Source: Pseudomonas sp. BGr12
GTDB taxonomy: Bacteria; Pseudomonadota; Gammaproteobacteria; Pseudomonadales; Pseudomonadaceae
Assembly: GCF_030272895.1 (NCBI RefSeq)
Contig: NZ_JALRNF010000030.1
Coordinates: 1-64,000, forward strand
Direction of reading: 5' to 3'
DNA: 64,000 bases
Part shown: piece after piece, positions 1 to 64,000 of the stretch
How positions within the stretch are numbered: the first letter of the stretch is position 1
Layout of the letters: every line of letters starts with the position of its first letter
Position numbers and translations under genes: made by a program
The notes under the pieces: generated by a model
Databases searched by the model: none
What the model saw: only the letters and a program-made list of their open reading frames with translations
What the model was told of the DNA's origin: nothing

Positions 1-259
1 GCCGGCCATCCATGGCCGTCGCCCCACTACGCAAGGGTTCCACTCGGCCTCCTGAAGGGACGATCGGTGGCGCCTGGGATATCGCGCGTTCAGAAGCAGG
101 AGCAAAGGCCGGATGCAGGGACGCACGGTTTGGCTACTTTGCCACGACAAAATAGCCCGCCGTAAGGGCGGAAAGGTGAGTCGGCGCCACCATCACAAAC
201 GGATCAGCTCGCAAGACGCCAGACCAAAGCCCTGGCACTGCGGAGCTAGATTGAAAAAA
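1..259. other. Intergenic left edge, no supported gene
   Basis: I see no convincing gene here. A plus-strand open frame at 113-334 lacks a ribosome-binding site, has atypical composition and runs into the 3' end of the next gene. The stretch around 150-175 contains a short hairpin (CCGCC, GTAA, GGCGG). From memory, similar text around this hairpin recurs between genes in other pseudomonads, so it may be a dispersed non-coding repeat; I cannot check that here. Confidence 0.35.
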
Positions 260-589
260 TCAGCGACGCGCCACCGCATGCTGGACACACTGCTCATAGT
301 AGGTCTGCTTGATGGCCGCGGGCTTGAGGCGTGACTGACTGTTGTAGGTCTGCTCGGTGATGCCCATGGCCGTCATGCGCATCCACGGCTTGGGAAACTT
401 GCGCACCTGGAGTTTCTGCCGCGCCGAGTACAGGGTCGTACCCGAGAGCTTCGATTGCTGCGCGCCAGCGGCGATGTCCGACCCCCAACTACACATATAA
501 CGATCATTCTCAGCCAAGGTCCTGGCCTGTGCCGCCAGGGAGAACGTGGCAAGAAAAAGCGTTGCAAGGGTCAGTCCATAAGCCCGCAT
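260..589 (-). CDS. Small exported hypothetical protein
   Basis: The product is 109 residues with a clear N-terminal signal peptide: hydrophobic LTLATLFLATFSLAAQA ending in an A-x-A cleavage site near residue 22. The mature part is about 87 residues, basic and polar, with two cysteines (MCSWGS and EQCVQH) that could form a disulfide in the periplasm. I do not recognise a domain. It is a single gene, transcribed away from the fecI locus. The start is the first ATG and is the only one that keeps the signal peptide. Function unknown; exported location is a fairly safe inference. Confidence 0.7.
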   Translation of the reverse strand: MRAYGLTLATLFLATFSLAAQARTLAENDRYMCSWGSDIAAGAQQSKLSGTTLYSARQKLQVRKFPKPWMRMTAMGITEQTYNSQSRLKPAAIKQTYYEQCVQHAVARR

Positions 590-737
590 AGTGTCAACCT
601 AAGCTGTTGAAAGGAAAGCGAGTTTGCCTAGGAAGGGAAGGGCCGGGGGCCAGCAGTTTGCCTTTTTTGCGAAAGGCCACGGCCCGCGGCGCGGCGGCAG
701 TGGTTGCGCAGTGAAGTGATGACTGGATATTATTCGG

Positions 738-753
738 AATAATTCTCACTTAC
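738..753 (+). promoter_or_regulatory. Candidate Fur box upstream of fecI
   Basis: The AT-rich stretch GAATAATTCTCACTTA lies about 20 bases before the sigma-factor gene and resembles Fur sites seen before fecI-type genes in pseudomonads (AATAATTCTCATT-like). Iron-loaded Fur would repress the locus here. The call rests on motif likeness and on the gene context. Confidence 0.5.
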
Positions 754-770
754 ATAATCCGGGTGTGTTC

Positions 771-1289
771 ATGTCCGCCGTCGAGCCGACCTTCCAGCGT
801 GCGCTTCAACAGCTGTACAGCGAGCACCATGGCTGGCTGTTCAGCTGGTTGCGGCGCAAGCTGCGCTGCCCGCAGAATGCGGCCGACACGGCCCAGGACA
901 CCTTCCTGCGGATTCTCGGTTCGCGCGATTCGCTGCTGGGCATTCGCGAGCCACGGGCCTTTCTCAGTACCACCGCCCGCCGGCTGATCATCGACAAGGC
1001 CCGCCGCCAGCACATCGAAGACGCCTACCTGCGGGAACTGGCGCTGACCGTCGATGCCCTGGAAGGGCATCAATCGCCCGAACAGATCCTCACCACCCTC
1101 GAAGCCCTGGAGCAGATCGCCTTCGTCCTCGAAGGCCTCAGCGACAAGGTGCGCCAGGCCTTTGTCGATTACTACCTGGACGAGCAGAGCCAGGCCCAGA
1201 TCGCCCGGCGCCTGGAGGTCTCCGAGCGCATGGTGCGCAAGTACCTGCTGCAGGCACTGATGCACTGTAACCAGACCCTCGACGTTTGA
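771..1289 (+). CDS. ECF sigma factor, FecI family
   Basis: This 172-residue protein has the two domains of iron-starvation ECF sigma factors: sigma-2 (about residues 8-75, containing QNAADTAQDTFLRIL) and sigma-4 (about 110-165, with the helix-turn-helix around QAQIARRLEVSERMVRKYL). It would direct RNA polymerase to the receptor gene downstream when a ferric siderophore binds outside. The ATG at 771 is preferred over an in-frame GTG six bases earlier. Its stop overlaps the start region of the fecR-like gene, so the two are probably translationally coupled. A Fur-like site precedes it. Confidence 0.92.
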   Translation: MSAVEPTFQRALQQLYSEHHGWLFSWLRRKLRCPQNAADTAQDTFLRILGSRDSLLGIREPRAFLSTTARRLIIDKARRQHIEDAYLRELALTVDALEGHQSPEQILTTLEALEQIAFVLEGLSDKVRQAFVDYYLDEQSQAQIARRLEVSERMVRKYLLQALMHCNQTLDV

Positions 1290-2260
1290 GCACGATGCGC
1301 CACGAAGACGGCATCGAGGCCGAGGCCGCCGAGTGGGTCTTGCGCCTGAGCGAGGGCGAGTTGAGTGCGCAGGAGCGGGCGACCTTCGAGCAGTGGTGCC
1401 GACGTGACCAGCGTCACCAGGCCACCTTCGAGCGCATCAGCCGAGTGGTCGCCCAACTGCACGAATTGCGCACACAACGCGGGCCGGCTCGCGCTGCGCT
1501 GGCTCTGCCGGCCAGGCGCCGAGTCAAGGCCGGGCATCTGCTCGGCATCGGCGTGTTGCTGGCCAACCTGGGTGTGTTCCTGAGCCTGGGCGGCTACCGC
1601 GTCGACGACCTGCTGGCCGACCTGCACACCGCGCCGGGCCAGTGGCAGACCCACACCCTGGCAGACGGTTCGCGCCTCACCTTGTACGGCAACAGCGCCA
1701 TCGACCTGCACTTCGATGCAGGCCAGCGGCGCATCGAACTGCAGCGCGGCCAGGTGCTGGTGGACGTTGCCCATGACAGCACGCGGCCCTTTGTGGTGGC
1801 GACCGTCGAAGGCAGTTTTACGGCCCTGGGCACGCGCTTTGTAGTCAGTCGTGCCGAGGGGCAGAGCGAGCTGAGCATGTTGCAGTCCAGCGTCGCGGCG
1901 CAAAGTGCCGACCGTAGCCAGTCCCTGGAAGTCCAGCGTGGCGGGCGTGCCTGGGTTCGCCGTGATGGCGTGGGCCGGTTGCCCGCGATCGATCCGGCGA
2001 GCGTCGAGCAGGCCTGGCTGCGTCATCAACTGGTGGTCGAGCAATGGACGTTGCCTCAGGTGCTGGAGGCGCTGGGACGGCAACGACGCGGCCATTTGCA
2101 GTTCGATGCTGCTGCCCTGGCCGACCTCAAGGTCTCCGCCGTGCTGCCGCTGGACGACACCGAGCGCGCCTTGCAACTGCTGGCCCAGGCCTTGCCGATT
2201 CGTTTGCAGCAGTACACCCCGCTGTGGACGCGCATCGAGCGTGTGCCTACTGAAAAATAA
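1286..2260 (+). CDS. FecR-type anti-sigma / signal-transducing regulator
   Basis: The 324-residue protein has an N-terminal cytoplasmic DUF4880-type segment (EAAEWVLRLSEGELSAQERATFEQW), one transmembrane helix around residues 75-100 (GHLLGIGVLLANLGVFLSL), a periplasmic FecR beta domain, and a C-terminal DUF4974/STN-like part that should contact the receptor signalling domain. It relays the signal from the outer-membrane receptor to the FecI-type sigma factor. The start may be TTG 1286, overlapping the sigma-factor stop as TTGA, or ATG 1295; neither has a strong Shine-Dalgarno, as expected for a coupled gene. Confidence 0.9.
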   Translation: MSTMRHEDGIEAEAAEWVLRLSEGELSAQERATFEQWCRRDQRHQATFERISRVVAQLHELRTQRGPARAALALPARRRVKAGHLLGIGVLLANLGVFLSLGGYRVDDLLADLHTAPGQWQTHTLADGSRLTLYGNSAIDLHFDAGQRRIELQRGQVLVDVAHDSTRPFVVATVEGSFTALGTRFVVSRAEGQSELSMLQSSVAAQSADRSQSLEVQRGGRAWVRRDGVGRLPAIDPASVEQAWLRHQLVVEQWTLPQVLEALGRQRRGHLQFDAAALADLKVSAVLPLDDTERALQLLAQALPIRLQQYTPLWTRIERVPTEK

Positions 2261-2338
2261 TCATTCCCATCGGTTCCGCATTGTCAGCGTGGCCCGTCAA
2301 GCAAGAGGCCAACACGATAAAACAGGAGCCGTTTCACC

Positions 2339-4852
2339 ATGCGTCGATTTGCTGCCCCACCGACCCTGAGCCCCATCGCCCTCTGCATTCATCTGGCTTG
2401 CGTCGGTGTGGCCGTGGCCTTGCCCCAGCAGGTGCTGGCCCAGTCCCAGCAGCGCTATGACATCCCCGAAGGATCGCTCAGCAGCGCGCTCAACCGCTTC
2501 GCCCAGCAAGCCGGCGTTGCCCTGGTGTTGCGCGCGGACGACCTGGCGGGGCGCACCAGCCAGGGCCTGGCGGGCAGCTACTCGGTAGAGGAGGGTTTTG
2601 CCACCTTGCTCGCTGGCAGTGGCTACCGCATCAGCCGCAGTGACAACGGCTATGTGCTGCTGCCGGTAGTCGATCCGCAGGCCGGGCAAACCCTCGAGCT
2701 GGGGGTGACCACCGTCGCCGGCCAAGGCATGGGTGAGAGCACCGAGAATACCGGCAGCTATGCCCCGGGCCTGGTCAGTGTCGGCTCCAAGTCGCCCACC
2801 AGCGTGCGGGAAACGCCGCAGTCGGTATCGGTGATTACCCGCCAGCTGATCGAAGACCAGCAGATGACCGACATCAACGAGGCGATGAAGGCGGCCCCGG
2901 GCGTCATTACCCAGAGCACCACCTTCCGCATCCAGGACTTCATCTCCCGCGGCTTCTCCATCCAGAACCTGCAGATCGATGGCGCCGCGCCGCAAGCACT
3001 GGGCACGGCCATGGGCTCGTTCTATTCGTCGAACATCTTTGACCTCGCCGAGTTCGACCACGTTGAAGTGTTGCGCGGCGCCGGCGCCTTGTTCGGTGGC
3101 TCGGGCGATCCGGGTGGCATCATCAACCTGGTGCGCAAACGGCCAATGGCCGACAACCAGTTGAAGCTGAGCCTGAGCGCCGGCAGCTGGGACAACTATC
3201 GCCAGGAACTGGACATCACCGGCCCCATGGGCTGGGACGGCCGCCTGCGCGGGCGCCTGGTGGTGGCCAACACCGACCGCCAGTACTTCGTCGACAAGCG
3301 CAGCACCGAAAAGCCGCTGGTGTACGGGGTGATGGAAGCGGACGTGACCGACAACGACATGCTCACCTTCGGTGTGCGCTACAACAAGTCCCATGAAAAC
3401 GGTACACAGAGCTCGGTGCCACGCTACAGCAACGGCGCCGACCTGGGCTTGCCGCGGCACACCGGCCTGACCCAGAGCTGGGCCTTTGCCGACACCACGG
3501 CGCGGGAGTACTTCGGCAAGTACGACCACCGCTTCAATGACGACTGGAAGTTGAACCTGTCGTACACCAACATCTGGGACGTGTCCTGGTTCAAGACCGC
3601 CAGCACCCTCAATGCGGTCAACCCCACCACCGGCACCGGCGTGACCTGGTACGGCACCCAGAGCCGTCAGGAAAACGAACAGCACCTGTACGACGTCAAC
3701 CTGGCTGGCGATTTCCAGGCCTTCGATCTCGATCACCAGTTGGTGGTGGGGGCCGACTACCAACGGATCGACAGCCGCTGGCTGGGGACTGCACCGCACC
3801 CGGGCTTCGGCGGCCCGGTGAACGTCTTCGACCCGGGCTCCACGCCCTGGGAAGAGCCGGCCAACCATACCGACTACAGCCGCGACTACAACCCCAACGC
3901 GCAGCGTCAGTACGGCGTCTATTCGAGCCTGCGCCTGCAACTGGCCGAGCCCATGCACCTGATCCTCGGCGCGCGGGCGCAGCGCTACCACTTCAACCAG
4001 ACTTACCAGACCCGCAGTGGCACCCAGTGGAACACGGTCTCCGATGTCGACCAGCGCATCGGTACCAAGGTCACGCCCTTCGGTGGCCTGGTCTACGACC
4101 TGAGCGAGGAGTGGTCGGCCTACGCCAGCTACTCGGAAATCTACAAGCCCCAGGCCAACAAGCTGTCAGGCCCGCAGCCAGGCAGCCCGATCGAACCCAT
4201 GACCGGCAAGACCTACGAGACGGGGCTCAAAGGTGAACTGTTCGAGGGCACGCTCAATACCAGCATCGCCCTGTACTACACCACCCGCGAAAACGAAGCG
4301 GTGATCGACCCGGCCTATGCCGGCACCAGCAGCCTGTTCTCCGGTAGCTGCTGCTACCTGAGCAACGGCAAGGTGGTGAGCAAGGGCGTGGACATCGAAG
4401 CCTCGGGCGAACTGCTGCCGGACTGGACCCTGATCGGTGGCTACACCTTCAACCTCAATCGCAACCGCAGTGCCGACTCACCGCTGAGCACGGTCATGCC
4501 CAAGCACCTGTTCAAGCTCTACACCACCTACCGCCTGCCGGGCGTGCTGCACGACTTCAAGGTCGGTGGTGGCGTGCAGGTGCAGAGCGCCACTTATGTG
4601 TCGGGTACCACCACCCGCTTCAATGCCGATGGCAGCGTGGCCCAGAGCAATGTGCCGTTCGACTTTGGCCAGGGCGGCTACGCCATCTGGAACGCGCTGG
4701 TGGATTACCAGCTGGACGAGCACTGGGACCTGAGCCTCAACGGCAACAACCTGTTCGACAAGAAGTACTACCAGACCGTCGGCACCTCGACCTATGGCAA
4801 CTACTACGGCGACCCGCGCAACTTCATGCTGACGCTGCGCGGCACCTACTGA
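2339..4852 (+). CDS. TonB-dependent ferric-siderophore receptor with STN signalling domain
   Basis: This 837-residue outer-membrane transducer has a signal peptide ending near LPQQVLAQ (about residue 35), a secretin/TonB short N-terminal (STN) domain at about 45-110, a plug (about 150-265, with TPQSVSVITRQLIEDQ and GGSGDPGGIINLVRKRP) and a 22-strand barrel ending in an aromatic-rich last strand (FMLTLRGTY). AGGAG lies 10 bases before the ATG. The STN domain plus the upstream FecI/FecR pair define a cell-surface signalling system: substrate binding induces the receptor's own transcription. The family resembles FpvA/FhuE-like siderophore receptors; which siderophore cannot be read from sequence. 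Confidence 0.93.
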   Translation: MRRFAAPPTLSPIALCIHLACVGVAVALPQQVLAQSQQRYDIPEGSLSSALNRFAQQAGVALVLRADDLAGRTSQGLAGSYSVEEGFATLLAGSGYRISRSDNGYVLLPVVDPQAGQTLELGVTTVAGQGMGESTENTGSYAPGLVSVGSKSPTSVRETPQSVSVITRQLIEDQQMTDINEAMKAAPGVITQSTTFRIQDFISRGFSIQNLQIDGAAPQALGTAMGSFYSSNIFDLAEFDHVEVLRGAGALFGGSGDPGGIINLVRKRPMADNQLKLSLSAGSWDNYRQELDITGPMGWDGRLRGRLVVANTDRQYFVDKRSTEKPLVYGVMEADVTDNDMLTFGVRYNKSHENGTQSSVPRYSNGADLGLPRHTGLTQSWAFADTTAREYFGKYDHRFNDDWKLNLSYTNIWDVSWFKTASTLNAVNPTTGTGVTWYGTQSRQENEQHLYDVNLAGDFQAFDLDHQLVVGADYQRIDSRWLGTAPHPGFGGPVNVFDPGSTPWEEPANHTDYSRDYNPNAQRQYGVYSSLRLQLAEPMHLILGARAQRYHFNQTYQTRSGTQWNTVSDVDQRIGTKVTPFGGLVYDLSEEWSAYASYSEIYKPQANKLSGPQPGSPIEPMTGKTYETGLKGELFEGTLNTSIALYYTTRENEAVIDPAYAGTSSLFSGSCCYLSNGKVVSKGVDIEASGELLPDWTLIGGYTFNLNRNRSADSPLSTVMPKHLFKLYTTYRLPGVLHDFKVGGGVQVQSATYVSGTTTRFNADGSVAQSNVPFDFGQGGYAIWNALVDYQLDEHWDLSLNGNNLFDKKYYQTVGTSTYGNYYGDPRNFMLTLRGTY

Positions 4853-5226
4853 GCCCGGGAGGTGTTGAGCGCCACGGCAGCAGTGACCAGCGCCATGAAG
4901 GCGTGCTCATCGAGATCGTGGCCTTCATGAAGGTCAATGGCCCGGCGCGTGTTGCCTTCCAGGCTGGCGTTGAACAGGCCGGTGGGGTCCGGTAGTGCGG
5001 CGCCTTTGGCGAAGGTCAGTTTGACCGTGCTCTTGTAGGTCTCGCCGGTGCAGAGGATGCCCCCGTGGGCCCAGACCGGGACGCCGCGCCATTTCCATTG
5101 TTCGACCACCTGTGGGTCGACCTGGTGAATGAGCGCGCGGACCCGGGCCAGGGTTGCGCCGCGCCAGTCGTCCAGTTCGCGGATGCGCGTGTCGATCAGG
5201 GCGGTGGCGTCGGGTTCCTTGTCCAT
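4846..5226 (-). CDS. DUF1801-family protein
   Basis: This 126-residue protein matches the DUF1801 (YdhG-like) family: short, soluble, with the typical core VEQWKWRGVPVWAHGGILCTGETYKSTVKLTFAKGA split here around residues 42-78 and a C-terminal helix region (EHAFMALVTAAVALN). Its 3' end overlaps the receptor gene by seven bases, tail to tail. The biochemical role of the family is not established. It is probably a single-gene unit, followed upstream by a REP pair. Confidence 0.8.
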   Translation of the reverse strand: MDKEPDATALIDTRIRELDDWRGATLARVRALIHQVDPQVVEQWKWRGVPVWAHGGILCTGETYKSTVKLTFAKGAALPDPTGLFNASLEGNTRRAIDLHEGHDLDEHAFMALVTAAVALNTSRAQ

Positions 5227-5248
5227 GGCGGGAGTCCTCGGTTGAATG

Positions 5249-5320
5249 TGTAGGAGCGGGCTTGTCCCGCGATCACGGTCTGCAGGTTACATCGTATCGC
5301 GGGGCAAGCCCGCTCCTACT
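5249..5320. repeat. REP/BIME inverted pair, type 1
   Basis: Two REP arms face each other: GTAGGAGCGGGCTTGTCCC at the left, and the complementary GGGCAAGCCCGCTCCTAC at the right, around a short spacer. The unit recurs in this window at about 11182, 19354, 29738, 32857 (half) and 56945. It lies between two genes and can form a long hairpin in RNA. Confidence 0.9.
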
Positions 5321-5328
5321 TGCGGCAG

Positions 5329-6036
5329 TTACCAGACCCCGGGAACCAGCTTCCAGCGTACCCGCCGGGCATACTCGGCGTAACCGGGCAGCTCGGCCTG
5401 CAACAGCCGGTCTTCCCAGACGGTACGCACGACCAGCAGCACCGCGGCCAGTGCGGCGGGCGCCAGCGCCCAGAACGAGCCCAGGGCCAGGCCCATGCCA
5501 AAAAACAGCCAGAGTGCGGCGATGTACCCGGGATGGCGCACATAGCGGTAGGGTCCGCTGTCGATTACCCGTTGATGTCGCTCCGACTGAATGCGCACCC
5601 CCGGCTCGAAAAACGGATTGACCGCCTGCGCCCAGGCCGCCAGTGCAATACCCGCCAGTACCCCGCCATAGCCGAGCACCCCCGCCCAGGTCGGTAGCGT
5701 CGCCTGCCAGCGCCCGGCATCCAGCGCCGCCACGGGCAAGATCGCGGTCATGGCTGGCAGCATGAGTGCCAGCAGCGTCTTGTCCCATGACTGGGTGCCG
5801 GCCTGGATACGGCTACGCGCACGGTAGATCACCGGATTCACCCGCGCCAGCACCAGTGCCGACAAGCCGAAACCTGCCAGCAACACGGCAAGAAACACCC
5901 AGCCGGGTCGCCAGCTCAGGCTGCCGGCGGGCAGGAATATCAACACCACCAACGCAACGGGCAAGCCGATTGCGTAGGCGATCACGGCGCGGCTCGACAT
6001 CGGCTCGGGGTCTCGCGCTGGCTCTTTGGTTGCCAT
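5329..6036 (-). CDS. Integral-membrane methyltransferase family protein (ICMT/PEMT-like)
   Basis: This 235-residue protein has about six hydrophobic segments and the signature of isoprenylcysteine/phospholipid methyltransferase-type proteins near the C-terminus: GPYRYVRHPGYIAALWLFFG (about residues 165-185), followed by the last helix pair and an E-R motif (WEDRLLQAELPGYAEYARRV). Such enzymes use S-adenosylmethionine on a lipid or small hydrophobic substrate in the membrane. The ATG at 6036 was chosen because longer starts would run through the divergent acetyltransferase promoter and its start. Substrate unknown. Confidence 0.82.
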   Translation of the reverse strand: MATKEPARDPEPMSSRAVIAYAIGLPVALVVLIFLPAGSLSWRPGWVFLAVLLAGFGLSALVLARVNPVIYRARSRIQAGTQSWDKTLLALMLPAMTAILPVAALDAGRWQATLPTWAGVLGYGGVLAGIALAAWAQAVNPFFEPGVRIQSERHQRVIDSGPYRYVRHPGYIAALWLFFGMGLALGSFWALAPAALAAVLLVVRTVWEDRLLQAELPGYAEYARRVRWKLVPGVW

Positions 6037-6190
6037 GGGTGCACCTCTACCGCACGAGTTATTGGCATTGGCCACGGGTTTTGTAAACAATAGCGCCCGC
6101 CAGATTCGCGCTATTGTTTTTGACCGAGACCCCCATGCTTTCGATCCCCGATTTCTGCTTGTCACACCCCTGCGCACGGGAGGTGCAGCC

Positions 6191-6694
6191 ATGAGCGACC
6201 TGACCGTCGAACTGCTGCAAACCGGCCCCGAGCAGGCCGAACTGATCCGCAACCTGTACCAGTTCTATGCCTACGAGTCCTCGGACTGGGAGCAGGAGGA
6301 TGTGGAGGTGGATGGCCGTTTCTACATCCACGAAGAACACCTGCAGCGCTACTGGCAGGAGCCCCAGTGGAGCGCCAACCTGATCCTCGTCGACGGCTAC
6401 ATTGCCGGCTTCCTGCTGGTCGAGCGCAGCGAGCTGCCGGGGCTCGACGCACTGGAGCTGGCCGACCTGTTCATCCTCAAGCGCTACCGGCGCAAGGGCA
6501 TCGGCCGTGCCCTGGCCACCCAGGTACTGTCCAGCGGTGCGAACGACTGGCTGGTGCGTTTCTACAACCAGGACGAAACCGCCCAGGCCTTCTGGCGCTC
6601 GGTGCTGGACAACCTGCCACGGCCGGTGAGGGCGATCGAACTGGACGACGAGCCTGAGCTGCTGAGCTTCCTGGTGACGCGGGCGCTGCATTGA
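6191..6694 (+). CDS. GNAT-family N-acetyltransferase
   Basis: This 167-residue protein carries the acetyl-CoA pyrophosphate loop of GNAT enzymes, LKRYRRKGIGRALATQVL (about residues 97-114), after the beta-4 strand ELADLFIL, and ends with the usual Asn-containing segment RFYNQDETAQAFWRSV. The start ATG at 6191 is preceded by GGGAGGTGCAGCC, a good Shine-Dalgarno. It diverges from the membrane methyltransferase gene. Substrate unknown. Confidence 0.85.
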   Translation: MSDLTVELLQTGPEQAELIRNLYQFYAYESSDWEQEDVEVDGRFYIHEEHLQRYWQEPQWSANLILVDGYIAGFLLVERSELPGLDALELADLFILKRYRRKGIGRALATQVLSSGANDWLVRFYNQDETAQAFWRSVLDNLPRPVRAIELDDEPELLSFLVTRALH

Positions 6695-6710
6695 ACAGGG
6701 CGGGGAGGGG

Positions 6711-6935
6711 CTAGTTCAGCGCAGGGTCATCGATGACTTCAATATTGACCGCGTACCACTGGCCTTGCGGCCCCTCCACCAGGTCATACTCGACACGCTG
6801 GCCGGGGCGCAGCACCAGGCCGCCGGCAGAAGCGGGGAGGCTCTGGAAGAAAATGTCGCGGTCAGTGAACGCGGACGCTACAACGCCCGTTCCATGCTTG
6901 CTCAGAGCGCCTTTTCGATGAGTTTTTCTGGACAC
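6711..6935 (-). CDS. Divergent cold-shock-domain-like small protein
   Basis: A GTG start at 6935 is fixed by AAAGGAGG seven bases upstream, giving 74 residues beginning MSRKTHRKGALSKHGTG. The C-terminal half aligns by eye with the Csp neighbour: RDIFFQSL matches DLFVHF, LRPGQRVEYDLVEGPQGQWYA matches [20 protein letters not shown]. However, the RNP1 motif (KGFGFI) is absent and the N-terminus is basic and different. So it has the fold of the last three strands of a cold-shock domain, but its RNA-binding face is altered. It lies just downstream of, and in the same direction as, the canonical csp gene and may be co-transcribed. Confidence 0.7.
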   Translation of the reverse strand: MSRKTHRKGALSKHGTGVVASAFTDRDIFFQSLPASAGGLVLRPGQRVEYDLVEGPQGQWYAVNIEVIDDPALN

Positions 6936-6988
6936 GGGCGTTCCTCCTTTGACCATTGATGGGCCGCAGTGACGGAGCCTCTGAAGGG

Positions 6989-7201
6989 TTAGCCCACCAC
7001 CTGTACTTTGTCAGCCTGCAGGCCTTTCTGGCCTTGCACAGCTTCGAAAGTGACCTTCTGACCTTCCTTCAGGGACTTGAAACCGTCGCCTTCAATTGCC
7101 CGGAAATGTACGAACAGATCAGGGCCATCTTCCGTGGTGATAAACCCGAAGCCCTTGTCGTCGTTGAACCATTTCACGGTTCCATTTTTTCTATTGCTCA
7201 T
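6989..7201 (-). CDS. CspA-family cold-shock protein
   Basis: A 70-residue single cold-shock domain with both nucleic-acid-binding motifs intact: RNP1 KGFGFI (about residues 16-21) and RNP2 LFVHF (about 29-33). It starts with [14 protein letters not shown], as usual for the family. It binds single-stranded RNA/DNA and acts as an RNA chaperone. The roughly 300-base upstream region could hold the long 5' leader typical of csp mRNAs; it also holds the ohr operators. Confidence 0.95.
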
Positions 7202-7369
7202 GGTGCCTGTCCTCTATGCCTGGTATCAGCCGGAATCTGCTGATAGCAGGAAAGTAGGCCCGGTGCGCACCCGTGCACAACTGGCAGAATTATCAGGTGG
7301 GTCGACCGCCCGTCGGCATGTCGAGCCGTGGCTGTTGACGCAAATCGGGTGTTGCAGGATTATTAATCC

Positions 7370-7396
7370 ATCGCATGCGATCTAATCGCTAGCGAT
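7370..7396. promoter_or_regulatory. OhrR-type operator, distal double palindrome
   Basis: Two palindromes lie three bases apart: ATCGCATGCGAT (7370-7381) and ATCGCTAGCGAT (7385-7396). The first is identical to sites at 7460 and 7997, next to ohr and ohrR. They are probable binding sites for the MarR-family regulator encoded at 8054, placed about 110-130 bases before ohr. Confidence 0.6.
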
Positions 7397-7459
7397 AAAA
7401 GTCGGCCTTTCCTGCATTACCCAAGCCAGGTCAGTACGCGGCAGTTTTCCAGTAAATAT

Positions 7460-7471
7460 ATCGCATGCGAT
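7460..7471. promoter_or_regulatory. OhrR-type operator, ohr-proximal
   Basis: Perfect 12-base palindrome ATCGCATGCGAT followed by a half site (AATCGCAT at 7474-7481). It lies 30 bases before the ohr ATG, overlapping where the promoter should be, so OhrR bound here would block transcription until organic peroxide oxidises it. Confidence 0.7.
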
Positions 7472-7500
7472 TAAATCGCATAAAATCTGAGGAATCCATC

Positions 7501-7941
7501 ATGAGCAAGATCGAAAAAGTCCTGGTTACCGGCAAGACCCACACCACCCTGAGCAGCGCTGGCAGCACCGCCCGCGGCCTGGATATCACGCTCTCGTCGC
7601 CAGGGGCGAGCAAGCCTACGCTCGAATTCAAAGGCACCGCCCCGCACCCGACCGCCGAGCAACTGTTCTCCGGTGCCTGGTCTGCCTGCTACATCGCCGC
7701 GGTCGAGCTGGTGGCCAAGGAAATGAAGGTGGCCCTGCCGGAAGGCCTGGCGGTGCAGATCGAGGTCGATCTTGGCCAGACTGGCAAGGACTATTTCCTC
7801 CAGGCCCGGCTGACTACCCGTTTGCCCGGTATTGATCGTGAAGTGGCAACCGCCCTGGTGCATGCCGCCGACCAGGTCTGCCCATACTCCAAGGCTACCC
7901 GCGGCAACATCGATGTGGTCCTGGATGTGATCACCGAGTAA
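7501..7941 (+). CDS. ohr: Organic hydroperoxide resistance protein Ohr (OsmC family)
   Basis: The 146-residue protein has both catalytic cysteines of Ohr peroxidases: Cys63 in SGAWSACYIAAV and Cys127 in DQVCPYSKATRGN. It reduces organic and fatty-acid hydroperoxides with lipoylated partners. ATG 7501 follows TGAGGAATCC; an in-frame upstream start at 7465 would begin inside the operator and is rejected. It is next to a MarR-family OhrR gene in the same direction, and both genes have the same 12-base palindrome upstream, the standard arrangement for peroxide-induced control. Confidence 0.95.
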   Translation: MSKIEKVLVTGKTHTTLSSAGSTARGLDITLSSPGASKPTLEFKGTAPHPTAEQLFSGAWSACYIAAVELVAKEMKVALPEGLAVQIEVDLGQTGKDYFLQARLTTRLPGIDREVATALVHAADQVCPYSKATRGNIDVVLDVITE

Positions 7942-7996
7942 CCACGCGGGCGATCCTCTGTGACGGGGGCCTCCAGGGCAGGGGGCTTCCGATGGG

Positions 7997-8008
7997 ATCG
8001 CATGCGAT
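7997..8008. promoter_or_regulatory. OhrR-type operator before ohrR
   Basis: Third perfect copy of ATCGCATGCGAT, 45 bases before the regulator start. It implies autorepression of the regulator gene. Confidence 0.65.
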
Positions 8009-8053
8009 ATAAGGTAGGGGCCTGGACGGCGATATCTACCTGTGAGGATCACT

Positions 8054-8512
8054 ATGAAACCTGTCGAGAAAGCAGCTCCTGCCAATCTCAACCTCGGCGA
8101 TTTTCTGTGCTTTGCCGTGTATTCGGCCAACCTGGCCTTCGGCAAGGCCTACAAACCGATGCTGGAACAGCTCGGCCTGACCTACACCCAGTTCATCACC
8201 ATCGTTGCGCTCTGGGAGCAGGACAGCCAGACCGTCGGCAGCCTCGGTGAGAAACTCTTCCTCGAATCGAACACCCTCACGCCCATCCTCAAGAAGCTCG
8301 AGGCGATGGGCTACCTGCAGCGTCAGCGTGATCCCGCCGACGAGCGCCAGGTGCGCATCAAACTGACCGCACAAGGGCGCGCGCTGCGCAAGGAACTGCC
8401 GGAAAACAGTTTTCCGCAGACGGGCCTGGAGGCAGATGAGTTCGTGGCCTTGCAGCAGTCAGTCGTGCGCCTTCGCAACAACCTTATCCGAACGCTCAAG
8501 GACACTGAGTGA
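8054..8512 (+). CDS. ohrR: OhrR, MarR-family organic peroxide sensor repressor
   Basis: This 152-residue winged-helix protein has the reactive cysteine expected of OhrR near the N-terminus (Cys19 in GDFLCFAVYSAN), the recognition helix region around LGEKLFLESNTLTPILKKLEAMG and the wing RQRDPADERQVRIKLT. Oxidation of that cysteine by organic peroxides releases DNA and induces ohr. GAGGA lies five bases before ATG 8054, so that start is preferred to one 12 bases earlier. Its last 54 bases overlap the 3' end of the convergent P-loop gene. Confidence 0.93.
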   Translation: MKPVEKAAPANLNLGDFLCFAVYSANLAFGKAYKPMLEQLGLTYTQFITIVALWEQDSQTVGSLGEKLFLESNTLTPILKKLEAMGYLQRQRDPADERQVRIKLTAQGRALRKELPENSFPQTGLEADEFVALQQSVVRLRNNLIRTLKDTE

Positions 8513-9037
8513 GGTGTCGACAGGGCCAGGCAGTGCCTGAAGGAATGCGGCAACCTGCCGGGCTGTGCGCAGATGGACGACCGGAACCTGCGGTGCGATG
8601 GCCAGCCGCGCGGCTTCAAGCGACGGGCGACTGGTGCGGTCGAAGTTCCACACATAGCTGAGGAACGTCAGGAACTCCCGGTCCAGCTTCTCCGGGCAAT
8701 CGGCGGGCAGGTCCGGACGGGGCCGGTTCACCAGGTTGCGCACAATCACCCGGGTCAGGCAGGTCAGTCGCCCGGTATCGAGCCAGATGACCAGGTCGGC
8801 GCGCGGCAGGCGCAGATCGAAGGTCCGCCGGGCATAGTTGCCTTCGCAGACCCAGCTGTGCGCTGACACCGCTTCCCTGACGCGGGCGCGAAACAGTTCA
8901 TTGTCGGGCTCGACCCAACCGGGCTGCCAGAACAGTGCATCCAGATGCACGACGGATAGGCCCAGGCGTTCGCCCAGAAGGCGCGCAAGGGTGGATTTGC
9001 CGCTGCCGGAATTTCCCAATATGACGATGCGTTGCAT
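8459..9037 (-). CDS. P-loop NTPase / adenylate-kinase-like protein
   Basis: A 192-residue protein starting directly with a Walker A loop, MQRIVILGNSGSGKSTLARL, followed by HLDALFWQPGW and WVCEGNYARR, a pattern found in small nucleotide kinase-like proteins sometimes annotated as FlaR or DNA topology modulation protein. The aspartate in VIWLDT is a likely Walker B. The last 18 codons overlap the ohrR 3' end on the other strand, an unusually long convergent overlap. Substrate unknown; not linked in function to ohrR as far as I can tell. Confidence 0.78.
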   Translation of the reverse strand: MQRIVILGNSGSGKSTLARLLGERLGLSVVHLDALFWQPGWVEPDNELFRARVREAVSAHSWVCEGNYARRTFDLRLPRADLVIWLDTGRLTCLTRVIVRNLVNRPRPDLPADCPEKLDREFLTFLSYVWNFDRTSRPSLEAARLAIAPQVPVVHLRTARQVAAFLQALPGPVDTSLSVLERSDKVVAKAHD

Positions 9038-9483
9038 GAAGACTGCCTGGTAGCTGGAATGGAACGTCTGCGATGTTAACGCAGTATTTATTTGGATCCA
9101 ATATTGATAGGATTGAAATATGGATTGTGCTCTTCGGAGCTATTTTATTGGCGTCATCGTTTAATCAATAACAGTCTTGAAAGACTATTAAGCGGTTTTT
9201 GTCTCAGGCGTGATATTCAGTGGCATAGCAACGACCGTTCATCGGCATGTTAAAAAATACTCATGCCCATCGCATCCGCTTCTTTTGTACAAAACAGCGC
9301 TGATTAGTCTGGTTTTTTTCCTTTACTCGTTAGTGTCGCTACACGCCTTTGAGGGGGGTAAAGGCCAAATGCCACCTTTCTGACTATTTGCTCCCCGCAC
9401 ATGCTCTAGCAGTCAAAAAAAAGGCGGCTATGTTTGTAAATGTCGGGTCCGCAACGGACCTTGCGTGTGCTTGTGGAGTTCTT
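9038..9483. other. AT-rich intergenic region
   Basis: About 450 bases, clearly richer in A and T than the flanks, with no coding region I can support. It holds runs such as TTAAAAAATA and TTTTTTT, and a small hairpin (GGTCCG, CAA, CGGACC; about 9445-9460) just before the ribosome-binding site of the next gene, which could affect its translation. Confidence 0.5.
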
Positions 9484-10230
9484 ATGAAAAGGACTGATCT
9501 TGCTACTATCGTCACCACGCTTATCGCCGCCAGCTCTTCCACTTATGCCAATTCGGCACCACCCACGGACCCTGCATTTGCCGTCGGGTTGATTGGCAGT
9601 TATAGCGAACTTGAATTCAAGGGGCGCAGGAGCACGGATACCGACCATATACCAGAAGGGGGGATATTTCTGAATTTTGGCAACAAAATGAGTGCGCAGG
9701 CGGGGCTGATCTATCATGCAGAGATCACCGGGCAGTACGCAAAAAGTCAGGGCGAAGAAATCAGGGACGCTCAGGCCGATCTTGACCTGGGCTGGAGAGT
9801 TGCACTGGATTCCAGCAACTTCCTGGATGCCATGATAGGCGCTGGCTATAAATGGAACCGTTTTTATCCGGACTTCAACAAGTTCGATGTCGATCTCACC
9901 AGTCGTACACCTTTTGTGAAAGCGGCCGCCGGCTACAATCATCAGTTCGACGCCGTTACCCTGCGCCTTGAGGCGGGAATCAGAAGGACGTTGAGTGGCG
10001 ATTCGGAGTTGAAGATCCAGAATGTCAGCAGCGAGGAACTGGACTTGAAAGACACCAGTAATCCTTATGTCGAACTACACTTTCTGTTCAACCCGAACGG
10101 TGCATTCCCGGTGATTGCCACTCTTTATTACAACCGTTTCAAGTATGACCTGGATGGGCAGTTTGCACTGACCGACTTCGACAAGCAGAACCGCGACGAG
10201 TATGGCCTGAAACTTGGGCTGGTATTCTAG
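9484..10230 (+). CDS. Putative outer-membrane beta-barrel protein
   Basis: The 248-residue product begins with a signal peptide (MKRTDLATIVTTLIAASSSTYA, cleaved near residue 22), then alternating polar and aromatic strands, and ends in phenylalanine (EYGLKLGLVF), the hallmark of outer-membrane barrel insertion. Length fits an 8-10 strand barrel. ATG 9484 is chosen over an upstream start at 9349 because it opens the signal peptide and follows GTGGAG. Composition is more AT-rich than the neighbours, suggesting later acquisition. I do not recognise the family. Confidence 0.75.
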   Translation: MKRTDLATIVTTLIAASSSTYANSAPPTDPAFAVGLIGSYSELEFKGRRSTDTDHIPEGGIFLNFGNKMSAQAGLIYHAEITGQYAKSQGEEIRDAQADLDLGWRVALDSSNFLDAMIGAGYKWNRFYPDFNKFDVDLTSRTPFVKAAAGYNHQFDAVTLRLEAGIRRTLSGDSELKIQNVSSEELDLKDTSNPYVELHFLFNPNGAFPVIATLYYNRFKYDLDGQFALTDFDKQNRDEYGLKLGLVF

Positions 10231-10299
10231 TTCACGGTTGAACCGGCCTGCGCCGCCACGCGCAGTCATACATGGCGACGGCAGGGTGATGGTTCAGTG

Positions 10300-11097
10300 T
10301 CAGTCAGCAAGAAACCGGGTGACCGCTTCCAGCATCGCCTCTGGCGCTTCTCGATGAGGTACATGGTGGCAGCCGTCGATAATCAGGCATTCGCTGCCGG
10401 TCGCTGACAGTTTGGCGATTCGACGTGGATGCAGGGTTGAACCGTACTCATCATGCTCGCCATGGATGGCCAGCAACGGGCAATGCACCGCATCGATCCC
10501 GCTCTCGATTGTCCACTCCCCGAACGTCGGTGAAAGCCAGGTCTCGGTCCAGGCCGCCAGCACCCACGATGCCTTGTCGCCATGGTACTTCTCAAGACGG
10601 GCCATCTGTCCCGGTTGTTCGAACTGCGCCTTGGCCGTGCGGATACCTTGCAGTGTCCGGTCCTCGACGAAGGCCTGCGCCGAGACCGTGATCAGTGCTG
10701 CGCAGCGCTGCTGATGCACGAAGGCACAGGTTGCGGCCATAGCGCCACCGACGCTATGGCCCAGGGCGACAAAGCGTTCGAGCTGCAGTGCCTCCAGCAG
10801 GTAGGTAAAGAAGCGCTCGGCCTCGTCGCGGATAAAGTGCTGCGGCAATTGCCCGGGGTACGCCGAAGAGCGGCCGAAGCCCAGCCGGTCATAGGCAATG
10901 ACTTCGCGCCCGGTGGCCTGGCACAGCAGCTGGGGGAAGTCCCGCCACAGCGCGACGCAGCCCAGGGAGTCGTGAAACAGCACGATAGGTGGCCTGGGCC
11001 GGTCGCCGCTACCACTTGCCGGGAACCAGCGACACGCGAACAGCTGTCCGTGCGGGGTATCGATCCATAGAGTTTCGGTGTTGGTGTTCAGTGTCAT
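10300..11097 (-). CDS. Alpha/beta-fold hydrolase
   Basis: A 265-residue hydrolase with nucleophile elbow GHSVGG (Ser about residue 114), oxyanion region FHDSLG, acidic residue in HGEHDEYG (about 214-221) and catalytic His in GCHHVPHRE (about 243-251). This complete triad suits an esterase, lipase or C-C hydrolase. No co-transcribed neighbour suggests the substrate. The start follows GAGGCC at a normal distance. Confidence 0.88.
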   Translation of the reverse strand: MTLNTNTETLWIDTPHGQLFACRWFPASGSGDRPRPPIVLFHDSLGCVALWRDFPQLLCQATGREVIAYDRLGFGRSSAYPGQLPQHFIRDEAERFFTYLLEALQLERFVALGHSVGGAMAATCAFVHQQRCAALITVSAQAFVEDRTLQGIRTAKAQFEQPGQMARLEKYHGDKASWVLAAWTETWLSPTFGEWTIESGIDAVHCPLLAIHGEHDEYGSTLHPRRIAKLSATGSECLIIDGCHHVPHREAPEAMLEAVTRFLAD

Positions 11098-11181
11098 GCA
11101 AGGCCTCGTCAGACAGTTCAGCTAGCGGACAGCAAGCGCAGTGTAGCGGTCGCGAGCACCGCGATCACCACCTATCAAACG

Positions 11182-11253
11182 GTAGGAGCGGGCTTGCCCC
11201 GCGATTGCGGTTCGTCTGGTACACCGCAATCGCGGGGCAAGCCCGCTCCTACG
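11182..11253. repeat. REP/BIME inverted pair, type 1
   Basis: Near-perfect inverted arms GTAGGAGCGGGCTTGCCCC and its complement, each extended by CGCGATTGCGG, separated by about 10 bases. It lies between the upstream ends of one gene and the 3' end of another. Confidence 0.92.
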
Positions 11254-11298
11254 GTGCCGACAGAAATTCCGCGAGTTGCAGATCAAGCAGCTGCGCAC

Positions 11299-11541
11299 TC
11301 AGCCATGGGTCTCCTGGCCGGCCAGCAACTTCACCGCGCCGTTTTCCAGGCCATAGCATGGCAGCTCTGGTGAAGGCTTGACCTCGGCCGTCGCGTGCAG
11401 GAAGCCCTTGGCATGCATCTCCAGCAGCCTGGCCTTGGCGCAGTCCTGGGCCTGTTGCTGGCTGGCGAAGGTATCTTGCTTGGTGTCGTTGCTGGGCTGG
11501 GGTAAATCAGGATGCTGACTGATCCAGACCACGTATTTCAT
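11299..11541 (-). CDS. Small hypothetical protein
   Basis: An 80-residue soluble protein starting MKYVVWISQHPDLPQP. GGAG sits eight bases before the ATG at 11541, so this start is preferred over an upstream one at 11568. No signal peptide or membrane segment. There is one cysteine in QDCAKARLL and one in LPCYGLENG. Function unknown. Confidence 0.65.
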   Translation of the reverse strand: MKYVVWISQHPDLPQPSNDTKQDTFASQQQAQDCAKARLLEMHAKGFLHATAEVKPSPELPCYGLENGAVKLLAGQETHG

Positions 11542-11598
11542 GATCGATGCTCCATGTGCGCTGCCCACGTCTGATTCTAGTTCGTCATGACCTTCTGC

Positions 11599-12483
11599 TC
11601 ACTGTCCCGACAGAAAACTCACCAACTGTCGCCCATGGGGGCTCAAGGTCTCCCAGCTGCGAAAGCACAGGCGCATTTCCAGGGTCGCCCAGCGTTCCTC
11701 CAGCGCCAGGCCGCGCACCGGCAGTTCCTGCTCCAGGCGCCTGGCCGAGGTCTCGGGCAGCATGGCGATCCCGGCATGCTGGGCCACCAGCTGGGCGATG
11801 GCCTCGAAGCTGGGCGCACGCACGCGCACCTTCAGTTGCATGCCCAGGTTCATCGCCAGTTCTTCGATAAAGCGCTGCATGGCGCGCTCCGCCGGCAGGC
11901 AGACGAACGGGTGATTCAGCGCATCGCGCAGGCGCAGTTGCTCGCCGCCGGCCAACGGGTGGTCGACGGGGACCAGCAGCACCAGGCGTTCGGTGCGAAA
12001 GGGCAGGGACACCACGCCCTCGTTGCTGAGGTTGCCGTCATATACGCCGATCTCGCATTCGCCGGCGCGCACTACCCGCAGAATATCCACGCTGCGGTGT
12101 TCCACCAGTTGCAGGTCGACTTCCGGGTAGTCGCACAGAAACGGCCCCAGCACCGTGGGCAACAAGGTGCTGTTGGTGACGGTGGAGGCGGCCAGGTGCA
12201 GGGTGATCCGCCGTTGCCCGGCCAGTTGTTTCAAGGTGTCCTGCAGTTGCTGGGCTTCACCGAGCACCCGGCGGGCGGCCTCCAGCACCAATTGGCCGGT
12301 GGGCGTCAGGTGCATGCCGTCGGGCTTGCGGGTGAACAGGGTCAGGCCGCAACGCTCTTCGAGCAGGCGCAGCCGGGTGCTGGCGGCGGACACCGCCACC
12401 GGGAAGGTCGCCGCAGCCTTGCTCAGGCTGCCACTGGCGGCGACGGCGTCCAGCAGGCGCAGGTCCTGAAGGTCGAAGTGCAT
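11599..12483 (-). CDS. LysR-family transcriptional regulator
   Basis: The 294-residue protein has the LysR winged helix-turn-helix at residues 5-62 (LQDLRLLDAVAASGSLSKAAATFPVAVSAASTRL split around the helices) and a periplasmic-binding-like effector domain from about 90. It diverges from an EamA exporter gene, and two copies of TTCAGAAT lie in the 100-base gap (12497 and 12548). That arrangement suggests it controls the exporter and itself. Effector unknown. Confidence 0.92.
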   Translation of the reverse strand: MHFDLQDLRLLDAVAASGSLSKAAATFPVAVSAASTRLRLLEERCGLTLFTRKPDGMHLTPTGQLVLEAARRVLGEAQQLQDTLKQLAGQRRITLHLAASTVTNSTLLPTVLGPFLCDYPEVDLQLVEHRSVDILRVVRAGECEIGVYDGNLSNEGVVSLPFRTERLVLLVPVDHPLAGGEQLRLRDALNHPFVCLPAERAMQRFIEELAMNLGMQLKVRVRAPSFEAIAQLVAQHAGIAMLPETSARRLEQELPVRGLALEERWATLEMRLCFRSWETLSPHGRQLVSFLSGQ

Positions 12484-12585
12484 GGGGGTTCTCCATTTCA
12501 GAATGGCCTCTTCACTAAAAAGCGATATCTAGCGAGGGGCCTTTCTGTTCAGAATAAAGCCTCAACCAGTCGCTTGCGTACCCCC

Positions 12586-13545
12586 ATGAAACCTTTGCAC
12601 GCCTTGATCCAGCGTTATATTCAAAACGGCAGCCTGTTCGCAGTGCTGGCGGCCCTGGGCTTCAGCTTCAAGGCGATCTTCGTCAAGCTGTCCTATGCCG
12701 CCGGCCCGGTGGATGCGATCACCTTGCTGGCCATGCGCATGGGGCTGTCGTTGCCCCTGTTCATCTGGCTGGTGTGGTCCAGCCGTCGGCACAGCAATGC
12801 GCCATTGACCTTCGCCAGCAGTTTTCAGGTGCTGCTGCTCGGGCTGTTCGGCTACTACCTGGCCAGCCTGTTCGACTTCTATGGCCTGCAGTACATCAGT
12901 GCCGGGTTGGAGCGCCTGATCCTGTTCATCTACCCGACCCTGGTGCTGATCTTCCAGGCCATCGCCCTGCGTGAACGGCCCACGCTGCGCACCCTGGCAG
13001 CCATGGGCATCTGCTACTTCGGCCTGGGTATCGCCTTTGTCCACGACGTCAGCGTTTCGGGCGTGGGCAACCAGGTGATCGTCGGCTCGCTGTGGGTGTT
13101 CGCCAGCGCCGTGACCTACGCGCTCTACTACTCGGGCACCGGCATCCTGCTCAAACGCATGAGCTCCATGCGCCTGGCCGGGCTGGCGGGCACGGCGTCG
13201 TCGGTCATGGTGCTGGGGCATTACCTGCTGGTGGCCGATACCGCGCAGCTTGTGCAGTTGCCGGTGGCGGTCTGGGTCAATGCTTTGATGATGGCGTTGT
13301 TTTCCACGGTGCTGCCGATCTACTGGGTGGCCCTGGCGATCCAGCGCATGGGCGCCACCCAGACCGCAGCGGTGGGCAACCTGGGCCCGGTGCTGACGAT
13401 TCTGGCGTCCTGGCTGCTGCTCAGCGAGGCGATCTCGGCGTACCAGATCGCAGGTCTTGCGCTGGTGCTGTTCGGGGTGTCGCGGTTGAAGCCGGCCACG
13501 CCCAAGGCCGCCGTGCAAGCGACTACCACGGATGCACCGGCATGA
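12586..13545 (+). CDS. EamA-family (DMT) transporter
   Basis: This 319-residue membrane protein has ten predicted transmembrane helices in two EamA repeats (about 15-145 and 165-300); the second repeat ends with LGPVLTILASWLLLSEAIS, typical of drug/metabolite exporters. It probably exports a small metabolite or amino acid under control of the divergent LysR protein. ATG 12586 starts the first repeat. The last 23 bases overlap the 3' end of the convergent fusion-protease gene. Confidence 0.9.
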   Translation: MKPLHALIQRYIQNGSLFAVLAALGFSFKAIFVKLSYAAGPVDAITLLAMRMGLSLPLFIWLVWSSRRHSNAPLTFASSFQVLLLGLFGYYLASLFDFYGLQYISAGLERLILFIYPTLVLIFQAIALRERPTLRTLAAMGICYFGLGIAFVHDVSVSGVGNQVIVGSLWVFASAVTYALYYSGTGILLKRMSSMRLAGLAGTASSVMVLGHYLLVADTAQLVQLPVAVWVNALMMALFSTVLPIYWVALAIQRMGATQTAAVGNLGPVLTILASWLLLSEAISAYQIAGLALVLFGVSRLKPATPKAAVQATTTDAPA

Positions 13546-16500
13546 GGGCCCCGGCCTGCGCCTGGGTGCCTTGACCGGCGGGCGGCAACCAGTCCAGCGG
13601 ATAGCCCGCCCTGATCCACGACTTGATGCCACCGCGGTACCAGAACACATGGGTGTAGCCGAGCTGGATGGCACGCAACGCACTGTTGTAGCTCATCCAG
13701 CACTGATTGTGGTGACAGTAGAAAACCAGCGGGCGGGACTTGTCACCGTGGGTCAGGCGCTCCAGGTCCTGGCCCAGGCGTTGCTGGGTGGCGTCGCTGA
13801 AACTGCCGCCCGCGGATGAATAGCGCAGGTCGATCGCGCCCGGTATGCCGGTACTGCCGCCGATGGAGGACAACACCAGTGGAGGCTTCGCCGTCGCCAG
13901 CTGCTCGGCCAGGGTAGCCGTGCCGATGACCTGTCCACCGGCGATCGTGGTGGGTGTTTCGCCGCCGAAATTGGGGCCGCTGTGCAACTCGCTGGTCGGC
14001 GCGATGGCGCTCAAGGCAAAGTCGTCCGCCTGTATCGCTGCAGCCGGCTCACGGTACTGGCTCTGGTAGAACGCATTGAAACCGGCACCGCTTTCCTTGA
14101 GGTTCATGAACTGTCGCGCAACACCGTCCACCGCCTGGTCGTCGCCTACATGAAACAGGTCGCCGCCCACCACGATCGCGTTCAGGGCGTAAATGACCAT
14201 GGTGTCGTCCCGCCTGGCCAGTTGCTTGAGGTCGACCTTTTCGCCATGGCTCAAGGTCCAGCCGTTGCTGCGCAGCACCGCCTTGTCACAGTCGCTGACG
14301 CAGGCCAGCCGGGCTTCGCCGACCGAGTCGACGCTGTCGTAGCTGGCCGTCGCGCCCCGTCGCCAGAACCCCAGCTTGTCGGGATCGTCCAGTCGCGGGC
14401 TGCTGGCCGCCGGCACGCCGGCCTGCTGGCGCACGGCTTCGATCAGCTGGATGCCCAGGGTGGAGCGCTCGGTGAACAGGCTCTCGACCCGTTCGCGGTA
14501 GGCCCGGGTCACCGTGGAGACCCCGGGGTTGACCTGGTCGGCGTGTTGGCCGGCATCGAAGTACGCAGCCTGGCTCAAGGGCTGCTGGTCTTCGTGCAGC
14601 AGCGGTACCTCGACGGCCTTGTACTGTTCATACATCAGCGCCTTGAAGCGCCGGGCGCCGAACAGGGTCGCCCGGTGCTTGCTCTGGAAGCCGTCGCTGA
14701 CATTGGCGTGCACGGCCAGTACTTCGAACGCGCTTCGCTGCGGGTTCCAGACCAGCAGCGGTCCACCCGAATCACCGAACCAGACATGGCAGTAATGGTT
14801 GAAGGAAATGTTGCGCATGGCCGGCGCGTAGTGATGCCGGCTGATATCGACGATGCAGTGTTTGATCGACGGCGCAATGAACCCCAGCTGGCTTTCGGAA
14901 AGCTTGAACAGATCCCCGGGGTAGCCAATGGCGGCGGCGCTGAGCTGGCTGGCGTTCGACCAGCTCATGTCATCGGCAAAGCGCAAGGGCGTCACAGGCG
15001 TTTGCGGTGTGTGCCGCAGCCTGAGAATGCCCCAGTCCTCGCTGTCGTTCTTGACGTGCTTGATCCAGGTCGCGGGGATGACCTCTTTCTGCGCAGGCGA
15101 GCGCTCGAGGATGACCTGGACGGTTTCCTTGCGATTTTTGCTGCTGGCGCAGTGGCCTGCGGTGACCACCAGGGTCGGGTCGAGGATGAAGGTGCCGCTG
15201 CACGAGCCTCTTTCCACTTTGATGCGCACCAGGGCGTCATAGGGCGCCTGGTTGAAATCGGTGATGAACTGCCGGTCTTCCTGCACGCCAATGCGCTGCC
15301 ATACCGAGCGCACGGGCACCAGCCCACGCTGGGGCAGCGGCAAGGGTGGCAGGCTGTCGAGGCTGGCAAGGTCGGCCTGGCGAATGTAGCCGACCAGGCC
15401 GTGCACGACCTGGCGGTTGAGCCGGTAGTCGGCCTTCTGGTCGAGAAAGCGCTCCACGGACGCTTCGTCGATCTGGGTGACGTAGCCGAAGGTATCGGGG
15501 TAGTCGCGAAGGCTGCTGGCAATGGCGGCGAGCCACCCGGGCGTGGCCGAGGCCCGCGCATACACCAGTTTCCAGCGGCCGATGTCGTGGATGATGGGGG
15601 AGGCTGCATCCGGCTTGAGATGGACCTGCAAGGGCTGCAGGCTCAGGTAGCGTGTGCCGGGGGCGTGGCGAAATCCCCAGGGGATGTCCTGGCCGGCATT
15701 GCCCTCCAGGTTGTCGAAGTAGCGCTCGCCGCCATAGACGTCGGCAGCGGGCGTGCCGTCAGGTGACTTGATCGCGGCGGCGATCTCGGCCCAGTGGCGT
15801 TTATCATCCAGGGTCTGGGCCTCATCCACCAGCCGCCAGGCACGGGTGATGTTGCCGTGGGCGACGGCCTGCCGGTACCAGGGGAAGGCTTCGTTGCGGT
15901 AGGTGTCGCGCAGGCAGGAGTCGAAATAGGCGTCGCCGGTTTTCACCATGGCCTCGGCATCGCCTGCATCGGACAGCCGCTTGAGTGTGGCGACATCGCG
16001 CCCGATTTCTACCCATTTGCGCGCCTTGGCAGGGTCCGGCGCGATGCCCGGCTGTTGCAGGTAGAGGCAGCCGTAGCCCTCAGCCGCCGCCCCGGACAAG
16101 CTACCTTGCCCGGCCGCGCGGGACAGCCAGGATTCGGCCTTGCGGTTGCGGTAGGTCCTGATCGGTGAGTCCTTGAAGGTCGGTTCGTCGATGTGCTCGA
16201 AGTCCAGGTAGGCCAGGCCCAGTTGCGCGGCGGCCTGGCTGTCGCCTGCCTGCGCTTTGGCGCGGGTGGTATCGAGCCCTGTGCCGTATTCCCACCAGTA
16301 GGCCTCTTTGTCGAGATCTGCCGCAACGCCGCCCATGCCCTTGGCATAGACCCGCCTCAGCTCGTCCGATGCAGGCTTTCGATAACCCTGGTCGGCTGCC
16401 GCCTGGGTCAACAGTTCGATGCCCCGGGGTACGTCCAGTGGCACTTGCCGTGCGCCTTCAGCGGGTTTCAGTCGATTGAGGTACGCCAGCCCCTGCAGGT

Positions 16501-16597
16501 AGGCCGTCTCGGCACTGTCCTGGCCTTGCGCCTGGGCAGGCACGGCGAGGGGGAGCGTGGCGAGCAGGAGCAGTAGCCGGTGCGCGAATCGGGCCAT
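13523..16597 (-). CDS. Exported Sel1-repeat / trypsin-like protease / rhodanese fusion
   Basis: A 1024-residue protein with signal peptide (LLLLLATLPLAVPAQAQ). About residues 40-270 read as Sel1-like helical repeats (AAAQLGLAYLDFE, AMVKTGDAYFDSC). About 445-690 is a chymotrypsin-fold serine protease with full triad: His in VTAGHC (about 480), Asp in SEDWGIL (about 520), Ser in FGDSGGPL (about 610). The C-terminus (about 900-1010) is rhodanese-like, with active-site loop FYCHHNQCWMS near 959 and the end YTHVFWYRGGIKSW, like PQQ-associated CxxCW rhodaneses. A region with further cysteines (ACVSDCDKAV) links them. Likely periplasmic. It stands alone, so partners are unknown. I know each family but not this combination. 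Confidence 0.85.
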   Translation of the reverse strand: MARFAHRLLLLLATLPLAVPAQAQGQDSAETAYLQGLAYLNRLKPAEGARQVPLDVPRGIELLTQAAADQGYRKPASDELRRVYAKGMGGVAADLDKEAYWWEYGTGLDTTRAKAQAGDSQAAAQLGLAYLDFEHIDEPTFKDSPIRTYRNRKAESWLSRAAGQGSLSGAAAEGYGCLYLQQPGIAPDPAKARKWVEIGRDVATLKRLSDAGDAEAMVKTGDAYFDSCLRDTYRNEAFPWYRQAVAHGNITRAWRLVDEAQTLDDKRHWAEIAAAIKSPDGTPAADVYGGERYFDNLEGNAGQDIPWGFRHAPGTRYLSLQPLQVHLKPDAASPIIHDIGRWKLVYARASATPGWLAAIASSLRDYPDTFGYVTQIDEASVERFLDQKADYRLNRQVVHGLVGYIRQADLASLDSLPPLPLPQRGLVPVRSVWQRIGVQEDRQFITDFNQAPYDALVRIKVERGSCSGTFILDPTLVVTAGHCASSKNRKETVQVILERSPAQKEVIPATWIKHVKNDSEDWGILRLRHTPQTPVTPLRFADDMSWSNASQLSAAAIGYPGDLFKLSESQLGFIAPSIKHCIVDISRHHYAPAMRNISFNHYCHVWFGDSGGPLLVWNPQRSAFEVLAVHANVSDGFQSKHRATLFGARRFKALMYEQYKAVEVPLLHEDQQPLSQAAYFDAGQHADQVNPGVSTVTRAYRERVESLFTERSTLGIQLIEAVRQQAGVPAASSPRLDDPDKLGFWRRGATASYDSVDSVGEARLACVSDCDKAVLRSNGWTLSHGEKVDLKQLARRDDTMVIYALNAIVVGGDLFHVGDDQAVDGVARQFMNLKESGAGFNAFYQSQYREPAAAIQADDFALSAIAPTSELHSGPNFGGETPTTIAGGQVIGTATLAEQLATAKPPLVLSSIGGSTGIPGAIDLRYSSAGGSFSDATQQRLGQDLERLTHGDKSRPLVFYCHHNQCWMSYNSALRAIQLGYTHVFWYRGGIKSWIRAGYPLDWLPPAGQGTQAQAGALMPVHPW

Positions 16598-16745
16598 GAC
16601 ATGCCTCGTTGCACAGGGTGCGGCTTTGGAGGTCAGGCGAGCCTGTCGAACTGCAGGAGGGCGCGCATCCGGACTTCACCGGTCAGGCATGGTAATTATA
16701 GGGCGCTTCATGGACTCCTACTCTGGTCAGTCAAAAGGAATGGAT

Positions 16746-16994
16746 ATGGAATTTTCAGCGGAAGAAAAGCAAAGGTTACTGAGCGTCAAAGGTGTCGGTC
16801 CGACGGTGGTGCAGCGGCTTGAGCAGTTGGGGATTTTCACCCTCGATCAACTGAGCAGGGCCGATGCGCTCGATGTCGTCACCCAGGCTTCTGCCCTGGT
16901 CGGCTCCAGCTGCTGGAAGAACAGTCCGCAGGCGCGGGCAGCGATTCAGGCTGCGATCGCCAAGGCCCGGGAAGTGGTGGAGGGCGCGGATTAA
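16746..16994 (+). CDS. Small helix-hairpin-helix protein
   Basis: An 82-residue protein with a helix-hairpin-helix motif near the N-terminus (LLSVKGVGPTVVQRLEQLGI, residues 9-28), the DNA-backbone-binding element found in many repair proteins and in Cdd1-like small proteins. AAAAGGA precedes two in-frame ATGs at 16740 and 16746; spacing favours 16746. The stop overlaps the 3' end of the convergent NTF2-like gene by four bases. DNA binding is inferred; the process is unknown. Confidence 0.72.
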   Translation: MEFSAEEKQRLLSVKGVGPTVVQRLEQLGIFTLDQLSRADALDVVTQASALVGSSCWKNSPQARAAIQAAIAKAREVVEGAD

Positions 16995-17428
16995 CGTCCG
17001 TTCAGGTGATGGCCCAGGTCTCCGGCCAGGTCCAGCAGGGAGTAGTCGCGAAAGCTGAAACGCCACTGCTGGTCGATGCGCTCGAACTCATCGTGGTAGC
17101 GCCCTGCGGCGATAGGTTGCAGGGGGTGCCCGGGAGGTGCCTGAAGGACCGTGTAGTACGAGCGCACGGTCGCCCTGGCTGAAGCGTCATCGATATCGAT
17201 GATCGGATTGCTGATGATGTGTCGGGTCCGCGGCGTTCCACAGGGATAGATGATCAAACGTTGCTGCCAGATGCGCAGGATGCCTGCCTCGTCCAGATAG
17301 GTGTCGCAGCCCGGGACTTTGATCCGCGCATGGCGAAAGAGGGCGGCGGCGCCTTGCAGATCGCCGCTGTCCATGGTCTCGGCGTAGCGGTAGAGCAGGT
17401 TGGTGATTGCGATAAGGTCATTGCTCAT
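16991..17428 (-). CDS. SnoaL/NTF2-like nuclear transport factor 2 family protein
   Basis: A 145-residue cone-fold protein: N-terminal helices with LIAITNLLYRYAETMDSGDL, then VRSYYTVLQAP and GRYHDEFERIDQQWRFSFRD strands, as in the ring-hydroxylase beta-subunit-like and SnoaL-like families. Members act as small isomerases, hydratases or ligand binders. It is transcribed away from the repeat at 17526 and from the OYE gene. Function not predictable further. Confidence 0.82.
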   Translation of the reverse strand: MSNDLIAITNLLYRYAETMDSGDLQGAAALFRHARIKVPGCDTYLDEAGILRIWQQRLIIYPCGTPRTRHIISNPIIDIDDASARATVRSYYTVLQAPPGHPLQPIAAGRYHDEFERIDQQWRFSFRDYSLLDLAGDLGHHLNGR

Positions 17429-17525
17429 TGGTCATCCTGGCTCATGGATCCTGTCCGGGACATCGTCACCAGCACAGCGGCAGACGGCATCGTCCATCCA
17501 GACGATCGCTGCGGCCGCTGCGCGC

Positions 17526-17597
17526 CCGATCGCAGCCTGGCGGCAGCTCCTACAGATGCCCTGCAATCACTGTAGGAGCTGGCGAAGCCTGCGATCG
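17526..17597. repeat. Inverted repeat pair, type 2 (GAGCTGGCGAAGCCTGCGATC)
   Basis: Right arm TGTAGGAGCTGGCGAAGCC plus TGCGATCG; left arm is an imperfect complement (CGATCGCAGCCTGGCGGCAGC). This palindrome family differs from the type 1 REP and recurs at 34918. It lies 3' of the OYE-family gene. Confidence 0.8.
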
Positions 17598-17615
17598 ACT
17601 GCGCAGCAGTCGCCA

Positions 17616-18851
17616 TCAGCTTTCGGCACGCTGCGCCATCCACTGCCGGTACTGGCGGGCACGCAGGGCGTTGGCCAGCTGTTGCCCAAGCAACGCCCGA
17701 AGCGGCCAGACCTTCGGGTCGGGCGCTCGGCCCAGGCTGAGCTTGCGCAACTGGAACTTGACCAGGGCCATGTTCGCCAGCGATGCCAGCGGTTTGTTCT
17801 TCCAAGTGATGGGTGGCATCTGCGGCGCCGTGTCCTTGCCCCGCAGCCAGTCGCGCGGCAGGTTGGGGGCGATGGCCAGTGCAGTGCCCATGCCGGCCAT
17901 GGCTACGCCGCTGCCCAGCACCTGTTCGGCAACCACCCGGCGACGTATGCCGCCGGTGACCATCAACGGCATCCTGGCCACCTGCTGCACATCCCGGGCG
18001 AATTCCAGAAAATACGCTTCGCGGGCGAGGGTGCGGCCATCACGGGCCTGGCCCTGCATGGCCGGCGCCTCGTAGCTGCCTCCCGACAACTCAACCAGGT
18101 CCACGGCCTGGTCATTGAGCAGCTTGACCACTTCGCGGGCATCGTCGGCGCTGAAGCCGCCGCGCTGGAAGTCGGCGGAGTTGAGTTTGACCGCCACGGC
18201 AAACTGCGCAGACACCACGGCCCGCACCGCCTTGACGATTTCCAGTAGCAGACGGGCACGGTTTTCCAGCGGCCCGCCCCAGGCATCGGTACGCTGGTTG
18301 GCCAGCGGCGACAGGAACTGGCTCAGCAGGTAGCCATGGGCGGCGTGGATCTGTACGCCGTTGAAGCCAGCACGTTCGGCCAGTTGCGCGGTGCGGGCGA
18401 AACGCTGGATCACTTCATCGATCATGTCCTCGGTCATCGCCTGGGGCAGATTGAAGTGCCTGGACAGGTTGCCCAGCTCCAGCGCCACTGCCGAGGGGGC
18501 CCAGGTCGGCTGGCCGAGATTGGCCGGCATCTGCCGGCCAGGGTGGTTGATCTGCAGCCAGAACTGCGCACCGCGCGCGCGGCCGATGGCGGCCCAGCGC
18601 TTGAACTTGTCCAGCTGCCGGTCGTCCTCCAGCACCACGCCCCCGGGGCCGGTCATGGCCCGGCGGTCAACCATCACGTTGCCGCTGATCAACAGGCCGG
18701 CACCACCCTCGGCCCAGGCCTGGTAGAGGCGCATCAGCTCGGCCGAGGGCGCCTGGTCGGCATCGGCCATGTTCTCTTCCATCGCGGCCTTGGCCAGGCG
18801 ATTGGCGATCACGCCGCCGTTGGGGAGCATCAGTGTGTCGAACAGGTTCAT
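17616..18851 (-). CDS. NADH:flavin oxidoreductase, Old Yellow Enzyme family
   Basis: A 411-residue FMN-dependent TIM-barrel enzyme. Visible landmarks: NRLAKAAMEE near the N-terminus, the flavin/substrate residues in QINHPGRQMP (about 100-109), the GFNGVQIHAAHGYLLSQFLSP motif (about 168-188), VAVKLNSADF and the phosphate site MVTGGIRRR. Such enzymes reduce activated C=C bonds of electrophiles. ATG 18851 follows GAGGTGG. It diverges from a MerR-type regulator with a perfect 16-base palindrome between them, so it is probably the regulator's target. Confidence 0.92.
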   Translation of the reverse strand: MNLFDTLMLPNGGVIANRLAKAAMEENMADADQAPSAELMRLYQAWAEGGAGLLISGNVMVDRRAMTGPGGVVLEDDRQLDKFKRWAAIGRARGAQFWLQINHPGRQMPANLGQPTWAPSAVALELGNLSRHFNLPQAMTEDMIDEVIQRFARTAQLAERAGFNGVQIHAAHGYLLSQFLSPLANQRTDAWGGPLENRARLLLEIVKAVRAVVSAQFAVAVKLNSADFQRGGFSADDAREVVKLLNDQAVDLVELSGGSYEAPAMQGQARDGRTLAREAYFLEFARDVQQVARMPLMVTGGIRRRVVAEQVLGSGVAMAGMGTALAIAPNLPRDWLRGKDTAPQMPPITWKNKPLASLANMALVKFQLRKLSLGRAPDPKVWPLRALLGQQLANALRARQYRQWMAQRAES

Positions 18852-18888
18852 GGGGGCCACCTCTATTGATCGTGGATCAACCATAAGA

Positions 18889-18904
18889 TTAAAGTTAACT
18901 TTAA
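18889..18904. promoter_or_regulatory. MerR-type operator between the OYE and MerR genes
   Basis: Perfect palindrome TTAAAGTTAACTTTAA in the 81-base divergent gap, centred about 46 bases from the OYE start. A palindrome inside a stretched promoter spacer is the usual MerR-family operator. Confidence 0.6.
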
Positions 18905-18932
18905 TGTCAACAGCCTTTTGGGAGAGCGCGCA

Positions 18933-19349
18933 ATGAGGATTGGAGAGCTGGCCAAGCGCAGCGGCCTGACGGCTTCACGTATCCGCTTCTACGAGTCCAG
19001 CGGCCTGATCACGTCGGTGACGCGCAAGGCCAATGGCTATCGCGACTACAGCCCGGACGCGGTGTGGATCCTGCAGATCATCACCGGCGCCCAGCGTGCC
19101 GGGTTCTCGCTCGATGAAATCCGCCACCTGTTGCCGGTCAGCCCCAATGCCTGGCAACACGACGAGTTGCTCGCCGGCCTCAAGGGCAAGGTCGCCGAAA
19201 TCGAGGCGCTGCAGCAGCAGCTCGAGCAGAACCGGGCGCAACTGCTGCTGGTGATCGAAAGCATCGAGAACCGCCCCGAAGAGCGGCCCTGCGCCGACAA
19301 CGCGCAGTTGTTGCTCAAGCGCCTGCAGGCCAACACCACCGACGCGTAG
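18933..19349 (+). CDS. MerR-family transcriptional regulator
   Basis: A 138-residue regulator starting with the canonical MRIGELAKRSGLTASRIRFYE helix region split after residue 20, followed by the wing (KANGYRDYSPDAVWIL) and a long C-terminal dimerisation helix (about 80-120) with one cysteine near the end (RPCADN). There is no SoxR-type four-cysteine cluster, so it is not an iron-sulphur sensor. ATG 18933 follows GGGAGAG. It probably controls the divergent OYE-family gene in response to an electrophile. Confidence 0.9.
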   Translation: MRIGELAKRSGLTASRIRFYESSGLITSVTRKANGYRDYSPDAVWILQIITGAQRAGFSLDEIRHLLPVSPNAWQHDELLAGLKGKVAEIEALQQQLEQNRAQLLLVIESIENRPEERPCADNAQLLLKRLQANTTDA

Positions 19350-19353
19350 CCGC

Positions 19354-19441
19354 TGTGGGAGCGGGCTTGCCCCGCGATGCGATATGGCTGACAACACGCA
19401 ATCGCGGGGCAAGTCGAGTCGTCGCACCGCCGCTCCTACAG
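19354..19441. repeat. REP pair, type 1, with an interrupted right arm
   Basis: The left arm is TGTGGGAGCGGGCTTGCCCC. In the right arm GGGGCAAG and CCGCTCCTACAG are separated by about 15 extra bases (TCGAGTCGTCGCACC), so the hairpin is broken near its base. It is either a known variant unit or a mutated copy. Confidence 0.82.
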
Positions 19442-19551
19442 CCGTTTTCGATCAGCTACGCTTCAGGCGCATGGGCCGTCTTGTGGACCGGCCAGCAGGG
19501 GGGCGGGGCAGCAGTACCCCGCAGCAGTAAAGCATCCGTACGGCAGTATTC

Positions 19552-21117
19552 ATGAGCAAACTAGGTCCCATGTCCATCGGCCTGCGCGGCCTGATCCTGA
19601 GTTTCGTCCTGCTGGCCGTGCTGGCCACACTGTGCAATAGCCTGTTCGTGGCCTGGGGCGTGCAACGTGACGCCCTGGTGCATTCGGCGCTGGAGGCCAA
19701 CCGCGCCTACGCCTTCAAGGTCGCTTCGAGCATCACCGCCTTTCTCACGTCGGTGCATGAGCGCATGAGTTTCAGCAGCCAGCGGCTTGGGCGCGACTTT
19801 TCCAATGCGCAGCTGCTCAAGGATGAGGCCATGCGCCTGCAAGCCCAGGATACAGAGCTCAACACCGTGCTGATCGTCGATGCCAACGGCAGGGTGGTGC
19901 AGAACTGGCCCGAGGTGCCGGCAATGCTCGGCACGCGGATCCAGTCCGAGGAAATCCAGCAGGCACTGGCCGAGCAGCGTCCCCTGGTCAGTCATGCCTA
20001 CACCACCCTGACGGGCCAGATGGTCGTGGCGATTTCCCAGCCGATCTTCAGCCCGTCGGGGCAGTTTCTCGGGGTCATCGCCGGGTCGGTGTTCATTCAG
20101 CAGCGCAGCGTGCTGCACACCCTGATCGGCAACCACTATCACCAGGACGGCACGGTTGCCTTCGTGGCCGACGAGCACCGGCGCTTGCTCTATCACACCG
20201 ATATCACCAAGGTCGGCGAGCTGTTGACCAGCAGTCCGACGATCGATGCCGCCTTGCGCGGCGAGAGCGGGGCCATGGAAGCCATCAACTACCAGGGCAT
20301 TCCGGTGCTGGCAGGTTACGCCCAGGTCGCCGACGCCAACTGGACCGTGGTCTCGCAATTGCCGCGCGAGCTGGCCCTGGCACCGCTGGGCAAACTGATG
20401 CGCGACATGCTCGTGAAGATCATTCCCGCCGGTGTGCTTGGTTTGCTGTTGATCCTGCTGGGAACCATGTTGATCACCCGCCCGCTGCGACAACTGGCCA
20501 ACAGTGCGACGCAGCTTTCAGCGCCGGAAACCACTGGCCAGTTGCAAGCTATCAATGCCTGGTATGCCGAGGCTGCGGCCATTCGTGCAGCACTGCTGGA
20601 TGGGGTTCAGCTGCTCCAGCAGAAACTTGGCAGACTCAAGAGGGATGCACAGAACGACCCCCTGACAGGCCTGGCCAACCGTCGGGCGATGAACAAGGCC
20701 CTTGAGACACTGGACCAGGAGGGCCGGCACTATGCTGCCCTGGCCCTGGATATCGATCGCTTCAAGCGGGTCAACGACACCTTTGGCCATGACATCGGTG
20801 ACCTGGTGCTCAAGCAGATGGCTGCGATCATCCAGCAAAATTCCCGCGAGGATGACCTGGCCTGCCGGGCAGGTGGCGAGGAGTTCGTGCTGCTGTTGCC
20901 GGACACCAGCCTTGAACGTGCCGGGGAAATTGCCGAACGCATTCGCCAGTCCATCGCCAGCACCCCGATCGAGCCGGCGGGGACGTTGACCATTTCCATC
21001 GGCGTGGCCTGTCGCAGCGAGCAGACACCCACGCCGGAGGCGATCCTCAAGTGCGCGGACGAATTGCTCTACCGGGCCAAGCAGGAGGGGCGCAACCGGG
21101 TGGTGGTGCAGGCTTAG
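19552..21117 (+). CDS. Membrane diguanylate cyclase with extracytoplasmic Cache-type sensor
   Basis: This 521-residue protein has a first transmembrane helix (about 10-32), a periplasmic sensor region of about 250 residues with dCache-like features (FSPSGQFLGVIAGSVFI, GTVAFVADEHRRLLYHTD), a second helix (about 285-308), and a GGDEF domain (about 360-515). The active site is GGEEF near 442-446. The allosteric I-site RxxD (REDD) lies exactly five residues before it, so product inhibition by c-di-GMP is expected. No EAL domain. An alternative start is six codons in. The stop overlaps the convergent cupin gene. Confidence 0.92.
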   Translation: MSKLGPMSIGLRGLILSFVLLAVLATLCNSLFVAWGVQRDALVHSALEANRAYAFKVASSITAFLTSVHERMSFSSQRLGRDFSNAQLLKDEAMRLQAQDTELNTVLIVDANGRVVQNWPEVPAMLGTRIQSEEIQQALAEQRPLVSHAYTTLTGQMVVAISQPIFSPSGQFLGVIAGSVFIQQRSVLHTLIGNHYHQDGTVAFVADEHRRLLYHTDITKVGELLTSSPTIDAALRGESGAMEAINYQGIPVLAGYAQVADANWTVVSQLPRELALAPLGKLMRDMLVKIIPAGVLGLLLILLGTMLITRPLRQLANSATQLSAPETTGQLQAINAWYAEAAAIRAALLDGVQLLQQKLGRLKRDAQNDPLTGLANRRAMNKALETLDQEGRHYAALALDIDRFKRVNDTFGHDIGDLVLKQMAAIIQQNSREDDLACRAGGEEFVLLLPDTSLERAGEIAERIRQSIASTPIEPAGTLTISIGVACRSEQTPTPEAILKCADELLYRAKQEGRNRVVVQA

Positions 21118-21461
21118 CCGAGGATGAAGTAGGTCTTGCGCACCGTCTCGACGATCTCCCATTCACCATGGGTCTCGGCGGCAAAGTAGATCGAGTCGCC
21201 GGCCTTGAAATGAATGGGCTCGCCGCCGTCGGGGGTGAAGCTGCCCTTGCCTTCGATGAAGTAGCTGAATTCGGCCTGCATCACCGCGCGGCGCAAGCGG
21301 CCGGGCGAACATTCCCAGAAACCACCGGAGACGTTTTGCGTGGCGATGTCATGGTGCACGGCCGTGCGCGTCATTGGCACCGGTTCACCAACGGGCAGGC
21401 TGGCGGGCACCGGCTCGCTGAACTGGTGGTCGTTTTCAAGGCGGATCAGAACAGGGGACAT
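21114..21461 (-). CDS. Cupin-domain protein (DUF861/cupin_3)
   Basis: A 115-residue single cupin: VSGGFWECSPGRLRRAVMQAEFSYFIEGKG (about 44-73) and HFKAGDSIYFAAETHGEWEI (about 84-103) are the two conserved motifs of the EutQ/ureidoglycine-aminohydrolase-like cupin_3 family. It lies ten bases downstream of the FAD oxidase gene on the same strand and is most likely co-transcribed with it, so it probably serves the same catabolic step. Substrate unknown. Confidence 0.85.
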   Translation of the reverse strand: MSPVLIRLENDHQFSEPVPASLPVGEPVPMTRTAVHHDIATQNVSGGFWECSPGRLRRAVMQAEFSYFIEGKGSFTPDGGEPIHFKAGDSIYFAAETHGEWEIVETVRKTYFILG

Positions 21462-21470
21462 GGCGTTTCC

Positions 21471-22877
21471 TCAGGATTTGTCTTCAAGACCAGCAGGGGC
21501 AAAGCCGGCCATCATCACGTCCAGCCGGTTTGCCTTGTTACCGCCAAGCTCGGCGCGCTCTTTGCGCAGCACCGAACCACGGACCAGGGTGCCGCCGAGG
21601 TAGCGCAGCGGCTCCGGCGGGAAGGGTTTGCAGCGCCGGCCGACCAGCGCGCAGGTGCTCCATTGATCGTTCCTGCCCAGCGCCAGGCTCGCCAGGATGC
21701 GCCCGCCCAGGCGGCTCGGGCCGACACCGTTGCCGCTCCAGCCGATGCCGTAGTGAATGTTGTCGCTGCCATCGATGTGGTTGAACACCGGCAGGCTGTC
21801 GTAGGTGCGATCGATCGGGCCGGACCAGGCGTGGCTGACGCCGACATCGTCGAGCATGGGGTAGGTACGGCGCAGGTCGGAGGTGGTCAGGCCGATGCCC
21901 TCGGCGTCTTCGCTGAATACCTCGCCCATGCGCGAGCCATAGGACAGCGACCCGGTACCCTTGCCGAAGGCAATCCGGCCATCGCCGGTGGTGCGGTAGT
22001 AATCGACCAGCAGTTGCGAGTCGGTTATCGCTTCGCCGCCGCTCCAGCCCATGCCGTCCAGGCGGTTGCCAAGGGGCTGGGTGACTACGATGGAACTGCC
22101 GACCGGCACGAACAGTTTCGCCAGTTCAGGGATGGCCGATGACCAGGCGTTGGTGGCCAGCACCACATTGCCGGCCTCGACGCGGCCGTTGGCGGTGATC
22201 AGCCGCACCGGGCGTCCGGGCTGGATTTCGCTGACGGCAGTGCCTTCATAAATCTCGACGCCAGCCTCGATCGCCACCCTGCGCATACCGCGCACCAGGG
22301 CGGCCGGTTGCACCGTGGCGTTACTGCGTTCGAGCACACCGGCCAGGTGAACGCTCGAACCGGTGCGCCTGGCCACCTCCTGGCGTGACAGCCGCTCGAA
22401 CGGTCGGGCACCCACGCGCTCGCAGGCGGCCAGGGTACCGTTCCAGGCATCGATATGGGCCTCGCAGGTGGCCGTCCATAGCCAGCCCTTTTGCCGGAAG
22501 GCGGCGTCGATGCCGTGCTGCTGGCAGAACTCGCCCAGTTCACCGATGGCCCGCTCGGCACTTTTGGCCAGAAAGGTCGCCTGCTCGGTGGAGCAGAACG
22601 AGGTGAGCGACTGGATCTTCGGCCACCAGGACATCACGAAACCGCCATTGCGCCCCGAGGCCCCGCCACCGCACACATCCTGCTCCAGCACCATGACCCG
22701 GCAATCGGGCTCGTGCGCCTTGATCGTCAGTGCCGTCCACAAGCCGACGAAGCCACCACCGACAATCACGATATCGGCCAAATGTGCACCCTGCAGGGCT
22801 GGCGAAGGTTGCAGGGCAGGCTCGATCGACTGCAGCCAGAAGCTGCGTTTCAACGGGGCAACGGCAGGGAATTTCAT
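21471..22877 (-). CDS. FAD-dependent amine / amino-acid oxidoreductase (DAO family)
   Basis: The 468-residue enzyme has an FAD Rossmann fingerprint ADIVIVGGGFVGLWTALTIK (about 34-53), then CGGGASGRNGGF, the second FAD site GNVVLATNAWSS, and a C-terminal GIGWSGNGVGPSRLGGRILA. This pattern fits gamma-glutamylputrescine oxidase/DAO-type flavoproteins that oxidise a C-N bond to an imine. ATG 22877 is used; a GTG two codons earlier is possible. It diverges from a RidA gene, whose product typically hydrolyses reactive imines or enamines, supporting an imine-producing reaction. Confidence 0.9.
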   Translation of the reverse strand: MKFPAVAPLKRSFWLQSIEPALQPSPALQGAHLADIVIVGGGFVGLWTALTIKAHEPDCRVMVLEQDVCGGGASGRNGGFVMSWWPKIQSLTSFCSTEQATFLAKSAERAIGELGEFCQQHGIDAAFRQKGWLWTATCEAHIDAWNGTLAACERVGARPFERLSRQEVARRTGSSVHLAGVLERSNATVQPAALVRGMRRVAIEAGVEIYEGTAVSEIQPGRPVRLITANGRVEAGNVVLATNAWSSAIPELAKLFVPVGSSIVVTQPLGNRLDGMGWSGGEAITDSQLLVDYYRTTGDGRIAFGKGTGSLSYGSRMGEVFSEDAEGIGLTTSDLRRTYPMLDDVGVSHAWSGPIDRTYDSLPVFNHIDGSDNIHYGIGWSGNGVGPSRLGGRILASLALGRNDQWSTCALVGRRCKPFPPEPLRYLGGTLVRGSVLRKERAELGGNKANRLDVMMAGFAPAGLEDKS

Positions 22878-23126
22878 GGGCACGTCTCGTGGCGAGTGAA
22901 GGACGGGAGACTGTTGTTATGGTCTCGAAGCTATCGCCAGATCAGTAAAAAAACAACACAAAAATTTACCAATGGGAAATTTTAATAGGATTTTTTAATT
23001 TTGCCGAATTCTCCTGTTTATCGTCATTTTCTTCCTAGCCGGGCGCTCGCAGCCGGCCACAGACTTTTCGCCAGTGCCCGCCAGCCTGGCGGCATCGCCC
23101 CTAGAACAATGACAAGAGAGGTCGGC

Positions 23127-23474
23127 ATGAACCTGCAACGATTGGGCGGCAACGCCCGCTACAGCCTGTGTGTGATCTGCGAAGGCAGGATCGAGACCGC
23201 CGGCATCGTCGCCCGCGACCCGGAGCAGGGCATCGGTGCGCAAACCCGCGACGTGCTGCAGCAACTGGACGACATCCTGGCCATGGCCCTGGTCGACAAG
23301 TCGCGCCTGACCCGGGTGCAGATCTGGCTCGCCGACATGGCCGACTTCGAGGTGATGAACGAGGTCTACGACGCCTGGGTCGACCGCGCCAACCCGCCGG
23401 TGCGTGCCTGCGTGGGCGCGGCGTTGGCCGACAGCCGTTACCGCCTGGAAATCCAGGCCTCGGCCGTCAGCTGA
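23127..23474 (+). CDS. RidA-family (YjgF/UK114) enamine/imine deaminase-like protein
   Basis: A 115-residue protein with the RidA fold pattern: YSLCVICEGRIETAGIVA, then QTRDVLQQLDDILA, LTRVQIWLADMADFEVMNEVY and the C-terminal NPPVRACVGAALADSRYRLEIQ split around the arginine (VRACVG) that binds the substrate carboxylate. RidA proteins hydrolyse enamine/imine intermediates released by PLP or flavin enzymes. GAGAGG precedes ATG 23127. It is the first gene of a plus-strand set with a 2-hydroxyacid dehydrogenase and an MFS transporter. Confidence 0.9.
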   Translation: MNLQRLGGNARYSLCVICEGRIETAGIVARDPEQGIGAQTRDVLQQLDDILAMALVDKSRLTRVQIWLADMADFEVMNEVYDAWVDRANPPVRACVGAALADSRYRLEIQASAVS

Positions 23475-23512
23475 CGGAAGAGCAAAACACTCGATGCCCC
23501 ACGGAGGTGTCC

Positions 23513-24454
23513 ATGTTGCATGACGTCGTATTCCTCGACCGAGACGGCTTCGCCGAAAGCGTGCTGATCAAGGAACTGCCTTTTCCTCATCGCTGGACCC
23601 TGTACGACTACACCAGCCCCGAGCAGATGGTCGAACGGCTGGCCGGCGCCACCATCGCCATTACCAGCGGCGTGCCGATCACGGTGCAGCAGCTTGAGCA
23701 GTTGCCGTCGCTGCAGATGATCTCACTGGCCATGACCGGTACCGATGTGGTCGATCTGGACTACTGCCATCAGCGCGGCATTCAGGTCAGCAACGTGCCT
23801 GGCTACGGCACCCATGCGGTGGCCGAGCATGCGCTGGCGATGATCTTTTCGCTGCTGCGCAACGTCGACCGCTACCACCAGTTGCTGATGCAGGTGCGCA
23901 GCGGGCAGAGGGCCTGGAACAGCACCTATTTCGACTACCCGATCCGCGACATTCGCGCCAAGGTGCTTGGCATCATCGGCCATGGTCCGATTGCCCAGCG
24001 CCTGGCCGAGCTGGCCACGCGCCTGGAGATGGAGGTCTATTTCCATGATCGCGAGGGTCACTACCAGGGTGAGCGCTACCTGTCGCTGGAGCAACTGCTG
24101 CGCCGCAGCGACGTGGTCTCGATCAACTGCCCGCTGACCCCGCAGACCCGCCACCTGATCGGCCGCCAGCAACTGGCCTGGATGAAGACCGACGCGGTGC
24201 TGGTCAACACCTCGCGCGGTGCGGTGATCAACGAGCCCGACCTGATCCATGCCCTTCAGACCGGCCAGATCGGCGGCGCCGCGCTCGATGTCATCACCCA
24301 TGAACCCATCAGCCTCGATGAGCCGCTGCTGCACCTGGCCGCCAGCCACAACCTGATCCTCAACCCGCATATCGCCTGGAGCAGCGCCGAGGCCACGCAA
24401 GCGCTGATGGACAGGGCGCTGGACAACGTCACGGCATTCGTTTCACGCACGTAG
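23513..24454 (+). CDS. D-2-hydroxyacid dehydrogenase, NAD(P)-dependent
   Basis: This 313-residue enzyme has the nucleotide site VLGIIGHGPIAQRLAELA (about 148-165), and the catalytic set Arg in VNTSRGAVIN (about 230), Glu in ITHEPIS (about 259) and His in NPHIAWSS (about 283) of the D-isomer-specific dehydrogenase family. It interconverts a 2-oxoacid and a D-2-hydroxyacid. GGAGGTGTCC precedes the ATG. Placed 38 bases after the RidA gene, it probably handles the 2-oxoacid product of amine oxidation. Confidence 0.92.
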   Translation: MLHDVVFLDRDGFAESVLIKELPFPHRWTLYDYTSPEQMVERLAGATIAITSGVPITVQQLEQLPSLQMISLAMTGTDVVDLDYCHQRGIQVSNVPGYGTHAVAEHALAMIFSLLRNVDRYHQLLMQVRSGQRAWNSTYFDYPIRDIRAKVLGIIGHGPIAQRLAELATRLEMEVYFHDREGHYQGERYLSLEQLLRRSDVVSINCPLTPQTRHLIGRQQLAWMKTDAVLVNTSRGAVINEPDLIHALQTGQIGGAALDVITHEPISLDEPLLHLAASHNLILNPHIAWSSAEATQALMDRALDNVTAFVSRT

Positions 24455-24497
24455 TGATCACCGCTCGCCCACACATAAAAACAACAAGAGGTAGGTC

Positions 24498-25799
24498 ATG
24501 CAGAACGTCGAAATCTCCAGTACCCGCTCCTTTGATGAATCACCCATACGCCCCCTGCACATCAAGGCCGCCGTCGGCGGCGTCGGGGGCCAGTTCTGTG
24601 ACGGTTATGTCCTTGGCATCATTGGCATCGCCATCAGCCTTGCGACCACGCCGTTGGGCCTGGACGCGCTTTGGCTCGGCTTGCTCGGCGGTGCGGCGCT
24701 GATCGGCCTGTTCCTGGGCAGCCTGCTGACCGGACCGCTCGCCGACCGCTACGGGCGCAAGCACATCTACCGCTGGAACATGGCCCTGTTCTGCATCGTC
24801 TCGGTGGCCCAGTTCTTCGCCCAGAACGCCGAGCAGTTACTGGTGCTGCGCCTGCTGCTGGGTTTTGCCCTGGGCTCGGACTTCGTGGTCGGTGTATCGC
24901 TGGTCGCCGAGCTGGTGCCGCGACGTTTTCGCGGGCCGCTGCTGGCCCTGATGGCCGTGGCCTGGACCCTGGGTTTCACCATCTCCTATATCATCGGCTA
25001 CGTCCTCCAGGCCGCAGGCGACGATGCCTGGCGCTGGATTCTGTTCAGTAGCGTGGTGCCTTCGCTGTTGGTGCTGCTGGTGCGCCAGGGCACACCGGAA
25101 TCGCCGCTGTGGCTGATGAAGAAGGGCCGCCAGCGTGAAGCCCGCGAGGTGATCGAGCGCCTGGGCGGTGGTGAGCTGCCGACGGTGGAGCAGGGCGTGA
25201 GCAAAGCTTCCTGGAGCCAGTTGTTCAGCCGCCAGCAGCGGCGCAACACGCTGGTGGGTGCGATCTTCTACACCTGCCAGGTGATCCCGTACTTCGCCAT
25301 GAGCACTTTCATTCCGCGTATCTTCTCGGCGCTGAAGGTGGAAGACAGCTACACCGGCGGCCTGGTCTATAACGTCTTCCTGCTGGCTGGCTCCATTGCC
25401 GGGCTGATGCTGATCAACCTGCTGACCCGCCGGGCGTTCCTGATCGGCACCTTCACCCTCAACGCCATCGCGCTGTTCGTGCTGGCGAGCTGGAGCGGCA
25501 TGCCGGCGGTCTATGTGGTTGGGGTGTTTGCGGTGTTTGCCTTTGTCATGGCCGGCTCCGGCGTGCTGGAGTTCGCCTACACCTCCGAGCTGTTCCCCAC
25601 CGAGTTGCGCGCCTCCGGCGTCGGCCTGTCGGTGGCGGCCAGCCGGATCGGCGCGGCGTCCTGCACCTTCCTGCTGCCAGTGGTGATGGAGCGCTTCGGC
25701 ACCTCGGCGGCCATCGGCACCTGTGTCGCGGCGCTGGTGATCGGTGCGCTGGTGTGCCTGCTCTGGGCGCCGGAAACCAATCCTCGCTACGTGCGCTGA
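24498..25799 (+). CDS. MFS transporter
   Basis: A 433-residue, 12-helix major facilitator. Landmarks: GPLADRYGRKHIYR loop after helix 2 (about 76-89), VGVSLVAELVPRRFRG after helix 4, and YTSELFPTELRASGVG in the second half, the sugar-porter-like signature. AAGAGG precedes the ATG. As the last gene of the RidA/dehydrogenase set it is the likely importer of the catabolised compound. Specificity not deducible. Confidence 0.92.
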   Translation: MQNVEISSTRSFDESPIRPLHIKAAVGGVGGQFCDGYVLGIIGIAISLATTPLGLDALWLGLLGGAALIGLFLGSLLTGPLADRYGRKHIYRWNMALFCIVSVAQFFAQNAEQLLVLRLLLGFALGSDFVVGVSLVAELVPRRFRGPLLALMAVAWTLGFTISYIIGYVLQAAGDDAWRWILFSSVVPSLLVLLVRQGTPESPLWLMKKGRQREAREVIERLGGGELPTVEQGVSKASWSQLFSRQQRRNTLVGAIFYTCQVIPYFAMSTFIPRIFSALKVEDSYTGGLVYNVFLLAGSIAGLMLINLLTRRAFLIGTFTLNAIALFVLASWSGMPAVYVVGVFAVFAFVMAGSGVLEFAYTSELFPTELRASGVGLSVAASRIGAASCTFLLPVVMERFGTSAAIGTCVAALVIGALVCLLWAPETNPRYVR

Positions 25800-25850
25800 G
25801 CCTGCTCGACAACGCGGCCCGCCAGCCGGATGCTGGCGGGCCGTTTTGCG

Positions 25851-26879
25851 TCATGGCCGAATCAGTCGTTCGGCCTCGTGGCGGAACTTGCGAAACAGGT
25901 GCGGCGTCTCGCCGTAGCACTTGCGAAACTGCTGGATGAAATGCGAGGCATCGGCAAAGCCCGTGGCGTAGGCAATCTGCGTCACGTGCAGGCTGGTGTC
26001 ACTGAGCAGCTTGCGTGCCTGTTGCAAGCGCAGTTGGCGCCAATACTGGGCCGGCGGCTGGTCGGTGTTGACCAGGAAGGCGCGATGCAACTGGCGCTCG
26101 CTGCAGCCCAGGCTCGCTGCCAGTTGCTTGAGCGTGCAGTGGCTGTCCAGGTGGCTGCGCATGTAGTCGATGGCGCGCTGCACCAGCGGGTCCTGGTAGA
26201 CGTGGGCCACAGCGGTGTCGGTGTTGCGCTGGACTTCCTCGTCATTGACCAGCAGGTATTCCAGGCCTTTCTGCGCCCGCCGCTTGCCACAGTGACGGCT
26301 GATGATCTCGGCCGCGAGTTCAAATGCGGTGCCGCCCGGGCAGGTGAAGATGCCGGTGTCTTCCACATAGGCCTTGTCGACGACGATCCGGGTGTCGGGG
26401 AACAGCGCCGCGAATTCATCCCGTACGGTGAAGTGCACCGCGCAGCGCCGGCCCTTGAGCACGCCGGCCAGGCCAAGGGTGAAGTAGGAGGCACACAAGG
26501 CGATGATCGGCACCTTGCGCTCGACCAGTCGATGGATGTAGCCGAGCAGCTCGGGTGCTGGGTTCATGACCCCTGACAGCAGGCCGCCGGCCAGCACCAC
26601 GTAGTCGTAGCGCTCATCCGGGTCGAGGGGCCGGGTCGGGGCAATCGGCAGGCCGCAACTGGCGGTGACCGCTTCGCCTGTCACGCTCAGCCAGTCCCAT
26701 TGGCAGTAGATCTGCCGGCTGTCGAACGAGCGGTCCGCGGCGAAGCGCAGCGAGTCGACGAAGCCGGCCACCGGCGTCAGGGTGAACTGCTCGATCAGCA
26801 CGATGGCGACCCGCAGGTCGGGCTTGCCCGGCGGTGCCGAGGTGTCGTGCGGGGTTTCGAAATGGCTTTGGGTCTTCAT
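25851..26879 (-). CDS. GlxA-family transcriptional regulator (DJ-1/PfpI + AraC)
   Basis: The 342-residue protein joins an N-terminal DJ-1/PfpI-like domain (about 20-190; nucleophile elbow IIALCASYFTLGLA with Cys near 130) to a C-terminal AraC-type double helix-turn-helix (about 235-335; LKQLAASLGCSERQLHRAF, and TQIAYATGFADASHFIQQFR). This architecture is used by regulators of amine, betaine and arginine catabolism. It lies convergent to the MFS gene and probably activates the adjacent catabolic genes. Confidence 0.92.
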   Translation of the reverse strand: MKTQSHFETPHDTSAPPGKPDLRVAIVLIEQFTLTPVAGFVDSLRFAADRSFDSRQIYCQWDWLSVTGEAVTASCGLPIAPTRPLDPDERYDYVVLAGGLLSGVMNPAPELLGYIHRLVERKVPIIALCASYFTLGLAGVLKGRRCAVHFTVRDEFAALFPDTRIVVDKAYVEDTGIFTCPGGTAFELAAEIISRHCGKRRAQKGLEYLLVNDEEVQRNTDTAVAHVYQDPLVQRAIDYMRSHLDSHCTLKQLAASLGCSERQLHRAFLVNTDQPPAQYWRQLRLQQARKLLSDTSLHVTQIAYATGFADASHFIQQFRKCYGETPHLFRKFRHEAERLIRP

Positions 26880-26954
26880 TGTTTTTATAGGCAGCGCAGG
26901 ACGAAAACGATCCTACCCCGAGCCAGTACAGCCGTACAGCATCCCCCGTTGAAC

Positions 26955-27446
26955 CTACAGTTTCATCAACATTTCATGCCAGGCCATGCCGCCATGATCG
27001 GACGCCGAAGGCTTCACGTAGCCATAGCCCATGCGTTCATAGAGCGCCACGTGTCGCTCCTTGCACATCAGGTGGATGGTCTGTTTGTCCAGTGCCTTCA
27101 TGCGCCGGATGAACTCGCGCATCATCAGCGAGGCATAGCCTTTGCCCTGCTGGGCGGGGTCGACCACCACCGACATGATCACCACGTTCGGTGCATCCGG
27201 CGAATGGCCGACCAGTTCCTTGAACGCTTCATCGGACATCACCACCTCGAAGGCGCAGCCGCAGTTGATGAAGCCTATGACTTCACCGGCCGCTTCCATG
27301 ATCAGAAAGCCCTCGGGGTACTGGGCGATGCGCGTGGTGATCTTCTCCAGGGTGGCGGCTTCGTCGCCTTCGTAGGCGGTGGATTCGATCTGGAAGCAGC
27401 GGGACGCGTCGGACAACGCAGCGTTACGGAAGGTGGGAGAGGCCAT
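26955..27446 (-). CDS. GNAT-family N-acetyltransferase
   Basis: A 163-residue acetyltransferase with core VVIMSVVVDPAQQGKGYASLMMREFIR (about 92-118), where QGKGYA is the acetyl-CoA loop, and ALYERMGYGYV at the C-terminus. The layout resembles arylalkylamine/serotonin N-acetyltransferase-like GNATs (VxPxxQGKGYAS). An aromatic or polyamine acceptor is possible but unproven. The first ATG is used. Confidence 0.88.
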   Translation of the reverse strand: MASPTFRNAALSDASRCFQIESTAYEGDEAATLEKITTRIAQYPEGFLIMEAAGEVIGFINCGCAFEVVMSDEAFKELVGHSPDAPNVVIMSVVVDPAQQGKGYASLMMREFIRRMKALDKQTIHLMCKERHVALYERMGYGYVKPSASDHGGMAWHEMLMKL

Positions 27447-27601
27447 TTGAGTTCCGGGGGCGAGAGGCGGGTTGGCGGTCAGTATAAAAAATATTGCAGC
27501 TACCCCTCAGTTTTTTGAATTACCACCGCCTGCCGCTTCACCGGCAAAATCGCCCGCACGCAACACCCCAAAAAATTCCATCTCCATGGACGGAGCTATT
27601 C

Positions 27602-27652
27602 AGTATTGCGCTTCGCAATACTCAGCCCAGCCGTTTTGGCCGGGCTTTTTTC
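27602..27652 (+). terminator. Double hairpin with U-tract: leader terminator or small-RNA 3' end
   Basis: A nine-pair stem AGTATTGCG/CGCAATACT with loop CTT (27602-27622) is followed directly by a GC-rich stem AGCCCAGCC/GGCCGGGCT with one mismatch and a run of six T (27624-27651). This is a good intrinsic terminator pointing rightwards, but no plus-strand gene precedes it. It must end either a short RNA from the 27447-27600 gap (TATAAA at 27483) or attenuate the HPP-CBS gene whose ATG is 25 bases further on. Confidence 0.65.
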
Positions 27653-27676
27653 TACTGCCAGGTACACGATTTTCCC

Positions 27677-28828
27677 ATGTCTACACGCAACGGGTTCGGC
27701 CGGCTGCTGCCGGCACCTCTGAATATCCCTCCCAAAGAATGGCTACGCGCAGGTGTCGGTGCATTGCTCGGCCTGTTCCTCGCAGGTCTGGCCTGCAGCT
27801 ATGCCTTCGGCTCCAGTGTGGCGCTGCACCTGCTCGGGCCGTTGGCGGCGACGGCGGTGTTGTTGTTCGCCGTGCATTCCGGCGCGTTGGCGCAGCCCTG
27901 GCCGGTACTCGGCAGCTATGCCTGCGCCACGGCCGTCGGGTTGCTGATGCATCACCTGTTCGGTTCGGCGCTGTGGGTCGCGGCAGCGGCCCTGGGCGTG
28001 GCGCTGGTGCTGATGTGCCTGTTGCGTTGCCTGCACCCGCCCGGTGGCGGGGTGGCGGTGAGTGTGGTGCTGGCCGATTCGACCCTGGCGGCGTTGGGCG
28101 ACCAGGTGTTCGAGCCGATCATGCTCAACGCCCTGGTGCTGGTGGCGGTGGCGATTCTCTACAACCGCCTGACTGGGGTGCGTTATCCGAAGACCGCCGC
28201 GCCGCGCAAGGACCTGCACCACACCGCCGATGTGCTGCCGGGGGAGCGGGTCGGGGTCAGCGGGGCGGACCTGGACCAGGCCCTGGAAGAGCTGGGTGAG
28301 TTCGTCGACGTGACCCGCGACGAACTGGAGCGGATCATCCTGGCTACCGAGCAACATGCCTTGCAGCGCAGCCTGGGTGGGATTACCGCGGCCTCGGTGA
28401 TGTCGCGGGATGTGCAGCAGGCCACGCCAAAGACGACCTTGCAGCAAGCCTGGCAACTGCTGTCGAGCCACCATTTGAAGACTTTGCCGGTACTGGATGA
28501 GGCGCGGCGCCTGGTGGGTATCGTCAGCCTGAGCGACCTGGTCGGGCCGGCCATGGCCCAGGCGCGCTTCAGCTGGCGCGGCCTGTTCGGGCGCAGGCCC
28601 CGGGTGCTGATGGAGCAGTTGATGAGCCGGCCGGTGATCACGGTGCGCAGCGACGAGCCGGCGGTGGCCCTGATTCCACTGCTCAGCGAGCAAGGGCTGC
28701 ACTGCCTGCCGGTGATGGACGGCGAGCGGCTGGTCGGGGTGATCACCCAGACCGATCTGATCGCCGGGCTCAAGCGGCACCTGCTCAGTGCCGCGCAGGT
28801 TTCAGATCACCGGGTCCCAGCGTTGTGA
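27677..28828 (+). CDS. HPP-family membrane protein with two CBS domains
   Basis: A 383-residue protein. Residues about 25-165 form the four-helix HPP membrane domain with its signature LRCLHPPGGGVAV. Two CBS domains follow (about 240-295: VMSRDVQQATPKTTLQQAWQLL; about 315-372: LMSRPVITVRSDEPAVALIPLL), which bind adenine nucleotides and should gate the membrane part. Related HPP proteins have been linked to nitrite transport in chloroplasts and cyanobacteria; for this protein that is only a hint. The 3' end overlaps the convergent LysR gene by 27 bases. Confidence 0.88.
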   Translation: MSTRNGFGRLLPAPLNIPPKEWLRAGVGALLGLFLAGLACSYAFGSSVALHLLGPLAATAVLLFAVHSGALAQPWPVLGSYACATAVGLLMHHLFGSALWVAAAALGVALVLMCLLRCLHPPGGGVAVSVVLADSTLAALGDQVFEPIMLNALVLVAVAILYNRLTGVRYPKTAAPRKDLHHTADVLPGERVGVSGADLDQALEELGEFVDVTRDELERIILATEQHALQRSLGGITAASVMSRDVQQATPKTTLQQAWQLLSSHHLKTLPVLDEARRLVGIVSLSDLVGPAMAQARFSWRGLFGRRPRVLMEQLMSRPVITVRSDEPAVALIPLLSEQGLHCLPVMDGERLVGVITQTDLIAGLKRHLLSAAQVSDHRVPAL

Positions 28829-29668
28829 CCAGTCGCTGTCGCCTGCCGCCACTCGCTCGCGCAGGATCCTGAAGGCCTGCTGCAGGGCTTCGCTGTCACG
28901 CTCACGGGCGTGCACCAGGTAGGTGGGGTAGGTGAATTCCGGGGCCTGGGGCACGCGTTCGAACACACCGCTGTCCAGGTAGCTCTGCACCACGCGGGTA
29001 CGGAAGTAGCCGCTGCCGCCGTGCTCGAGAATGAACTGCAGGGCCAGCGGGCCGAGGTTGAAGCTCAGGGCAGGGCGCGCACATTCGGGTAGGGCGGCGT
29101 CGTGCTGGCGACGGAAGGCTTCGCCCCAGTCGATATAGATGTAGGGCTCAGGCTTGTCCTTGTGGCGGATGCGGATGAGCTTTTCTTCCATCAACTGCTC
29201 CACCTGCAGGCCCGGGCCGTAGGTGGGCTGGTACACCAGCACGGCGTCGAGCACGCCCATCTCCAGTTTGCGCAGCAAGGATTCGCCATCGCTGACTTCG
29301 TTGCGAATGGCATGGCTGGGCATTTGCTGGTGCAGGGCGCCGACCCAGTCGAGCACCATGGGGTTGCCCAGGCTCACTTCGCCACCGATGTGCAGCACCT
29401 GGTGGCAGCCTTCGGGCAGGGGCAGGTCGCGGCGGGCAGCTTCCCAGGTCTGCACCAGCTGATTGGCATAGACCACGAAGGCTTCACCGTCGGCGGTGAG
29501 GCTGGCGCCGCTGCGGCTGCGGATGAACAGCTGGCAGGACAGGTGTTGTTCGAGCTTCTGTACCCGGGCGGTGATGGCGGTCTGGGTGACGTGCAGGCGC
29601 TCGGCGGCGGCGACCAGGCTGCCGCTGCGGACGATTTCAAGGAAGGTGCGGGCCAGCTCGATATCCAT
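28802..29668 (-). CDS. LysR-family transcriptional regulator
   Basis: The 288-residue form beginning MDIELARTFLEIVRSGSLVA has the standard LysR helix-turn-helix (to about residue 60: AAAERLHVTQTAITARVQKLE) and an effector domain with YPTYLVHARERDSEALQQAF near the end. An alternative ATG ten codons upstream (29698) cannot be excluded, as neither start has a strong Shine-Dalgarno. It faces the REP unit and the second TonB receptor gene; target unknown. Confidence 0.88.
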   Translation of the reverse strand: MDIELARTFLEIVRSGSLVAAAERLHVTQTAITARVQKLEQHLSCQLFIRSRSGASLTADGEAFVVYANQLVQTWEAARRDLPLPEGCHQVLHIGGEVSLGNPMVLDWVGALHQQMPSHAIRNEVSDGESLLRKLEMGVLDAVLVYQPTYGPGLQVEQLMEEKLIRIRHKDKPEPYIYIDWGEAFRRQHDAALPECARPALSFNLGPLALQFILEHGGSGYFRTRVVQSYLDSGVFERVPQAPEFTYPTYLVHARERDSEALQQAFRILRERVAAGDSDWSQRWDPVI

Positions 29669-29737
29669 GGAGGTTGCCAGGTCGGGAAGGTTGCCCATTC
29701 TAGAGGTTTTGCACCGAGCCAGGGCAACTGCACCGTG

Positions 29738-29800
29738 GTGGGAGCGGGCTTGCCCCGCGATGCGGTGGTGGGGTCGATCGCGGGGCAAGCCCGCTCCCAC
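29738..29800. repeat. REP/BIME inverted pair, type 1
   Basis: Arms GTGGGAGCGGGCTTGCCCC and its exact complement around a short spacer (GATGCGGTGGTGGGGTCGATC). It lies between the divergent LysR and TonB receptor genes. Confidence 0.92.
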
Positions 29801-29824
29801 CGGTGGGGGAATGCTTTTCAATGG

Positions 29825-29853
29825 ATTACATAATTGTTATGTTATTACATAAT
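29825..29853. promoter_or_regulatory. Candidate Fur/Zur-type operator: ATTACATAAT direct repeat
   Basis: ATTACATAAT occurs at 29825-29834 and again at 29844-29853, with TTATGTTAT between, forming overlapping inverted repeats. The site lies just before AAAGGAGC and the receptor ATG. Metal-responsive repressors of the Fur superfamily bind such AT-rich dyads; ATGTTATTACAT is close to Zur-type sites, so zinc rather than iron control is possible. Confidence 0.5.
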
Positions 29854-29867
29854 AGAAAGGAGCCCCC

Positions 29868-31961
29868 ATGAACCCGTTCCCCGCACGGCTGTCCCTCGGC
29901 CTGTCCGCATCCTTGCTTGCCTTGCCCACCGCCGCCACAGAGCCCGTATTGCTCGAAGCCTTGAACGTCAACGAACGCCAGTTCGAGGAAACCGCCACCG
30001 GCCCGGTGCAGGGCTATCGCGCCACCCGCTCCGGCACCGCGACGAAAACCGACACCGATATCCGCGACATCCCGCAGAGCATCGCCGTGGTCCCGGCCCA
30101 GGTGCTCGAAGACCTGGGCAGCACGCGCATCGACCGCGCTCTGGACTTTGCCGGCGGGGTCGGCCGGCAGAACAATTTCGGTGGCCTGACCTTCCTCAAC
30201 TACAGCGTGCGCGGCTTCACCACCGGCGAGCTGTACAAGAACGGCTTCGCGGTCAACCGCGGCAGCTACAGCGCCCCGGATACCTCGAACATCGAGCGCA
30301 TCGAGGTGCTCAAGGGGCCGGCGGCCAGCCTGTACGGGCGCGGTGATCCGGGCGGGCTGGTGAATATCGTCAGCAAACGGCCCCAGGCCGAGGCCTTCAC
30401 CCATCTCAAGGCCAATGCCGGTAGCTGGGACCGCTACCGCAGCAGCCTGGACCTGAACACGCCGCTGGACGAGGACGGCCGGGTGTTGTCGCGGGTCAAC
30501 CTGGCAGTGGAAGACAACGGCAGCTTTCGCGATTACGTCGGCAGCGAGCGACGCATCGTCAGCCCGTCGCTGAGCTGGCAGTTGAGCCCGGACACCTTGT
30601 TGTCGATCGACAGTGAGTTCTCGCGTACCGAGTCGGTGTTCGACCGTGGCATTCCCGCCGTGAACAATGAACTGGGGCCGGTCAGCCGTTCGAGCTTTTT
30701 CGGTGAGCCGAACGACGGGCGCATCCGCAACGACAACCAGACCCTGGACCTGACCCTGGAGCACTACCTGAACGAAAGTTGGAAGCTGCGCCTGGCCAAC
30801 CACTACACCCAGGGCCGCCTCAAGGGCAACAGCTCCGAGCCCCAGCGCCTGGTCGGCACGACGCTGAGCCGCTTCTACCGCGAGCGGGATTTCGAGTGGA
30901 ACGACAGCATCACCCAGGCCGAACTGCATGGCCATTTCGACTTCGCCGGCTGGCAGCACCAGAGCCTGATCGGCCTTGAGTACGAGAACTACCGCAACAG
31001 CCAGAAGTACCCGCAGAGCATCACCTCGCAGGACTACGGCCTGAACATCTACAACCCGGTGTATGGCCAGCCGAAACCGGCACTGGTGAACCCCAACGAC
31101 TTCTTCGAACGCACCGAAAGCTACGCCCTCAACCTGCAGGACCAGATCCTGTTCACGGAGCGCCTGCGAGGATTGCTGGGTGTGCGTCTGGAGCATATCG
31201 AACAGACCGCGCAGAACCGTGCCAGCCAGGTCAGCAACCGTCAGGAGAAGGATGTAGCCACACCTCGCGCAGGTCTGCTGTATCAGCTCACCCCTGAAGT
31301 CGGCGTGTTCGCCAATGCCTCCACTTCGTTCAAGCCCAACAGCATCGGCACCCAGGGCCAGGTGTACAAGCCGGAGAAGGGCCTGGGCTATGAAACCGGT
31401 CTCAAGCTCGACCTGTTCGACAGCCGTCTGGGAGCGACGCTCGCGCTGTTTCATATCGACAAGGAAAACGTCATCACCACCGATGCCCTGGGCAACAGCA
31501 TCGCCGCCGGCAAGGCACGTAGCCAGGGTGTCGATCTGCAGTTCAGCGGCCAACTCAGCGAGGCGCTGCGGCTGATCGGTGCCTATGCCTATATCGATGC
31601 CGAGGTGACCAAGGGCGATGCCAACCTGCCCGAGGGCAGCGACCTGCTGGGGATTCCCCGGCACAGCGGTAGCGTGATGGCGGTGTATGAGTTTCAGCAG
31701 GGGGTGTTGCACGGGGCTGATGTCGGTGCAGCGGCCAACTATGTGGGCGAGCGTTCCGGCCAGGCGGGCAGCAGTTTCCGCTTGCCGAGCTACAGCACCG
31801 TCGACTTGCTGGCGCACTACAAGGTCAATGAACACGCTACCGTCGGTCTGAACCTCAACAACCTGTTCGACCGCAAATACTACGAGCGCGGCTACAACGC
31901 GGTGTGGAACCTGCCGGGCGAGCCGCGCAACCTGATGCTCAGTTTGAGCGTGGCGCTGTGA
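29868..31961 (+). CDS. TonB-dependent siderophore receptor without STN domain
   Basis: A 697-residue outer-membrane receptor: signal peptide (SASLLALPTAATE, about residue 24), plug at about 50-165 (DIPQSIAVVPAQVLEDLG, GRGDPGGLVNIVSKRP) and a barrel ending RNLMLSLSVAL. It lacks the N-terminal STN signalling domain of the receptor at 2339, so it takes up substrate but should not signal to a FecI/FecR pair. AAAGGAGC precedes the ATG. The family is FhuA/FhuE-like. The unusual operator upstream leaves the metal cue open. Confidence 0.92.
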   Translation: MNPFPARLSLGLSASLLALPTAATEPVLLEALNVNERQFEETATGPVQGYRATRSGTATKTDTDIRDIPQSIAVVPAQVLEDLGSTRIDRALDFAGGVGRQNNFGGLTFLNYSVRGFTTGELYKNGFAVNRGSYSAPDTSNIERIEVLKGPAASLYGRGDPGGLVNIVSKRPQAEAFTHLKANAGSWDRYRSSLDLNTPLDEDGRVLSRVNLAVEDNGSFRDYVGSERRIVSPSLSWQLSPDTLLSIDSEFSRTESVFDRGIPAVNNELGPVSRSSFFGEPNDGRIRNDNQTLDLTLEHYLNESWKLRLANHYTQGRLKGNSSEPQRLVGTTLSRFYRERDFEWNDSITQAELHGHFDFAGWQHQSLIGLEYENYRNSQKYPQSITSQDYGLNIYNPVYGQPKPALVNPNDFFERTESYALNLQDQILFTERLRGLLGVRLEHIEQTAQNRASQVSNRQEKDVATPRAGLLYQLTPEVGVFANASTSFKPNSIGTQGQVYKPEKGLGYETGLKLDLFDSRLGATLALFHIDKENVITTDALGNSIAAGKARSQGVDLQFSGQLSEALRLIGAYAYIDAEVTKGDANLPEGSDLLGIPRHSGSVMAVYEFQQGVLHGADVGAAANYVGERSGQAGSSFRLPSYSTVDLLAHYKVNEHATVGLNLNNLFDRKYYERGYNAVWNLPGEPRNLMLSLSVAL

Positions 31962-32007
31962 GCGGGCTATAGTCGAGGCTCTCACCCTTGGCAATGGAAG
32001 GCCCTTG

Positions 32008-32832
32008 ATGAACGACTCGATGGAACTGAACCGCCTCAACTGGGATGAACGGGCGCCGCTGCATGCAGCGTCCAGCGAGTATGAGGTGGAGGCATTCATT
32101 ACCGACCCCGCACACCTCTCCGAGGTCGTGCGTTTCGACCTGCCGCGCCTGGGCGATATCCGCGGCCTGCGCACGGTGCACCTGCAGTGTCATATCGGCA
32201 CCGACACCCTGTCGCTGGCGCGGCTGGGCGCGCAGGTGAGCGGGCTGGACTTTTCCGCCCAGTCGCTGGCCCAGGCGCGCGCACTGGCCGCGCGTTGCGG
32301 CGCGCCGATCGACTATGTCGAGTCTGACGTCTACGCCGCCGACCAGGTGCTGGCGGCGGGCAGCTTCGACCTGGTCTACACCGGCATCGGCGCCCTGATC
32401 TGGCTGCCGGACATCGAGCGCTGGGCGCGTACGGTGGCGGCCTTGCTCAAGCCCGGTGGCCGGCTGTTCCTGCGTGAAGGCCACCCGATGCTGCTGGCGG
32501 TGAACGAGGACCACCAGGACAAGCTGCTGATCGAGTTTCCCTACTTCGAGCGGGAGGCGCCGACGGTGTGGGACAGCGACCAGACCTACGTCGAGACGGA
32601 TACGCCGCTGACCCGCACGCTGACCCATGAGTGGAACCACGGGCTGGGTGAAGTCATCAGCGCCTTGCTCGCCCATGGCTTGCAGATCAGCGCACTGGTG
32701 GAACACGACAGCATTCCCTGGGAGGCGCTGCCGGGGCAGATGAGCAAGCGTGAGGATGGGGAGTGGATGCTGAGCAAGGATCGCTGGCGCTTGCCGTTGA
32801 GCTATACCTTGCAGGCGGTGAAGCGGGGGTGA
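32008..32832 (+). CDS. Class I SAM-dependent methyltransferase
   Basis: A 274-residue Rossmann methyltransferase: SAM motif I VHLQCHIGTDTLSLARLGA (about 52-70), acidic residue in GLDFSAQS, and motif for YTGIGALIWLPDIERW with LLKPGGRLFLREGHP. The glycine-rich loop is the QCHIGTD variant, as in a family of small-molecule methyltransferases. GGAAGG lies seven bases before ATG 32008 (a TTG immediately before it is not used). It follows the receptor gene by 46 bases and might be co-transcribed. Substrate unknown. Confidence 0.85.
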   Translation: MNDSMELNRLNWDERAPLHAASSEYEVEAFITDPAHLSEVVRFDLPRLGDIRGLRTVHLQCHIGTDTLSLARLGAQVSGLDFSAQSLAQARALAARCGAPIDYVESDVYAADQVLAAGSFDLVYTGIGALIWLPDIERWARTVAALLKPGGRLFLREGHPMLLAVNEDHQDKLLIEFPYFEREAPTVWDSDQTYVETDTPLTRTLTHEWNHGLGEVISALLAHGLQISALVEHDSIPWEALPGQMSKREDGEWMLSKDRWRLPLSYTLQAVKRG

Positions 32833-32856
32833 GGGTGGTCGGGTGCGCGGGCCTTA

Positions 32857-32880
32857 TCGCGGGGCAAGCCCGCTCCTACA
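32857..32880. repeat. Single REP arm overlapping the topB stop codon
   Basis: A lone type 1 arm, ATCGCGGGGCAAGCCCGCTC followed by CTACA, with no partner arm nearby. The topB stop codon (32876-32878 on the minus strand) lies inside it, so the repeat inserted at, or now forms, the end of that gene. Confidence 0.85.
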
Positions 32881-34795
32881 TCCGTGGCTTGCGCGTCCGC
32901 TTGGCCGGCGCTGAACTGCTCTTGCGCTTCTTCTTCCACGGCGCCCGTTGTGTCGGCGGCCCGCTGATGGTCAGGCTCAACCCCGCGCAGCGTTCCACCT
33001 GCTTGCTCATCCACGCCGACTGCTTGGCGACGAATTCCTCAAGGCTCATCTCACCGCTCTGGACCATGTCCAGGGCCTGCTCCCAGATCGCCGTGGTGCC
33101 CGGGTCGGCAATCGCCCGGGGCACCGCGTCGATCAGGCTGAAGGCTGCCGGGGTGGCGCTCAGCGCCTTGCCGTTCTTGACCAGGTAGCCGCGGTCGAGC
33201 AGGCCCTGGATGATCCCGGCGCGGGTGGCCTCGGTGCCGATGCCGGTGGTGTCCTTGAGCTTCTGCTTGAGGCGCGGGTCGTCCACCAGCTTGGCTACGT
33301 TCTTCATGGCCTTGATCAGGTCGCCTTCGGTGAAGGGCTTGGGCGGCTGGGTCCACAGGTCCTTGAGGTTGACCTCGACCACGGCGCAGTCCTGGCCCTG
33401 GCGCAAGGCCGGCAGCACCTGGGCAACCGGCGCCTCGCGGCCTTTGCCGGGCGTCAGCGCCTCGGGCAGGGCACGGCGCCAGCCCGGCTCGACGATCTGC
33501 TTGCCCACCGCGCGCAGGTCGTAACCTGCGCAGTCGAAATCGGCCTGGGTGCGGTCGTACTCGTGGTTGGGCAGGAACTGGGCCAGGTAGCGAGCACGGA
33601 TCAGGGTGTAGACCGCCTTGTACTTGGGCGGCAGGCGTGACGGATCGCTGGCCGCAGCAGTGGGGATGATGCCGTGGTGGGCGCTGACCTTGGCGTCGTT
33701 CCAGGCGCGTGAACGGCGTTGCGCCTGCAGGTGAGCCTGCAAGGGCGCAAGGCCGGAGTCGGCGCGCAGCAGGGCGGCGAGAATCCCCGGCGCCTCGGCG
33801 TGCTGGCTCATGGGCAGGTAGCCGCAGTCGCTGCGCGGGTAGGTGATCAGCTTGTGGGTCTCGTACAGCGCCTGGGCGATGTCGAGGGTTTCCTGGGCGC
33901 CGAGGCCGAGTTTTTTCGAGCACAGCTCCTGCAGGGTGCCGAGGTCGAAGGGCAGGGGCGCCGCCTCGCGCACGCGTTCGGTGGCCAGTTTGACCAGTCG
34001 GGCCGTGCCGGCATTGCCGATGGCGGTGGCTGCCTGCCGGGCCAGGTCCTGCTTGAGGCAGCGACCCTGGTCGTCGCAGGCGTCTTCACTGGCGCGCCAT
34101 TGTGCGGTGAATCGTGCCCCGGCACTGTCGAGCTGGACATCGATGGCCCAGAACGGCACCGGCACGAAGTCGGCGATGCTGCGGTCGCGGTCGACCACCA
34201 GGCGCAGGGTCGGGGTTTGCACCCGGCCCACCGGCAGCACGCCCTGGTAGCCGGACTGGCGACCGAGCAGGGTGAACAGCCGGCTCATGTTCATGCCGAT
34301 CAGCCAGTCGGCCCGCGAGCGGCCCAATGCCGAGTGATACAGGCTGAAGGTTTCGTTGCCCGGCTTGAGCGCGGCCAGGGCCTTGCGGATCGAGGCATCG
34401 TCCAGGGCCGAGAGCCACAGACGGCGGATCGGCCCACGGTAGCGGCAGTGTTCCACCAGCTCGCGGGCGATCATCTCGCCTTCGCGGTCGGCGTCGGTGG
34501 CGATCACCAGTTCCCGGGCTTCGCCCAGCAGGCGCTTGACCGCCTTGAACTGGCTGGCGGTCTTGGGCTTGACCAGCATCTTCCACTGGCTGGGGATGAT
34601 CGGCAGGTCCGCCAGCACCCAGCGCTTGTAGCGCTCGTCGTAGCTGTCGGGCGGGGCGGTTTCCAGCAGGTGGCCGATACACCAGGTGACGGTGACGTCA
34701 GTGCCGACCCAGCAGCCATCGCCGCGGCGGTTGGCGCCGAGGACCTTGGCGATATCCTTGGCCTGGGAGGGTTTTTCGCAGAGAAACAGGCGCAT
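32876..34795 (-). CDS. topB: DNA topoisomerase III (type IA)
   Basis: This 639-residue enzyme begins MRLFLCEKPSQAKDIAKVLG, the usual TopB start; an extra upstream segment to 34861 is dropped. The TOPRIM domain contains VIATDADREGEMIARELV (about 100-117). The catalytic tyrosine lies in THKLITYPRSDCGYL (about 317). It relaxes negatively supercoiled DNA and decatenates single-strand-linked molecules. The C-terminus is a short basic tail (KKKRKSSSAPAKRTRKPRM) without zinc ribbons. The last codons and the stop fall in a REP arm. Confidence 0.96.
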   Translation of the reverse strand: MRLFLCEKPSQAKDIAKVLGANRRGDGCWVGTDVTVTWCIGHLLETAPPDSYDERYKRWVLADLPIIPSQWKMLVKPKTASQFKAVKRLLGEARELVIATDADREGEMIARELVEHCRYRGPIRRLWLSALDDASIRKALAALKPGNETFSLYHSALGRSRADWLIGMNMSRLFTLLGRQSGYQGVLPVGRVQTPTLRLVVDRDRSIADFVPVPFWAIDVQLDSAGARFTAQWRASEDACDDQGRCLKQDLARQAATAIGNAGTARLVKLATERVREAAPLPFDLGTLQELCSKKLGLGAQETLDIAQALYETHKLITYPRSDCGYLPMSQHAEAPGILAALLRADSGLAPLQAHLQAQRRSRAWNDAKVSAHHGIIPTAAASDPSRLPPKYKAVYTLIRARYLAQFLPNHEYDRTQADFDCAGYDLRAVGKQIVEPGWRRALPEALTPGKGREAPVAQVLPALRQGQDCAVVEVNLKDLWTQPPKPFTEGDLIKAMKNVAKLVDDPRLKQKLKDTTGIGTEATRAGIIQGLLDRGYLVKNGKALSATPAAFSLIDAVPRAIADPGTTAIWEQALDMVQSGEMSLEEFVAKQSAWMSKQVERCAGLSLTISGPPTQRAPWKKKRKSSSAPAKRTRKPRM

Positions 34796-34917
34796 GCCGG
34801 CGGGGTGTCGTTCTATGGCTTGGGTGGGGCATAGGATGCGCAGGATTGGCGCAGGAGGCAAGTTTTATCTGTATGCATATACAGGCTTCGTGTATGCCTG
34901 GGGCGACTGCTGGGCAG

Positions 34918-34993
34918 TCGATCGCAGGCTTCGCCAGCTCCCACGGTGGGCGGTGTATTCGAAACCCTGTGGGAGCTGGCGAAGCCTGCGATG
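34918..34993. repeat. Inverted repeat pair, type 2
   Basis: Arms ATCGCAGGCTTCGCCAGCTC and GAGCTGGCGAAGCCTGCGAT are exact complements, separated by about 30 bases. This is the same family as 17526. It lies 3' of metY and upstream of topB. Confidence 0.88.
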
Positions 34994-35008
34994 ACGGTCA
35001 CCTTTGGT

Positions 35009-36286
35009 TCAAGAACGGCTCGCTTCCAGCGCCTGGCCCAGGTCGGCCATGATGTCATCTACATGCTCGATACCGATCGACAGGCGCACCATGTCCCGCG
35101 GCACGCCGGCCCGCTCCAGTTCTTCGTCGTTGAGCTGGCGGTGGGTGGTGGAGGCAGGGTGGCAGGCCAGGGATTTGGCATCGCCGATATTGACCAGGCG
35201 AACCACCAGTTTCAGTGCATCGATAAAGCGCGCCCCGGCCTCCTGGCCACCCTTGATGCCGAACGAGAGGATCGACGCCGGCTTGCCCTGGGTGTAGCGC
35301 AGCGCCAGTTCATGTTCCGGATGGTCAGGCAAGCCTGCGTACTTGACCCAGGCCACTTGCTCGTGGGCTTGCAGATAACGGGCGACCTTCAGGGCGTTCT
35401 CGGTGTGGCGCTCCATGCGCAGGGCGAGGGTTTCCAGGCCTTGCAGGATCAGGAAGGCATTGAACGGCGACAGTGCAGCCCCGGTGTTGCGCAGCGGCAC
35501 CACCCGGCAGCGGCCGATGAAGGCGGCAGGGCCGAAGGCTTCGGTGTAGGTCACGCCGTGGTAGGACGGGTCCGGGGTGTTGAGCAGGGCGAAGCGTTCC
35601 TTGTGCTCGGCCCAGGGGAATTTGCCCGAATCGATGACGATGCCTCCGATGCTGGTGCCGTGGCCACCGATGTACTTGGTCAGCGAGTGCACGACGATAT
35701 CGGCGCCATGTTCGAACGGCCGGCAGAGGATCGGCGTGGCCACGGTATTGTCGACGATCAGCGGCACGCCGTGACGATGGGCGGCATCGGCCAGGGCCTT
35801 GAGGTCGACGATATTGCCCGCCGGGTTGCCGATCGACTCGCAGAACACCGCCTTGGTGCGGCTGTCGATCAGGGCTTCGAGGGCGGCGATATCGTCGTGG
35901 GCGGCGAAGCGGGTCTGGATGCCGAAGCGGGGCAGGGTGTGGGCCAGCAGGTTATAGGTGCCGCCGTACAGCTTGGCCACCGAGACGATATTGTCACCGG
36001 CTTCGGCCACCGTCTGGATGGCATAGGTAATTGCCGCCATGCCCGAGGCTACCGCCAGGGCACCGACGCCGCCTTCGAGAGCAGCCATGCGCTGCTCCAG
36101 CACATCGTTGGTCGGGTTCATGATCCGGCTATAGATGTTGCCGGCGACCTTCAGGTCGAACAGGTCGGCGCCGTGCTGGGTGTCGTCGAAGGCAAAGGAG
36201 GTGGTCTGGTAGATCGGGACGGCGACGGCCTTGGTGCTCGGGTCGGGGCTGAAGCCCGCGTGGATGGCCAGGGTTTCCAGCTTCAT
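35009..36286 (-). CDS. metY: O-acetylhomoserine sulfhydrylase (MetY-type PLP enzyme)
   Basis: A 425-residue Cys/Met-metabolism PLP enzyme. The PLP lysine is in DIVVHSLTKYIGGHGTSIGG (about 205), preceded by VDNTVATPILCRPFEHGAD; PLP-phosphate residues are in VASGMAAI; the C-terminal RLVNIGDAKSLACHPASTTH matches O-acetylhomoserine aminocarboxypropyltransferases. It makes homocysteine from O-acetylhomoserine and sulfide in the cytoplasm. AAGGAG lies eight bases before ATG 36286, which rules out the longer upstream frame. A single-gene unit. Confidence 0.93.
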   Translation of the reverse strand: MKLETLAIHAGFSPDPSTKAVAVPIYQTTSFAFDDTQHGADLFDLKVAGNIYSRIMNPTNDVLEQRMAALEGGVGALAVASGMAAITYAIQTVAEAGDNIVSVAKLYGGTYNLLAHTLPRFGIQTRFAAHDDIAALEALIDSRTKAVFCESIGNPAGNIVDLKALADAAHRHGVPLIVDNTVATPILCRPFEHGADIVVHSLTKYIGGHGTSIGGIVIDSGKFPWAEHKERFALLNTPDPSYHGVTYTEAFGPAAFIGRCRVVPLRNTGAALSPFNAFLILQGLETLALRMERHTENALKVARYLQAHEQVAWVKYAGLPDHPEHELALRYTQGKPASILSFGIKGGQEAGARFIDALKLVVRLVNIGDAKSLACHPASTTHRQLNDEELERAGVPRDMVRLSIGIEHVDDIMADLGQALEASRS

Positions 36287-36367
36287 GCAATCACTCCTTG
36301 AAAGTCTGACGGAGGCCAGAGCATGGAGCGCGGCGAATGTGGCGGTCAAGGGGCACGTCTGGCGCAC

Positions 36368-37024
36368 TCAACCGGCCTTGCGCAAGGTCAGGTTGATACG
36401 CAGATTGCCCAGCAACGGATGGGCGCCAGGCTTGAGTGGCAGCACCCCATGAAAGCGCAGCCGGTCCTCGCCACCCCAGACCAGCACATCGCCATGGCGC
36501 AGGCCGATGCGCTGGGTCGGCGCGTTGCGTACCTGTCCGCCCAGCAGGAACACCGCCGGCAAACCCAGCGACACCGACACGATCGGCTGGCTGAAGTCCT
36601 GCTCGTCACGGTCCTGGTGCAGGCTCAGGCGATTACCGGGGCGATAGCAGTTGACCAGGCAGGCATCGGGACGAAAACCAGCGAACCCGGCCAGGGCGGC
36701 CGCGCGACCGGCCAGGTCCAGCAACACCTCGGGCAGCGCCGGCCAGGGCTGGTTGCTCAAGGGGTCGAACGGGCTGTAGCGGTAACCCCGATGATCGCTG
36801 ACCCAACCCAGCTCACCGCAATTGGTCAGGCCGACCACCATCTTCTGCCCGCCGGGGGTGAGCATATGGCGAAAGGGCGCCGCGGCGACGACCTTGCGCA
36901 ATTCCGGCAACAAGGCTTCGACCTGCGGCAGGGCGAAGCCTGGCAGTACCACGGCCTGTGCTGCCACCCACTGCGGTTGCAGCGGGGCGCCAGGGTCGAA
37001 AAGGTCGAGTTCGGTTTGCATCAT
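36368..37024 (-). CDS. alkB: Alkylated-DNA dioxygenase AlkB
   Basis: A 218-residue Fe(II)/2-oxoglutarate dioxygenase. The substrate and Fe-binding features of AlkB are present: GYRYSPFDPLSNQPWP, NCYRPGNRLSLHQDRDEQDF (the H-x-D iron ligands), the second His in RLRFHGVLPL and the 2-oxoglutarate arginines in RINLTLR. It repairs 1-methyladenine and 3-methylcytosine. Two adjacent ATGs (37024, 37021) are possible starts, both with weak Shine-Dalgarno; the family's usual length supports them over the longer frame. Confidence 0.93.
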   Translation of the reverse strand: MMQTELDLFDPGAPLQPQWVAAQAVVLPGFALPQVEALLPELRKVVAAAPFRHMLTPGGQKMVVGLTNCGELGWVSDHRGYRYSPFDPLSNQPWPALPEVLLDLAGRAAALAGFAGFRPDACLVNCYRPGNRLSLHQDRDEQDFSQPIVSVSLGLPAVFLLGGQVRNAPTQRIGLRHGDVLVWGGEDRLRFHGVLPLKPGAHPLLGNLRINLTLRKAG

Positions 37025-37175
37025 CGTCAACGAACAGTAGGCGGGCAGGGGCGATACCCGTATGATAAGGCGCTTTGGCGTGGGTGCGTCATCCCGGATC
37101 CTGGCTTGAAACCCCGCGTCCACGGCACTTGAAGCCCCTTGGTGAAAAAAAATAAAACTTTTTGAATTCAAGGGG

Positions 37176-37204
37176 TTGCCAGCTCAATCGAATGAGTCCA
37201 TAAT
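37176..37204 (+). promoter_or_regulatory. Sigma-70 promoter for the tRNA-Cys transcript
   Basis: TTGCCA (37176-37181), a 17-base spacer and CATAAT (37199-37204) make a near-consensus promoter. Transcription would begin near 37211 and run about 120 bases to the tRNA, leaving room for a long leader or a lost upstream tRNA. Confidence 0.65.
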
Positions 37205-37331
37205 TCTCCCCATCGAAAGCGACACAGCTGAAAAGCCTAGCGTTTTCAAGGAGATAGCGGTTTTAGCGAGTTGTTTCCTTACAGAGTTGTATATGTTTGA
37301 GATCGCTGATTGAAGGGTCTTGGGCATTTGA

Positions 37332-37405
37332 GGCCGAGTAGCAAAGTGGTTATGCTCCGGATTGCAAATCCGTCTACGCCGGTTCGATTCCGACCTCGGC
37401 CTCCA
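37332..37405 (+). tRNA. tRNA-Cys (GCA)
   Basis: Seventy-four bases with acceptor stem GGCCGAG/CTCGGCC, anticodon loop ATTGCAAAT (GCA at 37364-37366), T-arm with GGTTCGATTCC and encoded CCA end. It is the integration site of the adjacent accessory region: its 3' 48 bases are repeated at 48580. Confidence 0.96.
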
Positions 37406-37454
37406 TTATTGAAAGCCCCGCAGATCAAGGTCTGCGGGGTTTTTCGTTTGGGCT
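37358..37454 (+). repeat. 97-bp direct repeat, left copy (att-like, in tRNA-Cys)
   Basis: The segment from the anticodon stem of tRNA-Cys through its terminator to GTTTGGGCT is identical, base for base as far as I can compare, to 48580-48676. Identity stops abruptly on both sides. The copies bracket 11.1 kb of accessory DNA and each is followed by the same integrase 3' end, as expected of attachment sites of related elements. Confidence 0.9.
37413..37445 (+). terminator. Intrinsic terminator after tRNA-Cys
   Basis: Stem CCCCGCAGA/TCTGCGGGG with loop TCAAGG followed by six T. It ends the tRNA transcript; a second copy exists at 48635-48667 within the right repeat. Confidence 0.88.
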
Positions 37455-37506
37455 CTGAAAAGCCGATCATTTCCGCATCTTTCAGCATCGTTTCCGCAAC
37501 TACGGG

Positions 37507-37962
37507 TTATTTGGTCGGGCTCACGACCTCGCCGACCCGGCGGTAGACCTCCTGCGTGATCTTCTCTTTCGAGTGCCCCGGCAGTCGGCTTGCATGGCTG
37601 AGGTCTTCGATTTCAGATGCCGCCTTCGGTCGGATGTCTCGAAACTGGAACTGCCTGATGTCATCCGCCAGATCCGGGTTGCTGTCAGCGATCGCCTGCT
37701 TCATGGCTTCGTCCCGAGCTTCATTCCAGCGATTGTTCATCATCTTCCAGCTCATACGCAGCCCCGACCGGTTGGTGATCAGACGAGAGCTGCGGATACC
37801 GGCGATGCGTCGGCGCTCCAACAGTCCAGCCAGGAACGTACCAAGGCTGGTGTCTTCGCCATTTATGACCAGGCGGATGCGCAGGTACTTGCCGGTCTTG
37901 CCCTGGACCACTGAGTAAAACTCGCTATCCAGGTCGTTTGTGGTCGCCTTCCACGCCGACAT
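37507..37962 (-). pseudogene. Tyrosine integrase, 5'-truncated
   Basis: The 151 residues correspond to the C-terminal part of a phage-type tyrosine recombinase. QGKTGKYLRIRL opens it; the RDIRPKAASE box, the LPGHSKEK segment and the catalytic tyrosine in EVYRR are present. The N-terminal arm-binding and core domains and the first catalytic arginine region are missing, so it cannot recombine DNA. It lies right next to the tRNA-Cys attachment site with its 3' end towards the site, the normal orientation of such integrases. Confidence 0.85.
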
Positions 37963-38027
37963 ATCGCGGCATTGAATAGGGGGGGGGAGGGGTTAAAGCG
38001 GGGTGGAGTACATTTGTACTCCTTCGG

Positions 38028-38456
38028 TTAATTGCTGGCGTTGAGGCGGTCCAGGCGTTCGATCTCGGCGAAAATCAGGGCGCCGGCTTTCACCAGGTCG
38101 CGGCGCGGGGTGGTGGGCTTCCAGTGCTCAATGTCCCGGCGGAACAGGGAGCGCCCGACCTTCTGTGCACCTCCAGCGCTGCACGCATAGGCCGCAGCGG
38201 CCAGGGCCAGTTCGCAGAAGGTGTAACAGTCATCGCGCTCTAGCTTGTAGTCCTCGGCGCTAATCTGACGTCGGCGCTCAGCGATAACGTCGCGAGCGGC
38301 ATTGGTCTGATCGGCCGGCTGGGCGAGAAGGGCGCGCAGCTCTTCGCATTCGCCATAGATGCTCATGCCTTCTGTGTACATGTGGTCAATCCTCCGCAGC
38401 AGCTCACGCGGCACGCTGACCATCTCGGTGTTGCTGGATCGGTTTTCTGTGGGCAT
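38028..38456 (-). CDS. Prophage-type hypothetical protein
   Basis: A 142-residue soluble protein. The segment AARDVIAERRRQISAEDYKLERDD plus ELALAAAAYA and RRDLVKAGALIFAEIERLDR, here quoted in parts, is a pattern I know from small early-region proteins of Pseudomonas and enterobacterial prophages whose function is unknown. The ATG at 38456 follows GAGGTATCCCC. A nine-G run (37979-37987) lies downstream. It looks intact despite its decayed surroundings. Confidence 0.65.
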   Translation of the reverse strand: MPTENRSSNTEMVSVPRELLRRIDHMYTEGMSIYGECEELRALLAQPADQTNAARDVIAERRRQISAEDYKLERDDCYTFCELALAAAAYACSAGGAQKVGRSLFRRDIEHWKPTTPRRDLVKAGALIFAEIERLDRLNASN

Positions 38457-38535
38457 GGGGATACCTCGCCGGGCTGGCGTGATTCTGTGACGTTGGAGTT
38501 GGCTACGCTTAACGTATTGCAGAGAGGTGCGCGTT

Positions 38536-38760
38536 ATGAGCGAGCGTGACAATAAACAGACGCTAATGTCGGGCTGTGCGGGCTGTGCGGGCTGTGGGGA
38601 GGCAATGAACTTCGACCCCGATGACCCAAGGCCTGAGTTTGAGTTCCAGTGTGAGCACTGCCAAAAGGTCAATATCGTGATCTGGGGGGTAGGTGAGCCG
38701 CCCCACTGGTATACGGAAATCAAACCAAATTCACATGATGCCGATGCTTCGGCGCAATAG
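38536..38760 (+). CDS. Small zinc-ribbon-like protein
   Basis: A 74-residue protein with cysteines arranged CAGCAGCGEAM near residues 13-20 and CEHC near 42, suggesting a zinc ribbon. GAGG precedes ATG 38536. It resembles the two other small Cys-pair proteins of this region (48912, 49257) in size and layout, and diverges from the gene at 38028. Probably a phage-derived nucleic-acid-binding or structural peptide; function unknown. Confidence 0.6.
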   Translation: MSERDNKQTLMSGCAGCAGCGEAMNFDPDDPRPEFEFQCEHCQKVNIVIWGVGEPPHWYTEIKPNSHDADASAQ

Positions 38761-38770
38761 GTGTGAGTGG

Positions 38771-39597
38771 TTAAGCCGCCTTCGGCAGCGCTTCAATCAC
38801 CCTTTGGCCGGCCAGCGGCGGTACTGCGTTGCCGGCCATGTGCATGGTCAGTCGGTGGTTGTCCGGGTGCAGGGTGTCAGCCGGGAACGACTGCGCGGCC
38901 AGGGCCTCGTCGGCGCTGAGCATGCGCATGCGGTCGCCGTCGACCAGCGCCCAGCGGTCCAGGGTGGTGATCGTGCCAATCGGGCGGTTGATGTCGCGCC
39001 CGGTGAGACCTGAGCCTTTGCCATAGTAGGGCATGATGAACCGGTCGCCGAAGCGCTCGCGGCCGCTGCGTACCCGCTCCAGGGTGGCCTGGGCCCGACC
39101 CGGCTTGTCGATCGAAGACCAGCGCCCGGCGTCGAAGTCGAGGAAACTGGCCGCTGGCACATGCTGGCGCCGGTGCAGCTCGAGCATCAGCGGTGCTTTG
39201 CTGCGGGTCAGGACCAGGAACAGCCTTACCCGATGCTGTGGCACGCCGAGGTCGGCGCAGTCCACGACGTGCGGCGCGACCTGGTAACCCAGCGCCTGCA
39301 CCGCCGGCACCCAGGCCGGGTACAGCGCCCAGTCAGTGAACTCTTCGACGTTCTCCACCCGCGCCGCTTCCGGCCGGTGAAACTCCAAGGCAGATACCAC
39401 GGCCCAGGCTGTCGAGCGGGATGAATCGTGCTGCGGGTTGCCCGACTTCTTACCCCGGGCCTTCGAGTGGCCCTGGCAGCATGGGGAGGCCAGCAGCAGG
39501 TCATGCTTCGGCACTTGCTCCCATCTGGCTTGGTGCAGGTCCTGACAGACGTGTTCGGCATGCGGGTGATTGGCGGAATGCCATCGAGGCCAATGCT
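38771..39597 (-). pseudogene. C5-cytosine DNA methyltransferase, N-terminus lost
   Basis: From motif IV onward this is a good Dcm-type enzyme: LLASPCCQGHSKARG (catalytic Cys), RVENVEEF (motif VI), PQHRVRLF (motif VIII) and MAGNAVPPLAGQRVIEAL (motifs IX-X). Reading upstream in the same frame gives NHPHAEHVCQDLHQA and a residual HWP-WHSA, then similarity ends near 39597. Motif I (SAM-binding FxGxG) is missing here, but matching N-terminal pieces occur at 49112-49201 and 50985-51114. It is therefore inactive as it stands. Confidence 0.8.
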
Positions 39598-39867
39598 AAG
39601 CAAACAGGCATCGTTCTCACTGCAGAGGAAGCCTTGAACAAGGCGCTCGGACTAAGCAAGTTGGCGAAGAAGCGCCGAAAGAAGAAGGGCAAGAAAAAGG
39701 GCGGCTCGATGTTTCTTCCTGGAAGCTTCGAGAGCAATTCACGCTGTTGAACGTAGTCGCGGTCATCGAACATGCCCAGGAATACGTCTGCGCTGAAGCC
39801 GAGCATGGAAAGCGACTTCTTGATGGCATCGGTCAGCGACTTTTTCGGCGCCTCGCCATCGGTGGTG
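39598..39867. pseudogene. Junction of unrelated phage gene fragments
   Basis: On the minus strand, 39863 down to about 39729 encodes APKKSLTDAIKKSLSMLGFS and ADVFLGMFDDRDYV, a stretch typical of phage single-strand annealing proteins (ERF/Rad52-like), with no start or end. On the plus strand, 39600-39710 could encode the basic tail of another protein (AEEALNKALGLSKLAKKRRK). Both break off. The stretch joins the methyltransferase piece to the tail-fibre piece. Confidence 0.45.
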
Positions 39868-40209
39868 TACGTCGTGGAAGGTGAAATCGTCGGCCTGTCC
39901 GGCTCTCCCCAGCACCCGATGAACGACATCGAATGGGTGGAGATGGATGACAGCGACCCGGCGGTCGTCCAGTGGCTGGAGGCCCAGAAGCCCAGCGCGG
40001 AAGTATTGGCGCTCGCCAAGCGGGATTCGCTGCTACAGATGGCCGCGATCAGAATCGCCCCGCTGCAGGATGCGGTTGACATTGAAGAGGCCACGGACGC
40101 CGAGAAGGTGGAGCTTGTCCTGTGGAAGAAGTACCGCGTAGCGCTCAATCGGGTCGAAGACCAGCCAGGTTACCCGGATAGCATCAGCTGGCCGGCCATC
40201 CCCGATTGA
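39868..40209 (+). pseudogene. Tail-fibre assembly protein fragment
   Basis: About 114 residues from VVEGEIVGLSGSPQHP to the stop. The second half (AAIRIAPLQDAVDIEEATDA, then LVLWKKYRVALNRVEDQPG and the end SWPAIPD) is typical of phage tail-fibre assembly proteins. The N-terminus comes from a different gene in antisense (see the neighbouring fragment), so the original start is gone. Confidence 0.6.
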
Positions 40210-40224
40210 ACCCGCAGCAGCCAA

Positions 40225-40557
40225 TCACACCACGGCGTCATTTCCAGCGAACTTTTGGTCTCGTCTAGCTTTACGTTTATGTCGAGCTAAAAGTACCCCA
40301 AGCAATACGAACGCTGATACCGGTAGGCTAAGAAAGAAAACTAGGCTGAGCAGGAATAACTCTAATGTTTCAAGAGTTTTAGGCGGTATTTTGAAAAGTT
40401 TCCTTAATACAACTAATGCCCGGTTAGGTGGCATGGGTTTCTCAAAGTCGTCGAGCCAGAAACGATAGTAAGAAAATGCTTGAGAGATTGCTGCGGCGCC
40501 GATCCACAACATTGTTACAATCATGTTAAACGTCGCTAGATTAGACAAATTATTCAC
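40225..40557 (-). CDS. Small inner-membrane protein, phage region
   Basis: Up to 110 residues with two or three hydrophobic segments (FNMIVTMLWIGAAAISQAF; LFLLSLVFFLSLPVSAFVLL) and a basic C-terminal tail (RHKRKARRDQKFA). AAAGGAG overlaps the GTG at 40557 too closely; a TTG at 40548 has better spacing, so the true start may be three codons in. Markedly more AT-rich than the chromosome. The layout (small polytopic protein alone on one strand next to an endolysin) would suit a phage exclusion or lysis-modulating protein, but nothing identifies it. Confidence 0.55.
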   Translation of the reverse strand: MNNLSNLATFNMIVTMLWIGAAAISQAFSYYRFWLDDFEKPMPPNRALVVLRKLFKIPPKTLETLELFLLSLVFFLSLPVSAFVLLGVLLARHKRKARRDQKFAGNDAVV

Positions 40558-40662
40558 TCCTTTGAATTTGACGAGCGGGGGGGAGGGGATCTTACCCTGT
40601 ATTCATCATCTGTATATAGGATGCCTCCTAAATTGCGGATTGAAGTTTCTTATGGAGAAACA

Positions 40663-41236
40663 CATGCCCATTATTGAGCAGCAACTGCTGCAGATCCTCC
40701 CCAAAGCCCGCCCAGTCGCGGGCATTTTTTTGCCTGCACTCAACCGGGCCATGGCGCGCTACAAGATCGACAGCCGGGTTCGTCAGGCGGCGTTCCTGGC
40801 CCAGGTCGGGCATGAGTCGGGCCAGCTGCGGAACTTGGTCGAAAACTTGAACTACGGCGCCGAAGGTCTGGCCGCCACCTGGAAGAGCCGATACCGCGGC
40901 ACTGACGGCAAGCCGAACGCGAAGGCAATCAGCCTGGCGCGCAAGCCGGAAACGATTGCCAACGACGCCTACGCCGGGCGCAACGGCAACATTCACCCGG
41001 GTGACGGCTGGCGCTTTCGCGGGCGCGGCCTGCTGCAGGTCACCGGCCGGACCAAATATGCCGGCGCCGGCACCGGCCTGGGCCTGCCGCTGGAAGATGA
41101 ACCCCAGCTGCTCGAGCAGCCGGAGCACGCCGCCATGTCCGCCGTTTGGTGGTGGGCGAATTTCCATTGTCGTTTTTCATGCATGAAGGCTGCCTGCGTC
41201 AGGCGGCTTCCGACCCAAAGCGGAGATTTGGAGTGA
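40663..41236 (+). pseudogene. GH19 endolysin (chitinase-like), 3' end replaced
   Basis: Residues 1 to about 165 are a family 19 glycoside-hydrolase endolysin: MPIIEQQLLQILPKARPVAG, the catalytic glutamate in AFLAQVGHESGQLRNL, and RFRGRGLLQVTGRTKYAG. Homology ends at AAMSAVWWWA; the last 25 residues (NFHCRFSCMKAAC onward) are unrelated and the C-terminal helical part of the fold is missing. GGAG precedes the ATG. The break at about 41160 is where the non-phage cargo begins. Confidence 0.75.
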
Positions 41237-41378
41237 CCGAGCGGAATTACATTTTAAAACATCGAGTCGTTTGACACTACGAAACGGTTAGACGAATGTT
41301 GGCATTGAATTGGATATCAGCTATTACAGGCATTTCGTATCCTTTGAACTATAGATCCGCCAATACAGTGATAATTTC

Positions 41379-41837
41379 ATGGCTAACCTGACCTATCGTC
41401 CTGCCAACCCGGATGACGCCTCCCTGTGTATCAAAATCCGAGGGCTGACGCGAGAAAATGCATTCTCACCAGAAGAGTTGCATGCACTTGGCATTACCAC
41501 CGAATCTTGGAGCACGGGCATCCAAGACGGCAGTTGCCCTGGCTTCGTAGCGTGTGACGATGGCCGGATGATTGGCTACTGTTTTGGAGATCGGGATACC
41601 GGCGAGATTGTTGTCCTCGCCCTTCTTCCTTCATACGAAGGACTGGGAATCGGCAAAACGCTGCTTGCGATGATGGTTGATCAACTCAAAAATCAAGGGT
41701 TTCATCGCGTGTTCTTGGCTTGTTCCAGCGATCCGAATGTTCGGTCATATGGATTCTATCGACATCTGGGATGGAGCCCAACAGGGGAAAGGGATGGCTC
41801 TGGAGATGACATTCTCGAAATAAAGTTAAGTGATTGA
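41379..41837 (+). CDS. GNAT-family N-acetyltransferase (island cargo)
   Basis: A 152-residue acetyltransferase: GEIVVLALLPSYEGLGIGKTLLAMMV (about 73-98), in which GLGIGKT is the acetyl-CoA loop, and RSYGFYRHLGWSPTGE at the C-terminus. Base composition is lower in GC than chromosomal genes nearby, and it follows directly after the endolysin break, so it was probably acquired. Substrate unknown. Confidence 0.82.
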   Translation: MANLTYRPANPDDASLCIKIRGLTRENAFSPEELHALGITTESWSTGIQDGSCPGFVACDDGRMIGYCFGDRDTGEIVVLALLPSYEGLGIGKTLLAMMVDQLKNQGFHRVFLACSSDPNVRSYGFYRHLGWSPTGERDGSGDDILEIKLSD

Positions 41838-42484
41838 ACGATATTGGTAATTCTAAAATTGAACGGGATGCGGAGCGTTTGCTTGGGATTGCCACCAACC
41901 TTTCATGAACGGCTACTTTGGATCGAAAGCGGCCACCCAAGATTCACTGTCAGCCATTTATTCTAGCTACTCGAATTGATCAAGCCAGTGTAGGACCTCT
42001 CGCAGGCTAACCCGCTATTCGGGCGCAGTCGGGTGGCTGACCGACCGAGGGAGGTAGCGGCGCTAAGCACGCGGTGGCTGACTCAGTGGCGTGGAGGCGA
42101 ATCTTTGCCACTCGCCTTGGCCATGACCCGGAACTGGTAATCGGACACAGCCTGGAACAGCGACTCAGCCAGAAAGCGCAGGGTTCCCCCGAATGGTCGC
42201 AGCGTCCCACTATCTCAATACGATGGTACGTGCACTTTTGGCCCCCCCTTGAGGAGGGTCTCACTCCGAAGCCGTGCTGATCGGTAGTAAGACAGGCCCT
42301 GTTCGGCCACAATCGATCACTCAGTTCAAGCTGGGACGCACCGCATGCTCACCCCCCCGCGCCATCGGCAACTACCGCTCGATCAACCAACTTGTATTGC
42401 CGCTAGGCTAGCGTATTCGAGCGCAGCGCAAGTGGACATGCTCCAATCGGTGGGCGTCGCAATTACTGGTTGCTCATGCGCTTC
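41838..42484. other. Intergenic stretch without supported gene
   Basis: About 650 bases. Frames at 42007-42312 and nearby have no ribosome-binding site and no recognisable domain. The mixture of AT-rich (41838-42000) and GC-rich (42040-42300) text suggests joined debris rather than one sequence. I see no transposase ends or repeats. Confidence 0.4.
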
Positions 42485-44236
42485 CTAAATCTGGCTTTGC
42501 CCTGTGACCACCATAGTCGTTTCTGCCTGCGGCAACGCCAAGGCGGGCAGTATTGAAGGCAAATTCAACTGCCGCAATAGCGGCATGTCGTAGCCATAAA
42601 TGTCGGGCTTGAACGTCACCCGCCCCTCGCTGCTCAAGTCGACCGTCCAATAGGCCAACAACACCGGTACCTTGACCGGAAGCTTGATGTTCTTGGTCCT
42701 GCCATTGGCCAACTGCTTTTGAATCCCCTCGCTGTTCCAGCGCACCGGGTCGTTGAACAACAACTCGACCAACTGCAGTGGATTCTCCACCCGAATACAT
42801 CCGGAGCTGGTGGTGCGCACGGGCTTGGCGAACAACTCGCGATGCGGCGTGTCGTGCAGGTAAATCGCATAGTCGTTGGGGAAACGAATGGCCACCTGCC
42901 CTAACGAGTTGGTAGGGCCGGCGTCCTGGCGCAGCGTGAGGCCGCGCGCGTTGTACCAGTCGACGTTCGCCGGATCGAGTTCGTTGCCAGCACGATCAAG
43001 GACCTTGATCCGGCTGGCCGCAAGGTAACCCGGGTTCTGCTGAATCTTGGGCAGCATATCGTTGACCAGAATCGTCGGCGGCACAGTCCAGGTGGGGTTG
43101 AAGGTGATGTAGGTGATCTCGGACTGAAACACCGGGGTGCTGCGCACAGGCTTGCCGACCTGCACCCGGGAACGCCAGATGGGTTCGCCGTCGCGATAGA
43201 ACGCCACTTTGTAGCCGGCGATATCGACAACGACAAAAGTGCCATGGAGTTTGTAGAGCAGCCAGCGCGCCCGTTCCATGTTCACACGGACCTGATCAAT
43301 CCGTGCGTCGACAGGCACATTCAGCGCCGCCAGGGTCGCCGGCCCAGCCACGCCATCCACGCCAAGATACTGATCGACCTGATACTTCTTCACCGCAGCA
43401 ATGACTTTATCGTCGTAAGCACTGCGCTTGCCCTTATGCGGCTCCAGATAACCACCGGCCACCAGACGGGCACGCAACTGTGCGACCACAGCGCCGTCCA
43501 TCCCCGGCTTGAGTGACTGCCCTTCGGCGACTTTCGGCCAACCACCGGCATCGCGAACCTGACGCAACTGCGCCAATGCCTCACGCATGCGGCTATAAAC
43601 CGCCTCTTGCGGCGGCGCCTGGGCGAACGCACGGGCCACATCGTGAGCATCCAGGGCAGCAAAGAAACTGTTCACATCTTCACGAGGATCAACACCGATC
43701 GGGTCGAAGTTCCAATGAAAATCCAGCCGCGACGGATTGACCTTGCCGCGCCGCAATTGCAGGAGTGCGGTGATGTAGGTGCGGGTCAGCGCGATATCAA
43801 AAGCCGCCGTTTGCGCTGGCGTCGGCGCGGAGGCCTGCAAAAACGATTGAGCCTCGGCCAACTCGTCGCCCCGGAAGTCCGCAGGGTTCAGGCCGTCAGC
43901 TTGTATGTCATTCAGGCTCTTGAGCAACTGGGTGATATCGCGCCCGTCTGTCCAGGCAGCGCGATAGTTGCGATGGGAATAGAAATCGAGAACAACGCGA
44001 TTGATGTCCGCGCGTTGATGCTTGCGAGAGGTAATCAAGGGAGGAAATGACGATACCAGGGGTTCAAGCGCGGCCTGGATCCCTTGTCCAACGATGTCGT
44101 CAGGCGCTGCAGTCGCCGGATTGACCTGCGCAGATACCGACAACACGATCTGCGACGTTTCACCCAGCGCAGTGCCGCTGATCAGAAAGACCATAAATAA
44201 AGCACGGCTTATGACGAATACCCTTGATAACTGCAC
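42485..44236 (-). CDS. L,D-transpeptidase, YcbB/LdtD-like
   Basis: A 583-residue exported enzyme. Start GTG 44236 has AAGGA seven bases upstream and opens the signal sequence (ISRALFMVFLISGTALG). An N-terminal scaffold region is followed by a peptidoglycan-binding domain (about 265-320: GMDGAVVAQLRARLVAGGYL) and a YkuD domain with catalytic Cys in TTSSGCIRVENPLQLVELLF (about 475-495). It would make 3-3 cross-links in peptidoglycan in the periplasm. It diverges from a second L,D-transpeptidase-type gene 87 bases away, within the tRNA-Cys accessory region. Confidence 0.92.
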   Translation of the reverse strand: MQLSRVFVISRALFMVFLISGTALGETSQIVLSVSAQVNPATAAPDDIVGQGIQAALEPLVSSFPPLITSRKHQRADINRVVLDFYSHRNYRAAWTDGRDITQLLKSLNDIQADGLNPADFRGDELAEAQSFLQASAPTPAQTAAFDIALTRTYITALLQLRRGKVNPSRLDFHWNFDPIGVDPREDVNSFFAALDAHDVARAFAQAPPQEAVYSRMREALAQLRQVRDAGGWPKVAEGQSLKPGMDGAVVAQLRARLVAGGYLEPHKGKRSAYDDKVIAAVKKYQVDQYLGVDGVAGPATLAALNVPVDARIDQVRVNMERARWLLYKLHGTFVVVDIAGYKVAFYRDGEPIWRSRVQVGKPVRSTPVFQSEITYITFNPTWTVPPTILVNDMLPKIQQNPGYLAASRIKVLDRAGNELDPANVDWYNARGLTLRQDAGPTNSLGQVAIRFPNDYAIYLHDTPHRELFAKPVRTTSSGCIRVENPLQLVELLFNDPVRWNSEGIQKQLANGRTKNIKLPVKVPVLLAYWTVDLSSEGRVTFKPDIYGYDMPLLRQLNLPSILPALALPQAETTMVVTGQSQI

Positions 44237-44323
44237 CTTGGATAATCCTTGAATCTCTCGCAAATCAGAAAGCTAGCGTCCAAACCGCTGCTAGACTCGA
44301 CATATTCTTGATGAGATTTACAT

Positions 44324-45028
44324 ATGGAGCTACATAGCTTTGGCTTTCCACTTACAGCGCTGCTGTTGACGTCGGCCTTCATACCCACAGCCTACGCCGA
44401 TTCGCTTGAAGTTGCGCTGGCCAAAGCCGCTCCAAATGCCAATGCCAAGGTCATCGCCCTAGCGGTTCGTGCCACCCAATGTATCCGCGCCCAAGGCGCT
44501 GCTCCGGCACAGAGACTTGCAGTGATCGATTATTCCCTGCCCTCAACCGAACAACGGTTATGGGTATTCGATCTGAAAAAGCGCAAATTGCTTTTCCACG
44601 AACTTGTCGCCCATGGCCGTAACAGCGGCGACAACATGGCCACCCAGTTCTCCAACCAGAACGAAAGCTTCGCCACCAGCCTCGGGCTTTTCCGTACCCA
44701 GGAAAGCTATCGTGGCCAGAACGGCTATTCCTTGCGCATGAAAGGCCTGGAACCGGGCTTCAACGATAACGCTTTTGATCGGGCAATCGTCATCCACGGC
44801 GCACCGTACGTCAGCCCGGTGCTGGCCCGCGCCAACGGTCGCATCGGCAGAAGCCTCGGCTGCCCGGCAGTGAGACCGGCGATTGCGCATCGGCTGATCG
44901 ACTCCATGAAAGATGGGCAGTTACTGTTTTCCTACTATCCCGATCAACGCTGGCTGAAGTCTTCTTCTTACATTAATTGTGGGAGCCGCACGGTAGCGTC
45001 TTCTGAGAAGGCTACGGAGCGCCAGTAA
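44324..45028 (+). CDS. Murein L,D-transpeptidase catalytic domain family protein
   Basis: A 234-residue exported protein (signal peptide PLTALLLTSAFIPTAYA, about residue 25). The catalytic segment is IVIHGAPYVSPV then RIGRSLGCPAVRPAIAHRLI, with His and Cys spaced as in the YkuD_2 family (short, stand-alone L,D-transpeptidase-like enzymes). It lacks a peptidoglycan-binding module. Divergent from the YcbB-like gene, sharing a short promoter region, so the two probably act together on the wall. Confidence 0.88.
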   Translation: MELHSFGFPLTALLLTSAFIPTAYADSLEVALAKAAPNANAKVIALAVRATQCIRAQGAAPAQRLAVIDYSLPSTEQRLWVFDLKKRKLLFHELVAHGRNSGDNMATQFSNQNESFATSLGLFRTQESYRGQNGYSLRMKGLEPGFNDNAFDRAIVIHGAPYVSPVLARANGRIGRSLGCPAVRPAIAHRLIDSMKDGQLLFSYYPDQRWLKSSSYINCGSRTVASSEKATERQ

Positions 45029-45383
45029 CCCAAGCCCCCGCCTGTCAAAAATGCTTCGCGTCCCCCTATTTAGATTGACAGTAACGTTATACGCCCCATC
45101 CCCCGTTGACTGCTTAAACGCACCACCATGGGTGACTTATTCTAAGTGCAATTGTGGGAGCAGAACCCTTCCGCATGTCATAGCGACCCCTGAATTTTCC
45201 CAGTTCTATCCCTTCTGCACAGAATGATCTGGATAGGCGTTCTCCGACCAATTGTAAACGTTAGCGAACGGCTGCAATGGGTCGTTAGCAGCCATTCGCG
45301 ACTGACCATTAACGACCCATAGCTGCCCTTCATGAGGGCAGCCGTTCCGGTGGAGCCGATTTTGAAGGTCTGAACTCAGTGAG
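45029..45383. repeat. Intergenic region with an inverted-repeat element
   Basis: No gene seen. GCTGCAATGGGTCGTTA (45271-45287) and TAACGACCCATAGCTGC (45310-45326) form a long stem with a loop of about 22 bases; a second stem GCTGCCCT/AGGGCAGC follows (45322-45342). From memory, similar ATGGGTCGTTA dyads recur between Pseudomonas genes, so this is probably a dispersed palindromic element and not a regulator site. Confidence 0.5.
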
Positions 45384-46310
45384 TTACAGGTGTGTCTTGA
45401 AGAATGGAACGACCTGCGCCATGGTCAGGGCCACTGGCTCCGGGCGGTCATACAGGTCGTAGTGCGACCAGCCTTCGGCAACGAACATCTGCTTGGCTTT
45501 TGACGCCGCGCGACCATAGATCTCCCAGCCATCGCGATAAGCACCAAAGGCGCCCGGCTTGTCACCCACCACCAGCAGCGGTTGGGTCAACAGGGTTTCG
45601 GCGTGAGCAAAGGCATCCCAGGCCATGGCTGCACTGTTGAAGGAAAACAGACCGCTGGTGGCCCCGTTGGGCTGCTGCCCACGCGATGACTTGTAATAGT
45701 CGGTGGCTTCCAGCACATCGATATCGGTCAGGCCTGCCTGTTTACCCGCTTCGACCGACTCCGGCAGGTAGTTGATGACATGACGCGGTGCCCCCTTGGC
45801 TTCGGTGGTGCGCTGCTGGGCCATGGCGTTCAATGCCCCCACCGGGTCAAACTGGCTGAATCCCTCACGCATCAAGCGCCCGAAATTCACACCCGTGATC
45901 GACGTGAGCGCCTTGATCCGGTAGTCAGTGATGGCGGCGCTGACGGTATACGCACCGCCCCCACACACACCGATGGCGCCGATCCGGTTCGCGTCTACAT
46001 AAGGCAGCGTCACCAGGTAGTCGATGGCGAAGCGAATGTCGGAGACGCGAATGGCCGGGTCTTCCACAAAGCGTGGCTCACCGCCACTTGCACCTTGGAA
46101 ACTGGCGTCGAAGGCCAGTACCACGAAGCCTGCCTCTGCAAGCTGACGACCATAGACACTCCCCGAAGTCTGCTCCTTGCAACTGCCAATGGGGTGGGTG
46201 CTGACGATGGCCGGGTAGGTTTTGCCCTGGTCAAAATCCGGTGGCAGGTACAGGTCGGCTGCGCTGTCCCAGCCCAGGTTGCGGTAGGTGACGTGCTGGA
46301 GGGTGCTCAT
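45384..46310 (-). CDS. Dienelactone-hydrolase-like alpha/beta hydrolase, copy A
   Basis: A 308-residue hydrolase whose nucleophile elbow has cysteine instead of serine: RIGAIGVCGGGAYTVSAA (Cys near 119), like dienelactone hydrolases (GxCxGG). The catalytic His lies in GWSHYDLYDRPE near the C-terminus. CAGGAG precedes ATG 46310. It is paralogous to the next gene on the same strand (46366), with about the same length and order of motifs, and both diverge from a LysR regulator. Confidence 0.88.
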   Translation of the reverse strand: MSTLQHVTYRNLGWDSAADLYLPPDFDQGKTYPAIVSTHPIGSCKEQTSGSVYGRQLAEAGFVVLAFDASFQGASGGEPRFVEDPAIRVSDIRFAIDYLVTLPYVDANRIGAIGVCGGGAYTVSAAITDYRIKALTSITGVNFGRLMREGFSQFDPVGALNAMAQQRTTEAKGAPRHVINYLPESVEAGKQAGLTDIDVLEATDYYKSSRGQQPNGATSGLFSFNSAAMAWDAFAHAETLLTQPLLVVGDKPGAFGAYRDGWEIYGRAASKAKQMFVAEGWSHYDLYDRPEPVALTMAQVVPFFKTHL

Positions 46311-46365
46311 CGTGTCGTACTCCTGAACCCGGCTCCGGGGCGCCGGGTGTTTGGCAAAGGAAGGG

Positions 46366-47280
46366 TTACAGGCGGCTCTGAAAGAAATCAGCCAGCACAG
46401 AGGCGGCTTCATTTACGTAGGGCTGCTTGTCGTACAGCGACATGTGGTTCGCCCCCTCGATGAGGTGCATGTGCTTGTCGCTGCTGGCAGCTCGGGCCAA
46501 GAGATCATCACTCATCCATTTACTACCCGCCTGGGTGCCCGCCACGATCTGCAAGGGCTGAGTCAGGAAGGCCTCGGCTTTGTGGTAGGCATCGTAGGTG
46601 ATGATCTGCGACAGGCTGCGCGCGGTCATGAAGCCTGGTGCATTGGGGTGTTGGGCGCGAGGGGTGTGGTAATACTCCCAAGCCTCGCGCAGTTCTTCGT
46701 TCGGTGCATCTTCTTCGCGCATCGGCGCCAGAGGCAGGGTTGCCAGTCCAGCGCCCTTGGCGTCGCTGCTACGCGCCTGTGAGCCATGCTCGATGTACGG
46801 CAGGGCATCAGCATCCTTGACGGTGTTCTCCCAGCCATTGCGGAACATTTGGCCGATGTTGACGGCGCTCACCGTGCCAACGGCCTTGATGCGCCGGTCG
46901 TTGATTGCGGCATTGGCGGTGTAGCCAGCGCCGGCGCAGATGCCCATCGCACCGATACGGGCCGGGTTAACGTAGGGAAGCGTGGTCAGGTAGTCGACCA
47001 CTGCGCTGATGTCTTCGGTGCGCACATGGGGGTTTTCAAGCTGGCGCGGCAGGCCGGTACTCTCGCCTTGGTAGGAGGCATCGAAGGCGATGGCCAGCAG
47101 CCCCTGTTCAGCCAGCTTCTGCGCATAGAGGCCAGCAGCCTGCTCCTTCACACCACCGCCCGGATGGGCGACGACGATGGCCGGGTACTGTTTGCCGGTA
47201 TCAAAGCCAGCCGGTTGATGAATGACGGCGGCGAGCGTGATGCCGTGGCCGTTGAGGGTGGGGATGGTGACGTTATGCAT
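46366..47280 (-). CDS. Dienelactone-hydrolase-like alpha/beta hydrolase, copy B
   Basis: A 304-residue paralogue of the downstream gene: RIGAMGICAGAGYTANAAIN carries the cysteine nucleophile, FDASYQGESTG matches FDASFQGASGG of copy A, and GANHMSLYDKQPYV holds the catalytic His. ATG 47280 is used; an upstream extension lacks homology. The pair is 55 bases apart and probably one operon under the divergent LysR gene at 47397. Substrates unknown; esters, lactones or halogenated acids are possible. Confidence 0.88.
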   Translation of the reverse strand: MHNVTIPTLNGHGITLAAVIHQPAGFDTGKQYPAIVVAHPGGGVKEQAAGLYAQKLAEQGLLAIAFDASYQGESTGLPRQLENPHVRTEDISAVVDYLTTLPYVNPARIGAMGICAGAGYTANAAINDRRIKAVGTVSAVNIGQMFRNGWENTVKDADALPYIEHGSQARSSDAKGAGLATLPLAPMREEDAPNEELREAWEYYHTPRAQHPNAPGFMTARSLSQIITYDAYHKAEAFLTQPLQIVAGTQAGSKWMSDDLLARAASSDKHMHLIEGANHMSLYDKQPYVNEAASVLADFFQSRL

Positions 47281-47396
47281 GGTCCTGGCTCCGGTGTTGA
47301 GCGTCTGTTTGTTGCTCGATGGATTCATGGTAGGTCAAGGGTTGTCATAGAAAAATATGCAATACTCGACATCAGTCGTCAGGGAAACTGAACAAT

Positions 47397-48317
47397 ATGT
47401 CGATCAATCCATCACTGCTTCCGGCCCTGGCCTGGTTCGTCCACATCGCTCGCCACCGCAGCTTCACCAAGGCTGCGACCGAGATGGAGATGTCCCGGGC
47501 AGCGCTGTCGCAACACCTCAAGGGCTTGGAGCAACAGCTCAACGTGCGCCTGCTGCATCGCACCACCCGCGACATGTCGCTGACCGAGGAAGGCCAGCGC
47601 CTGTATGACGCCCTGGCCCCGGCGCTGAAGATGATCGACCTGGCGGTCACTGAACTGGGTGAGGCGCAGTCCTCGCCGACCGGGCTGATCCGGGTGAATG
47701 CCTCGCGCATTGCTGCGCGAACCTTGCTGGAACCGCACCTGGGCGAGTTTCTCGCCCGCTTTCCGGGGCTGCGCCTGGAGATGGTGCTCAACGACGGCTT
47801 CGCCAACATCATCGCCGACGGTGCCGATGTGGGGATTCGCCTGGGCGATAGTCTGGACGAGCATGTGGTGGCGGTGCCGATTACCCCGCGCATCGAGATG
47901 GCGGTAGTCGGTTCACCAGCCTATTTCAAGCGCCATGGCATTCCGCAGAGCCCGGCTGAGCTGAACCAGCACAACTGCCTGGCGTATCGTTTCACCAGCA
48001 GCGGCACACTGGACCGCTGGTCGTTCACGGCACCGGACGGGGATGGCCATACCCAGGTGTTCGAGCCTCGGGGCAGCGTGGTGTTCAACGATGACGAGAG
48101 CATGCTCAAGGCGGCCATCCAGGGCGTTGGCCTGGTCAAGTACCTGGATATCTGTGTGCGCGAGCAACTGGCGTCGGGTGAACTGGTGAGGGTGCTACAG
48201 CCTTGGTGCCCGTCTTTCCCCGGCTTCTATCTCTACGCCCCTACACGTGCGCAAATGCCGGCCAAGGTGCGGGCGCTGATCGACTTTCTGTTAGAGAAGC
48301 GATCCCTGCTGGGCTGA
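47397..48317 (+). CDS. LysR-family regulator of the hydrolase pair
   Basis: A 306-residue LysR protein: helix-turn-helix RSFTKAATEMEMSRAALSQHLKGL split over residues 21-44, then LHRTTRDMSLTEEGQRLYD, and an effector domain with RIAARTLLEPHLGEF and LKAAIQGVGLVKYL, the layout of the CrgA/AaeR-like subgroup. It diverges from the two hydrolase genes over a 116-base AT-rich gap and most likely controls them. A hairpin (GACTGCTTC/GAAGCAGTC, 48348-48371) follows the stop and could aid termination. Confidence 0.92.
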   Translation: MSINPSLLPALAWFVHIARHRSFTKAATEMEMSRAALSQHLKGLEQQLNVRLLHRTTRDMSLTEEGQRLYDALAPALKMIDLAVTELGEAQSSPTGLIRVNASRIAARTLLEPHLGEFLARFPGLRLEMVLNDGFANIIADGADVGIRLGDSLDEHVVAVPITPRIEMAVVGSPAYFKRHGIPQSPAELNQHNCLAYRFTSSGTLDRWSFTAPDGDGHTQVFEPRGSVVFNDDESMLKAAIQGVGLVKYLDICVREQLASGELVRVLQPWCPSFPGFYLYAPTRAQMPAKVRALIDFLLEKRSLLG

Positions 48318-48579
48318 AATTGTGGCCGCAGAAACGAAGGAGCGAGTGACTGCTTCTGGCCGGAAGCAGTCATTCGAGGTCGTCGTTGAGTTGGCCCGCC
48401 CAAGGAGTCGAACTGCAGGAGGGAATTGTGTGCGGTCGGCAGGACGCCAGAGGAGGGGGCGAAATCAGTTCCGCAACTGAATTATTGCCCCGCGTATTTC
48501 GCGGGTTTCAGCGAGGTATTGACGGCGAACTTGCGGAATCAATTTCGCTATAACTTATTGAAATGCAATAGAAAAATAT

Positions 48580-48676
48580 CGGATTGCAAATCCGTCTACG
48601 CCGGTTCGATTCCGACCTCGGCCTCCATTATTGAAAGCCCCGCAGATCAAGGTCTGCGGGGTTTTTCGTTTGGGCT
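48580..48676 (+). repeat. 97-bp direct repeat, right copy with truncated tRNA-Cys
   Basis: Identical to 37358-37454. It holds only the 3' 48 bases of tRNA-Cys (from the anticodon stem onward, including GCA and CCA) plus the terminator, so it is not a working tRNA gene. The sequence just before it (AATAGAAAAATAT) shows no D-arm. Confidence 0.9.
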
Positions 48677-48705
48677 GAAAAAAGCCGAGTGTTCCGCAAC
48701 TCGAT

Positions 48706-48788
48706 CTATCGTGTGAGGCTTACGATCTCGCCGACGCGACGATACACGTCCTGCGTGATCTTCTCTTTCGAGTGCCCCGGCAGCCGGA
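48706..48788 (-). pseudogene. Tyrosine integrase 3' stub, second copy
   Basis: The minus strand reads RLPGHSKEKITQDVYRRVGE then IVSLTR and stop, the same C-terminal end (with the catalytic Tyr) as the truncated integrase at 37507 but with several substitutions. Homology is lost upstream. So a second, related element once sat at this attachment-site copy. Confidence 0.8.
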
Positions 48789-48911
48789 CACGGTCGACCG
48801 CGCCCGCATTCGCGCTTCAATTGCATCAGCTCCTCCCAGGTCACTTGGTCTACCTATCTGCGCTTGAGAACGATGCGGCTACAGTTAAGGGATTGGGGTT
48901 GGAGCGATGCT

Positions 48912-49097
48912 ATGAATCAAAAGGTCACTTGCAAAAAGTGCGGCAAGGAAACCGAAATTCAATTTCGCCATGACAGTGAATCCGGTGGGCAGGTTTTCAA
49001 TTGCCAGCATTGTGGCGCCTTGCATATTGAGGAATCGTATTTCAAGGCCCCAGGAGCTCCCGCGCAGTTCCGCTTTCGACTCGCGGATGAGTCTTGA
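48912..49097 (+). CDS. Small zinc-ribbon protein
   Basis: A 61-residue protein with two Cys pairs, VTCKKCGKETEIQF (residues 6-9) and VFNCQHCGALHIE (about 30-33), spaced as in zinc ribbons. GGAG lies six bases before ATG 48912. It is similar in design to the protein at 38536 (second pair CEHC), and like it lies just beside a methyltransferase remnant, so both are probably the same phage module. Function unknown. Confidence 0.65.
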   Translation: MNQKVTCKKCGKETEIQFRHDSESGGQVFNCQHCGALHIEESYFKAPGAPAQFRFRLADES

Positions 49098-49111
49098 GCC
49101 GCTATCGTCTG

Positions 49112-49201
49112 GTGACTAGCCGCCCAGAGAACCTGAACGCCTGCGGCGCGCGCCGTGCGCCATCCGTCGAGGCCGGCGAACAGGTCGATTGCGGTGGTCA
49201 T
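49112..49201 (-). pseudogene. C5-cytosine methyltransferase, N-terminal stub
   Basis: About 30 residues beginning MTTAIDLFAGLDGWRTARAA contain motif I (DLFAGLDGW) of cytosine-5 methyltransferases and end in VQVLWAASH, after which the frame reads unrelated sequence antisense to the zinc-ribbon gene. This is the part missing from the copy at 38771, 10 kb away. Confidence 0.72.
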
Positions 49202-49256
49202 AGCGGTATCTCGTGTTGGTTAGGCTAAAGTCATTTGACTAATAAAAGGAGGGCTG

Positions 49257-49493
49257 ATGATGGAATGCTTCGTATGCAGTGCTGAATCAGAAAAACTTCC
49301 AATTCTGGGGGACTGGACTGAGCTGAGGTGTAGCGACGGTTGCGGCCACTATCGACTTTCTGGAACGCTGGAGCGCCTGCTCTCTGTCAACCAGCAGAAG
49401 CTTGATGTGGCTCGAACCAGGGGTTGGCTTGAGGCCAGCAGGATTACGCGCCCGATTCCCATGATCACCGACTTAACGGCAATCTACGTTTAA
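49257..49493 (+). CDS. Small Cys-rich protein, phage region
   Basis: A 78-residue protein starting MMECFVCSAESEKLPILGDW with CFVC and CSDGCGHY pairs, a likely zinc-binding knuckle. AAAAGGAGGGCTG is a strong ribosome-binding site for ATG 49257 or the adjacent ATG. The stop overlaps the convergent gene at 49490 by four bases. Function unknown. Confidence 0.65.
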   Translation: MMECFVCSAESEKLPILGDWTELRCSDGCGHYRLSGTLERLLSVNQQKLDVARTRGWLEASRITRPIPMITDLTAIYV

Positions 49494-49801
49494 GCAGCTC
49501 GCGACAAGTCGGGTGAGTAATCCGTCCACCCGACCATCGGCGCCTTGGTCTTCTTGTTTATCACCGACCTGTCATCGGAATCAGTGATCACACACTTCGC
49601 CCTGATGCGCAGGTCTCGGCGCTCACCTGTCTTCCGGGCAAGCGCTATGAACGGAAGGGCATACTGGGGCGCATCAAACAGCTGGCTAAGCTGCTTGACC
49701 CTCTCGCCTGCCATGATCGCTGCCGTGCACTCGGCCATGGCCTCATCCCATTCAACCAGCGTTACATCGGCGGTCATGCCGAACACGGCGAATGTGCTCA
49801 T
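49490..49801 (-). CDS. Prophage-type hypothetical protein
   Basis: A 103-residue soluble protein starting MSTFAVFGMTADVTLVEWDE, with a basic C-terminal half (LARKTGERRDLRIRAKCVIT). GGAG precedes the ATG at 49801; longer frames upstream lack phage-like sequence. The style and divergent promoter arrangement match the 38028/38536 pair. I do not recognise its function. Confidence 0.55.
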   Translation of the reverse strand: MSTFAVFGMTADVTLVEWDEAMAECTAAIMAGERVKQLSQLFDAPQYALPFIALARKTGERRDLRIRAKCVITDSDDRSVINKKTKAPMVGWTDYSPDLSRAA

Positions 49802-49894
49802 GGTGATCTCCAGGCAGGCGCCGCCCTCGCCGGGGGGCGTGATTCGTTGAAGTGGGTGATATGCTGCGCCGCTTACCAAACAGGGAGAGTGGTA

Positions 49895-50086
49895 ATGGGC
49901 AAAAGGCTGGAGGTCGTGAGGGAATGGTTCACGCCACGCAGGCGCCTCTGGGCAGGCATAGGCCTGTTCGCAGTAACCATTGTTGTTCCGGCTGTCAGTC
50001 CAGGAACGAGCGTCAGTTGGCTTGTGGGACCCGCGAGTGTTTTCTTCGTGGGTGGCTTTATGCCTGCCCATAAAGGAAAGCGCTAA
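49895..50086 (+). CDS. Small two-helix membrane protein
   Basis: A 63-residue protein: basic N-terminus (MGKRLEVVREWFTPRRRLW), two hydrophobic segments (AGIGLFAVTIVVPAV; WLVGPASVFFVGGF) and a basic tail. GGGAGAG precedes ATG 49895. It could be a holin-like or other phage membrane peptide, but no feature decides this. Confidence 0.5.
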   Translation: MGKRLEVVREWFTPRRRLWAGIGLFAVTIVVPAVSPGTSVSWLVGPASVFFVGGFMPAHKGKR

Positions 50087-50154
50087 GGCGCTGGCGGGCA
50101 GCGCCGATCTGGGCTATCGCTTCCATCTCTTTCAATCCACTTGAGGCGCGTGAG

Positions 50155-50449
50155 ATGAAGCAATTACTGCTGGGGGGGGCTGGTGGCGTCGGGCGCGGCT
50201 CAGGCTGGGATTCCGCTGCTGAACGCAACATGCCCTGGAAACATTGAGGTCCACGCAGACAAGGGCGGCCCGATCTACATCAATGGCAAGAAAGGCAAGC
50301 TGAAGAAGTTCAACGATAACTATTTCGAAGCCAAAGGCAGCGAGGTGACTATCTCGTTGTCGATCAACCCGGATGGCTCGCCTGATGTTTCGTATACGGG
50401 CAAGAACAAAGCCAATGGGGTATGCCAGGTTCAGGCGTCTGGATCCTGA
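50155..50449 (+). pseudogene. Small exported protein with a frameshift in a G8 tract
   Basis: From ATG 50155 the frame reads MKQLLLGG and then goes out of frame at eight consecutive G (50172-50179). With seven G it would continue LVASGAAQAGIPLLNATCPG to the stop at 50449, giving a signal peptide and a mature protein of about 80 residues with two cysteines (ATCPGN, GVCQVQ). So the gene is one base away from intact. The change may be a mutation, a sequencing error, or reversible slippage. Function unknown. Confidence 0.6.
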
Positions 50450-50796
50450 GGTGGGGGGCTGCGCCGGAGGATCAGGTCCGGCGGACCTTTAAACCGAACA
50501 TGCATTCGCTGTCGTGGTACTCGCACCGCTCGTAGGCCATGGGTTTGACGGTGTAGAGCCCCCTTCCTGTAGTCTTTCCAAGCGCTGAGTAGCCCGTGTA
50601 CGGTGTCTTTTCTTCAATTTACAGGAGTAGATGAATTGCGGGTACAACAACGATGACACAGCCCACTGGGGGTTAGGCAAGCACCCTGGGAGTGCCTGCC
50701 TTCCTTGATCCAGCGCCAGGCCCCTGACCAGATGCGGCATGGTTGGAATGGGAGTTGCTTCGCTCCTGAAACACTGATCATGCGGGGTACGCAGAC
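50450..50796. other. Remnant-rich gap
   Basis: No intact gene. On the minus strand 50472-50559 encodes YTVKPMAYERCEYHDSECMF and a short tail to a stop, which looks like the C-terminal end of a phage protein lacking its start. A plus-strand frame of 25 codons at about 50633 follows AGGAG but is too short to judge. Confidence 0.4.
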
Positions 50797-50895
50797 ATGT
50801 TCCAGGATGACTTCTATTTCTTGAGCTTCGTCTTGACGGCCGTGCTGGCTGTGGATGCAGTGGCCATTTTCGTGTTCCTTCAAGCCAGCGTCTGA
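50797..50895 (+). CDS. 32-residue membrane micropeptide A
   Basis: Thirty-three codons encode MFQDDFYFLSFVLTAVLAVD plus AVAIFVFLQASV: a single hydrophobic helix with one aspartate (Asp20) in it. A second peptide of exactly the same length at 53834 shares, without gaps, Tyr7, Phe8, Leu17, Val19, Asp20, Val22, Ala23 and Ile24. That shared pattern is the main evidence it is a gene. The ribosome-binding site is weak (CGGGGT). Function unknown. Confidence 0.55.
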   Translation: MFQDDFYFLSFVLTAVLAVDAVAIFVFLQASV

Positions 50896-50984
50896 TCCCC
50901 TGACCTGGGTGCAACTGCACCCTCAGTTGGGGCCATCGGTATGGTGGCAATCTGGTTTGAGGCAAGGCATTACGAGGGTGACCC

Positions 50985-51114
50985 GCTCAAGCGTGGTTTT
51001 ATCCATTGTGCGCTCTGTAAACCAGGTTGCTGTCGGCATTCGATGGCGTTGTCCTGAGCTTCGCTCCAGCACACCATCCTCTGAGGCCGGCAACAGGTCG
51101 ATTGCTGTGGGCAC
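50985..51114 (-). pseudogene. C5-cytosine methyltransferase, second N-terminal stub, frameshifted
   Basis: From GTG 51114 the minus strand reads VPTAIDL, then one missing base near 51091 shifts the frame, after which AGLRGWCAGAKL follows. Restored, this is IDLFAGLRGW, motif I of cytosine-5 methyltransferases. It is the third piece of this gene type in the region and ends without the rest of the enzyme. Confidence 0.6.
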
Positions 51115-51207
51115 AGGGCGCTCCAGGCGCCATCCGTCTATTGGGGTGGCGCACAGAGGCGTGGTTAGGTAAGGTCCGCACTTTTTTTCGATTGGCAGGA
51201 GCGCCAG

Positions 51208-51396
51208 ATGAGCAACAGAACACTAATGGTGGCTTTCGGGCTGGCTATCTCAGTGGCATCCACTACCAGCGCATACTGCGCATACGAAACCAGCCAGTTG
51301 GTGCTGAAGTCGTATTACATGGGATCGGAAGCTGCCGGGCCGACTCGGATAACCGATCATGCAGCGGATGCTGCCGAAGACAGCGCTAAGGGCTGA
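51208..51396 (+). CDS. Small exported or membrane-anchored protein
   Basis: A 62-residue protein with an N-terminal hydrophobic segment (LMVAFGLAISVASTTSAYCA) that may be a signal peptide or anchor and a polar, acidic tail. GGCAGGAG precedes the ATG. It diverges from the methyltransferase stub, as the Cys-rich gene at 49257 does from its stub. Function unknown. Confidence 0.5.
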   Translation: MSNRTLMVAFGLAISVASTTSAYCAYETSQLVLKSYYMGSEAAGPTRITDHAADAAEDSAKG

Positions 51397-51455
51397 TCAC
51401 TGTTCATAGCCAGCTCTTAGAGCTTCGCGCCGATACCCTGAATCCAGCTTTCGCG

Positions 51456-51606
51456 CTACAGCCGGCGATACAGTGATTTCTTGCGCTGGCGTCGATCGCG
51501 CTCTACCTGGTCCATTGCCATAAGCCGCCTCCTTCAATCCGCTGGGCGGCATATGAACATGCAACTGCCGGCGGCGCTGCTGGGTGATCTTCTGGAGGCT
51601 TCTCAT
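51456..51606 (-). pseudogene. Frameshifted small phage protein
   Basis: ATG 51606 opens MRSLQKITQQRRRQLHVHMP and continues PSGLKEAAY; one extra G near 51518 shifts the frame. Removing it gives AMDQVERDRRQRKKSLYRRL and a stop at 51456, a basic peptide of about 49 residues in phage style. Its start overlaps, as ATGA, the stop of a fragment on the same strand (51603 to about 51713; QPRDVYRENKRLLVVMPSGA). Both belong to the remnant zone; AAGGAGGC inside it could also drive the short 21-codon frame. Confidence 0.45.
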
Positions 51607-51796
51607 GGGCGGCACACCTCGTTTGGCGTCTTGTTCGTAGCGCCAGAGGGCATGACCACCAGTAGACGCTTGTTTTCGCGATACACGTCCCTTGGCTGAC
51701 CAGTGGACGTGGCCGTGGTCGCCGCAGGATGCTTTTGCTCATTTTCACAATCTCTTCTACAGTCGCGTCTCTTCCTCACTGCTAAGGAATGGTGTG

Positions 51797-52201
51797 ATGT
51801 CGAGCCCGGTCTTTATTAAAAGAAAGGTACTTTTTGGCGACTGTGATCCTGAAGGTATTGTCTATACGCCCAGGTTTTCATATTTCGCGCTGGAGGCTGT
51901 TCATGAGGCGCTGGGTATCTGGCTGGATGGCCCAGGACTCAGGACCCTTATGGGTTTCAATATACTGCCTCCTGCAAGAGCGTTTTCTCTGGAGTTCCTG
52001 CATCCGGTCACCTGGGACGACGAGCTTACAATCAAGGTGAGTGTGTCGAATGTGGGGGAGCATTCATTCTCGTTCTCAGTCGAAGGGCGTATTGCGTCAG
52101 ATGTGCTGGCATTCGTTGCGAGCCTGACGCAGGTGTGCGTTTCGCCAGAGTCGCGAGCAGTCGTGGCGATTCCCCCGCAGCTCAGGGCGCTCCTTCAGTG
52201 A
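51797..52201 (+). CDS. Acyl-CoA thioesterase, 4-hydroxybenzoyl-CoA thioesterase-like hotdog
   Basis: A 134-residue hotdog-fold protein. RKVLFGDCDPEGIVYTPRFS (residues 8-27) is the active-site helix region, with the aspartate of FGDCDPEG in the place of the catalytic Asp of Pseudomonas 4-hydroxybenzoyl-CoA thioesterase. AAGGAA precedes ATG 51797. It is the first clearly chromosomal-style gene after the remnant zone. The natural acyl-CoA is unknown. Confidence 0.85.
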   Translation: MSSPVFIKRKVLFGDCDPEGIVYTPRFSYFALEAVHEALGIWLDGPGLRTLMGFNILPPARAFSLEFLHPVTWDDELTIKVSVSNVGEHSFSFSVEGRIASDVLAFVASLTQVCVSPESRAVVAIPPQLRALLQ

Positions 52202-52220
52202 AAGGGCTGCAGCGGGGGCG

Positions 52221-52658
52221 CTAGCCGGGCAAACTCATGTGCAGCAACGGGTATGGCCGGCCTTCGCCGTCCAGGGCAGAGCGGCCGGTCTGGACAAATC
52301 CGTAATGCAGATAGAAACCCACGGCCTGGGGATTCTGCTCGTTTACATCGACGCTCATCGTTGTGCGCGCGCTGCGGGCGTAATCCAGTAGCGCACGGCC
52401 TATGCCTTGTCCGTGGCGATCCGGGGCGATAAAGAGCATTTCCACGTGGCTTTGATCGAGCCCGATGAAGCCTAGCGGACAGTCTTCAGCATCTACCGCG
52501 ACCCACAGTTCGACAGCGGGCAAGTAAACATCGCGTAGCTGGGGAAGCAGTGCGTCGATATCGGACGCCTGCAGGAAATGGTGAGTGGCGCGAACAGCGC
52601 GCAGCCAGATGTCGAGCAACAGCGGATGGTCTGCGGCAATAGCTTGGCGAATGATCAT
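52221..52658 (-). CDS. GNAT-family N-acetyltransferase, YjaB-like
   Basis: A 145-residue acetyltransferase: VEMLFIAPDRHGQGIGRALLDYARS (about 72-96) with the acetyl-CoA loop RHGQGIG, then VDVNEQNPQAVGFYLHYGFV, where the Asn and Tyr positions are those used in catalysis by YjaB-like enzymes. It faces the thioesterase gene tail to tail. Substrate unknown. Confidence 0.87.
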   Translation of the reverse strand: MIIRQAIAADHPLLLDIWLRAVRATHHFLQASDIDALLPQLRDVYLPAVELWVAVDAEDCPLGFIGLDQSHVEMLFIAPDRHGQGIGRALLDYARSARTTMSVDVNEQNPQAVGFYLHYGFVQTGRSALDGEGRPYPLLHMSLPG

Positions 52659-52707
52659 GAGGTCATCTCGAGGACACTCATACAGTGTCCTCGAAACGGC
52701 CCATTAT

Positions 52708-53583
52708 TTACAGCGACACCAGCACGTCACACTGGGACTCGTTGAGAACATGCTTGGTGACGCTGCCTATCAGTAGCTCTTCCAGAGCGTTTTCACCTTG
52801 TTTGCCGACCACGATCAGATCGCAGTCCAGTTCCTGCTCCTTCTCGGCGATCCGCCAGGATGGGTCGCCGTGCACCACGATTTGCCGGGCATCGGCCAGC
52901 CCTGCGGCCTGGCTCAATGCCGCGAGCTTTTCCACGGCGTCCTTGCGGATGACATTGCGGTAGTGGTTGAGGGTGTCCTGATCGATATGGGCGAACCGCA
53001 TGCTGCCTTCGAAGGGGGCCTCGAACACGTGCAGGAGGATGATCTCGGCCTGCGGAGCAACGGATTTTGCAAGTTCGATGGAGCGAAGCGATGCTGGCGA
53101 AAAATCTACCGGGACGAGCAGGGTACGGTACGCGTCGCGCGGTGCATGCTTGACCACCAGCAGGGGGCAGAGCATACGGCTCAGCATTCTCTGGACGGTA
53201 GAGCCCAACAGCAGGCGGCGGGCCAGGCTCTGTCCCTTTGCCCCGCAGACCAACAGGTCGATGCGTTTGTCCTGCACTACACGGGTGATTTCCGTGACCA
53301 CCGAGCCGGGCGCGACCTGCGTGCCGGAGGCGATGTCATAACGCTGGAACAGCATGCCGGCCAGATCGTGAATTTTCTCTTTTGCCGTTTCGAGCGCGCG
53401 CTTCAACAAGTCTTCATCAGGTGCCACCACCTGCTTGAGGCGCTCGAAGGGGGCTGGATTGGCGACATAGAGCAGATCCAGTGATGCATGCTGCGCCTTG
53501 CTCAATTGTGCTGCGCGCTCTGCCGCGTTGCGGGCAGAGGTGGACAAGTCGGTGGCAACCAGTACGTGGTTCAACGAGGTCAT
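52708..53583 (-). CDS. Tandem universal stress protein (UspA family)
   Basis: A 291-residue protein of two Usp domains (about 1-145 and 150-290). Each ends with the ATP-binding motif GxxG-x9-G(S/T): GAKGQSLARRLLLGSTVQRM and GKQGENALEELLIGSVTKHV. Such tandem Usps in Pseudomonas support survival under oxygen limitation. AAGGAGC precedes ATG 53583. An ANR-type site (53707-53720) lies about 125-135 bases upstream, in line with anaerobic induction. Confidence 0.92.
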   Translation of the reverse strand: MTSLNHVLVATDLSTSARNAAERAAQLSKAQHASLDLLYVANPAPFERLKQVVAPDEDLLKRALETAKEKIHDLAGMLFQRYDIASGTQVAPGSVVTEITRVVQDKRIDLLVCGAKGQSLARRLLLGSTVQRMLSRMLCPLLVVKHAPRDAYRTLLVPVDFSPASLRSIELAKSVAPQAEIILLHVFEAPFEGSMRFAHIDQDTLNHYRNVIRKDAVEKLAALSQAAGLADARQIVVHGDPSWRIAEKEQELDCDLIVVGKQGENALEELLIGSVTKHVLNESQCDVLVSL

Positions 53584-53706
53584 CTGGGGCTCCTTATGCA
53601 GTGCTGTGCACTTGAGTCCAAGGCGTTGCCTTGAGCTCAAGGTGTTGGCCTGTGGTCTATCCGTTCCCTGCTGTCAGCCATCGTCTCGCGAACTGCGCGC
53701 AGCGTT

Positions 53707-53720
53707 TTGATTTGGGTCAA
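53707..53720. promoter_or_regulatory. ANR/FNR-type box
   Basis: TTGATTTGGGTCAA here, or TTGACCCAAATCAA on the minus strand, fits the FNR-family consensus TTGAT-N4-ATCAA with one change. It lies between the divergent Usp gene and micropeptide B and could activate either or both when oxygen is low. Confidence 0.65.
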
Positions 53721-53833
53721 AGGTGGCCGCCAAGCTCCCTTTGACTCGGCCAGCGCAGGGGACAGGGCGCAGGTTGAGTAATGGAATGGAAATTGCTCGT
53801 CTCCAGGAACGGATCGCACTGGGGGACTGAGTC

Positions 53834-53932
53834 GTGATTGACCTGGAGAACTACTTCGAGATGGTGGCGGTCGTGATAGCACTGGTTGTTGATCTTGTGG
53901 CCATCTATCTGTACCGGGGTGGCGAGCCTTGA
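53834..53932 (+). CDS. 32-residue membrane micropeptide B
   Basis: GTG 53834 opens MIDLENYFEMVAVVIALVVD plus LVAIYLYRGGEP, a single membrane helix with acidic residues before it, Asp20 within it and an arginine after it. GGGGGA lies about eight bases upstream. It matches micropeptide A (50797) in length and in nine aligned positions. A stem GATTCCCC/GGGGAATC (53963-53984) follows and may end the transcript. Small one-helix subunits of respiratory oxidases have this size, but the sequence fits none I know. Confidence 0.6.
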   Translation: MIDLENYFEMVAVVIALVVDLVAIYLYRGGEP

Positions 53933-54090
53933 TGAAAAGTTGCCTGGGTAGTTTGCCCAGCGGATTCCCCGGATTTGGGGAATCAATCTCATCTACCAGC
54001 ACACTGACTGAACGATCAATCGATGATCGACGTCGTTATCCTGACCTCGCCGCCCCTGCAGGCAGGGCCTGCATTTCGTCGGCAAGCCCC

Positions 54091-54117
54091 GAACTTAGTG
54101 GCTCCAGACCGGTCCTA
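54091..54117 (+). promoter_or_regulatory. Candidate AlgU (sigma-22) promoter
   Basis: GAACTT (54091-54096), 16 bases, then TCCTA (54113-54117), close to the extracytoplasmic-stress promoter GAACTT-N16-TCnnA. It lies about 40 bases before the Gly-rich protein gene and would link it to envelope or osmotic stress. Confidence 0.4.
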
Positions 54118-54156
54118 GAGGCATCCCAACCCTCGCCTTCTGGAGGCGTGTTCATC

Positions 54157-54642
54157 ATGAAGAAAACCCTGGTAGCCGTGTTTGCCTGTGCTTTTGTGCT
54201 AGGAACAACGGCTGTATTACCTGATGGCCTCTCGCCTATCGGTTCGGCCTATGCCAAAGGTGGTGGCGGTGGCGGTGGCGGTGGTGGCGGTGGTGGCGGC
54301 CACGGTGGTGGCGGCGGTCACGGTGGTGGTCACGGTGGGGGAAATGGTGGCGGCAAGGGCGCAGGCGCAGGTGCTGGCGGCCATGCCGGGAAAAGCAACG
54401 GCATGGGCACGAGCGCTGAACACGCCGGCAGGTCGACGCGTGACCATGGTGTGAGCGGCAAGCACTATGGCAGCACCCGCAATGACGACAATGGACACGG
54501 CACCACCACCTCCGGTGTCGCCCATTCCAAGGATACCCGCGGCTTGTCCAAGGCGACTGCCGTCTCCGGGACTACGCCGGGTGACCACAATGCCAAGGGC
54601 TTGAGCCACGCAATGGAGTCCTCCAGCAAGAACGACCATTGA
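54157..54642 (+). CDS. Exported glycine/histidine-rich protein
   Basis: A 161-residue protein: signal peptide (TLVAVFACAFVLGTTAVL, cleavage near SAYAKG at about 34), then about 45 residues almost entirely Gly with regularly placed His, and a polar tail rich in Ser, Thr, His and Asp. TGGAGGCG precedes the ATG. Low-complexity Gly/His stretches can bind metals or be surface-exposed and flexible. The gene is probably part of a local group of stress-type exported proteins. Function unknown. Confidence 0.75.
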   Translation: MKKTLVAVFACAFVLGTTAVLPDGLSPIGSAYAKGGGGGGGGGGGGGGHGGGGGHGGGHGGGNGGGKGAGAGAGGHAGKSNGMGTSAEHAGRSTRDHGVSGKHYGSTRNDDNGHGTTTSGVAHSKDTRGLSKATAVSGTTPGDHNAKGLSHAMESSSKNDH

Positions 54643-54706
54643 GTCGTCTTGCCTCAAAGGATGTCGTTACGCCCTTGCAATCGAGGACGGGGGCGTAACT
54701 GGCAAA

Positions 54707-54726
54707 AAGCCCGCCGAAGCGGGCTT
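54707..54726 (-). terminator. Intrinsic terminator of the glycine-zipper gene
   Basis: Stem AAGCCCGC/GCGGGCTT with tetraloop CGAA; on the minus strand it is followed by TTTTT. It ends the transcript of the gene at 54751. Confidence 0.75.
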
Positions 54727-54750
54727 CCTCACGGAGGGATCGGGAACGGC

Positions 54751-55110
54751 TTATGGTGTTGCGGTGCGCAGCCTGATGCCACTCATTTCGACCTTCTGGC
54801 CGACGGCAAAGGTTTGATGGGGCGTGCGCACCGTGGTCACTTCACCGGTGTCGCTTCGCACCGTGTAGGCGTGTTCTTGCTGCCCGGTTACCGACTGCAC
54901 GCCCGATCCAATGAACCATCCTGCTCCTGCCCCCACCAGCGCCCCTATTGGGCCGCCTGTCGCTCCACCCACCAGCAGTCCCGTGCCTGCACCAAATCCA
55001 GATCCAACCGTGGTGTCACCTTCCTGGGAAATCACTTCATCAGCGATTGCAGCGCTTGCCCCGACGAGACACAGGCATGCGCTCAAGACAACAACCTTTA
55101 ACGGTTTCAT
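54751..55110 (-). CDS. Glycine-zipper exported protein (SlyB-like)
   Basis: A 119-residue protein with a signal peptide (LKVVVLSACLCLVGASAAIA) and a glycine-zipper segment (GSGFGAGTGLLVGGATGGPI then GALVGAGAGWFIG; about 37-70), followed by YTVRSDTGEVTTVRTPHQTF. Such proteins insert in or span the outer membrane and include SlyB/PcP-like lipoproteins. The signal end is ASAAIADE rather than a clear lipobox, so lipidation is doubtful. GGGAGG precedes ATG 55110. Confidence 0.8.
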   Translation of the reverse strand: MKPLKVVVLSACLCLVGASAAIADEVISQEGDTTVGSGFGAGTGLLVGGATGGPIGALVGAGAGWFIGSGVQSVTGQQEHAYTVRSDTGEVTTVRTPHQTFAVGQKVEMSGIRLRTATP

Positions 55111-55362
55111 GCTGCCTCCCAATGGCAGGCAAGAGTACCTGCCATGCCGGCCAAACGAGCGGCCCGCATCGGCGCTGGGCCGTTCATCTGGCGCTTGGGT
55201 AAGCGTAGCAGCGAGCTGGCGATATCAGTGCTGGGCGGTTGTGCCTTCCAGCGTGCCTTGCCTTGGCGCCGTGGCGGCCAGTGCGCATGCTCCATGGTGG
55301 CAATTTGGGGTGGGATGGACTATTAACCAATAACCGGCATGGGGCCGGACAAAGGAGCTGGA

Positions 55363-55680
55363 ATGAAAAATCCAATAGTCGACCATGGGTGGGCGAAGAT
55401 CTCCGAAACTGGCGATAGCAGCCTGAAAGCCGCGCGGGAGAAGCTCTCGGCGGTAGAAGCCATCGAGCAGCGCATCCTGCAAACTGACGGGCTGGAAACT
55501 GCCGATCACATTCGCGCCCTTGGGGCCATCAAGCATGCCTTGAAGCGTTGTGTCGAGTTTCATGAAGGCGCGCCGGGCCTTACCGTACTTGACCTCTACA
55601 TCAATTACGGCTTTGCGACACAAAAAGCGCTGGCGGAGGAATTGGCCATCGACCAGGAACCGGACTTCATCGACGTTTGA
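55363..55680 (+). CDS. Hypothetical soluble protein
   Basis: A 105-residue protein beginning MKNPIVDHGWAKISETGDSS, mostly helical and acidic, with one central cysteine (ALKRCVEFHEG). AAAGGAGCTGGA is a strong ribosome-binding site for ATG 55363. No signal peptide, membrane helix or known motif. Function unknown. Confidence 0.7.
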   Translation: MKNPIVDHGWAKISETGDSSLKAAREKLSAVEAIEQRILQTDGLETADHIRALGAIKHALKRCVEFHEGAPGLTVLDLYINYGFATQKALAEELAIDQEPDFIDV

Positions 55681-55848
55681 TCAGCTCTGCATGGCCAGGA
55701 ACGGCGTCTGATACATGCACGGATCGCCCCTCGAACTGCCGCGCTGGTGTTCGTGAAACCTCATGAGCTGGCGCGCAGGTCCTTCACTCCGTGAATTTTC
55801 TGGCGTAAAAACCTCTATATTGGAGGTGGTGTTCCCTGTTCACAGAGT

Positions 55849-56316
55849 ATGGATATGTTGAAATTCAGATCATTGATCGCAATGCTTGCCAGCGTCGCCG
55901 TCGTCGCATCTTCGGCCACCGCCTTGGCCGACCCGGGCAATGGCCAGGGAAACGGCAAGGGAAACTCGCACAAGGCCCAGAGCCATGGCAATCAGGGCAA
56001 CCCGGGGAAAGGGCAGGGTAGTGACCACAGCGACTTCAGCCATGGTCCGGGCATCGATCGTGGCAGTGTACTCAGCATACTGACCCGTTACCCCGACTAC
56101 TGGAGCCCGGGCACCGCATTGCCGCCGGGCATCCGGAAGAACCTGGCAAGGGGCAAGCCACTGCCACCAGGCATTGCGAAAAAGCTCGATGGCAGGTTGA
56201 TCGATCGGTTGCCGCACTACGATGGCTATCAATGGCAGCAGGCGGGCGTAGACCTGATCCTGGTGACCATCGCCACCGGTATCATTTACGAGGTGCTGAG
56301 CGGTGCGCTGGATTAG
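55849..56316 (+). CDS. CigR/RcnB-like exported protein
   Basis: A 155-residue protein: signal peptide (SLIAMLASVAVVASSATALA), a Gly/Asn/Lys/His-rich linker, and a conserved C-terminal part with the tandem LPPGIRKNLARGKPLPPGIA and VDLILVTIATGIIYEVLSG, the signature of CigR-family inner-membrane proteins. In Salmonella CigR is described as an anti-virulence factor; here only the family membership is supported. CTATATT (about 55812) upstream resembles a sigma-S minus-10 element. Confidence 0.82.
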   Translation: MDMLKFRSLIAMLASVAVVASSATALADPGNGQGNGKGNSHKAQSHGNQGNPGKGQGSDHSDFSHGPGIDRGSVLSILTRYPDYWSPGTALPPGIRKNLARGKPLPPGIAKKLDGRLIDRLPHYDGYQWQQAGVDLILVTIATGIIYEVLSGALD

Positions 56317-56455
56317 CATTTTTCGTTGATCGTCGAGTTCGTCGCCTCCAATTCCAAAACGAATGCAAACTATTCTCATATGGTTTGCGCTCGTGTAATC
56401 TCGCCGCCGCTTGGGCGCAACACCGGTTGCTGCCCGTTATCCGCGCAGGTTGGGG

Positions 56456-56656
56456 ATGGAGATGGATCAAGTGAAAGGGGCTGCGGCGATTCTGCAATGG
56501 CGCATCAGGTTCCTTGGCGAAGGTGCACTGCCGGAGACGGCGTACGATGAGGCGCTGATGGCTGCGCAGCGGCTGGAGCAATCCGGTTCGGTCAGCGTCA
56601 GCGAATGGGTGGATATGGTCCGCCAGGCCAATGCGGCGCTGCTGCGCAAGGAATGA
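56456..56656 (+). CDS. Small hypothetical protein
   Basis: A 66-residue soluble helical protein beginning MEMDQVKGAAAILQWRIRFL. The start may be ATG 56456 or 56462. AGGTTGGGG is a fair ribosome-binding site for the first. An inverted repeat GCAAAC/GTTTGC (about 56367-56390) lies upstream. Function unknown. Confidence 0.6.
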   Translation: MEMDQVKGAAAILQWRIRFLGEGALPETAYDEALMAAQRLEQSGSVSVSEWVDMVRQANAALLRKE

Positions 56657-56749
56657 AGGGCCTGGCGCAGGTTGTAGCGTCTTGACGTGCGGCGACCCGG
56701 GGCTTATACAGGCGTCCCTTTTTGCCCCATGCTCCCGCAGGATCCGAAA

Positions 56750-56938
56750 ATGAACGACGAGCCGGATATTCACGAACCCGAACACGATCACTTGCTCGAT
56801 CATGAGTTCTATGACGTCGACCCATCGATGCAGGATGAGGCCGACCCGATGTTCGATCCTGTCGATGATGACGAAGGGGCTGATGACCTGGACGATGTGG
56901 ATTGGGATGAGGGCGTCGATCTGTACGATGACCTGTGA
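56750..56938 (+). CDS. Very acidic small protein
   Basis: A 62-residue protein in which nearly half of the residues are Asp or Glu (for example DPVDDDEGADDLDDVDWDEG), with His early on. AGGATCC precedes ATG 56750. No known domain. Such peptides may mimic nucleic acid or bind metal; no evidence decides. Confidence 0.55.
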   Translation: MNDEPDIHEPEHDHLLDHEFYDVDPSMQDEADPMFDPVDDDEGADDLDDVDWDEGVDLYDDL

Positions 56939-56944
56939 TCGATG

Positions 56945-57015
56945 GTAGGAGCGGGCTTGCCCCGCGATGCGATGTGTCTGACACACTGCGATCGCGGGGC
57001 AAGCCCGCTCCTACA
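56945..57015. repeat. REP/BIME inverted pair, type 1
   Basis: Arms GTAGGAGCGGGCTTGCCCC and its exact complement, around CGCGATGCGATGTGTCTGAC and a mirrored right half. It separates the acidic-protein gene from the convergent DoxX gene. Confidence 0.92.
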
Positions 57016-57045
57016 AGGCCAGTTGCTCCTACTGCAATCGACTGT

Positions 57046-57459
57046 CTAGCGCCCATCCACCGAGAAGCGCCCCGCGCCGGTGATCGACAGCAATAGCAAC
57101 CCTCCGCAAATGCTCAGGTTCTTGAAGAACTGTGTGCTGTTGGCCGCGCGTGCCGGATCCTCCATGGTCCAGAACGGATGGCCGATGACCGCCGTCCCGA
57201 TCACGAACAAGGCCAACAGAAACGCCAGTGGCCGGGTGTAGAAACCGACGATCAGCAGGATGGCAACGAAGAACTCCATGACCACGGCAACCACGGCAGC
57301 CACCATGGGCATGGGGGCGCCTAGTGAGGTCAGGTAGTTCACGGTGCCGTCGAAGCCGGTCATCTTGCTCCAGCCGGACATGACGAACAGGATCATCAAG
57401 AGAATGCGCGCCAGCAGGATGATCACATCGCGCTGGTTGTCGAACAGGGTATAGCGCAT
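57046..57459 (-). CDS. DoxX-family inner-membrane protein
   Basis: A 137-residue four-helix membrane protein with the DoxX pattern: LARILLMILFVMSGWSKMTG (about 16-35), LVGFY-like segment FVAILLIVGFYTRPLAFLLA, and HPFWTM before FFKNLSICGGLLLL. Members occur with oxidoreductase and redox-defence systems; the biochemical role is not clear. Single gene, convergent to the REP unit. Confidence 0.88.
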   Translation of the reverse strand: MRYTLFDNQRDVIILLARILLMILFVMSGWSKMTGFDGTVNYLTSLGAPMPMVAAVVAVVMEFFVAILLIVGFYTRPLAFLLALFVIGTAVIGHPFWTMEDPARAANSTQFFKNLSICGGLLLLSITGAGRFSVDGR

Positions 57460-57550
57460 GGCTGCCTTCCTCTGTAGTGGGGCAATTTCACCTTAGCAGC
57501 AGGTGATGGCCTTTGCGCGCCGGGCGACCTGGCAAAAATGACAGGTAGCA

Positions 57551-57575
57551 AAAAGGCGCCATAAAGGCGCCTTTT
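57551..57575 (-). terminator. Intrinsic terminator of tRNA-Leu
   Basis: AAAAGGCGCC, ATAAA, GGCGCCTTTT: a perfect stem with A and T runs on both sides, able to work in both directions. It lies just past the tRNA 3' end. Confidence 0.85.
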
Positions 57576-57584
57576 CACAGAAGA

Positions 57585-57669
57585 TGGTGCGAGTGGCGGG
57601 ACTCGAACCCGCAAGGCTCACGCCGGCAGATTTTAAGTCTGCTGTGTATACCAATTCCACCACACTCGC
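57585..57669 (-). tRNA. tRNA-Leu (UAA)
   Basis: Eighty-five bases on the minus strand: acceptor GCGAGTG, anticodon arm GCAGACTTAAAATCTGC with TAA, a long class II variable arm, T-arm GGGTTCGAGTCCC, and encoded CCA. A strong promoter and terminator flank it. Confidence 0.95.
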
Positions 57670-57719
57670 ACTTGATCGGGGTTGGCCGTTGTATCCATGC
57701 CTCTCGCAATCAAGCGATC

Positions 57720-57748
57720 TTTATAACTCATCGTTATATTTGAGTCAA
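57720..57748 (-). promoter_or_regulatory. Sigma-70 promoter of tRNA-Leu
   Basis: On the minus strand TTGACT (57748-57743), 17 bases, TATAAA (57725-57720). Near-consensus and correctly placed about 45 bases before the mature tRNA 5' end. Confidence 0.8.
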
Positions 57749-57849
57749 CCGTGCGCCGCACTTCACTGCCCGCATTCGCCCTCCCGGGGAATCGCAAGCA
57801 GCGTATGCTGTCTATTCTTGATTACGTCTGCGATTCGCGTGGAGCGACC

Positions 57850-59004
57850 ATGGGTTCTACCGAGCGTTCAACGATGCACGCCATGCACGACAGTCGCTAC
57901 GAGCAACTGGTGCAGGCCGTGGTGGACTATGCGATCTACATGCTCGATCCCGGTGGTCATGTGGTGTCCTGGAATGCCGGTGCACAACGGATCAAGGGCT
58001 GGCGCGCCGAGGAGGTGATCGGCAAGCATTTCTCGCTGTTCTTCACCGAGGAAGACTGTGCCGAAGGCAAGCCGGACTGGCTGCTGCAGCGGGCCTTGAG
58101 CACTGGGGTCGCCCAGGACGAGGGCTGGCGCATGCGCAAGGACGGCACGCGCTTCTGGGCCCTGACGGCGATGGATGTGATCCGCGCGTCGGATGGCGAG
58201 ATCATCGGCCTGGCGAAAATCACCCGTGACATCACCGACCGCCGTGAAGCCGCCCAGCAACTCGATGCCATGCGCGCGCAACTGTTCCAGGCGCAGAAGC
58301 TCGAAGCCCTCGGCCAACTGAGCGGCGGCGTGGCCCATGACTTCAACAACCTGCTGACGATCATCATCGGCTCGGCGCGGCTGGCCCTCAACAGCCGGGA
58401 CCCGCAGCGCGTCCGGCGCTTGCTCGAACACGTGCTCGATGCCGGTGAGCGTGGCACTCAGATGACCCAGCAATTACTCAGTTTTGCCCGACAGAAGGCA
58501 CTGAAGACCGCGCGCATCCAGTTGCCGGCACTGACCGATTCGATTCGACTGTTGATCGGGCAGGCACTGCCCAGAGGGGTCGAGTTGCAGATCCGCTTCG
58601 ATGACGACCTGCGGGATGTCGAGGTCGATGGCGGGCAGTTGCAGATGGTCTTGCTCAACTTGATCTTCAACGCCCGCGACGCCGTTGGCGAAGAGGGCGT
58701 GATCGAACTGCTGGCCAGCAACTGCCGGTTCGATGGCGAGGTCGAGGACCTGCACGGCGACTTCGTGCGCCTCGATATCAGTGACAACGGCCATGGCATC
58801 GACGCCAAGGTGTTGCCAAGGATCTTCGAACCTTTTTTCACCACCAAGGCCTTCGGCAAGGGAACCGGACTGGGGTTGAGCCAGGTCTATGGTTTTGCCA
58901 AGCAGAGTAATGGTGCCGTGCGAGTGTCCAGCACGCCTGGCCAGGGCACCTGCATGACCCTGTACTTGCCGGCTTTCGAACCGGCCCCTGTTTCACCCCA
59001 TTGA
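57850..59004 (+). CDS. PAS-domain hybrid-free sensor histidine kinase
   Basis: A 384-residue soluble kinase. A PAS domain (about 15-130: AIYMLDPGGHVVSWNAGAQR, GLAKITRDITDRREA) precedes a dimerisation/phosphoacceptor region with His in GGVAHDFNNLLTII (about 163), and an ATPase domain with LNLIFNARDAVG (N box), DNGHGI and GTGLGLSQVYG (G boxes). No transmembrane segment, so it senses inside the cell. GTGGAG precedes ATG 57850. Sixteen bases separate it from the KaiC-like gene; a single receiver gene follows, so the three form an operon-like phosphorelay. Confidence 0.9.
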   Translation: MGSTERSTMHAMHDSRYEQLVQAVVDYAIYMLDPGGHVVSWNAGAQRIKGWRAEEVIGKHFSLFFTEEDCAEGKPDWLLQRALSTGVAQDEGWRMRKDGTRFWALTAMDVIRASDGEIIGLAKITRDITDRREAAQQLDAMRAQLFQAQKLEALGQLSGGVAHDFNNLLTIIIGSARLALNSRDPQRVRRLLEHVLDAGERGTQMTQQLLSFARQKALKTARIQLPALTDSIRLLIGQALPRGVELQIRFDDDLRDVEVDGGQLQMVLLNLIFNARDAVGEEGVIELLASNCRFDGEVEDLHGDFVRLDISDNGHGIDAKVLPRIFEPFFTTKAFGKGTGLGLSQVYGFAKQSNGAVRVSSTPGQGTCMTLYLPAFEPAPVSPH

Positions 59005-59020
59005 ACAGGTACGCGCAAAC

Positions 59021-60463
59021 GTGGAACAGCTCAAGCGTCTTGCCAGCGGTATCAGCGGCCTGGACGCCCTGCTCAAGGGCGGGCTGATCGTCGGCGCCTC
59101 CTACATCGTCCAGGGGCGGCCGGGCTCGGGCAAGACCATTCTGGCCAACCAGCTGGCCTTCCATCATGTCGGGCAGGGTGGGCGGGTGCTGGTCGCCACC
59201 ATGTTGAGCGAATCCCACGAACGCTTGTTCCAGTACCTCTCGACCTTGAGTTTCTTCGACCCGCAGCTGGTCGGCGACCAGATCCAGTTCGTCAGTGCGT
59301 TCGACACACTGGAACGCGAGGGCCTGGATCAGGTGGTCAAGCTGTTGCGAGGGGAGATCAACCGGCACCAGGCCTCGCTGTTGATCGTCGACGGCTTGCT
59401 CACCGCCCGTTCGCGCGCCGAAACTTCGCTCGATACCAAGAAGTTCATTGCCGAGTTACAGGGGCATGCGGCATTTGCCGGTTGCACCGTGCTGTTCCTC
59501 ACCAGCTCAAGGCTGGATGACGGCAGCCCCGAGCACACCATGGTCGATGGCGTGATCGAGCTGGGCGAAGAACGGGTGGGCAGCCGTTCGGTGCGCGCCA
59601 TCCAGTTGCGCAAGACCCGAGGCAGCGATACCTTGGCGGGGCTGCATGAGTATGAAATCACCGGCGATGGGCTGGTGGTCTACCCACGCCTGGAGTCGCT
59701 CTACAGTCGCCCAAGCCATTGGGGCAGCGCCGAACTGACGCGGGTCGGCAGCGGCGTGCCTGCCCTCGATGAACTGCTGGACGGCGGCTTGCCCGGTTCA
59801 TCGATGACCTTGGCCATCGGGCCCTCGGGCATTGGCAAGACGTCCCTGGGGGTGAGTTTCCTGGCGGGTGCTACGGTCGACGAGCCCGGGCTGCACTTCG
59901 GTTTCTACGAGACACCCCCGCGCCTGCGTCTGAAGGCGGCAGCCCTGGGCCACGACTTTGCGGCCATGGAGCAGGCTGGGGCGCTGCATATCGCCTGGCA
60001 GCCGACCACCGAAGGGCTGCTCGATGAGGTCGGTGCGCGCTTGTTGCACATGGTGCAGCAGCACGGCATTCGCCGGGTGCTGATCGACAGCCTGGGGGCT
60101 TTTGCCCGGTTGGCGACCAACCCGGCGCGGCTGAACGAGTTCTTCCGCGCCCTGACCGGTGAACTGCGCGCCCGTGATGTAACCGTGCTGGCGACCTGGG
60201 AGATGCGCGATATCTTCGGCTCGGAGATCAATGCCCCGGCGCCCGACCTGTCGAGCATCGTCGATAACCTGCTGCTGATGCGCTTTGTCGAACTGGAGTC
60301 GGAGCTCAAGCGCATGCTGTCGATCCTCAAGGTACGCGACAGTCACTACGACCCGGCGTTGCTGGAGCTGATCATCAGCGGCCAGGGCATCGACCTGAAG
60401 AAGGCCTTCACCCAGGCCACGGCGGTGCTGTCCGGTACCGCGGCGCCGGTGCCGGGCGCGTGA
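59021..60463 (+). CDS. KaiC-like double-domain ATPase
   Basis: A 480-residue RecA-type ATPase with two KaiC domains. Walker A loops are GRPGSGKT (residues 32-39) and GPSGIGKT (about 267-274); Walker B strands are SLLIVDGLL and RRVLIDSLG. The glutamate pair of KaiC is reduced: LSESHERL in the first domain and FYETPPRL in the second. GTG 59021 is the start. No kaiA or kaiB gene is nearby. Standing between a PAS kinase and a receiver, it probably gates or is gated by that phosphorelay rather than forming a full clock. Confidence 0.9.
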   Translation: MEQLKRLASGISGLDALLKGGLIVGASYIVQGRPGSGKTILANQLAFHHVGQGGRVLVATMLSESHERLFQYLSTLSFFDPQLVGDQIQFVSAFDTLEREGLDQVVKLLRGEINRHQASLLIVDGLLTARSRAETSLDTKKFIAELQGHAAFAGCTVLFLTSSRLDDGSPEHTMVDGVIELGEERVGSRSVRAIQLRKTRGSDTLAGLHEYEITGDGLVVYPRLESLYSRPSHWGSAELTRVGSGVPALDELLDGGLPGSSMTLAIGPSGIGKTSLGVSFLAGATVDEPGLHFGFYETPPRLRLKAAALGHDFAAMEQAGALHIAWQPTTEGLLDEVGARLLHMVQQHGIRRVLIDSLGAFARLATNPARLNEFFRALTGELRARDVTVLATWEMRDIFGSEINAPAPDLSSIVDNLLLMRFVELESELKRMLSILKVRDSHYDPALLELIISGQGIDLKKAFTQATAVLSGTAAPVPGA

Positions 60464-60482
60464 GCCTGCAGGTGTCGTGGTC

Positions 60483-60854
60483 ATGAGCACGATTCTGGTG
60501 GTCGACGACGAATACCTGATCGCCGACATCCTGAGCTATGCCCTGGAAGACGTGGGTTTTGCGGTGGAAACGGCCAGCAATGGGCAGAAGGCCCTGGATT
60601 TTCTCAAGGAAAAACGGGTGGAGCTGGTAATCACCGACTACATGATGCCGCAGCTCAACGGGGTGGAACTGGCGCGCAGGATTCGCGAGGAACTGCAATT
60701 GCAGAGTCTGCCGTTGATGCTGATGAGCGGGGCCCAGGCTCATGAGGGGCGGGACAATCCGGACCTGTTCGTCGCGGTGTTCGACAAGCCCTTCGACATC
60801 GAGCAACTGATTGCCAAGGTCAAGGAACTGGTCGGCGCCCCCGAGTTGCCTTGA
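60483..60854 (+). CDS. Single-domain response regulator
   Basis: A 123-residue receiver with all conserved residues: Asp8-Asp9 in VVDDE, phosphoacceptor Asp52 in ITDYMMP, Ser82 in MSG and Lys102 in FDKPFD. No output domain. It follows the KaiC-like gene by 19 bases. Being output-less, it would pass the phosphate on, or act by protein binding, possibly on the KaiC-like partner. Confidence 0.93.
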   Translation: MSTILVVDDEYLIADILSYALEDVGFAVETASNGQKALDFLKEKRVELVITDYMMPQLNGVELARRIREELQLQSLPLMLMSGAQAHEGRDNPDLFVAVFDKPFDIEQLIAKVKELVGAPELP

Positions 60855-60928
60855 CAGCAGTGCGACCGGCCAGCAGGGCCGGGGTGCTCAGCGTCAAGCG
60901 CATCCGTGCGTCGTGCAATCAGCGGGCG

Positions 60929-61129
60929 TCACTCGTGGTGCTCATCTCCTTTTTCCGGAGCCGGGCTACCGGCCTGGATGCGTTTGAAAATCTCTTCGCG
61001 GTGCACCTGGACATCTTTGGGTGCATCGATGCCGATCCTCACTTGCATACCTTTAACGCCCAGAATGGTGACTTTGATGTCATCGTTGATGACGATGCTT
61101 TCGCCAACCTTGCGGGTGAGTATCAGCAT
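60929..61129 (-). CDS. CsrA/RsmE-family RNA-binding translational regulator
   Basis: A 66-residue Csr[21 protein letters not shown] and [20 protein letters not shown] are the canonical strands, with the RNA-binding Arg44-type residue in VHREEI. It blocks or stabilises target mRNAs at GGA motifs and is titrated by Rsm small RNAs. ATG 61129 follows AAGGAGAAATAC. It is convergent to the KaiC-like operon. Confidence 0.96.
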
Positions 61130-61524
61130 GTATTTCTCCTTGGTGTTGTAAGTTGCCCTGCAGGCCGTGTCCGCAGCAGCCAGGAACACGCAGTGCGCAT
61201 CCCTCTTTTCCTTCATTAAAGACGCTTTCGCGGGATATTAATTCCCCCGAACACAGATTCTGTTGAGAGTCTTTAGTCGCAGGTGCCCGTGCGGGCGATC
61301 GAGCGCTGCACAGCAGCGAATGCTGCCAACACCCGCAAGCATAGGGGGGTTGAACGAATATGGGAAATTTCTGTGCAAATCAGCAGACTTAGGAACTTTT
61401 GGATCCCTTTTGCGGGGGCTGCAAGCCCGGGGGAACAACGCCAGGTTTAACGTTTGCGGTAGTGCCTCTGCCCAGCAATCGCGTCGAGTTTAACGTTTGC
61501 GACGTCATTCCAGGCCCGATGAGC
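61130..61524. other. csrA upstream / modC downstream region with a 14-base direct repeat
   Basis: About 395 bases with no gene. GTTTAACGTTTGCG occurs twice (61445-61458 and 61488-61501), 43 bases apart, just after the modC stop. The part next to csrA (61130-61260) should hold its promoter (TTAATA on the minus strand near 61235). The middle (61330-61400) is AT-richer, with no clear element. Confidence 0.5.
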
Positions 61525-62613
61525 TCAGCCCAGCAGCGCCACCGACTTGATTTGCGCCACCAGTTGCTGGCCGTTGTGCAGGCCCAGCTGATCGGCCGAG
61601 TAGCGGGTGATCCGGGCCAGCAGCACACTGCCGTCGGCATCGAGGCTGACCAGTACGTGGGCACTGTTGTCGGCCGGCCGGTAGCCGCTGACCCTGACCG
61701 GCAAACGGTTGAGGATGCTCGAGTGGGCCTCCGTGGCCAGGCTCAGGCTGACATCCCGGGCCTGTACCTTGAGTCGCAGGGCGGTGCCCAGGGCCAGCGG
61801 TTCGTGGGCCAGGCGCAGTTCGAGGTCGCTGCCCGGCAATTGCAGGCCAAGCAGCTGGTAGTGCGGATCGTAACGGCTGACCCGGCCCTCGATGATCACC
61901 CCGGCATCATCGCCCTGGGCCAGGGGCAGGTCGAGGCGGGCGAGGGTGGCGGCAATCGGGCCGCTGGCCTGGACCTTGCCCTGCTCCAGCAATACCAGGT
62001 GGTCGGCCAGCCGGGCCACTTCATCCTGGGCATGGCTGACGTAGACCAGCGGGATCTCCAACTCGTCGTGCAGGCGCTCCAGGTAAGGCAGGATCTCGCG
62101 CTTGCGCGGGCCGTCGAGGGCCGCCAGGGGTTCGTCCATCAACAGCAGTTGCGGGCTGCTGAGCAAGGCGCGGGCGATACCCACCCGTTGCGCTTCACCC
62201 CCGGAAAGGGTAGCGGGCTTGCGTTCGAGCAAGTGTTCGATGCCCAGCAGCGCACAGGCCTGGTCCAGGCTGACCTTGCGTGCCTGTGGGGCGATCCGCC
62301 GCCAGCCGAAGGTCAGGTTGCCGTGTACCGAAAGGTGCGGGAACAGGCTGGGCTCCTGGAACACATAGCCGACCGGGCGCAGATGCGGGGCCAGGAAATG
62401 CCCGCGCCGCGAGTCCTGCCAGATCTGCCCGTTGACTTCGATATAGGCCTCGGGGGCGCGCTCCAGCCCGGCCAGGCAGCGCAGGCAGGTGGTCTTGCCG
62501 GAACCGGAGTGGCCGAACAAGGCACTGATGCCGCGCCCTGGCAATTGCAGGTCGACGTCCAGTTCGAAGTCGTCACGGCTGACCTTGAGGCGGGCATGGA
62601 TCATCTTGTGCAT
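61525..62613 (-). CDS. modC: Molybdate ABC transporter ATP-binding protein ModC
   Basis: A 362-residue ABC ATPase: Walker [17 protein letters not shown] (about 34-49), signature [16 protein letters not shown] (about 137-152), Walker [21 protein letters not shown], and a C-terminal TOBE/Mop molybdate-binding domain (about 295-360). It powers molybdate import with ModA and ModB. Four bases separate it from modB upstream. A start three codons in (MIHARLKV) is also possible. Confidence 0.95.
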
Positions 62614-62616
62614 GGC

Positions 62617-63296
62617 TCAGCTCCAGGCCGACTTGCCACTGCGGCTGGAGTACAGCGCCAGCAGCACGAGGAAGGAGAACACCAGCATGGCCCCGGCCAG
62701 CCAGTGCGCCTGCAGGTATTCCATGGCCTCGACATGGTCGAAGATCTGTACCGAAACCACCCGGGTCTTGTCGGGAATATTGCCGCCGATCATCAGTACC
62801 ACGCCGAACTCACCCACGGTGTGGGCAAAGCCCAGGATACTGGCAGTGATGAAACCGGGGCGGGCCAGGGGCAGCACGACATGGACGAAGCTGTCCCAGG
62901 GCGTGGCGCGCAGGGTCGCCGCCACTTCCAGCGGCCGCTCGCCAATGGCGCTGAAGGCGTTCTGCAGCGGCTGTACCACAAAGGGCATGGAATAGATCAC
63001 CGAGCCGATCACCAGGCCGCTGAAGCTGAACACCACCGTGCCCAGCCCCAGCGCCTCGGTGGTCTGGCCGATCCAGCCATTGGGCCCCAGGGCCAGCAAC
63101 AGGTAGAAGCCGATGACCGTCGGTGGCAGCACCAGCGGCAGGGCCACCACCGCGCCCACCGGCCCGCGTAGCCAGGAGCGCGTGCGCGCCAGCCACCAGG
63201 CGATGGGGGTGCCGACCAGCAACAGGATCAGGGTGGTCAGGCTGGCCAGTTTGAAGGTCAGCCAGATGGCACCCAGGTCGCTGGCATCCAATGGCA

Positions 63297-63297
<1 letters not shown>
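62617..63297 (-). CDS. modB: Molybdate ABC transporter permease ModB
   Basis: A 226-residue inner-membrane permease with about five helices and the ABC-permease EAA-type loop [20 protein letters not shown] (about 130-149) that docks on ModC. Its ATG overlaps the modA stop as ATGA, so translation is coupled. Length is usual for ModB. Confidence 0.95.

Positions 63298-64000
<703 letters not shown>

Follow-up and report, generated by a model that had tools for sequence, protein, structure and literature searches.

The glutamyl endopeptidases of the V8 protease group are stand-alone secreted enzymes with a specificity His near the C-terminal barrel. Classical activation of such folds relies on a freed N-terminus that pairs with the Asp beside the nucleophile Ser. 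Sel1 and SH3-like domains serve in binding, and we know of no settled function for the exported rhodaneses of the CXXCW and CX4CW kinds. Here we describe a gene in the window (the whole 64,000-nucleotide stretch of Pseudomonas sp. BGr12 DNA that was analysed) that encodes parts of all these types in one chain. The parts are known, and their combination is real and conserved among relatives. A full-text search of open-licence PubMed Central found no paper on the Sel1/protease/rhodanese architecture, in agreement with the sequence-only reading, to which the architecture was new. The one paper in which the search met Sel1, trypsin and rhodanese together, PMC5090222, deals with manganese deficiency in Arabidopsis. 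Protein databases name members of the family trypsin-like serine protease or rhodanese-like domain-containing protein.

The single frame joining several domains that the sequence-only reading had described was recovered as a 1024-codon ATG frame on the minus strand, with Trypsin and Rhodanese domains found by Pfam (Table 1). By the reading-frame list of the window, its 3' end converges with that of a plus-strand frame ending at 13545, the two overlapping by 23 bases. The export signal proposed in the same reading is probable by eye, the N-terminus MARFAHRLLLLLATLPLAVPAQAQ having the character of a Sec-type signal. Two further parts were absent from the earlier list: residues 313-417, which probably form an SH3-like beta domain, and residues 730-862. 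Pfam gives no match between residues 640 and 871, and in structure prediction the ten-residue blocks have a pLDDT of 75 or less almost throughout residues 730-862. The full-length model is of low confidence (pTM 0.37).

Table 1. Positions in the window of the gene and of the features of its product
Feature	Position	Strand	Basis or remark
Whole gene, exported Sel1 / SH3-like / serine protease / rhodanese protein, 1024 aa	13523..16597	-	ATG start
Probable Sec signal peptide, residues 1-23, AQA|Q type cleavage site, without lipobox	16529..16597	-	By eye
Sel1-like helical repeats, residues 27-275	15773..16519	-	phmmer, Foldseek, predicted helices
Probable SH3-like beta domain, residues 313-417	15347..15661	-	
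I436, putative N-terminus of the mature protease	15290..15292	-	Ile conservation and 1p3c offset
Predicted chymotrypsin-fold serine protease, residues 434-728	14414..15298	-	
H482, predicted catalytic His (TAGHC)	15152..15154	-	18/18 covering rows, own copy included
D521, predicted catalytic Asp (EDW)	15035..15037	-	18/18 covering rows, own copy included
S610, predicted catalytic Ser (GDSGG)	14768..14770	-	18/18 covering rows, own copy included
Region without Pfam match, residues 730-862, with C766/C770 and a VVGGDLF stretch	14012..14410	-	Conserved in alignment A1
Rhodanese domain, CX4CW type, residues 863-1003	13589..14011	-	
C961, aligns with the Cys of the YC motif in solved rhodaneses	13715..13717	-	Weak HMMER alignments
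C966, second loop Cys (CW)	13700..13702	-	Cys in 17/18 rows

Twelve database proteins resemble the gene product, at 43-90% identity over 81-100% of the chain, and all of them carry precomputed Trypsin and Rhodanese assignments. The homolog search scored 8000 candidates, which makes twelve a lower bound. Named homologs belong to Pseudomonas and Azotobacter. A search from the most distant member, P0012, returned 13 proteins: besides the query these were ten of the other eleven homologs and two pieces (P0025, 669 aa; P0026, 733 aa). At the DNA level the fusion is present in three named genomes, those of P. sichuanensis, P. parasichuanensis and a Pseudomonas MAG, and the frames of the fusion loci are free of internal stops. 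Over residues 165-1003, dN/dS is 0.22 between the P. sichuanensis and P. parasichuanensis loci (L032 and L034) and 0.36 between the studied gene and L032; synonymous sites are saturated in the comparisons with the third locus, from the MAG. Patchy occurrence could have suggested a chance frame, mis-joined genes or an assembly artefact: a full-length match is found in only one of 25 genus genomes (our own), and is missing from G017, a genome labelled as the same species. The homologs with the same core, the three named genomes, the uninterrupted frames and a dN/dS below 1 already refute that explanation, to which we attach virtually no probability.

The fusion gene is instead a rare accessory gene. 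Full-length matches occur in four of 398 sampled family genomes, our own and the three named above (G254, G269 and G318), while a further 31 of the 398 match in the rhodanese part only. A sample of 398 genomes from the genus of G254 yielded two, again G254 and G269. The neighbourhood comparison across Pseudomonas that the earlier reading had proposed revealed no common partner gene: the flanks differ between loci, and no operon or island partners were found. Best matches of the two flanking blocks are separated by more than 0.3 Mb in four of five related genomes (G005, G006, G009 and G017), and the fifth, G012, has a good match for the right-hand block only; weaker secondary matches to that block, about 70% identical, are present in G006, G009 and G017. 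Inspected by eye, the neighbours of the three other fusion loci (L032-L034) differ from those in the window, with L032 and L034, from sister species, sharing genes on the right side. There is no full-length plasmid copy, since none of 107 matching plasmid records covers 80% of the query; among the 20 of these matches listed, the alignment is in the rhodanese part only. The phage search gave no match. Base composition does not clearly point to recent acquisition from a foreign source, with a GC content of 65.4% for the gene, 61.8% for the window and 60.2 and 63.6% for the flanks, and a GC3 of 0.83 against 0.85, 0.84 and 0.81 for three neighbours. PADLOC returned weak matches within the protease part (4.8e-4 and 0.015), and a label of anti-phage defence was not adopted.

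Residues 434-728 are predicted to be a serine peptidase of family S1. The Pfam Trypsin profile matches residues 456-618 (E 1.9e-10; 41.4 bits against a cut-off of 20.6) and finds all 13 members of alignment A1 at E up to 10, the best at 8.2e-15. The trypsin-fold protease with an intact His-Asp-Ser triad put forward from the sequence is upheld: H482, D521 and S610 stand at the motifs originally quoted and follow one another within the fold in the order expected of family S1. For conservation we used a 19-row alignment comprising our own copy, P0001-P0013, P0025, P0026 and L032-L034, in which P0007/L032 and P0008/L033 are near-duplicates and P0013, P0025 and P0026 are pieces. I436 is Ile in 18 of 18 covering rows, and R442 aligns with residue 8 of 1p3c, which puts residue 1 of that solved chain at position 435. 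From this offset and the constancy of I436 we propose a pro-enzyme step. Residue 435 itself, immediately before the proposed cut, varies among the aligned rows and so does not point to one particular processing enzyme. D609, which adjoins S610, is replaced by A, V or I in four of 18 rows, the loss lying within one sub-branch, and activation by pairing of a new N-terminus with this Asp cannot operate there. The possible Glu-specificity residue H630 is found only in our own copy and in P0001, P0006, P0007, L032 and L034; as it is limited to these six rows, substrate preference is not predictable from it.

The replacements of D609 could also mean that some members of the family have lost proteolytic function and use the protease part as a binding domain in an envelope scaffold, a role in keeping with the binding character of Sel1 and SH3-like modules. 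MamO is reportedly a bacterial serine protease put to another use, and would be a precedent for such repurposing. Against this, His, Asp and Ser are all kept throughout the 18 rows, although they would be superfluous in a pure binding domain, and we consider the loss of proteolysis unlikely.

For the Sel1 repeats proposed in the sequence-only reading the picture is divided. Its Trypsin and Rhodanese assignments exceed their Pfam thresholds, but Sel1 does not in our own copy (E 0.77; 10.9 bits against a cut-off of 30.7). The homologs P0012 (69.8 bits) and P0003 (36 bits) pass that cut-off, and Sel1 is among the precomputed Pfam assignments of eight of the 12 homologs. With phmmer the repeat region matches solved proteins of the Sel1/TPR type (6deh, 5.2e-7; 6ur7, 3e-5), and Foldseek of the low-confidence full-length model also retrieves 6ur7 (E 1.9e-6), with a TM-score by target of only 0.29. 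Residues 51-250 are predicted to be helical, in blocks with a pLDDT mostly between 79 and 94. The N-terminal part shows the greatest length variation among homologs, complete proteins ranging from 875 to 1119 aa. It is reasonable to suppose that the Sel1 part may hold partners of the protease in the manner of a scaffold.

The rhodanese assignment is firm at the level of the superfamily and departs from the CxxCW type at which it was first placed. Residues 918-996 match Pfam Rhodanese (E 3.2e-10; 40.8 bits against a cut-off of 22.2), the fold agrees, and a Cys stands at the end of the central strand, as in catalytic rhodaneses; weak HMMER alignments equate this residue, C961, with the YC-motif Cys of 6mxv (3.2e-5) and 2hhg (0.037). 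The loop reads C961-HHNQ-C966-W and thus has CX4CW spacing. The best NCBIfam match of the C-terminus is TIGR03865 (PQQ_CXXCW), with an E of 4.4e-24 and a score of 85.2 bits, under the family cut-off of 128.05. This match would suit an envelope sulfurtransferase with the rhodanese as the working domain and the protease in charge of maturing or clearing the partners of the rhodanese. A possible parallel is the PQQ-dependent dehydrogenase neighbourhood of CXXCW proteins: in PMC12826043, the locus tag of such a protein in Azospirillum brasilense is close to the exaA and pedF tags. However, besides the shortfall in score, the loop is CX3CW in each of 26 short relatives inspected (L006-L031) by a script that sought C, 2-5 residues, CW and then M or L, and inspection by eye of the surroundings of the gene and of L032-L034 turned up no PQQ genes. 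We regard a sulfurtransferase with a subsidiary protease as quite improbable.

Close stand-alone relatives of the CX4CW rhodanese are scarce in the sampled genomes. When residues 640-1024 were used as query, 12 proteins were returned: the fusion piece P0013, ten short CX4CW proteins (P0014-P0023) and one CX3CW protein (P0024). By eye, the short CX4CW proteins have signal-like starts and low-complexity linkers. An alignment of nine of the ten (A2) matches nine of 369 class genomes at 1e-15, our own included, with a close match only in G592 (1e-79), and seven of 398 phylum genomes at 1e-25, again with our own. In G592 the gene is close to the end of its contig, which also carries an ABC-transporter block; this setting offers no clue. 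A pattern search matched five of the 369 genomes, among them our own, G592 and G449 (L059); the matches in G701 and G466 were dismissed as chance because frames of at least 80 aa include no rhodanese nearby. A search of our own genome for a second copy or a stand-alone CXXCW gene returned only the studied gene. On the Azospirillum plasmid pAB510e an exported thioredoxin-like gene is followed by a second gene and then by a lipoprotein version of the CX4CW protein, and A. lipoferum has the same gene order. Coming from one lineage and one context, the thioredoxin-like neighbour is no more than a hint for the CX4CW relatives.

The distribution of cysteines bears on whether the protein could be a self-contained sulfur- or redox-triggered protease, as the sequence-only reading had suggested. 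C177, C228, C466, C483, C581, C603, C766 and C770 are kept in all covering rows of the 19-row alignment. Sixteen of 18 rows keep C961, the exceptions being P0007 and L032 (P. sichuanensis) with Gly; C966 is replaced in one row, by Ser in L034 (P. parasichuanensis). Of the ten cysteines of our own copy, the only two that vary are thus those that a sulfur or dithiol switch would need. In such a switch the CX4C pair would take up persulfide or become oxidized and so turn the attached protease on or off. The joint presence of both loop cysteines in 15 of 18 covering rows, our own copy included, and the Azospirillum thioredoxin-like gene near a CX4CW relative speak for it. The losses in P. sichuanensis and P. 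parasichuanensis, which break the pair and leave the triad in place, argue against a general dithiol switch, and no contact between rhodanese and protease can be read from so weak a full-length model. The losses in the two species also count against a rhodanese-led sulfurtransferase. The suggested trigger has found no positive support, and we think it improbable; it is possible for members with both cysteines and cannot be the general mode. A narrower version, in which the rhodanese of those members would sense persulfide or a disulfide and thereby gate a partner-docked envelope protease of the pro-enzyme type, is a long shot. If it were true, the family would offer a sulfur-responsive protease in one chain, and the enzymes of P. 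sichuanensis and P. parasichuanensis would have escaped this gating naturally.

The reading that we prefer, at about even confidence for the whole, is an exported chymotrypsin-fold endopeptidase within a multidomain chain, having an N-terminal half for docking, possibly also a pro-part, and an accessory rhodanese. This reading is supported by the sequence and fold matches of the protease and rhodanese, the invariant triad, the constant I436 and the 1p3c offset, the eight invariant cysteines outside the rhodanese, a dN/dS below 1 and the short exported CX4CW relatives, one of them near the Azospirillum thioredoxin-like gene. The signal peptide, together with conserved cysteines that are even in number and would be paired, makes a periplasmic or extracellular location probable. 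Partners or cell-envelope ligands would dock on the Sel1 and SH3-like half, which may double as the pro-part, an idea prompted by the alignment of the protease with V8-type enzymes in which the solved chain starts at about residue 435. A cut at about this residue would make I436 the new N-terminus and release a protease-rhodanese fragment. The C-terminal rhodanese may act as a thiol- or partner-binding accessory, related to the short exported CX4CW rhodaneses, and need not be an obligatory switch. On this account envelope proteolysis in Pseudomonas relatives would gain a scaffolded and perhaps self-regulated protease, and a CX4CW rhodanese would be tied physically to another enzyme in a defined way. 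The fusion, together with natural alleles that lack one or other Cys, makes the role of the exported CXXCW and CX4CW rhodaneses testable by simple activity assays.

Known systems resemble this preferred multidomain endopeptidase part by part. Candidates for the nearest relatives of the protease are the putative serine protease YdgD of E. coli (7uxg), whose chain of 273 aa is too short for the Sel1, SH3-like and rhodanese parts, and the glutamyl endopeptidases of the V8 group (1p3c, 4jcn and 1wcz), whose candidate specificity residue, H630 here, is not conserved among the fusion homologs. Helical repeats are shared with the bacterial Sel1-repeat proteins 6deh, 6ur7 and 8sxq (LceB), the likeness being confined to the repeat part. 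The short relatives of the TIGR03865 type differ from the fusion in their CX3CW loop and have no fused protease. The short exported CX4CW rhodaneses (P0014-P0023 and P0029 of Azospirillum) are single-domain proteins of 214-331 aa, also without a protease; P0014-P0023 are 43-54% identical to the rhodanese part of the fusion, and share with it a similar lead-in (mostly LHxGxxxGxTPxxIPGG) and the CWMSYN loop.

Judging by sequence comparison of its flanks, the fusion gene lies at a point of rearrangement or insertion, since the best matches of the two flanking blocks are more than 0.3 Mb apart in four of the five related genomes searched. Its 3' end shares 23 bases with the 3' end of an EamA-type transporter frame that runs towards it.

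Between the fusion genes of the sister species P. sichuanensis (L032) and P. parasichuanensis (L034), synonymous divergence reaches 0.45 in the rhodanese part, exceeding the 0.10-0.29 of the other parts, and this excess would fit replacement by recombination. The two species also differ in which loop cysteine has been lost.

Coordinates of the features discussed
Feature	Location	Remark
Flanking blocks	window 11619-13488 and 17593-19281	
3'-3' overlap with EamA-type transporter frame	window 13523-13545	convergent
Fusion locus, P. sichuanensis	L032:8001-10493	loop FYGHHPQCW
Fusion locus, P. parasichuanensis	L034:8001-10493	loop FYCHGPQSW
Azospirillum plasmid gene row	L064:3823-6468	thioredoxin-like, CAP-like (by eye), CX4CW rhodanese
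Azospirillum plasmid gene row	L065:3817-6462	thioredoxin-like, CAP-like (by eye), CX4CW rhodanese

On the Azospirillum plasmids, consecutive genes encode first an exported thioredoxin-like protein, then a protein that looks CAP-like on visual inspection, and last a CX4CW rhodanese of the lipoprotein type. The spacing is CX3CW at all 26 loci (L006-L031) of short relatives belonging to the family named CXXCW.
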